From: Desulfomonile tiedjei
GTDB taxonomy: Bacteria > Desulfobacterota > Desulfomonilia > Desulfomonilales > Desulfomonilaceae
DNA: 38,606 bases
Assembly (NCBI GenBank): GCA_020722215.1
Contig: DYLG01000007.1
Coordinates: 1-38,606, forward strand
Reading direction: 5' to 3'
The position numbers and the translations under genes are program-made. The notes under the pieces were generated by a model. That model worked only from the letters and a program-made list of their open reading frames with translations, was not told where the DNA came from and did not search any database. Positions 1-38,606 of the stretch are shown here, in pieces (within the stretch, counting starts at the first letter, position 1; every line of letters begins with the position of its first letter).

Positions 1-2
1 TA

Positions 3-1991
3 ATTGATGTAACGGCCCAGGTTCAGTCCCGTATTGAAGCTGAACAGGCCAGCCGAGCCAAGAGCCAATTCCTGGCCAATATGAGCCACGAGATCCGAAC
101 TCCCATGAACGCCATAATAGGCATGACTGAGCTGGCTCTATGCACCGCCCTGTCGGCAGAGCAACGGGAATACCTGGAATCCGTAAAAATATCGGCAGAT
201 GCGCTGCTGTCACTGATCAACGACATCCTCGATTTCTCGAAGATGGAAGCGGGGAAACTTGAACTGATCAGTAATCATTTCAGCTTGCGGGATTGTGTCG
301 GAAACACAATGAATACGCTTGCCTTGCAAGCTCACCAAAAGGGGCTGGAGTTGACCTACCGCATCCCGGTCGATGTCCCTGACACGGTTATTGGAGATCC
401 GGGGCGTCTGAGGCAGGTTCTAGTTAATCTGACAGGCAACGCGATCAAGTTCACTGCGCAAGGGGAGGTGGTTGTTGGCGTGGAACTCGAACGGGAAACG
501 GATCAGGACGTGACTCTCCATTTCAGTATCGCGGATACAGGCATGGGCATTCCTCCCGACAAGCAGGAAAAGATATTCCATGCGTTTGAACAGGTCGACG
601 GGTCCATTACAAGGGAACATGGAGGCACGGGATTGGGTTTGGCCATTTCGTCTAATCTCGTCGAGATGATGCAAGGGCGAATCTGGGTCGAAAGTGAAGT
701 GGGCCGCGGGAGCACCTTCCATTTTACCGCCATCTTAGGTCTTGAGAGCCGGCCTTCTTACGTACCTATTGACACAAGCGTCCCGGGCCTCCAGGGACTG
801 CGCGTACTGGTTGTGGACGACAACTCCGCCAACCGACGGATTCTTGAAGAGACGCTTCTTAACTGGCGTATGCAGCCTACCAGCACTGAGAGTGGCCGAG
901 CGGCGTTAGAGGCTATTGAGGCTTCATCACGCGAGAAGGCGCCGTTCCAACTGGCGTTGATCGATTACATGATGCCCGGAATGAATGGCTTTGAGTTGGC
1001 CGAAAGGATCAACCAGGATCCTGGGCTGGCAATAGAAAAAATAATCATGTTGACTTCGGGTGGAGAGCGCGGGGACGCAAGTCGTTGTGCGGAATTGGGT
1101 ATAGCCGCGTATTTGATGAAGCCCGTCAAGCAGTCGGACTTGTTCGACGCCATAGTGATGACCATGAAGAAAGTCTCGCCGGACGCGCCCCAACCGCCTC
1201 TAGTAACATGCCACACTCTCAGGGAGGCCAAGAAGAAGCTCCACATCCTTCTTGCCGAGGATAACGTGATCAACCGCAAGTTCGCAGTCAGAGCGCTGGA
1301 GAAAATGGGACACGTGGTCTCGGTGGCCCAAAACGGCAACGAAGTTCTGGAAGCGCTGAAAAGCGAGACATTTCACCTCATTCTGATGGATGTTCAGATG
1401 CCTGAGATGGATGGCCTAGAGGCGACCCGGTTGATACGGCTCGCGGAGAGCAAGACAGGCGGGCACGTGCCGATAATCGCCATGACGGCTCATGCCATGA
1501 AAGGCGACGAGGAAATGTGTCTGGCAGCCGGTATGGACGGCTACGTTTCCAAACCCATCGAGGCCAAAGAGCTGTTTGAAGCCATTGAGAAGCTCATGAA
1601 AGATATGACGTCCCAGGAGGGGGCACGCGATTCCGCACTGGGCGGTCACATCCTGGACGAAGATGAGCTGCTCGCCCGCGTCGGGGGAGACAAGGACCTT
1701 CTTGCAGAATTGTTCGCCCTCTTTGAGGAAGACTATCCCGATCTCCTCAGCCGGCTCAAGGAGGCTGTCCTGAATAGGGATTGGCAAGCAATGCGGGTAG
1801 CGGCACACACTATCAAGGGCTCGGTAGCCAATTTCGCAGCAAACACCGCAGTAGAGACAGCGCTGAAATTGGAAACGATGGAAATCGGCGACGACATGAG
1901 TCACGTTCAAGAGACGGTTTCAAGGCTTGAAAAAGAATTGGGGAGGCTCCAACGCGTTCTTGAGTCCATCTGTACAAGGTCCACGCAATGA
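3..1991 (+). CDS. Hybrid sensor histidine kinase/response regulator (HisKA, HATPase_c, two REC domains, C-terminal HPt); 5' end truncated by the window
   Basis: Reading frame is open from base 3 ([37 protein letters not shown]-box); ATPase motifs [21 protein letters not shown] and [13 protein letters not shown] motifs VLVVDDN...[11 protein letters not shown] and ILLAEDN...[13 protein letters not shown]; HPt-like [13 protein letters not shown]. Confidence 0.95.
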
Positions 1992-2225
1992 TAATGCTGC
2001 GGGCCGAGGAGGTATAATGGACCCCATAAACTGGACAGGAGGTTAAGGTGGAAAAGCCGACCTTGGTGATGTAGAAACCTCCGAGGGGATCTTCACGTCG
2101 GACGGGATCATGGAACACAAATAAGTCTCAGATTCAGTTTCACCCAATCATCCAGGCTACCGCAGGTTTTAGGTAAGGGGCCTTTCTTCCATGGCAGCCA
2201 ACGGCCCAAGCTGAGGTGAATCCAA

Positions 2226-3305
2226 GTGCTTTGCCGACAACTGCCCGAACTTTCATCGCAATCGTTCATTGAGCGACTCGCCGCCAAATCCGGAAACCGC
2301 CGCATCCCCTGGTCGGGAAGCTTCGAGCTGACTGCGCGGTGCAATATGCACTGCGTCCACTGCTACGTGGGGTCTTCCCAAGGCCGCGAACTCTCAACAG
2401 GGGAGGTTCTCCGGATACTGGACCAGTTGGAGGCGCAAGGCTGCCTATGGTTGCTCTTGACCGGGGGCGAACCCTTGATTCGCCCCGATTTCCGGCAGAT
2501 CTACATCCACGCCAAGAAGAAAGGCTTCATCATAACCCTTTTCACAAACGGCACTACCATCACTCCTACCGTTTCCCAATACCTTGCAGAATGGCCGCCC
2601 AGTTCCGTAGAACTGACACTCTATGGACTGACGGAACAGACCTACGAACGCGTCACAGGAGTGCGAGGATCTCACAAGAAGTGCATGAGGGGGATCGAAC
2701 TGCTCATGCGGTGCGGCGTTCCTCTTACATTGAAAACGATGGTCATGACCGAGAATCGGCACGAGTTGTGGGCGATGAAATCTTTCGCCGAGGGACTGGG
2801 GCTAAGGTTCTATTTTGACGCAACCATCAACAAGCGGCTGGACGGAGACGCCGGCCCCGCGTCCCTGAGAATAACTCCCCGGGAAGTGGTGGACCTGGAT
2901 CTTGCCGACGAAAAGCGCTCCGACGACTGGAAGAAGTTGTTCAAGTCCTATTCAGGACCGCCTCCTGATCCTGACCGCCTCTACGTGTGCGGAGCGGGCC
3001 GGACGTACTTCCACATCGACTCCGTTGGCGCCCTTAGCGCGTGCCTCATGTCTCGTGATCCAAGCTACGATCTCAGGACCGGAACCTTCCAAGAAGGATG
3101 GGACCAATTCTTGCTCCGCGTCGTGGAACGGAAGAGAACTCGCGCAACTCCCTGCCAAGCCTGTCAACTTATGGCGGTTTGCGGTCAATGCCCCGGGTTT
3201 GCCTTCACGGAAACCGGGGACCCTGAAGAACCGGTGACCTATTTGTGCGAAATTGCTCACTTGCGGGCTCGCGTATTCGGATATAATATACCAAGTGTGC
3301 CATAG
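2226..3305 (+). CDS. Radical SAM/SPASM domain protein, putative RiPP maturase
   Basis: CNMHCVHC (CxxxCxxC) radical SAM motif, LLTGGEPLIRPDF, C-terminal SPASM-like cysteines (C...CQACQLMAVCGQCPGF). GTG start. Lies immediately upstream of a small Cys-rich ORF. Confidence 0.9.
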   Translation: MLCRQLPELSSQSFIERLAAKSGNRRIPWSGSFELTARCNMHCVHCYVGSSQGRELSTGEVLRILDQLEAQGCLWLLLTGGEPLIRPDFRQIYIHAKKKGFIITLFTNGTTITPTVSQYLAEWPPSSVELTLYGLTEQTYERVTGVRGSHKKCMRGIELLMRCGVPLTLKTMVMTENRHELWAMKSFAEGLGLRFYFDATINKRLDGDAGPASLRITPREVVDLDLADEKRSDDWKKLFKSYSGPPPDPDRLYVCGAGRTYFHIDSVGALSACLMSRDPSYDLRTGTFQEGWDQFLLRVVERKRTRATPCQACQLMAVCGQCPGFAFTETGDPEEPVTYLCEIAHLRARVFGYNIPSVP

Positions 3306-3411
3306 TACGATCAGGCGCGACCAAACACTATGACGACTCTTGCGTCAAATAAATTAGAGGCTTGTCTTGATTAAGCCCCCGGCCGTCAGTTCCACGCAAA
3401 GGAGACGAGTC

Positions 3412-3609
3412 ATGTCGAGAGACTGTGGAGACACTCCAATACTGAAAGAGTATTCCAAGCCTGTGATAGAAAAAATAGATTTGACCGCGGAGGAGATGCT
3501 TGTGGATTACTGCAAGACGGGGAATACCGGAGGGAAATTCCCCAAACACTGCACCCCCTGGCACGGAGGCGGCGGGCACTGTTTTTTTCGGAGTCCCACG
3601 CGTTCGTGA
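3412..3609 (+). CDS. Putative RiPP precursor peptide, 65 aa (MSRDCGDTPILKEYSKPVIEKIDLTAEEMLVDYCKTGNTGGKFPKHCTPWHGGGGHCFFRSPTRS)
   Basis: AAAGGAG ribosome-binding site at 3398-3404, ATG at 3412; charged leader-like N-terminus (YSKPVIEKIDLTAEEML) followed by a Cys/Gly/His-rich C-terminus; sits between a radical SAM/SPASM gene and an HPrK-like gene. Confidence 0.7.
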   Translation: MSRDCGDTPILKEYSKPVIEKIDLTAEEMLVDYCKTGNTGGKFPKHCTPWHGGGGHCFFRSPTRS

Positions 3610-3619
3610 TCACTGAAGA

Positions 3620-4516
3620 ATGCTGCAACGTTCAATCAAAATTGCAGACATGGTATTTGGAGTGCAGCCCGGCGATAGTTCGCCGCAGTGTTTCAAATGG
3701 GAGAACGAATTCAAAGGTTTCTTCTGTGACGAGGAGCCCGACATCACCGTGGTGAGCCACTACTGTGGTCTGGAACACATCTCACTTCCCCCCGGTGCAA
3801 AGGTCTTCGAATCTTCCTCCTTTTGGGAAGTGTACATGATGAACGGCCGAACCATCTTTGTCCTGGCCCGATCGCCAGATATTTTGTCGCGTTACTGCAT
3901 CGCCGTATGGGACGCGGATTCGCGGCGCGTGGACATTCACTATTCGGTCTCCGAACGAACACCGGCGTCGCATCCGCTGAGATATCCCGTTTTTCACCTG
4001 GTGTTGTCGTCCCTCTTGGCGGCGAAATCAGGTTGCCTCGTCCATGCTTGCGGCATAGCCCACAAGGGACGAGGCTTCCTGTTTACCGGAAGTTCAGGTC
4101 GTGGCAAGACAACCATGGCCCGCCTGTGGGACGGCATGGGCACGGTTCTGAGTGATGAGCGAACAGCATTGCGAGAGCGGGACGGAAGATTGTGGGTGTA
4201 CGGCACGCCGTGGTACGGAGATCTGGGCGCATCGGTGAACATGGGGGTTCCTCTGGACGGGATCTTCTTTCTTGAAGGGCGAGACTTAAACCATGTGCGC
4301 CAAATGAAGCCTGCTATGGCTGCGGCCCGCTTGCTGAGTCATTGTCTGTTGCCCGTCTGGGACGAGGCAGGGATGAAATGCATTCTGGACTTCTGCAACC
4401 GGTTCGCGACAAGCCTTCCGTGTCGTGAACTGGCCTTTGTTGACGACAAGACAGTGGTCGATTTTATTCTATGCATGAACCAATCTTCCACAACGGCGAA
4501 CTCGGGGACTTGCTGA
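3620..4516 (+). CDS. HPr kinase/phosphorylase-like P-loop protein of the type seen in RiPP loci
   Basis: Walker A GSSGRGKTT within GRGFLFTGSSGRGKTTMARLW, then VLSDERTALRERDGRLWVYGTPWYGD, typical of HPrK-C-like proteins; starts 10 nt after the precursor stop. Confidence 0.75.
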   Translation: MLQRSIKIADMVFGVQPGDSSPQCFKWENEFKGFFCDEEPDITVVSHYCGLEHISLPPGAKVFESSSFWEVYMMNGRTIFVLARSPDILSRYCIAVWDADSRRVDIHYSVSERTPASHPLRYPVFHLVLSSLLAAKSGCLVHACGIAHKGRGFLFTGSSGRGKTTMARLWDGMGTVLSDERTALRERDGRLWVYGTPWYGDLGASVNMGVPLDGIFFLEGRDLNHVRQMKPAMAAARLLSHCLLPVWDEAGMKCILDFCNRFATSLPCRELAFVDDKTVVDFILCMNQSSTTANSGTC

Positions 4517-4938
4517 AGGAAGTTCTCGGAAGTCGGGGCATCCTCCGATTGAGAGCCTCTGGCCGCAGCATGCATCCAGCCATCCGGGACGGCGACGTGC
4601 TGCACGTGTCCGCAGTCTCTCCGTCGCAGATCGGAATGGGCGATGTGGCTGTGTACATCAGCCCTTCCGGTTCGATTGTTGCCCACAGGGCGTTGTGGTT
4701 CGCTTCCTCCATGGACCGGAGATACCTGGTGTCGCGAGCCGATTCGCTGTCGGCTCCGCTGGAGTTCGTTCCGGAGGAGCACGTAATCGCTCGTGTGAAC
4801 TGCCTTCTCAGAAGCGGCGGACTGATCCCTCTTACAGGCCGCCTCCGCTCGTTTGAAGGGCGCTTTCGCGCAGTGGTCTCACTTCTCGGACACTGTTTGA
4901 TTCGGCCTGTGAAACGACGCGGCCGTGCCAAATCATGA
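4471..4938 (+). CDS. S24/S26 (LexA/signal-peptidase I-like) family peptidase, putative RiPP leader peptidase
   Basis: LRASGRSMHPAIRDGDVLHVS (catalytic Ser context), GDVAVYISPSGSIVAHRAL; overlaps the end of the upstream gene. Confidence 0.75.
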   Translation: MHEPIFHNGELGDLLKEVLGSRGILRLRASGRSMHPAIRDGDVLHVSAVSPSQIGMGDVAVYISPSGSIVAHRALWFASSMDRRYLVSRADSLSAPLEFVPEEHVIARVNCLLRSGGLIPLTGRLRSFEGRFRAVVSLLGHCLIRPVKRRGRAKS

Positions 4939-5764
4939 CCCAAGGGTTGCGAGGCTTAGACTTGTGAATTTCAGAGTGGCGTTCGCTAAGTTTCTGATTC
5001 GATTGGGCGGATTCATCCAGGCCATGGCAATCTACGTGATGAAACCTGACGATCTTGTTGAGTTCTCTAGGCGAGGCTACTGCGAACCCCGAACCCTGGA
5101 TTGGTACAGTTCGCTCCAACACCTGGAACAAGGTCTGTACGACGCCGAAATTTCACTGTTAGAGGCGATTCCCATCAGATCCGGTCGCTTGCTTTTGCTG
5201 GGCGTCGGAGGAGGGAGAGAGGCCATAGCGCTTGCCAAGGCGGGCTTCGATGTCACAGGAGTGGACTATGTGAAGGAAATGATTGACTTGGCAGTGGGAA
5301 ACGCCCGCGAGTGCGGCCTAGATATCCGGGGGGTGGTGGGTGACATATCCAAGCTTGATCTCGATCCGGGTTCATTTGACTTGGTCTGGTTTACCCAAGC
5401 CGGCTATTCCATGATTCCCACCCGACAAAGGCGCGTGCACACACTGAGAATCCTTGCCGCTGCCGTCCGCAACGGAGGATACGTCGTTTGCCAGTTCCTG
5501 CTTGATGAAAAACAGCCGCGGTCCGCGAGGATAGAACTCGCCGGCAGGATAGCAGCGGCTCTGTCTCTGGGCAATCTATCCTACGAAGCGGGCGACAAAC
5601 TTCATTACAACAGCGAGTTCCTTCATCACTTCTTTTCGGCGGAGGAACTGCGGTCCGAGTTCGAGGAAGCCTCCCTGGATGTTGTTCAACTGGGACTCGC
5701 CAGCCCCCACGACACTAAGTGGGCTTTGCTTCGGAAAAGGAATCACGCCTCAGCAGACACATAA
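4925..5764 (+). CDS. Class I SAM-dependent methyltransferase
   Basis: LLLLGVGGGREAIALAKAGFDVTGVDYVKEMIDLA (motif I), VVGDISKLDLDPGSFDLVWF; overlaps the peptidase gene. Confidence 0.85.
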   Translation: MPNHDPRVARLRLVNFRVAFAKFLIRLGGFIQAMAIYVMKPDDLVEFSRRGYCEPRTLDWYSSLQHLEQGLYDAEISLLEAIPIRSGRLLLLGVGGGREAIALAKAGFDVTGVDYVKEMIDLAVGNARECGLDIRGVVGDISKLDLDPGSFDLVWFTQAGYSMIPTRQRRVHTLRILAAAVRNGGYVVCQFLLDEKQPRSARIELAGRIAAALSLGNLSYEAGDKLHYNSEFLHHFFSAEELRSEFEEASLDVVQLGLASPHDTKWALLRKRNHASADT

Positions 5765-5860
5765 ATGCCTCTTGGATGATGAGCGCTCCAACCTGAACGT
5801 TCCGCTGTAGGGGCGGGTTTCAAACCCTCCCGCCGGCCATTGAACCCTGGTCACCATGGC

Positions 5861-7420
5861 TCATTCGCCCCACCGGGACCGGCTCTGCTCGGTGGCTGCG
5901 CGGAACGTGGCCTCACTCTCCATGCGCGCTATTCGCTTATCCGTCGATTTAGCATCATAATGGGACTGGATCTTTCTGCACACCACATCCTTCACGGACT
6001 GCCACGAGCAAAACGCGGCGGTCTTGATCCGACCGGTGTCAACGTCTTCGTATGCAAATACCGCAGGGCAGTCATGCAGCCGCGCGTCCTCGAGCCCGCC
6101 TGTGTCCTCGTAAGGAATCGTCATCAGGGTCAAGACATGCTTGAAGGAGCTTCTCTCCTTGAGAATCCGGTCGATCTTGCGGCCTCGAAGCAGATCGAGC
6201 AGAGCCAGCATGCCGTTGAGGAAAAGGGGCTTTCCGAAAATGTTGCTCAAATGCAATGCACGGGCAAGGACGAGGACCATGCGGCTAAGCACTGACAAAT
6301 CGAAGATTTTTCGCCTCAATCCATGCTCCGGCAAAGCAGCTTGTTTTTTCGTCAACTTCGAGTCAAGGCCGCGAAGGCTTACAAGGAGATCCGATAGGGA
6401 AGTCTTCAAATAATGCGAAATCGGCCTGTAATTGCTGCCGTCCGAAACAAGGAGCGTGGCGCTCTCACAATTCGGGTGCGAACCCCCGAGAGTCTGGCGT
6501 CCAAAGAAACGAGAGAGGACTTCAAACTTCATCATGCCAGTGGGAACGAACTCGACTCCCGGAACAAGCCGCTCGAACACGTTTTCCACGCATTCCGTGG
6601 TGGTGGGCTCAAGCTCTACTGAGCCCTGTTCCCAGCAAGGCGTGAGCGGGACGAAGGCCCACACGGAAACGTGTTCCTTGTAACCGTGAACGAATTCCAT
6701 CATCTCGACCATGTTGTCATCGTTAACTCCCACGGCCAGAGTGGTAATCACCGCGAGTTTGTTCACGCCGAATTCAATCACGTTGTCAAATGCCCGTCTT
6801 TTCACGGCAAGCGAGTTGTCCCCGCGCAGAGTGCGGTAGATCTCAGTGCGAGTGCCGTCCAGGCCGAAGTTCACCTGAACGCCCAGCGAGCAGAGTTCGC
6901 GGCAGAAATTCCTGTCGGCAAGCTTGATTCCGTTGGTAAACAACTGCACCTGGAAGCCGTAAGAGCGGGCAAGGCGGACAATCTCCAAGAAGTCCTCGTG
7001 AACCGTGGGCTCGCCGCCGAAAAAACACATGTTCGGTTTGGGCTCCGCGTCTTGAAAGTGCCTGAAGATCTTGTCAAAGTATTCTATCGGCGGCTTGAAC
7101 GTGAACCCCATGGATTCGACGTACGCCAGGCAAATGGGGCATCTCTGGTTGCAGAGATTGGTCACGTCCATCGCCACCGTGTATGGTTTGGTGTGGGCCT
7201 GATGATCGCAGCTCGCACAATTGAGCGAGCACCCGGTGACTACAGGTTCCCGGTACCCCGAAATGTCCCTTTTCCAGCGCCATTTTCTGGCGTCTTTGGA
7301 GACGAGAGACGCAGTTCGGCCGCAATCGCGGCAGAACTTTGCAAAGTAAACGTTATTATTGCGGATTTCGTACGCGGCATCCGTTGGACGACCGCATTTT
7401 TCACAGAAGCCGAGTTTCAT
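5861..7420 (-). CDS. Radical SAM protein with N-terminal Zn-ribbon-like cysteines; COG1964 / tetraether-synthase (Tes)-like layout
   Basis: N-terminal CEKCGRPTDA...CRDCGR; VTGCSLNCASC; CNQRCPIC radical SAM motif; FFGGEPTVHEDF; C-terminal LHDCPAVFAYEDVDTGRIKTAAFCSW resembles the conserved C-terminal Cys region of COG1964 proteins. Confidence 0.75.
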   Translation of the reverse strand: MKLGFCEKCGRPTDAAYEIRNNNVYFAKFCRDCGRTASLVSKDARKWRWKRDISGYREPVVTGCSLNCASCDHQAHTKPYTVAMDVTNLCNQRCPICLAYVESMGFTFKPPIEYFDKIFRHFQDAEPKPNMCFFGGEPTVHEDFLEIVRLARSYGFQVQLFTNGIKLADRNFCRELCSLGVQVNFGLDGTRTEIYRTLRGDNSLAVKRRAFDNVIEFGVNKLAVITTLAVGVNDDNMVEMMEFVHGYKEHVSVWAFVPLTPCWEQGSVELEPTTTECVENVFERLVPGVEFVPTGMMKFEVLSRFFGRQTLGGSHPNCESATLLVSDGSNYRPISHYLKTSLSDLLVSLRGLDSKLTKKQAALPEHGLRRKIFDLSVLSRMVLVLARALHLSNIFGKPLFLNGMLALLDLLRGRKIDRILKERSSFKHVLTLMTIPYEDTGGLEDARLHDCPAVFAYEDVDTGRIKTAAFCSWQSVKDVVCRKIQSHYDAKSTDKRIARMESEATFRAATEQSRSRWGE

Positions 7421-7678
7421 GATAGCTCTCCGGAATGATGATCCTTAATGGAATAGTTCACTAGACCGTAGGACCTGAACCATGGGCAAAGGCAGATCCG
7501 TTATGCCAAAGTTATTGAAGAGGATTTTGGGAACGGTTCATTATCACAACTTTTTTTCTTGTCAAGTCAAAACTTTGGGAAATATAATAAAAAATTTGGA
7601 TTCAATCTCCGATTGAGCCCATCTCTCCATCTTCACAGGAGGTTCCTGAATCCGCCAACCAGTCTTCCCAAGCAGTCA

Positions 7679-8950
7679 ATGGAGGCGGACCCAATAACCA
7701 TGCCCCGATTCTCGATCCTAATTCTCGCAGGCGAGGCTTCCGGTGATTATCATGCCGCAGCATTGGTTAGGGAGATCAAACAACGATGTCCCGAAATCGC
7801 GGTCAAGGGCATCGGAGGAGAGAAGCTGGCCGATGCCGGTATGGAACTCCTTTATCATTATAGGGACATAAACACCGTGGCCTTCGGTGACCTGGAAAAG
7901 CTTCGCAACATCGTAAGCGCCTACTTCGCGATGAAGCGTGAGCTGAGAAGCGGCCTGCATCAGCTTTTCATACCCGTGGATTTTCCTGACGTGAACATAC
8001 GCCTTTGTCGCCACGCGAAGGCCGCCGGGGTGCCTGTCTGCTACTACATCAGCCCCCAGGTCTGGGCCTGGCGCAGGGGAAGAGTGCGCAAGATCGCCCG
8101 ACGGGTGGACCGCATGATGACCATCTTCCCCTTCGAAAAGAAACACTACGCTGCCGCGGGGCTTGATGCGGATTTCGTGGGACACACCATGGTCAGAGAT
8201 CAGGCCGGCCCCCGCGACAGAGAGGCCGCTCTGCGAGACCTTGGCCTAGGTGACTTCCGCTATACGGTGGCCCTTCTTCCCGGCAGCAGGCCCGCAGAGA
8301 TCCGCCGAATGTTGCCTGCAATGTGCGGAGCAGGGGCGATTTTCGCCAGTGAATTCCCGGATGCGCGCTTTGTGCTCCCATTGGCCGGGGAACATCTGGC
8401 AAGGCTTGTGACGGAGATCGCTTCGGATTACGGGCTGCCGCTTCACATTTGCTCCGTGCCGGCAGCCCGGGTCATGGAAGCTGCGGACTGCGGACTGGTC
8501 ACTTCGGGCACTGCCACTTTGCAGGCGGCTCTGGCCGGATTGCCTCACGCCGTGGTGTACAAGATTCATCCGTTCGCGTGGTGGCTCGCCTTGCGGATAA
8601 TCAAGCCGTTGTTGATGGACAAGGACGTCCACCTGGCCATCGCCAACGTTCTCGCCATAGACGCCGAAGACCGGGGCGGGCCCATCAAGGAGATCAAGGA
8701 CGCGGGGTACTCCATTCCGTGTCAGGAATGCGGACGCCAGCTATTCGTTCCCGAAATCCTCCAAAATGAGGCTACCCCGGAGAACCTTGCCAAGTGGCTG
8801 GTCAGGTTCAGAAATGATCCATCCCTGTGTCTGGCGATGCAGCGGGGGTTCTCCGAAATCAGGAGCATGCTCCTCACAAGTCCCGGCTCGCCGACGGCTG
8901 CTGATATAGTCCTGGAAACACTGGAGAAGCGCAGGCAACTTTCCGAGTAA
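7679..8950 (+). CDS. lpxB: Lipid-A-disaccharide synthase
   Basis: ILAGEASGDYHAAALVREIK, GIGGEKLADAGMELLYHY, YYISPQVWAWRRGRVRKI, FPFEKKHY, LLPGSRPAEI, TSGTATLQAAL. Start could be ATG 7679 or 7700. Confidence 0.92.
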   Translation: MEADPITMPRFSILILAGEASGDYHAAALVREIKQRCPEIAVKGIGGEKLADAGMELLYHYRDINTVAFGDLEKLRNIVSAYFAMKRELRSGLHQLFIPVDFPDVNIRLCRHAKAAGVPVCYYISPQVWAWRRGRVRKIARRVDRMMTIFPFEKKHYAAAGLDADFVGHTMVRDQAGPRDREAALRDLGLGDFRYTVALLPGSRPAEIRRMLPAMCGAGAIFASEFPDARFVLPLAGEHLARLVTEIASDYGLPLHICSVPAARVMEAADCGLVTSGTATLQAALAGLPHAVVYKIHPFAWWLALRIIKPLLMDKDVHLAIANVLAIDAEDRGGPIKEIKDAGYSIPCQECGRQLFVPEILQNEATPENLAKWLVRFRNDPSLCLAMQRGFSEIRSMLLTSPGSPTAADIVLETLEKRRQLSE

Positions 8951-9098
8951 ATGTGCTCTCGGACATGGGAGCCGGCCTGAATCACGGCAAGGGCGGTTGC
9001 AGGCAGTGTCGGCCTGTGGCACAATACGTTCCCACTACATTGGAACCGGCAATAACTTCAACAAACTGTACGCCACATTCGGCGAACATGAGGGACAC

Positions 9099-9839
9099 GT
9101 GGACATTCAGGTGACATCGGAAGAACTGAAGAGATTTGCAGAGCAATGCGGCGCTGACTTGGTACGCGTGGCTGATCTTGCCCTGCTTGAGGGCATCGAC
9201 ACTGCGCCTCCGGACCTTTTCGAAGGTTTTGCCAGAGCAGTCAGCATGGCTGTCAGGCTTGCCGACGGAGTTATGGATCAGATTGTTGACAGGCCTACTC
9301 CTCTGTATCAGCAGCATTACCTCAAGGTGAACGCTGTCTTGGACGATCTGGCAGTGCGCGTGTCTCAGTTCATTCAGAAGGCCGGAGGCAAGGCGCTTCC
9401 CATTCCGGCTTCTCAGCTTCTCAACAAGGCCCGGTGGACTTCCTATGTTTCGCACAAGGCCGTGGCCGTTGCCGCGGGCCTCGGGTGGCAGGGAAAGAGC
9501 CTTCTCGTGGTAAGCCCCAAGCATGGCCCCCGGGTGCGGCTTGTCACGGTGTTGACCGATCTCCCGCTGGATGCCGACGCTCCGATTAAGAACAGGTGCG
9601 GCAAATGCTCGTCCTGCGCGGACGCCTGTCCCGCGCAGGCCATCAAGAACGTGAATACTTACAGACATTATTCCAGTCGTGAAGAAGCCCTGCACTTCGA
9701 ACGCTGCGTGGAAAAGGTGACTACGGAGTTCCCCAAGATACCGTTCATAGATAGCCCAATATGCGGGGTCTGCATTGCAGTTTGTCCCTGGGGAAAAAAG
9801 AGAGTCCGCCGCGATAGCGAGGAACCGGAAGAACTCTGA
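9099..9839 (+). CDS. 4Fe-4S double-cluster ferredoxin-domain protein related to epoxyqueuosine reductase (QueG-like)
   Basis: CGKCSSCADACPAQAI...C...ICGVCIAVCPWGKK; GWQGKSLLVVSPKHGPRVRLVTVLTDLPL. GTG start at 9099 is more plausible than the track start at 8997. Confidence 0.75.
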   Translation: MDIQVTSEELKRFAEQCGADLVRVADLALLEGIDTAPPDLFEGFARAVSMAVRLADGVMDQIVDRPTPLYQQHYLKVNAVLDDLAVRVSQFIQKAGGKALPIPASQLLNKARWTSYVSHKAVAVAAGLGWQGKSLLVVSPKHGPRVRLVTVLTDLPLDADAPIKNRCGKCSSCADACPAQAIKNVNTYRHYSSREEALHFERCVEKVTTEFPKIPFIDSPICGVCIAVCPWGKKRVRRDSEEPEEL

Positions 9840-10163
9840 GAGCCATAGTCCGTTGCCTGCCTTGGCCGGTGCAGAGAAAACCCGCAGGCCGGAAAGCCTG
9901 AGCCACCTTGCCGTGGGGGCCGCCGGATGGCTTGACGTCTATGTAATTCGCCGTCGCTCGGACGGAACTGCTTGACAGGAGGCTGGTCAGAACGCTAGTT
10001 ACAGAATCGACGGTCCAGTTTTCTGCAGGCGCCCGCAGCATATTCTTGCTGCCCGGAACAAGGGGGCATCCACGCGATCAAGCGGGATCTTCGATACCTT
10101 GCAGGCGGAAGATCCTCCGATGTGTACGCCTGCACCTAAGCACAATGCCATAGGAGGTGTATC

Positions 10164-11456
10164 ATGAGAAGGAGACGGTCGGTTTACCTGGCTCTGCTGG
10201 TCGGGGCCACTCTTTTGATGTTCACTGGTCCATTAGCAGCTCAGGCGGCTGATCCGATAGTTCTGGGCGCGCCTACGTCCGTGTATACTCCTTTTGGCAA
10301 GTCATGCTTGCAGGCCACTGAGCTGGCTGTAGAGGAGATCAACAAAGCGGGCGGAGTCCAGGTGGGTAACGTGAAGCGCCCTCTCAAGCTCGTCAAATCC
10401 GACACAAGGGGAGGAGAGCCGGGAACTCCTCTGCACGACGCGATCATGGCATACACAAAGCTGATTACCGAGGAGAAGCCCGATGCCATCGTGGTGGGCG
10501 CCTTCCGGTCGGAGGTGTTGATGAAGGCCATGGACACGGTGGCCAAGTACAAGCTGCCTCATCTACACACGATCGCCCAAACTCCGGGATTTCAGAAGAA
10601 GTTTGCCGAGGATCCCGAGAAGTACAAGTATCTGTTCCGGGTCACCACCGACGCTCTGATTCCGGGATCGTACACCCAGGCGTGCCTTGATATTCTCAAG
10701 AAGGATTTTGGCCTGGACAGGGTGCTGTTCATATATCAGGACACGGAATGGGCCAAGGCCTTTGCAGGACTTGTGAAGATGCTCTCCGCCAAGAGCGGAT
10801 GGAAAGAGATAGGATTCGACGCATACGCAGCAGGGGCCAACGACTTCTCTCCCGCCCTTGAAAAGGCCAAGAAGGAAAATGCCCAGGTGATCGTCATTGT
10901 TTGGGATGTGCCGCTTGGCGCCGGGGTTTTTGCCAAGCAGTACCAAGCCCAAAAGGTTCCCGCCATTGTTGTGGGCTTCGTGCCCCCCATGGCAGCACCC
11001 CAGGCGGTCAAGACGTTGGGCCCGGGCGTCGAATACAGTATCCACGTGGAATTCCCCGTAGGCGCTTCCTTGCCTCTTAAGAAGTTGCCCAAGACGCTCG
11101 CGTTCCTCGATGCTTTCAAGAAGAAGTTCGGTGATCTGCCTGAAGCTGCCGCAGTGACATCTTCGGCCTACGACGCAGTATACATTTGGAAGGAGGCCGT
11201 CGAACGCGCGGGAAGCCTCGATGCCGACAAAGTAGTAGCCGAGTTGGAAAAGACCGATTACAAGGGAGTCAGCGGCCGGCTCAAGTTCGACAAGAACCAC
11301 ATTGCCATTTTCGGTAACAAGGACGCCAACGAAACGGGCCTTGCCGTTGTGTTCCAGTGGCAGAATGGGCCCGACGGACAGCTCATAAGGGTGCCGATCT
11401 ACCCGGAGACTGTGGCTGAGGGCAAAATCGTTCTGCCGCCCTGGATGAAGAAGTAG
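10164..11456 (+). CDS. Branched-chain-amino-acid-type (LivK-like) ABC transporter substrate-binding protein
   Basis: Signal peptide MRRRRSVYLALLVGATLLMFTGPLAAQAADPIVLGAPTS; periplasmic-binding protein pattern (ELAVEEINKAGGV..., GAFRSEV); first gene of a Liv-type operon. Confidence 0.9.
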   Translation: MRRRRSVYLALLVGATLLMFTGPLAAQAADPIVLGAPTSVYTPFGKSCLQATELAVEEINKAGGVQVGNVKRPLKLVKSDTRGGEPGTPLHDAIMAYTKLITEEKPDAIVVGAFRSEVLMKAMDTVAKYKLPHLHTIAQTPGFQKKFAEDPEKYKYLFRVTTDALIPGSYTQACLDILKKDFGLDRVLFIYQDTEWAKAFAGLVKMLSAKSGWKEIGFDAYAAGANDFSPALEKAKKENAQVIVIVWDVPLGAGVFAKQYQAQKVPAIVVGFVPPMAAPQAVKTLGPGVEYSIHVEFPVGASLPLKKLPKTLAFLDAFKKKFGDLPEAAAVTSSAYDAVYIWKEAVERAGSLDADKVVAELEKTDYKGVSGRLKFDKNHIAIFGNKDANETGLAVVFQWQNGPDGQLIRVPIYPETVAEGKIVLPPWMKK

Positions 11457-11669
11457 CAGCACAGCGGGTGTTGTCTAACCGGGGCAACTCGGGCTGAAAT
11501 GGCCGTTGCCGGAAGGGATCATGAGGCTCCACAAGGGGCGGGTTTCAAACCCGCCCTTCCTGCCCCATGTAGTCAGACAAGAAGCTCGGCAAACGTCGAA
11601 ACCGGTCCGCGCCCCTGTCATCAATCAATGAGGAGATCGCGCGGTCATTGATCTTCCGAGGTCAGCCTG

Positions 11670-12536
11670 ATGTCCACCATCATCTACGGCATCATAACCA
11701 GTGTTATCCTGGCGCTTTACGCGGTAGGTTTTTCGCTCACCTACGGAATCAGCGGGCTGGCAAACTTCGCTCACGGAGCCCTGTACATCCTGGCAGGTTA
11801 CATCTCATGGAACCTGATGAACTATCTGGGACTTCCCTTTCTCGCATCAGCTCCGCTTGCGGTGGTGGCGTGCGCTTTGGTGGGTTTCATCATTTACTGG
11901 GGACTACTGCTGCGGGTGCGTGGGATTCCCCTTTCCGAGCTGGTCGTTACTTTCGCCGCAGGTGTGGCTATTCTGGAGCTTCTTACATGGCGCGGCTTTT
12001 ACGGTATCAGTTACAGCCTTCCGGTATTCGTCGAAGGGGGCGTTGAAATCTGGGGTGTGGCCGTTGACGCGCAAAGGCTGTTGGTGATCGCGGTAGGCGT
12101 GGCTCTGGTGGTCCTTCTCTATCTGTTCGTTCACTATACGAAGATTGGATTGGCTTTTCGCGGAATGGCCCAGAACGAGCGCACGGCTCTCTCGGTGGGG
12201 ATTGAGTCGGACTGGATCGGGGCTCTTTCGCTTGCTCTGGGTTCGGCCCTTGCCGGCCTGGCAGCGGTGGTTGTTCTGCCTCTTGGCATGATGGAGTCCT
12301 CTGTCGGCTATGAGGTGCTGATCTATGCGTTGGCTGTAGCCATTGTTGGGGGCCTGGAGAGCACGCCGGGTATGGTGGTGGCCAGTTTTGTCATCGGGTT
12401 CGGGCAGAGAATCACTGCATCGTACATCGGGCCTAAGTGGATGATAATAGTCCCATTGGCCGCCATTGTTTTGGTCCTGGCAGTCAGGCCGTCGGGCCTG
12501 TTCGGCAAGTTCAAGGAACTCGAAGAAAGGGTGTGA
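11670..12536 (+). CDS. LivH-type ABC transporter permease
   Basis: GFSLTYGISGLANFAHGALYILAGY and FRGMAQNERTALSVGI...GSALAGLAAV are typical of LivH permeases. Confidence 0.92.
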   Translation: MSTIIYGIITSVILALYAVGFSLTYGISGLANFAHGALYILAGYISWNLMNYLGLPFLASAPLAVVACALVGFIIYWGLLLRVRGIPLSELVVTFAAGVAILELLTWRGFYGISYSLPVFVEGGVEIWGVAVDAQRLLVIAVGVALVVLLYLFVHYTKIGLAFRGMAQNERTALSVGIESDWIGALSLALGSALAGLAAVVVLPLGMMESSVGYEVLIYALAVAIVGGLESTPGMVVASFVIGFGQRITASYIGPKWMIIVPLAAIVLVLAVRPSGLFGKFKELEERV

Positions 12537-12537
12537 C

Positions 12538-13554
12538 GTGCAACCGCCGGATGTCAAAATCCGCAGAAAGAGGCTCGACCGTGGCATAAAGGCACGAACG
12601 GACAGCGTTTTCGTCATCGCAGCGCCGGGGGACATTATTTATGTGCTGGCACCCAGGGTTCTGCCGGTGGTGGCTTTGTTGATATTGCCGTTCTTTCTCA
12701 GCGAATACCACCAAGAGGTCCTTGTGCATGCCTCCGTAGTCGGGTTGCTCGCGCTGAGCTGGGACCTTCTGGCCTGCTGTGGCCTGTTCTCTCTGGGGCA
12801 ATCTCTGTTTTTCGGCGTCGGGGCTTACATGGCAGGGATGATGGACTATTACCTGCACCTGTCAATCTGGATAGGTCTCCCATTGGCCACCTTGTCGGGC
12901 GGCGCCATATGTTCGATTCTCTTGGCGCCGGTGGTCAGGCTCAAGGGAGTCTACTTTGCCATGGTAACCCTGATGCTGCCCCTCCTGTTCAGAAAGATCA
13001 TTGAGGCTTCGGGACTCCTTGGGGGAACACTGGGACTTTCAACCCGCGGCTCTTTTCCCAATGAATGGGTTGCTGTCTATTTGGGGATTATTGTGTTCCT
13101 GGGTGTCCTGTTCGGCCTGAGGAAGCTTATCGATTCCGATTACGGCCTTGTGTTGAAGGCGATCAGAGACGATGACCGTGCAGTGATGAGCGCGGGCATC
13201 AACATATATGCCCGCAAGGTGCAGGCCCTGTTTGTCGCGGGAAGCATCGCAAGCTTTGCCGGCGCTTTCTTGACGTATCGTTACGAATTCGTGGGCTTTT
13301 CCGTATTCGCGTGGGACTATGCGATTCTCCCATTGGCCGCGGCCGCTTTGGGAGGGCCCGGAACCTTCGCAGGCGCAGCCTTGGGCAGCATGATTCTGGT
13401 GCCGCTTTCCGAGGCACTCCGGGCAATGGGAGGGCTGAGAATCGCCAGCTACTGCTTGGTCTTGATGGTCAGCATTATCGCGCTGCCCGAAGGAATATTC
13501 TCTTTCTTGGAACGCAAGTATCATCAGTTCGAATCCCTCGTAGAGGTGAAGTGA
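12538..13554 (+). CDS. LivM-type ABC transporter permease
   Basis: GLLALSWDLLACCGLFSLGQSLFFGVGAYMAG, VLKAIRDDDRAVMSAGINIYARKVQALFVAGSIASFAGA. GTG start at 12538 overlaps/abuts the livH stop; the track start is internal to livH. Confidence 0.9.
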   Translation: MQPPDVKIRRKRLDRGIKARTDSVFVIAAPGDIIYVLAPRVLPVVALLILPFFLSEYHQEVLVHASVVGLLALSWDLLACCGLFSLGQSLFFGVGAYMAGMMDYYLHLSIWIGLPLATLSGGAICSILLAPVVRLKGVYFAMVTLMLPLLFRKIIEASGLLGGTLGLSTRGSFPNEWVAVYLGIIVFLGVLFGLRKLIDSDYGLVLKAIRDDDRAVMSAGINIYARKVQALFVAGSIASFAGAFLTYRYEFVGFSVFAWDYAILPLAAAALGGPGTFAGAALGSMILVPLSEALRAMGGLRIASYCLVLMVSIIALPEGIFSFLERKYHQFESLVEVK

Positions 13555-13555
13555 C

Positions 13556-14332
13556 ATGCCCGGCGAGACACTGCTCAAGGTTCGGGGATTGAGGAAGTCC
13601 TTTGGCGGAGTGATCGCGGTGGGCAACGTGGGCTTCGAACTGAAGCAGGGCGACTTTCTCGGAATCATAGGTCCCAATGGAGCCGGCAAGACCACCTTGG
13701 TCAATATGATAACAGGCTTTGTAAGGCCGGATGGGGGCAAGGTGTACTTCAAAGGCAAGGACATTACCGGCAGCCGGCCCTATGACATCGCCAACTTGGG
13801 AATAGCCCGGACTTTCCAGATGGTTCGCCTGTTTTATCATCTTCCGGCGTACAAGAACCTCATCATCCCACTGTGCTCGAAACGGATCAGCCGGATAAGG
13901 GGAGGCCGCTTCGGCGAGCGAGACGAAGTGGCCCTGGACCTGTTGGACGACGTGGGCTTCGAGCGGGATTCGTACGTGCCCTACAAGCAGGCCGGAAGCC
14001 TCCCCCACGGGTACTTGAAGCGCTTGGACTTGGCACGGGCATTGGCTTTGCGTCCCGAGGTCCTGATTCTGGACGAGCTGTTTTCCGGCATGTCCATGGC
14101 AGAAGTGGCCGGCGTGTTGCCTCTTATGGAAAAACTCAGTGACAAGGGTTTGACCATCATCATGATCGAGCATCGACTTCGGGAGCTGTTCAAGGTGGCA
14201 CACCGGGTGATGGTGCTCACCTTCGGACAGAAGATCGCCGAGGGCCCTCCTGACGAGGTCATGCAAAGCGATGAAGTGAAGAAGGCGTACCTTGGAACCG
14301 ATGTGGAACTCGGTGAAAGCGGGCGCGACTGA
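13556..14332 (+). CDS. LivG-type ABC transporter ATP-binding protein
   Basis: GPNGAGKTT Walker A, LILDELFSGM Walker B, FGGVIAVGNVGFELKQGDFLGIIGPNGAGKTT. Confidence 0.92.
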   Translation: MPGETLLKVRGLRKSFGGVIAVGNVGFELKQGDFLGIIGPNGAGKTTLVNMITGFVRPDGGKVYFKGKDITGSRPYDIANLGIARTFQMVRLFYHLPAYKNLIIPLCSKRISRIRGGRFGERDEVALDLLDDVGFERDSYVPYKQAGSLPHGYLKRLDLARALALRPEVLILDELFSGMSMAEVAGVLPLMEKLSDKGLTIIMIEHRLRELFKVAHRVMVLTFGQKIAEGPPDEVMQSDEVKKAYLGTDVELGESGRD

Positions 14333-15075
14333 TGCTTCAAGTGAGAAACCTTCTTGTGTTTTTTGAAAACGCTTTGGCCATCAACGATGTGTCGCTTGAG
14401 GTCAGTCAGGGTGAGCTGGTGGCAGTCTTGGGCTCGAACAGCGCCGGCAAGACCACATTGATGAACACTGTTTCAGGCCTGCTGTTGGACATCCAGAAAA
14501 AGGAGCAGCGTCGCGGTGGTGAAAGAATCACCATTATGGGCCGTGTGGAATATGAGGGCCGGGAAATAATCCAGCAGAAGCCCAGCCTGAGGGTGAAGCA
14601 GGGGATAGTGCTCTGCCAGGAGCGGCACCCTGTGTTCCGAGACAGCGACGTCCTGGAAAACCTCAGGATTGCCGGATACTTATACACTCGGCGTGAGGTG
14701 AAAGAAGGCATCGAAAAGGTCTTTGCCATCTTCCCAGTGCTCAGAAGGCTTAGAAAACGCAGGGCAGGCCTGTTAAGCGGAGGTGAGCAGCAGATGCTGG
14801 CCGCAGGAATTGCGTTAATGGCCAGGCCGCGGCTCCTGCTCATGGATGAGCCTCTGTTGGGACTAAGCCCTCTCTTGCAAGCCGAGCTTGCCGCGTCCAT
14901 CAAAGAGATATGCCGACAGGGCATCACGACCCTGGTGACCGAGCAGTTTGCAAGGCCCATAATGCCCATAATCGATCGGGGATATGTGATGGAGAACGGC
15001 AGGCTGGTTTTCTCGGGCAACCGAGAGGAACTCATGGACAACCCGGAAGTAAAATCAGCCTATCTAGGGGTGTAG
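14332..15075 (+). CDS. LivF-type ABC transporter ATP-binding protein
   Basis: GSNSAGKTT Walker A, LSGGEQQMLAAGIALMARPRLLLMDEPLLGLSP; coupled to the upstream ATPase gene. Confidence 0.92.
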   Translation: MLQVRNLLVFFENALAINDVSLEVSQGELVAVLGSNSAGKTTLMNTVSGLLLDIQKKEQRRGGERITIMGRVEYEGREIIQQKPSLRVKQGIVLCQERHPVFRDSDVLENLRIAGYLYTRREVKEGIEKVFAIFPVLRRLRKRRAGLLSGGEQQMLAAGIALMARPRLLLMDEPLLGLSPLLQAELAASIKEICRQGITTLVTEQFARPIMPIIDRGYVMENGRLVFSGNREELMDNPEVKSAYLGV

Positions 15076-15077
15076 AA

Positions 15078-16736
15078 GTGTTGGTCAGACCTGTGGAACC
15101 GGGCGTGGACGACCTTTACGGCGCCTTTGAGCGCGTTGCTCAAGCGGTCCCTGACAAGACAGCCCTTATCTATTTAGGAGAGAAGTTCACCTTCGCTGAG
15201 CTTAGGGCCATGGCGCTTTCGCTGGCTGCGTCTCTGAAAGACATGGGAGTGGAAGCTGATCAGCGGGTAATACTCTATCTGTACAACGTCCCCCAGAACA
15301 TTATTGCGTGGTTGGCCATCCAGAGATTGAAGGCAACCGCAGTGCCGGTTGCCCCGGTGTATTCCGCGTACGACCTCGAATACCTCGCGAACGACAGCGG
15401 CGCAGAGACCATTTTCTGCATGGACAGCAATTTCAATTACGTGGCCGAGGTTCTTCCCAACTCACCGCTCAAACGCGTCGTTCACACAAGCATGCTGGAT
15501 TTTGTGCCGTGGTGGAAAAGGGCTATCGCCAGGGGACTGGAGCGCGTACCGGTGGGCCGCTTTCCGAAAGGTGAGGCAGTCTATGCTTTCAAGGAGCTTG
15601 TCAGAAAAGGCAATCCCAGGGCACTGGCTCCCCATGAACCCCGTGGGCCGGAGGCAACAGCAATCCTCCTCTACACCGGCGGCACTACGGGCTTTCCTAA
15701 GGGCGTGCCCCTGTCCAACGGCCTGTACCTGAACAACGTCGTGCAGTGGCGCGAGGCCTCGGCTGCCGTGGTTCCGGCGGGCGAGGGCGTTAGCGCCCTG
15801 GCCGCGCCTCTGTACCACGTCATAGGCCAGATGGACGCCACTGCGCCCCTGCTGATCGGTGGGGAGACCTTGATCTTGCTGCCTCGTGTGGTCCTTGACG
15901 GGCTGATGCATGAGATTCAGCGCCACCGGGCAACAAACATTTTCGCGGTGCCGGCGCTGTACCGGATGATGCTGGAGCACGACCGCCTGGGCCTGTATGA
16001 TCTCAGTTCTTTGCGCTACTGCGGGGTCGGCGGCGATGTGCTGCCTGCGGATGTGGCCAATCGCTGGCTCAAGAAATTCGGAATACCTCTGTACCAGGGC
16101 TACGGAACCACTGAATTCTGCGGAGCCGTCACCCTTTCTTATTCGGAGTACGGAGTTCCTCCGGAAGGCTCCATCGGCAGACTAACCAGGGGCAGCAAGG
16201 TGAAGTTGGTTCAGCCTGGAACCCTCGAACCCGTGTCTCCGGGCGAACCCGGGGAATTGCTCGGCGCAATGCCTTGGGGGGTGAAGGGATACTGGAACAA
16301 GCCTGAAGAAACCGCAGAGGCCTTTATCGAGCTGGAAGGCGAGGTCTGGTACAACACCAAAGACATGGTGCGGGAAAGCGAAGAGGGCTGGTACTTCTTC
16401 ATGGACCGGTCCGCGGATATGATCAAGCACAAGGGATACCGTGTGGCAGCGGCCGAGGTGGAAAGGGTCCTCCAGGAGCATCATGCCGTGCTGTCCGCTT
16501 GCGTAGTGGGCGTCCCTGACGAGAAGGTCGGCGAACGGATTAAGGCTTTTGTGGTAACCAAACAAGACGTGCGCGGCGTGAGCAGCTACGAGCTTATGGG
16601 GTGGTGCCGCCAGCGTCTTGCTCCATACAAAGTCCCCCATTACATAGAATTCCGGGATATGCTCCCCAAGTCAAAAGTCGGAAAGATGCTCCGCCGCGAA
16701 ATGAGGGCCGAAGAACAGCGGAAACTCTCCGGTTAA
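15078..16736 (+). CDS. AMP-binding acyl-CoA synthetase/ligase
   Basis: LLYTGGTTGFPKGVPLSN, YQGYGTTEFCG, DRSADMIKHKGYRVAAAEVERVL, PKSKVGKMLRREMR. GTG start 15078; the track start lies inside livF. Confidence 0.92.
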   Translation: MLVRPVEPGVDDLYGAFERVAQAVPDKTALIYLGEKFTFAELRAMALSLAASLKDMGVEADQRVILYLYNVPQNIIAWLAIQRLKATAVPVAPVYSAYDLEYLANDSGAETIFCMDSNFNYVAEVLPNSPLKRVVHTSMLDFVPWWKRAIARGLERVPVGRFPKGEAVYAFKELVRKGNPRALAPHEPRGPEATAILLYTGGTTGFPKGVPLSNGLYLNNVVQWREASAAVVPAGEGVSALAAPLYHVIGQMDATAPLLIGGETLILLPRVVLDGLMHEIQRHRATNIFAVPALYRMMLEHDRLGLYDLSSLRYCGVGGDVLPADVANRWLKKFGIPLYQGYGTTEFCGAVTLSYSEYGVPPEGSIGRLTRGSKVKLVQPGTLEPVSPGEPGELLGAMPWGVKGYWNKPEETAEAFIELEGEVWYNTKDMVRESEEGWYFFMDRSADMIKHKGYRVAAAEVERVLQEHHAVLSACVVGVPDEKVGERIKAFVVTKQDVRGVSSYELMGWCRQRLAPYKVPHYIEFRDMLPKSKVGKMLRREMRAEEQRKLSG

Positions 16737-16818
16737 GACCCGCACGCAACCCGCCTAGGCGAGTGCCTCGCACCGTTGAAAATGCTCGAATCGTGGTACG
16801 CCGGCAATCAAGCAGGTC

Positions 16819-16973
16819 CGGGTAGCCTGGACGTTATACGTCCAGGCCTAGAAGCGGCAGGAGGCATATTGTCCAGGACCATGCGTCAGAGTCAATTTGT
16901 CGAGGCAATTTGATTGCCGGCTCAAACCTCCTGTTCCTTCGGAACCGGGACGCGGCAGCGTCCGGGCTACCCG
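16819..16973. repeat. MITE-like element with imperfect ~46-bp terminal inverted repeats
   Basis: Left CGGGTAGCCTGGACGTTATACGTCCAGGCCTAGAAGCGGCAGGAGG versus reverse complement of right CGGGTAGCCCGGACGCTGCCGCGTCCCGGTTCCGAAGGAACAGGAGG; each arm also folds on itself (CCTGGACGT-TAT-ACGTCCAGG; GGACGC-GGCA-GCGTCC). Confidence 0.6.
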
Positions 16974-17616
16974 CGTGGTGCGGCAGCTCCTAATAAATCA
17001 CCGTACTTATGCCAAGGAACACTTACCCATTTTGGGATAAGAACCGCGCAAGTATTGCAGGTCCGATCATCTCTCTTGCTCTATTCCTCGCGATTTGGCT
17101 AGCTTTCGTCTGGTCAGGCTAACCATCTGAGGCCATAATGTTCTATATGTCCGGAGTGGGTTCCAAGGCGGGCGGCCCCGATTACCTTATGCAGTTCATG
17201 CACGCCCGATCCATTTGCGAGAATACCTTGCGAAGAGGCATCGCAGCGGAGGCGTGAGGGAGAGATCCAGGTGAGCGGCTTGTAGTCTTGGAACGCGGGG
17301 ACACCTTGCCTAATTCCCCGGCTGCAAAGCGAAATGCGGTATTCAAGGAGGGGATGACTTCCTGTAGTGTCTTGAGGCGGCCTTGCGGGGATCAGTGCGG
17401 CAGCGAGACCCTGGTCCGAAAGGCTCGCTGAACGCCGCCGTACCGGGTAGAAACATCAACCAACCTATGCTATTCTACCCTGTGGAAAGGGACGACAGTG
17501 TCTACAGCGCCCGTCATGGAGCCACCAGCCATACACAGCGAGACAGAATAGATCCTGGCCGATCAGGGAATCCAGGCCTCGTTGTAGACGTTGGAAACGA
17601 AGGAGAGGGTCGCAGC

Positions 17617-17814
17617 ATGAAATACAAAGTGGTACTTCAGCATTCAGAAGAAGGTTACAGCGTCTCTGTGCCCGGACTTCCCGGATGCTGGTCACAAGGG
17701 GCTACCGAAGAAGAAGCTATTGAGAACATCCGGGATGCGATCCACGAGTACTTGGCGGCTGTGGACGACTTGTTCCCGGATACGGAAGTCCGCGAAATAG
17801 AGGTCACGATGTAG
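17617..17814 (+). CDS. HicB-like antitoxin
   Basis: MKYKVVLQHSEEGYSVSVPGLPGCWSQGATEEEAIENIRDAIHEYLAAV is a typical HicB partial RNase H fold; ATG 17617 is preferred over the extended track start. Confidence 0.85.
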   Translation: MKYKVVLQHSEEGYSVSVPGLPGCWSQGATEEEAIENIRDAIHEYLAAVDDLFPDTEVREIEVTM

Positions 17815-17818
17815 ACTC

Positions 17819-18031
17819 ATGGGCAGGATCCCGGGTATAAACCACCTGGCCGCAGTACGCGCTCTGCAAAGGGCTGGGTTCAGTATCATACGCCAACGCA
17901 AGCATATCGTCATGTCGGATGGGTTCAGAGTCCTCACCATTCCGCGCCACAATCCGGTATACGCCCACACCATGGCTGGTATTGTCCATGACGCCGGTCT
18001 CACACATAGAGAATTCAAGAAACTGCTGTAA
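17819..18031 (+). CDS. HicA-like mRNA interferase toxin
   Basis: AVRALQRAGFSIIRQRKHIVMSDGFRVLTIPRHNPVYAHTMAGIVHDAGLTHREFKKLL; HicA dsRBD-like pattern with the conserved His context, directly downstream of HicB. Confidence 0.82.
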   Translation: MGRIPGINHLAAVRALQRAGFSIIRQRKHIVMSDGFRVLTIPRHNPVYAHTMAGIVHDAGLTHREFKKLL

Positions 18032-18193
18032 GCCTGGTCCGCGCTTTCCGCCGCGGGGCCGGCCGAACCACTCGGCAAGACAGGTACCGTTCTTCTGGAT
18101 ATCGCAAGCGTAACTGACCCTGTGAAGGGTCACCAACGATTCATCTCTTGTGCGTCGCGGCAAGAATTCCTTTGAATCTCAGGACATGCCGCA

Positions 18194-19669
18194 TCATGGC
18201 GCTTTTTTCGAATCAGACGCGGGCGGGTCAAGGATCAGTCCAAGGAGTTTCGCCATTTTCTTCGCAATGTCGGTATTGTCATAGTAACCTGAGAATTCTT
18301 CTTCGCCGGGACCAACAGCGTAGGTAACCACCGGTTGCGCGGTGTGAACAAACCCGGTCCAGCCTATTCTTGCCCGATCGCTTTCAATCAAGCCAAGCGC
18401 GTAATGAATCCAGGAGAATACGTACTGTTTGATTTTTTCCTTGTACGCACTGAGTTCAGGGACAGCGTCAGGGCTCTGCCCCGGAGCGTACTTGGACACG
18501 AGGGCTCGCTCTTTGTCGTTCAAGTCGAATCCGCCGGACTTGAGTATCGAGTCAAGATCGCCGGGCTGCTTCAGTATCCTCCGATGGAGATACTCCAGAC
18601 TGTTCTTGATCGGTCGAAGTGCCGCTATGTCAAGGGTGTACTCAGTGCCGGTCCCCAGGCCCAGGCCTCCGGTTTCATGGTCTGCGGTAACCAGCACCAG
18701 TACGTCGGCATGTGTCTTCTGATGCTCCAATACCCGTCTCACCGCCTCGTCAAGCGCGAGGGTATCGTAGATTGAAGCCTTGATATCATGACCGTGGCAG
18801 GCATGATCGATTCGGCCGGCTTCAACCATCAGGAAAAAGCCACGGGGATTCCGCTCCAAGATTGAGAGAGCGACCATTGTCATGGAAGCGAGATCCGGCT
18901 GATTCGCCAGTTCCGGGACATTCACACGATCCAGTTCGTAAGCCATGTGCGACAAGGCAAACAAGCCGAGAAGCTTGCGAGTTGCGGAAGGATCAACCGC
19001 CTTCAGATCGGAACCGCTCGTAACATATCTGTATCCCTTACTTTTCATCACCTCGATGAGATCCTTGTCATCTTTCCTCTTGCTCCCTTCACGGGTGCGC
19101 GGAATGAAATAGGCCAGCCCGCCGGCCATGGCCACGTCCGGTTCGAATTCCGGCAGTTGATCTGCAATGAAATTCTCGTCATCACGATGCGGGGAACGGC
19201 TATAAAGCGCCGCGGGAGTGGCATGGGTCAACCTGGTGGTACTAATGACCCCAACGGAGAAGCCGGCCTTCTTTGCGGCATGGCCGATGTTGAACACCTG
19301 TCTTCCGTCAGGCAAGATGTTTATGACTCCGTTGTTCACCTTGTGTCCCGAATACAGAGCTGTCGACGCAGCAGCCGAATCCGTGATCTCCGAATCGGCC
19401 GAGAACGTGGTGGTCATGCCTATTGTGCCGATGGAGTCGATCACCAACGGTTTGTTGAGGATCTGTCGGGAATAAATGGCTGCGGACCTGAGTTGATTGA
19501 TTCCCATCCCGTCGCCTATAAACAGAATGATTCCTTTGGGGCGGCGCACGGACTCCGCGCCTGAACCCACCACCGGGATCGCGGTCACCAATACCAATAT
19601 GATCAGGCTTATCCTGGCAACACAGTTGCGTGCTTTCACGGTCTTGACCTCCCTGAGAACGCCCCGCAT
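18194..19669 (-). CDS. Alkaline phosphatase (PhoA superfamily), exported
   Basis: Signal-like ISLIILVLVTAIPVVGSGAES; FIGDGMG, DSAAASTALYSGHKVNNGVI, VEAGRIDHACHGHD, VTADHETGGLGLG. Confidence 0.9.
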   Translation of the reverse strand: MRGVLREVKTVKARNCVARISLIILVLVTAIPVVGSGAESVRRPKGIILFIGDGMGINQLRSAAIYSRQILNKPLVIDSIGTIGMTTTFSADSEITDSAAASTALYSGHKVNNGVINILPDGRQVFNIGHAAKKAGFSVGVISTTRLTHATPAALYSRSPHRDDENFIADQLPEFEPDVAMAGGLAYFIPRTREGSKRKDDKDLIEVMKSKGYRYVTSGSDLKAVDPSATRKLLGLFALSHMAYELDRVNVPELANQPDLASMTMVALSILERNPRGFFLMVEAGRIDHACHGHDIKASIYDTLALDEAVRRVLEHQKTHADVLVLVTADHETGGLGLGTGTEYTLDIAALRPIKNSLEYLHRRILKQPGDLDSILKSGGFDLNDKERALVSKYAPGQSPDAVPELSAYKEKIKQYVFSWIHYALGLIESDRARIGWTGFVHTAQPVVTYAVGPGEEEFSGYYDNTDIAKKMAKLLGLILDPPASDSKKAP

Positions 19670-20218
19670 CCGAGGCAATTTGTTTTTTCTTTGAAGCCTG
19701 GCGACGAGCCGTGGGCATCCAAGGCCTGTTGCGGCCTGCACCCGGCCTAGTGCTGCTTCCGTGCACGGCAGTAAGGGTCAGTCTCAGTCTAGAGTTTATC
19801 CATGAGCATGATGTTTGCAACGCGTTAGTTCTTAGTGGATACGTCTTGATCCAAAACCATTGGACTTAATTGGTGATTTCGATGACAGGCCGTGGTATTC
19901 TGCCATGAAGAGGCCTTCCCGGCCGCAACGAAACGAAGACATCCGCAGATTACGCACAGTTACGCAGATGAGTAAACGCTGAACAGCCATGATCGCATGT
20001 CGTTGCCAGTTTCTTGAATCTGCGGTCATCGGCGGCATGTGCGGACAAATTTCTTCCCACAGGGTAGAGTAGGGTGCTGTGACCGACGGGAACCGCACCG
20101 GTCGAGGCTTTCAAGTCTCACTCCGGATTCCGTTCGCGACGAAGGAAGAAAACCAACGCTGTTAATGACGAGAGCTGAGCTGCACGGGTCAGAGTTCCCC
20201 GCAGAAAGAGGTGCTACT

Positions 20219-20563
20219 ATGACGCCCAACAGCGACACCCTCGATTCACTGATCCGGGACATAGTCAAAGCAATAGTGGACGCTTCTGCGCCGGAGCGGA
20301 TCATTCTGTTCGGTTCTGCGGCCCGCGGCGATGTTGGACCGGACTCTGACGTTGACCTCATCGTCGTGGAAAAGGAATCTTCGTTTCATCAAGGCTCCCG
20401 ATGGGCCGAATCCAGCCGAATACGGAAGGCTCTGTGGGCATTCCCCGTGCCCATCGACGTTCTTGTTTTCACACCCGAGGAAGTCGATAAGTGGAAGGAT
20501 GCGACAAATCACGTTTTGGCGAGATCCGTGAGGGAGGTAAGGATTGTGTACGACCGACCGTGA
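20219..20563 (+). CDS. MNT-type minimal nucleotidyltransferase (antitoxin-like)
   Basis: ILFGSAARGDVGPDSDVDLIVV (GSx10DxD NTase motif), followed by an overlapping HEPN gene. Confidence 0.85.
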   Translation: MTPNSDTLDSLIRDIVKAIVDASAPERIILFGSAARGDVGPDSDVDLIVVEKESSFHQGSRWAESSRIRKALWAFPVPIDVLVFTPEEVDKWKDATNHVLARSVREVRIVYDRP

Positions 20564-20935
20564 AGATGCGGAGCGAGTGCTGACGCATGCCAAGGCGGAC
20601 TTGAAGGCAATCCGGAACATGATGGATTCGGGCCTGTTCGAGGATTCCGTGTTCGGGTTTCATGCCCAGCAAGCAGTTGAAAAGGCTTTGAAGGCGTGGT
20701 TGACGCTTCGTGGCCCGGCTTACCCCAGGACGCATGACCTGCGGCTTCTGATCAATGTTCTTCAGACACATGGGCAAGAAGACTGTCGGTCGTTCGCGCA
20801 CCTCGCTGCCTGCCGATTTCGCCGTTCAGTTCAGATATGATTTCCCGATGCTGCCGGAGGCACTCAATCGACCTCTGGGGCTTTCCGATGTCGAAGCTCT
20901 TGTGGGAAATTTGATGGCATACCCTTTGAGGGAAT
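20544..20935 (+). pseudogene. HEPN-domain protein (partner of the MNT gene), apparently frameshifted near 20800-20815
   Basis: Frame 1: FHAQQAVEKALKAWLTLRGPAYPRTHDLRLLINVL then stop after AACRFRRSVQI; the expected HEPN C-terminus continues in another frame (LPADFAVQFRYDFPMLPEALNRPLGLSDVEALV). Confidence 0.65.
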
Positions 20936-20939
20936 TGAC

Positions 20940-21823
20940 AACCCCGGGACCGAGCAGGGCCCCCAATTTGGTGCGATGTATCTGCTCAATGAGATTGCCA
21001 AAGAAACGGGACTGGTGGAGGTACTTGGCAAACACAGGAAAGGCCGGCCGGCTTTGTTGATGGTTATCGCACAGGTCATCCGCGGGATGAGCCGAAGGGC
21101 CGTGGTTCAGTGGGCACGCAATCAAGCAGTGTACGAGCTTCTCGGGATTGGGCATCCGGACCATATAGGTTTCAATGAGAATCATTTGTATGACGTCCTG
21201 GATTATTTGGCAGACCGAAGATTGGAGATCGAATCGAAGCTGTTCAGGAAAAGAGGCAAGCAGTGCAATCAGCTCTTTCTGTATGATGTGACGTCTTCTT
21301 ATCTCGAAGGCAAATGCAATGAATTCGGTCAATACGGGTTCAACCGTGATGGTAAAAAGGGAAAAAAGCAAATAGTCATCGGGCTTTTGACGGACAGGGA
21401 GGGAGATCCTGTCGCGGTTGATGTGTTCGAAGGAAATACCTCTGACCCCAAGACGGTTTTGGATCAGATCAAGCTGCTTTCGGAGCGGAAATGGACTTTC
21501 GGAGCATGAAGACCGACCTTGAAGTACGTCCAGTATTCGTTCTAAAGAAAAGCCGCACCAGAGGACATGTGCTCGTAGTCATGCTCGCCCTTATCCTGCG
21601 CAAAGAGATAGAACGCAGGCTGTCCGGCAACGGGATCGAAGTCCGCCACGCAATAGATGCTATAAACGGCTGGACACTGCTGCGAGAATCACTAGGGCCG
21701 ATTCGGTTCACCCGGATCCCAAAGCCCAACGCACTCCAACAAAAGATCTTCGAGGCGGCGGGAATAAAGGCGCCCACCTCACTGCGCGTATACAGTAAGA
21801 AACGCGGCCGGAAAAGGGAGTAA
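20940..21823 (+). pseudogene. Remnant IS1634-like (IS4 superfamily) transposase, 5'-truncated and internally deleted
   Basis: GAMYLLNEIAKETGLVEVLG...LFLYDVTSSYLEGKCNEFGQYGFNRDGKKGKKQIVIGLLTDREGDPVAVDVFEGNTSDPKTVLDQIKLLSERKWTFG, then a C-terminal segment (SMKTDLEVRPVFVLKKSRTRGHVLVVMLALIL) in another frame with the middle of the protein missing. Confidence 0.75.
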
Positions 21824-21973
21824 CTTGTTAATTTTAATAGGTTAGCCCCACAGGAAGGTCCAACCGTTTCCGGAAGATCCGCTACAGAATCCTTGGTGCC
21901 TTGGTGGTTATTTCTTCTATTTGGATGCGGCCGGAGGCAGCGTCGTGCAAGAAGCGATCTCCCTGGTGAACCC

Positions 21974-23050
21974 TCACTTCTTCCCTTTACCAAAGAGGTC
22001 CTTCATTCGCAGCAGCAAAGTAAGGTCACCCACGGTCTTGTACTTCTGCTGCATGAACATAGCCTGGCCGTCGGCTTTGCCCGTCAGGATGTCCATCCAA
22101 ATCTCAAAGGGCGACTCTACTACCAAGTCCGGTTTGGTGGCCGGCCCCTCTTTGGTCACGATCTTGCCGTTTTCGATGCTAACGTGGCATGATCCCTCCA
22201 CTTCGCCGGAAAAGTTGAACTGGAGGACTGCCGTGGTCCCTGCTGCAGACTGGGGATTGAAACCCGCGGACATGATCATCAGGAAGGTGTCTATGGAATC
22301 GGGACGAGGTATTAAGCCCTTCTCGCCAAACTCCCGGGGCGACGCCCCTTCACTCATACAAGTCTTCCAGAAAGCGTTTGCCATCCTGGCATGGGAATCG
22401 TAGTCTCCCCCGATGGGCTGCGTGATCCGTCCCAAAGTGGCGTCGGAGACCTTCCGGGACTGAACCAGTTCTCGGCCGGCCTGGGCTGTCGCGTCAAGGA
22501 TGTCGTTCATTGTATCGGCCACTTGCGGCTGGGTCATCGACTCGGCTGCGGGTCGGTAGATCTCGGCCAGGAGGCTTTTCCCAAACAGGAAGTTGGCGTA
22601 TGACGTGAGCTGGTCAAACACGGATGGTTCGGGAAACCCGGCCACGGACAGGACCACTGCCTTTGGAGGATTTCGGCGCAGCGGATGGTGTGTGCGGTCG
22701 TCCTTCCTGTACATAAAGGGCTCCACTACCGGCAATGTGCGTTCGATGAAAGCTTTCATCTCAGCGTTCACGGTGTAGTGATACAAAGGCGTGGCGTATA
22801 CGCAAATGTCGGCCTCAAGCCACTTGGGGAAGATTTCGTTGGTCATGTCGTCCTTCTGGACGCAGACTCCGGGGGTCTTGGTCCAACACGTGAAGCATCC
22901 GATGCAGTTCTTCACCTTCTTGTCGCGCAGGTGGATCGTCTCCACCTCTGCGCCGGCTTCGCGCATGCCTTTCACAAGGGCATCGAGCATGAGCCTCGTC
23001 TTGCTGGTTCCTTCACCTCTAGCGCTGGAATTGAGAGCGATAACCTTCAT
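21974..23050 (-). CDS. NAD(P)H-dependent FMN reductase/flavodoxin-fold protein fused to a C-terminal SCP2-like domain
   Basis: MKVIALNSSARGEGTSKTRLMLDALVKGMREAGAEVETIHLRDKKVKNCIGCFTCW...; C-terminal FNFSGEVEGSCHVSIENGKIVTKEGPATKPDLVVESPFEIWMDILTGKADGQAMFMQQKYKTVGDLTLLLRM. Strong RBS AAAGGAGG upstream of ATG 23050. Confidence 0.85.
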   Translation of the reverse strand: MKVIALNSSARGEGTSKTRLMLDALVKGMREAGAEVETIHLRDKKVKNCIGCFTCWTKTPGVCVQKDDMTNEIFPKWLEADICVYATPLYHYTVNAEMKAFIERTLPVVEPFMYRKDDRTHHPLRRNPPKAVVLSVAGFPEPSVFDQLTSYANFLFGKSLLAEIYRPAAESMTQPQVADTMNDILDATAQAGRELVQSRKVSDATLGRITQPIGGDYDSHARMANAFWKTCMSEGASPREFGEKGLIPRPDSIDTFLMIMSAGFNPQSAAGTTAVLQFNFSGEVEGSCHVSIENGKIVTKEGPATKPDLVVESPFEIWMDILTGKADGQAMFMQQKYKTVGDLTLLLRMKDLFGKGKK

Positions 23051-23229
23051 AATGGTCCTCCTTTCACGTTGTGTGAGCGTTATGCGTTCTGCGTCTCCTC
23101 GCGCCTCCTCCAGGGGGCGGCTCGGACCGCTGGCCTCGGAGGTGATCACTGCCGGGCCGGCAACCGCGCCGCGGGTTGGAGGAGAAGCGCTATCATGTAC
23201 GGCAGGACTCCGGAATTTCCGCAGCTCAG

Positions 23230-23835
23230 CCATTGTGGGCAGGCCGAAACGTCGCAGGTAGTAGTCCGGAAACAGGAAATTGAACGGAAGTCCTATACCG
23301 ATAATCAGACTGAGAGGGATTATTGCGCGAGTGACAACCGACGGGTACAAGCTGAGAACGATGCACCCGGCGAAGATGCCCGCCCACGCGAATGTCATGA
23401 TTCGATTGATGCTGATGAAGATTGGGGTGTTCCAAACCGCCTGGGGAGCATATTTCTTTGCGTAGTGATACGTGAAGGGATCCAAGCCGAGGATCGGCGA
23501 ACAAAAGCCGCCAGGAACAAGCACACGTAGATTCCCGTCACCGCATACCTGCGCAGTATCGCTGCGGTTGCCTCGGGCCAAAGGCCGAGCGCAAACGCAA
23601 GTGCGAGGAAATAGCCGAATACGGCCCAATCAAAGTAGGTCGGTTTGTCCCAGCGCCACGCAAGCACCAAGACGCCTACGCAATAGATCAAAATGAGGCC
23701 CGCGCCAATGAACAGGCTTCCGGGCGCCGGTTCAAAAGATGCCCAGATCTTGAAGAAAGCAAGACCGGGAAAGGGCGCGACGTACAGAAAAATTTGGCGT
23801 GCCTTGCTAAGAGTTGGCATTGTCTCCTCCATCAA
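23230..23835 (-). pseudogene. Polytopic membrane protein, frameshifted near 23503-23506
   Basis: Frame A: MPTLSKARQIFLYVAPFPGLAFFKIW...RRYAVTGIYVCLFLAAF; continues in frame B as CSPILGLDPFTYHYAKKYAPQAVWNTPIFISINRIMTFAWAGIFAGCIVLSLYPSVVTRAIIPL. One missing T in a TTTT run (minus strand) explains the shift. Confidence 0.65.
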
Positions 23836-23844
23836 GCCGTGCGT

Positions 23845-24381
23845 TCACGGCTCCGTCTCAGGCGGGCCTTCCTCCAAGGCATCGATTACCTGTGAGAGAT
23901 TGCGCACCAAATCGTTGAGGAAGCGAAGCCCGAACTCGAAACACAAATACTGAAACCGGTCGGCATGTGCCGCGACCGCGGGCTGGACCGACTCCAGTTG
24001 TGCCTGCATCTGCTTCACTGTCCACAGGTGCTTCATGGCAACCGACTTTCGGTCCTTCGGAGCGAGATGGGAAAAGAAAAAGAGCCTCATCAGAAAAGCA
24101 TTCTTGGGTTGCATCGGGGGTAGCGGCGATCTCAAGGACTTGAGGAAGGCCTTCCTGCCCGCTTCTGTGATCGTGTAAATCTTGCGGTTTGGTGCGCCGT
24201 CCTGAATCTCCACCTGCTTGGTAACCAACCCCTGGTTCTCCAGTCTTTTTAGAGCCGGGTAAATTGAGCCGTAGCTAAGCCCGGAGAAGAAGGCGAACGA
24301 TATGGAGAAGGCTTTCTTGAGATCATAGCCTGTCATGCTGGAGCGCATTAGGAATCCGAGAAGGACGGACTGAATATCCAT
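23845..24381 (-). CDS. PadR family transcriptional regulator
   Basis: LGFLMRSSMTGYDLKKAFSISFAFFSGLSYGSIYPALKRLENQGLVTKQVEIQDGAPNRKIYTITEAGRKAFLKSL. Confidence 0.92.
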   Translation of the reverse strand: MDIQSVLLGFLMRSSMTGYDLKKAFSISFAFFSGLSYGSIYPALKRLENQGLVTKQVEIQDGAPNRKIYTITEAGRKAFLKSLRSPLPPMQPKNAFLMRLFFFSHLAPKDRKSVAMKHLWTVKQMQAQLESVQPAVAAHADRFQYLCFEFGLRFLNDLVRNLSQVIDALEEGPPETEP

Positions 24382-24543
24382 GGATTCTCCTGTATGACCG
24401 CATGTTATATCTCTCCTCGATATATGTCAAGAGAAATCTTGAGTTCCGCGTAACTCCTCAGTCGCCGGCGGTAGGGAGGCGCATGCTCCGCTGCCAAGGG
24501 CCTGTCACGAAATAAACTATGCAAACGGCTGCCGAACCGACGC

Positions 24544-24620
24544 TAGGGCCAGACCTGCGTGTCTGCCCCAAAGCCGGGCCGGCTCCGCCGAAGAGGGCGG
24601 ACACATGGGTCCGCCCCTAC
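24544..24620. repeat. Short paired-hairpin repeat element
   Basis: TAGGGCCAGACCTGCGTGTCTGCCCC...GAGGGCGGACACATGGGTCCGCCCCTA; each arm is a hairpin and the ends are near inverted repeats. Confidence 0.5.
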
Positions 24621-25079
24621 CATGAATGCCCACCTTATTTCCTGACAACCCCTAACTGCAAACCTGACTTCGCTCGAAGGCACACCGCCCGACTTACCGA
24701 TCCGAACTCACCTTCGTATGACCCGTACCGGAACCCTCTCCCTGACAGTTGCGCAAGGTGGCCGAATAGGGCATACTGTAACCGACCGGTCGCGCCGGTC
24801 ATCAGAGTCTTAGACACAAGGGGGGCGCCAAGCCCGGTCTTCCCGGAGCGGACCCTGTTGCCGGGCAACGGTTAACTTGTCCGGGTCGGGGCTTGTTCCG
24901 GGGAATGTCGGAGCGCCTCCCTGAGTGGTTCATCATATACCGCGGTTCCAGGTCCTGCGCTGAACCGCTGTGCATGCTTAGTTGAAGATGACTGCTCGGA
25001 CGACCCACCGTCCGGCGAGCGGTCAACGCGGGTTGGCTCGATTCAGCTCAATGATTGGGCTCAAACCGGAGGGGTTGGA

Positions 25080-26180
25080 ATGAAGATCACTCTAAGCGCG
25101 ATCAAGGCCGACATTGGCAGTGTAGGAGGACACATTCAACCAACCAAATCGCTTGTGGACAGAGTCAAGCAATTCCTTGCAGAGAACTCCCCGGGCTTGC
25201 TCATTGACACGCAAGTCAGTTATACCGGCGACGATATCGCCATATTGTTCACTCACGATAAAGGCGTGAGCAATGAGCAGGTCCACAAGCTGGCTTGGGA
25301 TGCGTTCGTTGCAGGAACGGAACTGGCCAAAGCGGAAGGGCTGTATGGCGCCGGCCAGGATCTCCTGAAGGATGCTTTTTCCGGCACCATCAAGGGCATG
25401 GGACCTGCAGTGGCCGAAATGGAATTCGACGAGCGCCCCGGCGAGCCTTTCCTCTTCTTCGCCGCGGACAAAACCGATCCCGGAGCGTACAATCTCCCTC
25501 TGTATTTGGCATTCACCGATCCCATGTACTGCCCCGGTCTGATACTATCGCCCAAGATGACGGCCGGATTCAGGTTCACGATTATGGACGTGTCCTGCAC
25601 GGACGCGGACAGAGTCATACAATTGAACGCACCCGAAGACCTTTATGACATTGCGGCGCTTCTTCGTGATCCTGAACGGTTCGTAGTGGAATCCATTCAT
25701 TCCCGCTCGGACAATGAGATTGCCGTGTCGGTGAGCACCACGAGGCTCCACAACATTGCCGGCAAATACGTGGGTAAGGACGACCCGGTGATGCTTGTGA
25801 GAGTACAGAGCAGTTTCCCTGCCACCGGCGAGGTTCTTGGTCCGTTCTGTATTACTCCTCTTGTGGCCGGATTCATGCGCGGCAGCCACACCGGACCTTT
25901 AATGCCTGTGAAGCGCAATTCGCCCATTTCCTATTTTGACGGACCGCCCATTGTGAGCTGCACTGCGTACTGCATTCGCAACGGAAAGTTCACGGAGCCT
26001 TCCGACGCGTTCGACCACCCGTTTTGGGACGAGATACGCAGACAGGCGACTCGCAAGGCGCTGAACATCCGAAGACAGGGCTTCTTCGGTGCGGCAATGC
26101 TCCCGTACAGCGAACTCGAGTACGGCGGCATAGTGGACAAGATGAAAAGCCTTGATGAACGGTTCGTAGTGAGGAAATAG
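25080..26180 (+). CDS. Bifunctional fructose-1,6-bisphosphate aldolase/phosphatase (archaeal-type, class V FBPase)
   Basis: MKITLSAIKADIGSVGGHIQPTKSLV, DDIAILFTHDKGV, GAGQDLLKDAFSGTIKGMGPAVAEMEF, KTDPGAYNLPLYLAFTDP, GFMRGSHTGPLMPV; near full-length match to the remembered family pattern. Confidence 0.93.
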   Translation: MKITLSAIKADIGSVGGHIQPTKSLVDRVKQFLAENSPGLLIDTQVSYTGDDIAILFTHDKGVSNEQVHKLAWDAFVAGTELAKAEGLYGAGQDLLKDAFSGTIKGMGPAVAEMEFDERPGEPFLFFAADKTDPGAYNLPLYLAFTDPMYCPGLILSPKMTAGFRFTIMDVSCTDADRVIQLNAPEDLYDIAALLRDPERFVVESIHSRSDNEIAVSVSTTRLHNIAGKYVGKDDPVMLVRVQSSFPATGEVLGPFCITPLVAGFMRGSHTGPLMPVKRNSPISYFDGPPIVSCTAYCIRNGKFTEPSDAFDHPFWDEIRRQATRKALNIRRQGFFGAAMLPYSELEYGGIVDKMKSLDERFVVRK

Positions 26181-26497
26181 AAAACGGATGGGGTCAGGTG
26201 TGCTCTTGCTTCATTCCGTGCGTGAAGCCCAGTTTTCGGATTCTTCTACTACGCAGATGTATCAACCGCTGGCAGACAGGAGTGGACCTGATCCCAACAG
26301 TTCATGTCATCAAGACTCTCCGGATCGGCCGAGTTCCCGGAAATCTATCGGCATACATCTTGCCAAAAGGGGTCGAAATCGCGTACACTCCAACGATTCG
26401 GCCTACGAACCTGAGAGAAAACATGTGACGGCATCCGGACCGCCCGCTTGATGAGACGACACGCATCCGCGACGGCCTGGATTGTGGGGGATACGAG

Positions 26498-27421
26498 ATG
26501 CCTGGAAAGGTAATCAGCTTCGTGAACTTCAAGGGCGGAGTCGGCAAGACTACCGTGTCCGTCAACGTGGCCGCGTGTTTGGCAAGCCCGGGCTTCAATA
26601 AGCGGGTGCTTCTCATTGACCTTGATCCGCAATCCAGCGCGAGTCTGTGGATCCTCACTAACCGTGAGTGGGAAAAAACTGTCAATACAAATGCTTACTA
26701 TCAGAAGACGGCCGCCGCCCTTTTTCTCCCAAGACTCAAGACCTTATTCTACCGAACGCCATACAAGGATAAGATCAAACCCCACCTTCCAGACTTTCAT
26801 TTGCTTCCTGCAAGCTTCAAGATGATCCGTCTTGAGGACGATATCTTCAACGACCAAGCGAAAAAGCGACTAAAGGGCCATTACAAACCTGGAGACGAGT
26901 ATGGATATTGCCTGAAATATTTCCCAGAACTTCGGAAGCGTTTCGACTATGTGATCGTGGATTGCGCTCCCAACCTGTACAAAGCGACTGTCAACAGTGT
27001 GGTGGCTTCAGACTATCTTGTCATCCCCTGCATCCCGGACGATTTGTCCACCACAGGATTGAACATGTTGCTGAAGCGACTGGCCGAAATCCTGCGCAGA
27101 GGAGAAAGCCAGGGGTGGCTTTCCAACCGGCCGCAGTTGCTTGGAGTAGTCCAGACCAAGAAGAGAGGCGGCGTACCAGAATCCAACTATCGGCTACAGG
27201 ATATGATTGAAACCCTCAATCAGCATCGCAGAGAAGGAAATCCCGTGGTTACGGACTCCTCACAAGTGCTTACTGATCACTGGTTCAGTGAAACGATCAA
27301 ACACTCAACGGCCGTGCGGGAGGACATGCCAGTGTTCTTATCTCACCCGAATCACCAAGCTTCCCAGGATGTGATCAGCGTCACTCGGTGGATCTTTGAG
27401 CGCACTGAAGGAGGCGTGTAA
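26498..27421 (+). CDS. ParA/Soj-like AAA ATPase
   Basis: VISFVNFKGGVGKTTVSVNVAACLA (deviant Walker A), VLLIDLDPQSSAS, YVIVDCAPNLYKATVNSVVASDYLVIPCIPDDLS. Confidence 0.9.
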   Translation: MPGKVISFVNFKGGVGKTTVSVNVAACLASPGFNKRVLLIDLDPQSSASLWILTNREWEKTVNTNAYYQKTAAALFLPRLKTLFYRTPYKDKIKPHLPDFHLLPASFKMIRLEDDIFNDQAKKRLKGHYKPGDEYGYCLKYFPELRKRFDYVIVDCAPNLYKATVNSVVASDYLVIPCIPDDLSTTGLNMLLKRLAEILRRGESQGWLSNRPQLLGVVQTKKRGGVPESNYRLQDMIETLNQHRREGNPVVTDSSQVLTDHWFSETIKHSTAVREDMPVFLSHPNHQASQDVISVTRWIFERTEGGV

Positions 27422-28113
27422 TGGCGGCCTATCAGGAGCTGGTTCAACTTGTCAAGGATCTGAATACCGTCTTCGGCCGAAAAACGAAGCCGGCATTGCC
27501 CGAAAAGGCTGTTGACACTGCCCTCAGGGCCTTAATGGAGGCGCGCAAAGCCGTTGAGCCTTACCTGCCACCCACGCCGGCACAGAAGAAGGCGGCGAAG
27601 GATCATCCTATAGCGAGCCAGATCAAGAGCCTGACATCCTCCAACGCAGACCGGAAGAAGTTCTTCACCGCAGAGTATTTCAAGAAGAGGTTCCGGCAGT
27701 TGCCCTCCGAGGATAGGAAGCTCATAACCCAGAAAGAGCCTGCAACAGTCAAAGCCTATCTGGACGCGCTGATACTCTGGCACTACCGCAAGGGATTGAC
27801 CGATGATTTTGCAAGTCTCAAAGATCTGCGCGAGCAAATCAAGGCAGATTTCGAGAACAGCCCGGAGCAGCGTGCGAAAAGCGAGGCGAATCGGATCTAC
27901 CGGGAACTGGCTTTGCTGGAAGACCCGGCGGAGGTAGCCCGCCGTTTGGAGCAGCTTTTTGCGGAAGAGAAGCAACTCAAGGAGTTTGCAGACACTTTGA
28001 GTATGAAGATTCCGGCACAAAGCAGAGCCAAGAAAGCCCCCAAGAAGACCAGCCACCAGCGTCTTGCCGACGCCATTCACGCGAAGGGCAGTCTGGCCCG
28101 TTTGGAGGTGTGA
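27421..28113 (+). CDS. Uncharacterised helical protein, middle gene of the ParA-nuclease cassette
   Basis: ORF starts at the ParA stop (TAATG) and its stop overlaps the next ATG (TGATG); Lys/Glu-rich, helix-like composition; no family recognised. Confidence 0.75.
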   Translation: MAAYQELVQLVKDLNTVFGRKTKPALPEKAVDTALRALMEARKAVEPYLPPTPAQKKAAKDHPIASQIKSLTSSNADRKKFFTAEYFKKRFRQLPSEDRKLITQKEPATVKAYLDALILWHYRKGLTDDFASLKDLREQIKADFENSPEQRAKSEANRIYRELALLEDPAEVARRLEQLFAEEKQLKEFADTLSMKIPAQSRAKKAPKKTSHQRLADAIHAKGSLARLEV

Positions 28114-28589
28114 TGCAGCAGGAACAGGAGATCGAAGAGACCGTAAGAAACTACCCGAACCTGATTCATCCGGAGCTGCAACCAATGCTGCCCGGGAAGC
28201 TCGGCGAGGTCAATGTGTGCTTGCAGCAGGTCACCCTGCCGGGCGATGCGGGCCGGTTGGATCTGGCCTTTGTCACGAAGAGTACTGTTCATCTCGTTGA
28301 ACTGAAGGACGTGCAGATCACGGAATCCACAGTGGACCAGCTCCGCCGTTACCATGCCCAAGTAGCCGCGTGCTATCCCAACCACAAGATTGTCGGGTAC
28401 GTGGTTGGGGAACTCCCTGATGACCGAGCGCGAATCGAGTCATACATCGGTGATGACCCGATCAATATACTTGTGCTGGGCATTGATCTGCCCCGCCCCG
28501 GCAGCGTGTACCGCTGCCCGAACCGGGATTGTGGGAAGGGCTACGACGCGCGTCTGGAGGAATGCCCGTACTGTGGGCACAAAGCATAG
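28113..28589 (+). CDS. Putative PD-(D/E)XK (NucS-like) nuclease with C-terminal zinc ribbon
   Basis: GRLDLAFVTKSTVHLVELKD fits a D...ExK nuclease core; C-terminal CPNRDCGKGYDARLEECPYCGHKA zinc ribbon; overlaps the upstream gene. Confidence 0.7.
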   Translation: MQQEQEIEETVRNYPNLIHPELQPMLPGKLGEVNVCLQQVTLPGDAGRLDLAFVTKSTVHLVELKDVQITESTVDQLRRYHAQVAACYPNHKIVGYVVGELPDDRARIESYIGDDPINILVLGIDLPRPGSVYRCPNRDCGKGYDARLEECPYCGHKA

Positions 28590-28743
28590 TGCCTGGAGCG
28601 AGATAGCTGCGCCTCCGGGGGCACGTCTGCTCTGCATTCATCCAGGACTATACCATCTTGTCGCGCTCCGCCCACATAAACCTTTTTGACAAATCCGTCT
28701 TTGTGGATTAGACTATGGATAACAATCCACATCGGAGTCTCCC

Positions 28744-28977
28744 ATGAAGACCATTCAGATAACCATAGACGAATCCCTGCTCGATGAAGTAGATCGGGCC
28801 ACACGAGATCTTAAGACCAACCGGTCGGCATTCATCCGGGAAGCTGTCAAGCTTGCGTTACAGCGCAGCCTCATCGGGCGGCTTGAAGCGGCGCACGCCA
28901 AAGGTTACGCGGACAAGCCGGTGGCGCCAGGTGAGTTTGATATATGGGAAGACGAACAGGCTTGGGGGCAACCGTGA
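28744..28977 (+). CDS. Ribbon-helix-helix (MazE-like) antitoxin
   Basis: MKTIQITIDESLLDEVDRATRDLKTNRSAFIREAVKLALQR; followed by an overlapping MazF-like gene. Confidence 0.88.
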   Translation: MKTIQITIDESLLDEVDRATRDLKTNRSAFIREAVKLALQRSLIGRLEAAHAKGYADKPVAPGEFDIWEDEQAWGQP

Positions 28978-29294
28978 ATCAAGGAGACGTGTACTGGTAC
29001 AAGTTCAAGGAACCGGACAAACGCAGGCCGGTGCTCATTCTCACGCGGAATTCCGCGATTTCGTTTCTCACGTCCGTCACCATTGCTCCAATTACAACTA
29101 CCATTCGAGCCATTCCCACTGAAGTGTTTCTCACTCGAGCCGACGGCATGCTCACTGAGTGCGCAGTCAATTTGGACAATATACAAACAGTCCGGAAATC
29201 GAAAATGGGTGCTTTCATCACGCATCTTGCTCCGGAACTGATGCACAAGGTGCGGAGCGCAATTGAGTTTGCCCTGGGCTTTGATGCGCTCTGA
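28974..29294 (+). CDS. MazF/PemK-like mRNA interferase toxin
   Basis: VNQGDVYWYKFKEPDKRRPVLILTRNSAISFLTSVTIAPITTTIR...GMLTECAVNLDNIQTVRKSKMGAFITHL; GTG start overlaps the antitoxin stop (GTGA). Confidence 0.9.
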   Translation: MNQGDVYWYKFKEPDKRRPVLILTRNSAISFLTSVTIAPITTTIRAIPTEVFLTRADGMLTECAVNLDNIQTVRKSKMGAFITHLAPELMHKVRSAIEFALGFDAL

Positions 29295-29516
29295 AAACAG
29301 CGGGACCAAGCCTTTGGTGCTCTAGCTCCGGACACCCTCATCCGCATCTACTCTTACTGCCTCGACCCATCAACAGAGGTAAGCCTGGCCGATTCCTGAC
29401 CTATTCTCCCTTGCCCGGCACCGGCCGGTTCTTGCTTGACAGCCCCAAGGTAAACCCTTATCTTCATTCCTGTTAAGCAGTACTGATTCGTGCCTTCCAT
29501 CCGAAAGGAGCAGCAG

Positions 29517-30743
29517 ATGGATTTTCGGCTCACCCCTGCCCAGGAGGAGTTCGGGAAAGGATTCACCGCCTGGTTGGAGAAGAATCTTCCCGAGAACTGG
29601 GATACCTCCCGGCATAACACCTTCGATTCATGGGAAAAAGAAGCCGAGGCTCATCGTCGGTTCAACAAACGTCTATTCGATGCGGGCTACGCGGGAATGC
29701 ACTATCCCAAGGAATACGGGGGACAGGGAAAAACCCTGATGGAAGAGGTTATTGTGCTCGAGACCCTTGCGTCCACGTGCTTTGAACTAAAAATAGCCGG
29801 AATCATTACATTCGGCATGGCTGTGCCGACCATCTTCGTGTGCGGCACTGAAGAGCAGAAGCGGGAGTTCATTTCCAAAGCGCTCGACGGTTCGCATATA
29901 TGGTGCCAGGGATTCAGCGAGCCTAACGCAGGGTCGGATGTGGTAAACGTTTCCACACGGGCAGTAAAGGAAAACGGGCACTACATAGTTAACGGTCAGA
30001 AAATCTGGACTAGTTTCGCTCACATAGCCGATTACTGCATCCTGCTGGTACGCACGGACCCCAAAGCGCCCAAACACAAGGGACTGAGCTATCTCCTTAT
30101 GGACATGAAGCTGCCGGGCATCGACGTCAGGCCGATCACGCAAATCACAGGCGCCAGCGAGTTCAACGAAGTTTTCATGGAAGACGTTCGGGTGCCTGCG
30201 GAAATGCTGGTGGGCAGAGAAGGCGACGGATGGAGAATAGCGATAACCACTCTCATGTTCGAACGGGCCGTTGGGGACGCGGTCATGGGTGGGCTTTTCG
30301 TTCGGAACATCCGCAACATGATACACATGGCTCGCCACATGAAGCGATCAGGCAGACCTATTATTCAGGATCCGGTATTTCGACAGCAACTCGCCCAGGC
30401 GTACATTGACGTCAAAATCCTTAAATCACACGGCTATCGCGCGCTAAGCCAGTTGCTCAAGGGCGGACTGCCAGGACCGGAAGGCTCCATCAGCAAGCTG
30501 CTCTGGAGTGAATCCAACCAGCGGATATGCGAGCGTGCCCTCAACATGCAAGGACCGTCCTCCCAGCTCATGCGAGGCTCGCCTTGGGCAATCCAGGACG
30601 GCATGTGGCAGCACCTGTTTCTCCGGTCAAAAGGAAACACCATCGAAGCCGGTACTTCGGAAATCCAGAGAAACATCATAGGTGAGAGAGTCCTGGGCTT
30701 GCCCAAAGACATAAGCCGTGTTTCCAGGCAGAAGGAGATTTGA
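29517..30743 (+). CDS. Acyl-CoA dehydrogenase
   Basis: MDFRLTPAQEEFGKGFTAWLEKNLP; GFSEPNAGSDVVNVSTRAVKENGHYIVNGQKIWTSFAHIADYCILLVRTD; AGTSEIQRNIIGERVLGLPK. Start trimmed from 29490 to 29517. Confidence 0.95.
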   Translation: MDFRLTPAQEEFGKGFTAWLEKNLPENWDTSRHNTFDSWEKEAEAHRRFNKRLFDAGYAGMHYPKEYGGQGKTLMEEVIVLETLASTCFELKIAGIITFGMAVPTIFVCGTEEQKREFISKALDGSHIWCQGFSEPNAGSDVVNVSTRAVKENGHYIVNGQKIWTSFAHIADYCILLVRTDPKAPKHKGLSYLLMDMKLPGIDVRPITQITGASEFNEVFMEDVRVPAEMLVGREGDGWRIAITTLMFERAVGDAVMGGLFVRNIRNMIHMARHMKRSGRPIIQDPVFRQQLAQAYIDVKILKSHGYRALSQLLKGGLPGPEGSISKLLWSESNQRICERALNMQGPSSQLMRGSPWAIQDGMWQHLFLRSKGNTIEAGTSEIQRNIIGERVLGLPKDISRVSRQKEI

Positions 30744-30747
30744 CCGC

Positions 30748-31890
30748 ATGGACGTCACCTTAACCCGGGAGCAGACCGAAATCGTAAGACAGGTGCGACG
30801 GTTCCTCGACAACGAGAGCCCCATGAAGTATGTCCGAGCCATGTTCGACGATCAAAGAGGTTTTTCGGACAGATTGTGGGCTGGAATAGCTGAAATGGGA
30901 TGGACGGCCATGCGCCTGCCCGAAGAGTTCAGCGGTTTGAACATGCCCTTTGTGGATCTCTGCCTTGTGCTGGAAGAGATGGGACGGGCATTGCTGCCGG
31001 GGCCGTTCTTTTCGACCGTCTTGCTCGCAGCCGATGCTCTTGTCCAGGCCGGAACTCCTGCCCAGAAAGCCAAGTATCTCCCCGGAATTGCAGAGGGCAA
31101 GATTCGGGGAACGCTCGCCCTGTACGAGCCTGACAGCGGCGCAGACCCGGGCTATGTCCGGATGGCCGCGGAGTTCAATGGCAACGAGTTTGTCCTCTCA
31201 GGGACTAAGCTCTTTGTACCGGACGTACAGTGCGCAAATTTTATAGTGGTGGCGGCGCGAACCGCACCGGCTTGCGACTCTACCAAAGCCATCTCCCTCT
31301 TCTGCGTGGATTTGCCTGACGAGCGCGTGTCAATTGCTCCTCTTCGGACCATGGATGGCACACGTAAGCTTTTTGCAGTGGAGTTCCGTGATGTTCGCGT
31401 GGGCGAGGAAAGCGTGCTTGGTCAACTCCACGAGGGATGGAGCAGCCTGCGACCGGTACTTCAGCGTGCTCAGGTGGGCATTTGCGCGGATAGCGTAGGG
31501 GCCGCACAGAAGTCCATGGAAATGGCAGCGGATTATGCAAAGATTCGAATCCAATTCGACCAACCCATAGGAGCTTATCAGGCCGTCAAACATCGGTGCG
31601 CTCAGATGTTTGAGGCGGTGGAAAGCGCTCGCTCGCTCATGTATTGGGCCGCTTGGGCTCAGGACGAAGCCGACCCTCAGGAGGCAGCCCTGGCCGCGTC
31701 GTCAGCCAAGTCCTATTGCTGCGAAGTGGGAACGAGTGTTTCCACGAGCGCCATCCAGGTGCTGGGGGCAACAGGCTTCTCATGGGAGCACGACATCCAT
31801 CTGTTCCTCAAGCGGGCCAAAGCCAACGAGATGGTGCTGGGCGATCCGGTTTACCACAGGGAACAGGTGGCGCTCATTCTCGCCGGCTGA
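30748..31890 (+). CDS. Acyl-CoA dehydrogenase (second, divergent subunit/paralogue)
   Basis: MDVTLTREQTEIVRQVRRFLDNESP; YEPDSGADPGYVRMAAEFNGNEFVLSGTKLFVPD; IQVLGATGFSWEHDIHLFLKRAKANEMVLGDPVYHREQVA. Confidence 0.93.
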   Translation: MDVTLTREQTEIVRQVRRFLDNESPMKYVRAMFDDQRGFSDRLWAGIAEMGWTAMRLPEEFSGLNMPFVDLCLVLEEMGRALLPGPFFSTVLLAADALVQAGTPAQKAKYLPGIAEGKIRGTLALYEPDSGADPGYVRMAAEFNGNEFVLSGTKLFVPDVQCANFIVVAARTAPACDSTKAISLFCVDLPDERVSIAPLRTMDGTRKLFAVEFRDVRVGEESVLGQLHEGWSSLRPVLQRAQVGICADSVGAAQKSMEMAADYAKIRIQFDQPIGAYQAVKHRCAQMFEAVESARSLMYWAAWAQDEADPQEAALAASSAKSYCCEVGTSVSTSAIQVLGATGFSWEHDIHLFLKRAKANEMVLGDPVYHREQVALILAG

Positions 31891-31946
31891 CCGAGCGCAC
31901 CCAAATAAGAAGCCTGCAGAGAACCCCTACCGACGGAGCCCAGCTA

Positions 31947-32750
31947 ATGTCTCAACTCAATAACGCGATGGATGTTTTCAAGATACTCCCAAGGACCAAT
32001 TGCGGCCGGTGTCACGTGCCCACATGCCTCGCTTTTGCCGCGGCCGTATTCAAAGGTGAGAAGCGCCTTGAAGGCTGTCCTTACCTGGAAAGACGCGACC
32101 TTGAGAAGCACATCATCAATAACGCTGATTTCAGGACTCCCGAGCGGGAGCGGGAACGGGCACTGGAACGCTTGAGGCAACGAGTTGCCGACGTAGATTT
32201 TGCCTCGTCGGCAGAGAGGTTGGGCGCATCCTTCTCAGGTGATATGTTGACGATCAAGTGCCTCGGCAAGGACTTCAGCGTCGATTCCAGAGGGAATGTG
32301 GTCTCTGATTGCCATGTGCATGAGTGGGTGACCGTCCCCTTGCTCAACTATGTCTTATCCTGTTCGGGAACCGCCGTTTCAGGGAACTGGGTTCCTCTGA
32401 GAGAATTGAAGAATGGGGCCACCTGGAGCCGCCTTTTTGGGCAAAGATGCGAAAAGCCCCTGAAGCAGGTCGCGGATACATACACGGATCTGTTTGAGAC
32501 CATGATCCGGATCTTTTCAGCAAGACCCGCGCCCAAGCTTTTTGATTCGGATATCGCGGTAGTGTTGCATCCTCTTCCGCGGGTACCAATGCTAATCTGC
32601 TACCGGAAGCCGGATGACGGTATGGAATCCACTCTCAACGTATTCTTCGATGACACGGCCGAAGACAACCTGGTCATTGATTCCCTGTACACGATTTCTG
32701 CCGGTCTTGTGATCATGTTCGAGAAGATCGCCCTGACTCACGGCAAATGA
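31947..32750 (+). CDS. DUF3786-like protein with N-terminal CxxC...C Fe-S-type motif
   Basis: MSQLNNAMDVFKILPRTNCGRCHVPTCLAFAAAVFKGEKRLEGCPYL (corrinoid/Fe-S-protein-type 4Fe-4S motif), then a DUF3786-like region (LLNYVLSCSGTAVSGNWVPLRELKNG...). Track start at 31644 lies inside the upstream gene. Confidence 0.75.
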   Translation: MSQLNNAMDVFKILPRTNCGRCHVPTCLAFAAAVFKGEKRLEGCPYLERRDLEKHIINNADFRTPERERERALERLRQRVADVDFASSAERLGASFSGDMLTIKCLGKDFSVDSRGNVVSDCHVHEWVTVPLLNYVLSCSGTAVSGNWVPLRELKNGATWSRLFGQRCEKPLKQVADTYTDLFETMIRIFSARPAPKLFDSDIAVVLHPLPRVPMLICYRKPDDGMESTLNVFFDDTAEDNLVIDSLYTISAGLVIMFEKIALTHGK

Positions 32751-32876
32751 TCAAAGGGAGGGCGGCCTCTGCAGGCTTGGATGCCTGTCCCACCGGATAC
32801 GCAACCGTATTCATGAAATGAAGTGCGGCGACCGGCGGTCGCCCTCACAGCGAGGCCGGAACCTCCCGCCGAGCGT

Positions 32877-32896
32877 TCCCAGGCTGGAGCCTGGGA
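32877..32896. repeat. Intergenic palindrome TCCCAGGCT-GG-AGCCTGGGA
   Basis: Perfect 9-bp stem with 2-nt loop in a gene-poor region; a second palindrome GCGACC...GGTCGC lies at 32828-32842. Confidence 0.6.
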
Positions 32897-32989
32897 CATG
32901 TCCCACATCTACGGTCTCCAGCCAGAACTTATGGGTCAAGATGAGGAGTACGGTATGGGGGTGAATTCTGCTCATGGCGGCCTGTGGAG

Positions 32990-33500
32990 ACTTGCTCATG
33001 AGCGCTGACCTCTCTTGCGTAAGAGAGGCGATAATCCTCTTCCGGCGAGGCTTGGAACGCGGGGGTTTCTTCGAGCGCTGCGTCTTGGCGCCATCATTGA
33101 CCAGCCCATCGGCAATCTCTTCCACGATCGGCGCTCACGGTGGCCCTCACCAGTGCCATCCTTTTTCCCCCGGGCTTCTCAGGAGTCTTCGGCTGATCCG
33201 GGTTCGGTTTACAGATGGGTATCCCTTTGCCGTCAAGGGTCTCGATCAGAATCGGACCCTCTTCTGAGGCGTCCGGCTGCTCCAGCGAATCGTTAAACTC
33301 ATTGACCGCGGCCGTCAGGTCCCGGGCTAGCCGCTGGATCGGTCGATGAGCGAGTTCCAATCCAAGGAAATCTTTGAGGGCTTCCACGGCGCCCTCACCG
33401 TGCCTCTGTTGTGACGAAGTCAACGACCTTGTTGAATTCTTCCCGCGCCTGCAGTATCTTCTCCTCCATTCGGGGCCTCTATGCTCAATGGATTTTCGCA
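32990..33500 (-). pseudogene. Degenerate ISKra4-like transposase fragment
   Basis: IETLDGKGIPICKPNPDQPKTPEKPGGKRMALVRATVSAD resembles the ISKra4 core (VSVDGKGVPMRKP...KRMATV); after a frameshift, VEEIADGLVNDGAKTQRSKKPPRSKPRRKRIIASLTQE continues in another frame. Confidence 0.55.
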
Positions 33501-34030
33501 CAAACCCTTTAAGCATAAGTAGGCCCCGGAGAACAGCTCTTTCTTGCCAGGCATTCAGAAGCGAAGAGCGCGGCGCACTTAGCCGACGCAGCGGAGCGAT
33601 AATCAATAGCGAAGGGAGAAAAGATCTGGTGGATGAAACCGGGTGAATCGAATTCGGACATCGGGTGTTCGCAGGTTGGGATGAGGGTCTCGCAAACGAG
33701 AATTTCCCACGTCACACAGGGGGTGCAACAGTGTCCAGGATGCCGTCGGATATTTTGACCAACATGCCCAGGAACATCCCGAAGATCTTCTGGATTACTC
33801 TGACTGGATGGGAATACCTACCCATGCTCATCACGTTTCTCTTGAGCGTTTCAAGTCGCTGCTGATGGAACAGGCAAACCGGTTAAGTGGATAGGCGCCA
33901 CCTGGTGCGTTGCGGCTGTCCGAAAAAGCATTTCCCCGAACAGAAGCAAGAAGACCGGGGAAGAGATTGCCGGCGCTAGCCTTCCCGGCGCCAAAGAGGT
34001 TATCGTATGCAAACAAAAGGTGATTTATCT

Positions 34031-34993
34031 ATGATCGCATTTGGACCGGTGCCATCGCGGCGCTTGGGACGGAGTTTGGGAATTAACAACATCCCTGCCA
34101 AGCGCTGTTCCTATTCCTGCGTGTACTGTCAGGCAGGCGCCACCTTGAAGACTGAGATCGAGCGCAGGGAGTTCTATGAGCCGGAGCTGATCTTCCGGGC
34201 GGTGCTGGAAAAGGTGGAAAAGGCTCTGAAAGCGGATGACCCGATCGATTATCTCACATTCGTTGCTGATGGCGAACCCACACTCGATCTTAACCTCGGG
34301 ACCGAGATACGGTTACTGCGACGACTCGGCATGAGAGTTGCCGTCATAACTAACGCGTCCCTGTTGCGGGACGAAAAGCTCCAAGAAGAAGTGGCAGAGG
34401 CCGACTGGGTCTCGGTGAAGATCGACACCGTTCGAGAAGACACGTGGCGTAAACTCAATAGGCCACAACCTAGCCTCAGGCTGTCTTCAGTCCTCGAGGG
34501 CATTGGTCGGTTTTCCCAGGCCTTTCGGGGGGAACTTGTTACCGAGACCATGGTCGTGCAGGGACTGAATGACAGCGCGGCCCACCTGAGGGACCTTGCA
34601 GACGTGCTTTTATTGCTTAATCCGAGGTGCTCTTACGTGGCGATTCCCACGCGCCCTCCCGCTGAAGCCTGGGTGAGGCCTCCCACGGGTGAAGTCCTTG
34701 CAGGAGCCTCTTCGATACTCACCAGTAAGATCGAAGACGTGAGGTTCTTGCCGGTTGACGAGGGTGAGTGGTTCACTCGTACCGGCCGTGTAGAGCAAGA
34801 TTTCATGAGTATTACGGCTGTCCATCCCATGCGGGAAAAAGCAGCAAAGAGATTCGTGGAAAACTCCGGCGCTGACTGGTGCGTCATTGAGCAACTCGTT
34901 GACGACGGTGTGATCGTAATACGTGAGTTTGGGGGTGACAGATTCTACTGGAGCCCGCCCCGGAATTCAGGGGACACCCCACTTACTTCCTGA
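34031..34993 (+). CDS. Radical SAM protein (COG0731-type Fe-S oxidoreductase)
   Basis: MIAFGPVPSRRLGRSLGINNIPAKRCSYSCVYCQAGAT (CxxxCxxC), DYLTFVADGEPTLDLNLGTEIRLL. Confidence 0.9.
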   Translation: MIAFGPVPSRRLGRSLGINNIPAKRCSYSCVYCQAGATLKTEIERREFYEPELIFRAVLEKVEKALKADDPIDYLTFVADGEPTLDLNLGTEIRLLRRLGMRVAVITNASLLRDEKLQEEVAEADWVSVKIDTVREDTWRKLNRPQPSLRLSSVLEGIGRFSQAFRGELVTETMVVQGLNDSAAHLRDLADVLLLLNPRCSYVAIPTRPPAEAWVRPPTGEVLAGASSILTSKIEDVRFLPVDEGEWFTRTGRVEQDFMSITAVHPMREKAAKRFVENSGADWCVIEQLVDDGVIVIREFGGDRFYWSPPRNSGDTPLTS

Positions 34994-35196
34994 TTACGAC
35001 AGGTTCGGATATTCTCAGGTGCCGTTTTAAATGGCGCACTGGACGAGGAGGAAGCGGCGGTCCAGGAATCCGACATGGCGGTGACCTACATCAGTAAACC
35101 GGCCACGTCAAAGGGCTTGCGTGCCGCGCCACCGTATGCAATCATAGATCCTGTCTCGTACGCAAGAACACTGAACAACGGACTCGAGGTACCCGC

Positions 35197-35682
35197 ATGA
35201 CACCACTTGACCTGAAATCGAGAGAAGAATGGGAGATCATCCTAGGCCCTTTCGCCCGGAATGTGCGAATGACCACCTGCCTCATGGACGCTGCGGGCAA
35301 CCCTCTCTTTTGCCTTGTCGACAGATACCCCCTGTGCGAAACCATCCGCAGTAATGCGGAGGCCACGACGTTCATCTGCAGCCAGACCAACGCGGCGATG
35401 CTTGCAGTGGTCAAGAAGTCTCTTAAACCCGAAATCGACGCCTGCGAAATCGGTTTGCTCCGCGTGGTTGTCCCCGTCATCCGAGACGGCGTTGTGATCG
35501 GCCAAGTGGCCGCGTGTGGGTTGGCCTCGGAAGACGAAGAGGCGGAAACGTTCCTAGCGGCCAAACATCTGGGCGTACCTGAAGAACGGGTACATGAGCT
35601 GCTTCGATCCACACCGGCCGGCAGCGAAGAAGACTTGGGGCTGTTGGCACAGCGGCTGTTCGATGAACTGAACCGTGTGTGA
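35197..35682 (+). CDS. PocR-type sensory domain protein
   Basis: MTTCLMDAAGNPLFCLVDRYPLCETIRSNAEATTFICSQTNAAM...CEIGLLRVVVPVIRDGVVIGQVAACGLASEDEEAE fits the PocR domain pattern. Confidence 0.8.
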   Translation: MTPLDLKSREEWEIILGPFARNVRMTTCLMDAAGNPLFCLVDRYPLCETIRSNAEATTFICSQTNAAMLAVVKKSLKPEIDACEIGLLRVVVPVIRDGVVIGQVAACGLASEDEEAETFLAAKHLGVPEERVHELLRSTPAGSEEDLGLLAQRLFDELNRV

Positions 35683-36319
35683 GTCCACACCTGGGGCGAA
35701 AAAGTGAAAAGACTGTGATAGTCGCATGTTGTTCGAATATGGGAAGCGGTTACGGTTGTCCGCAGGGTGGCGTTCCCGGAATGCTGCCGCCCTCGGTGAA
35801 GGGAATTCAGGAAGATCTCTCAAGCGTGGGTGACTTGCCTGAGGGTGTGCGGTTCAACTGGAGGGCCGTTATCCCTTAGCTGAATGATTCTAATTCCTTA
35901 AGCGGTGTTTCGTGTTCTCCAGCAGGTTCCGGGTTTGGTAGAGCCCTTTGCGGCGGCTCACGAGTGCCATCCGCTAACCTGGCTCTCCCAATGGTGCAAC
36001 ACGGGAAGGCATGACTTCTTGCTGGAGCCTGAAGTGGTCCGATGCAAGAGTGATTCCCCTGCGTACACGGTTTGGCAGGAGGAATACCCAACCGGAAGAA
36101 CACAGGATCTTCGGTCACAGCTTGACCGATCACCCTCCGGGAACATCGTAAGCCGCCGGCATGAGGAATCTGGCTTACGGCCGTTCCAACGGCTTCAGCA
36201 AACTTGGATATGGAATGGTATTTGCCGTCATGCTGGAATGGCAGGGAAGATTACGGAGCAGTCGGTGCACTTTTCTGGAGTTTTTCCTAATCTCGTGAAA
36301 GCAAGCGGGTGGGGGCAGT

Positions 36320-36517
36320 ATGGTTGAGACGATTACGCGAAAATTCCGATGCATGAACTGCAACCACGAATGGGAAGTCCCCTTTGGCACAGGGCGTCAG
36401 ATCGTATGCCCTCGCTGTGGTGACATGCGAATTCACCGGACGAATGCGGGCGTTATTCCTCTTTGCCGCAGAGGAAGAAGGCGTAAGGGCTTGGGGTGGC
36501 GCAAAGAAAAGGATTAG
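36320..36517 (+). CDS. Small zinc-ribbon protein
   Basis: FRCMNCNHEWEVPFGTGRQIVCPRCGDMRIHR (two CxxC knuckles); 4 nt upstream of the CDF transporter gene. Confidence 0.7.
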   Translation: MVETITRKFRCMNCNHEWEVPFGTGRQIVCPRCGDMRIHRTNAGVIPLCRRGRRRKGLGWRKEKD

Positions 36518-36521
36518 CGGA

Positions 36522-37724
36522 ATGCGATCCTACTCCAAAGTGGCACTATATTCATGCGTTGTCAACGCCTTTCTCATGGGGGTGAAGTACCTCCTGGGAG
36601 AGATCTCGGGGAGTCTGGCTCTCAAAGCGGATGCCATTCATTCATTTGCCGACGTCGTATCCTCACTCACGATATTTGTCGGAATAATCATTTCCGACCG
36701 CAAGACCGAGACCTTCCCGGAAGGGCTGTATAAGGTCGAGAATCTGGTCGCTCTTCTGTCTTCGTTCTTTATCTTATATGCTGCTTTTGAGATCGGCTCA
36801 GATGCCGTCACGGCGCAGTCGTTCAGTGAACTGAGGCGCCTTCCGCAGGTGGTTGGCGGAATACTCCTAATAATCGCCGCTGCCTTCATTTTTTCTCGAT
36901 ACGAATTGCGAATCGGCCTGGAAGTTGGATCTCCCAGTCTTGTGGCCGATGCCAAGCACGTGTACACAGACCTCTTGTCCACTGCTGTGATTCTCGTCTC
37001 GATCTTCGGAGCATACCTCGGCTATTCCCTGGACCGTTACGTCGCTTTCTTCGTGGCACTGCTGGTGACTCGAATAGGGTTTCTTATCATGATTGACGCG
37101 GTGAAGGTGCTGTTGGATGCCACCTTGGACCACTTAACGCTGGACGAAATCCGAAAAATCATGGAGCATCATCCCGACGTAGCAGAAGTCGTATCCGTTG
37201 GCGGCAGAAATTCCGGGAGGTTCAAGTTTGTCGAAATCTCGCTCCACATGCGCACTCGCCTGCTCAGGGAAGCACACGAAATTGTCTCTCACCTTGAAGA
37301 GGAGATCCTTGATCGATGGCCCGATATTGACAGAATCCTCGTACACTACGAGCCCATGCATAAAGAGAAATGGGTTATTGCAGTTCCGGTAGATGGCGAC
37401 GAAGGTGAGCATCCTTACGACGCTATCAAGCTCTCCGACCATTTTGGAGAGGCTCCCAACTTTGCCGTCTTGTCGAAAGACATGATCACGGGGAAGCTTT
37501 CAGTGGGAACCTATCTGGAAAATCCTTTTCGCGATGACGAACGGCAAAAGGGGGTGCGTGTTGCCGAATTCCTGACAGGACTCCAAGTCGACGAAATAAT
37601 CACCAGAGCCCATCTCACTGGGAAAGGGTCCGGATACGCTCTTGAAGCGCTCCAGATAGCCTATTCCCATACTTCCGCGCAGACGCTGGCTGAACTGGTG
37701 GCCCATATTGCTGGAGAACTCTGA
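36522..37724 (+). CDS. Cation diffusion facilitator family transporter with C-terminal NifX/NifB-like (dinitrogenase iron-molybdenum cofactor) domain
   Basis: GSLALKADAIHSFADVVSSLTIFVGIIIS, ADAKHVYTDLLSTAVILVSI (CDF metal sites); C-terminus WVIAVPVDGDEGEHPYDAIKLSDHFGEAPNFAVLSKD...VAEFLTGLQVDEIITRAHLTGKGSGYAL. ATG 36522 preferred to the track start. Confidence 0.88.
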   Translation: MRSYSKVALYSCVVNAFLMGVKYLLGEISGSLALKADAIHSFADVVSSLTIFVGIIISDRKTETFPEGLYKVENLVALLSSFFILYAAFEIGSDAVTAQSFSELRRLPQVVGGILLIIAAAFIFSRYELRIGLEVGSPSLVADAKHVYTDLLSTAVILVSIFGAYLGYSLDRYVAFFVALLVTRIGFLIMIDAVKVLLDATLDHLTLDEIRKIMEHHPDVAEVVSVGGRNSGRFKFVEISLHMRTRLLREAHEIVSHLEEEILDRWPDIDRILVHYEPMHKEKWVIAVPVDGDEGEHPYDAIKLSDHFGEAPNFAVLSKDMITGKLSVGTYLENPFRDDERQKGVRVAEFLTGLQVDEIITRAHLTGKGSGYALEALQIAYSHTSAQTLAELVAHIAGEL

Positions 37725-37930
37725 GGGGCCGTCAGGAAATATTGTGCTTGCCAAGATTCGTGCACCGTGTGCCGGGCGAACTCCAATGCCACCCCAGTGG
37801 CTCTGGAGGATTAGCCCGACAACCGGCAAACACGCAATCAGGTCCATGAACCGACGGGCAACACACTTCCAGGAGCCCCAAATAAGGCGCCATAATAATA
37901 GAAGCCGGGCTCAATAGTGGCTGCATGAGC

Positions 37931-38025
37931 TTGGCTCCCCGAGTAGTGCCGCGAAGCGCGGGATCAAACCTACAATCCCGCATTAGTGGTTAATCCCGCC
38001 TCCGGCGGGACTCTGCCGATTGAGC
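37931..38025 (-). pseudogene. Decayed tRNA-Asn-like sequence interrupted by GC-rich palindromes
   Basis: TTGGCTCCCCGAGTAG, AAACCTACAA, TAGTGGTTAA and CTCTGCCGATTGAGC match the order of tRNA-Asn (minus strand), separated by inserts such as TCCCGCCTCCGGCGGGA. Confidence 0.55.
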
Positions 38026-38097
38026 GTTGCCCAGGAATCGTGCTGCGTCATGTTTCTTGACACTCTTTTCCATTTCCATGGCCAACCTGTCTAAGTT

Positions 38098-38142
38098 TGG
38101 CTCCCCGAGTAGGACTCGAACCTACAACCTAGTGGTTAACAG
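38098..38142 (-). other. 3' half of a tRNA-Asn(GTT) gene, candidate attachment site remnant
   Basis: TGGCTCCCCGAGTAGGACTCGAACCTACAACCTAGTGGTTAACAG: CCA end, acceptor 3' strand, complete T-arm (GTAGG TTCGAGT CCTAC) and anticodon loop CTGTTAA (GTT); the 5' half is absent. Confidence 0.8.
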
Positions 38143-38334
38143 TTACGGGGAAAATGCAAAAAACAACGACAAATCAGGCACTTCCCATTTGACACCCGTT
38201 GCACCCTATCACGACAAATCAGCACGTTACATAACCGAAAGGTACAAATCTGACACATAAGTAAAGTCTCAAGAGTTGGGCGCAACTTACTTGAGGAATC
38301 ACAGGTAACTTGAGCATCGTCTTGAACCGCAAAG

Positions 38335-38360
38335 GACCCCAGGGCAACCGACCTGGGGTC
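38335..38360. terminator. Rho-independent-type (possibly bidirectional) terminator hairpin
   Basis: GACCCCAGG-GCAACCGA-CCTGGGGTC flanked by AAAG on the left and TTTGATTT on the right. Confidence 0.65.
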
Positions 38361-38376
38361 TTTGATTTGGGGTGCC

Positions 38377-38487
38377 TCACCGCCGACGGCCGTACCACCA
38401 ATAAAACGCGGCCACTAGCAGCCGGTCAAGGGCGAACCACAAGAGCACAATTCCCGCGAGAAGAACGATCGGCAGGTAATCGGGCAT
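38377..38487 (-). CDS. Small single-TM protein, 36 aa (MPDYLPIVLLAGIVLLWFALDRLLVAAFYWWYGRRR)
   Basis: ATG 38487 with GGGAGG RBS 6-11 nt upstream, hydrophobic segment followed by Arg-rich C-terminus, terminator hairpin about 17 nt after the stop. Below the length cutoff of the supplied ORF track. Confidence 0.5.
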   Translation of the reverse strand: MPDYLPIVLLAGIVLLWFALDRLLVAAFYWWYGRRR

Positions 38488-38606
38488 GGGGGCCTCCCGG
38501 TCCATTATACCATGGGAACCGAGAGATGAGAGAACCAGAGAGGGGGGGGGCCGACGTCCGCACCAAGACGTCCGGCACCGCCATGGCGCGCGCTCCTGGA
38601 GAATCG

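Follow-up and report, generated by a model that had tools for sequence, protein, structure and literature searches.

A stretch of 38,606 nt from Desulfomonile tiedjei (the window; contig DYLG01000007.1) carries, between genes for a SPASM radical SAM enzyme and an HprK-like kinase, a short open reading frame whose product looks like a peptide precursor. Which kind of peptide this gene encodes, and what the neighbouring enzymes would do to it, are the questions considered here.

The Precursor Gene and Its Relatives

The frame opens with an ATG at 3412, ends with a TGA at 3609 and encodes 65 aa (MSRDCGDTPILKEYSKPVIEKIDLTAEEMLVDYCKTGNTGGKFPKHCTPWHGGGGHCFFRSPTRS). It has a good Shine-Dalgarno sequence (AAGGAGACGAGTC-ATG) and is situated 106 nt downstream of the SPASM radical SAM gene and 10 nt upstream of the HprK-like gene (Table 1). 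Three of its Cys residues (C34, C47, and C57) lie in the C-terminal half, as the preliminary description had stated, and the fourth, C5, is in the leader. The core quoted in that description had the correct residues but stopped six residues early, missing the RSPTRS tail; the C-terminus reads ...CFFRSPTRS.

Table 1. Features of the window assigned to the operon and its upstream border.
Feature	Coordinates	Strand	Residues and remarks
IS-end-like repeat, 55 bp	2011..2065	+	occupies the place of the RRE (PqqD) gene of relatives
Radical SAM/SPASM maturase, 359 aa	2226..3305	+	C39-x3-C43-x2-C46; SPASM C255, C273, C310, C313, C319, C322, C341
RiPP precursor, 65 aa	3412..3609	+	leader 1-33 with YSKPVIEKIDLTAEEM; core from C34-K35; C34, C47, C57; C-terminal Ser65
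HprK-like (PEPCK/HprK fold) peptide kinase (predicted), 298 aa	3620..4516	+	H142, G157-x5-K163-T164, D179; E180 replaces the usual Asp
Signal-peptidase-like (S24/S26, archaeal type) putative leader protease, 155 aa	4471..4938	+	S33, H72, D91 kept
SAM-dependent methyltransferase, 279 aa	4925..5764	+	44-47% identical to methyltransferases of related two-rSAM cassettes

Curated-family searches recognised the neighbouring enzymes and returned nothing for the window precursor (0 families; no NCBIfam model covers it), and among 32 family members a single one weakly matches a curated precursor model, StsA (E=0.0027). Direct protein searches with the short precursor had no success in viral contigs or plasmids, and the kinase gene proved the better bait. 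With it, the same cassette was found elsewhere in the phylum (297 genomes), a small ORF of common plan standing beside each kinase gene. A scan of 85,462 species, one genome per species, with a narrow kinase alignment gave 80 loci, a few of them on the same contigs. Their record titles name Acidobacteria, Nitrospirae, Nitrospinae, Desulfobacterales and other Deltaproteobacteria, Myxococcales, Omnitrophota, Aminicenantes, Actinomycetes, Chloroflexi, Methylomirabilis, KSB1, Aerophobetes, WOR-3, and others, and the precursor relatives are spread over more than 10 phyla. Close orthologues of the window cassette were absent from 42 genomes of the same class, which hold only distant cassettes of 23-37% identity.

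An iterated precursor profile detected 93 significant ORFs in these loci, 90 of them distinct after removal of duplicates. A separate profile search of 396 genomes added 19 precursors; some of these belong to a second or third locus of their genome and have no kinase gene close by. Six precursors (L165, L167, L168, L169, L172, and L173) have neither a kinase nor a maturase gene in the vicinity while the cassette is elsewhere in the genome, and modification in trans is therefore likely for them. The consensus is [Y/W]-x-K-P-x-[I/V/L]-x-x-V-x-L-x-P-E-E-A-V-L-x-x-C-K-x(10-13)-C-x(4-6)-C-x(3-4)-G-S. In 89 aligned relatives, Pro and the first Cys are invariant (89/89 each), and the Lys (87), second Cys (86), and third Cys (84) nearly so.

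An HMM was built from the 89 relatives with the window copy left out, against circularity, and run on all 905 frames of the window. It matched the 3412-3609 frame at E=1.1e-10 (37.1 bits); the second-best frame reached E=0.09, and 2000 shuffles of the window peptide gave at most 11.8 bits. The match and the shuffles show that the frame is no chance ORF, and it is almost certainly a RiPP precursor of this family. The window member is among the more divergent, with TAEEMLVDYCK, nine residues from C2 to C3, and no Gly-Ser end. The existence of the gene, claimed in the preliminary description, is thus borne out by frame, Shine-Dalgarno sequence and HMM match. The proposal of a precursor with a recognition leader also holds: the search for short ORFs with this leader type near SPASM genes, suggested there as a check, yields about 110 relatives in which the leader (YxKPxIxxVxLxxEEAVLxxCK) is conserved. 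That description overlooked the existence of relatives, the conserved C-terminal Ser/Thr and the signal-peptidase-like leader protease.

The Operon and Its Enzymes

The window operon runs in the order SPASM radical SAM, precursor, HprK-like kinase, signal-peptidase-like (SpI) protease, and methyltransferase, the genes of the last three overlapping slightly in operon-like fashion. No exporter was identified within it. The maturase shares 45-54% identity with its counterparts in copies of this operon elsewhere.

In an alignment of 52 kinases the His, the P-loop Lys, the following Ser/Thr, and the first Asp are invariant (His142, Lys163, and Asp179 in the window). The next Asp is found in 51 of the 52 rows, the window row alone having Glu (Glu180); the same exchange is seen in the genome's second copy and in L042/L044. 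H142, K163, and D179 correspond, by alignment and not by structure, to the His-Lys-Asp-Asp motif, with Glu180 as its fourth member; the motif is complete in 51/52 rows. In the kinases of lasso peptides this motif is reported to be essential (PMC9266682). The window kinase is predicted to have the PEPCK/HprK fold, since its model (pLDDT 91.7) matches PEP carboxykinase and HPr kinase structures and a search with its sequence profile brings up HprK structures at E=0.001. We rejected an ordinary HPr kinase as its identity, as the protein does not match the HPr(Ser) kinase model.

The Ser, His, and Asp of the SpI-like proteins are invariant in 20 sequences, and Ser33/His72/Asp91 of the window protease form what we take to be the pattern expected of archaeal-type signal peptidases. 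The match to TIGR02228 is weak (36.3 bits, cut-off 51.85). It is quite likely that the SpI-like protein acts as leader protease.

In relatives (92 loci) the order is RRE(PqqD)-rSAM-precursor-HprK-SpI(-nucleotidyltransferase). Well-flanked loci, with at least 2.2 kb before and at least 2.5 kb after the kinase gene, number 65; these have a rSAM gene in 63, a precursor in 63 (plus that of L096, found afterwards), PqqD in 62, SpI in 60, and a nucleotidyltransferase (Pfam NTP_transf_5) in 27. L036 and L050 are examples with every operon gene and a precursor ending in Gly-Ser. In L040 the SpI forms part of a fusion with a methyltransferase, and in L036 of one with an acetyltransferase. Fusions of rSAM and HprK occur in L048 (7819-9828), L164 (5227-7257), L166 (5336-7348), and L170 (5463-7460); these cassettes have several rSAM genes and come from genomes of the window's own family and class. 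Exopolysaccharide genes of XrtA/PEP-CTERM type (ATPase, chain-length/tyrosine kinase, regulator, glycosyltransferase, and export protein, each in 6-9 of 92 loci) recur as non-core neighbours. The second HprK-like/SpI pair of the genome is located at the end of a contig (L035, 7944-8890, contig C236), its precursor being lost beyond the contig edge and, like its maturase, lying on a different contig. Elsewhere in the window (5861-7420, reverse strand), beside lpxB, a radical SAM protein resembles Tes (tetraether lipid synthase) and TrsS, with scores well below the cut-offs (138 of 450 and 140 of 490 bits, respectively).

The Missing RRE and the State of the Window Copy

No RRE gene turned up in the window, and no match in the genome passed the cut-off (assembly 82% complete). 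The 55-bp repeat that stands in its place recurs exactly at the ends of contigs C113, C107, and C94, and C43 and C111 hold diverged copies. Either the RRE was removed by an insertion element, or the repeat marks a misjoined contig; neither would affect the operon downstream.

The lack of a recognisable RRE, the IS-end-like repeat at its position, the replacement of Asp by Glu180, and an atypical C-terminal tail could also mean that the window cassette is decaying and its pathway no longer works. We consider this unlikely. All five frames are open and tightly spaced, and the catalytic residues of the rSAM and SpI enzymes are kept; Glu for Asp is a mild change that L042/L044 and the second copy of the genome share; and an incomplete assembly, with a contig that may be misjoined at the repeat, offers another account of the missing gene.

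The C-terminal Ser/Thr

Every one of the 90 distinct precursors ends in a hydroxyl residue (Ser in 86, Thr in 4), whereas among small ORFs of the same loci 11% end in Ser and 5% in Thr. On a quick kinase tree the ending switches among Gly-Ser, other Ser, and Thr at least six times, and always keeps the hydroxyl. Apart from the last position, the 89-sequence alignment has no conserved Ser/Thr column, so that a fixed internal phosphorylation target is unlikely; the beginning of the core, too, lacks a conserved Ser. Of the 19 extra precursors, 18 end in Ser, although the profile that found them includes the last columns and is hence not a fully blind test of the ending. The remaining one (L174, 7877-8494) is the sole family-like precursor ending in Tyr.

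In the family, the HprK-like kinase is likely to phosphorylate the precursor C-terminus. For the window copy this step is somewhat favoured, with less assurance than for the family because the RRE gene is missing, Glu180 is present, and the Gly-Ser ending is lacking. The +80 Da (phospho) shift listed in the preliminary description is an apt thing to look for, since an HprK-like kinase gene is adjacent.

Relation to Known Systems

The predicted SynChlorMet system (NCBIfam ScmC, HprK-like; ScmE/ScmF, rSAM/SPASM) shares the HprK-like kinase, SPASM rSAM, and PqqD with the present family; it has two rSAM enzymes and the window operon one. The window kinase scores 31.3 bits against ScmC (cut-off 125), compared with about 151-304 bits in true ScmC loci of the same phylum, and the single rSAM scores 80.6 and 78.4 bits against ScmE and ScmF (cut-off 400 each). 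The window precursor is of the EEAVLxxCK/C-terminal Ser family, whereas SynChlorMet candidates have C-x-x-G repeats, lack EEAVLxxCK, and end in Asn, Arg, Pro, or Gly. Membership in SynChlorMet was rejected on both cut-offs and precursor type.

Ten loci from genomes with ScmC over the cut-off, that is, true SynChlorMet cassettes, served as a control. Most have PqqD, two rSAM genes, HprK, and SpI, often with a nucleotidyltransferase, and none of their seven precursor candidates, picked by eye from the pattern, ends in Ser/Thr. The C-terminal Ser/Thr is therefore no by-product of having HprK and belongs to the present family, not to all HprK-rSAM cassettes. The SpI and NTP_transf_5 genes and the small C-x-x-G precursor candidates of the SynChlorMet cassettes (L200-L208) are not mentioned in the literature searched.

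Linear polyphosphorylated peptides (LPP) of Bacillota share an SpI-like protease and an HprK-like kinase with the window, the RRE and nucleotidyltransferase with its relatives, and a similar [Y/W]xxP leader; in the window the SpI is recognised by the weak TIGR02228 match and its Ser/His/Asp. A discrete RRE, as in LPP loci, was found neither in the window nor, over the cut-off, in its genome. The LPP core genes include no radical SAM enzyme, a term that does not occur in the paper, and the family is reported as restricted to Bacillota (PMC13381572). Phosphate is placed on Ser3 in LPP rather than on a conserved terminal Ser, and the LPP leader motif YxxPxVLxHQxIxFETxxS is not found in the window leader (YSKPVIEKIDLTAEEML). 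The XrtA/PEP-CTERM exopolysaccharide neighbours resemble the capsule-locus setting of LPP (PMC13381572). Precursors with an LPP-leader-like FET motif stand beside the same enzymes plus rSAM in L042 (9571-9735) and L044 (7848-8051), a possible link between LPP and the rSAM-HprK precursor family.

Phosphorylated lasso peptides (paeninodin/PadeK, ThcoK; PMC9266682) have a conserved C-terminal Ser, which in the window is Ser65, an HprK-like kinase, and a similar YxxP/WxxP leader. In contrast to them, the present family has a Cys-containing core and a SPASM enzyme, and no lasso cyclase or B2 protease is among the window operon proteins. Sactipeptides and ranthipeptides, like the window, have a SPASM maturase beside a Cys-containing precursor. 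To our knowledge, neither a kinase nor an SpI nor an invariant C-terminal Ser belongs to these families. The HprK-related kinases A and B (TIGR04352, TIGR04355) are weakly similar around the P-loop; of the 52 aligned kinases, 50 match TIGR04355, the window kinase at 25.8 of 200 bits, far below the cut-off. No publication on the combination of rSAM, HprK, and RiPP, or on SynChlorMet, was found in open-access full text. The family is unnamed in the literature searched; its component parts are known RiPP parts.

Proposed Pathway and Alternatives

The gene, its family, the operon and the conserved residues are observed directly, and we infer each chemical step, and the order of steps, as follows. 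The YxKP leader would recruit the precursor, in relatives through the PqqD-type RRE. The SPASM enzyme would act on the Cys core, where C1 (of the near-invariant Cys-Lys), C2, and C3 would most likely form thioether cross-links; thioethers are rather favoured here, but the type of cross-link is a guess because it is based on Cys content. The HprK-like kinase would use ATP to phosphorylate the hydroxyl group of the terminal Ser, or of Thr in a few members; PadeK and ThcoK modify the last Ser of lasso precursors in this way before these are processed (PMC9266682). The SpI-like protease would cut off the leader like LppS, which in LPP biosynthesis does so with the help of the RRE, LppK phosphorylating Ser3 (PMC13381572). 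A tailoring enzyme would complete the product, a methyltransferase in the window and a nucleotidyltransferase, acetyltransferase, or methyltransferase in relatives. A single RiPP family uniting rSAM modification, C-terminal phosphorylation, SpI leader cleavage, and tailoring is reasonably probable.

Some HprK-like RiPP kinases act away from the C-terminus: BsfK phosphorylates Ser3 of its core (PMC10368454), as does LppK (PMC13381572). The kinase of this same RiPP family might thus act elsewhere or on an intermediate, with the C-terminal Ser/Thr needed for something else: the nucleotidyltransferase could form an ester or phosphodiester on it, the protease could recognise it, or it could be the point of attachment to a carrier or glycan. 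The nucleotidyltransferase genes of the well-flanked loci, and the lack of a terminal Ser/Thr in the seven putative SynChlorMet precursors despite the HprK there, would suit such a tail. This reading seems improbable beside C-terminal phosphorylation: no other Ser/Thr column is conserved in the precursors, and the terminal Ser-to-Thr swaps fit a hydroxyl acceptor.

Consumption of the peptide for a small redox cofactor, in the manner of PqqA or the mycofactocin precursor, is very unlikely. It is suggested by the maturase, whose nearest NCBIfam relatives are the heme b/heme d1 and mycofactocin rSAM enzymes, and by the usual PqqD partner, but the maturase misses all curated cut-offs by far. Cofactor precursors keep fixed modified residues, whereas the cores here, 20-30 aa long, contain two to three Cys separated by variable sequence; a peptide product agrees with the leader protease gene and with the several precursors per genome seen in related loci. 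The remaining candidate is a metal-binding mini-protein with a C-TPW-H-GGGG-H-C site, an arrangement that the preliminary description had named as one option for the core; in its favour is the Cys/His spacing, which is peculiar to the window copy. It was rejected, and its probability is negligible: relatives keep the Cys but neither the His nor the Gly run, and leader and operon are of RiPP type.

Implications

If the RiPP pathway proposed above is true, rSAM cross-linking is joined with C-terminal phosphorylation and SpI leader cleavage, chemistries so far known separately, in one operon, which occurs in many uncultured phyla. The chances are about even that a class exists in more than 10 phyla whose products combine rSAM cross-links with a C-terminal Ser/Thr that is phosphorylated and, in many members, nucleotidylated as well; the RRE-rSAM-HprK-SpI operon making them often lies by exopolysaccharide genes. 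The rule is testable, namely that the last residue is Ser/Thr and the next gene an HprK-like kinase, and about 110 precursors form a ready list for study. SynChlorMet, with the same enzymes and another precursor ending, is a natural contrast for site choice by the kinase. The phosphorylated tail may serve to anchor the peptide to some other molecule on the cell surface.
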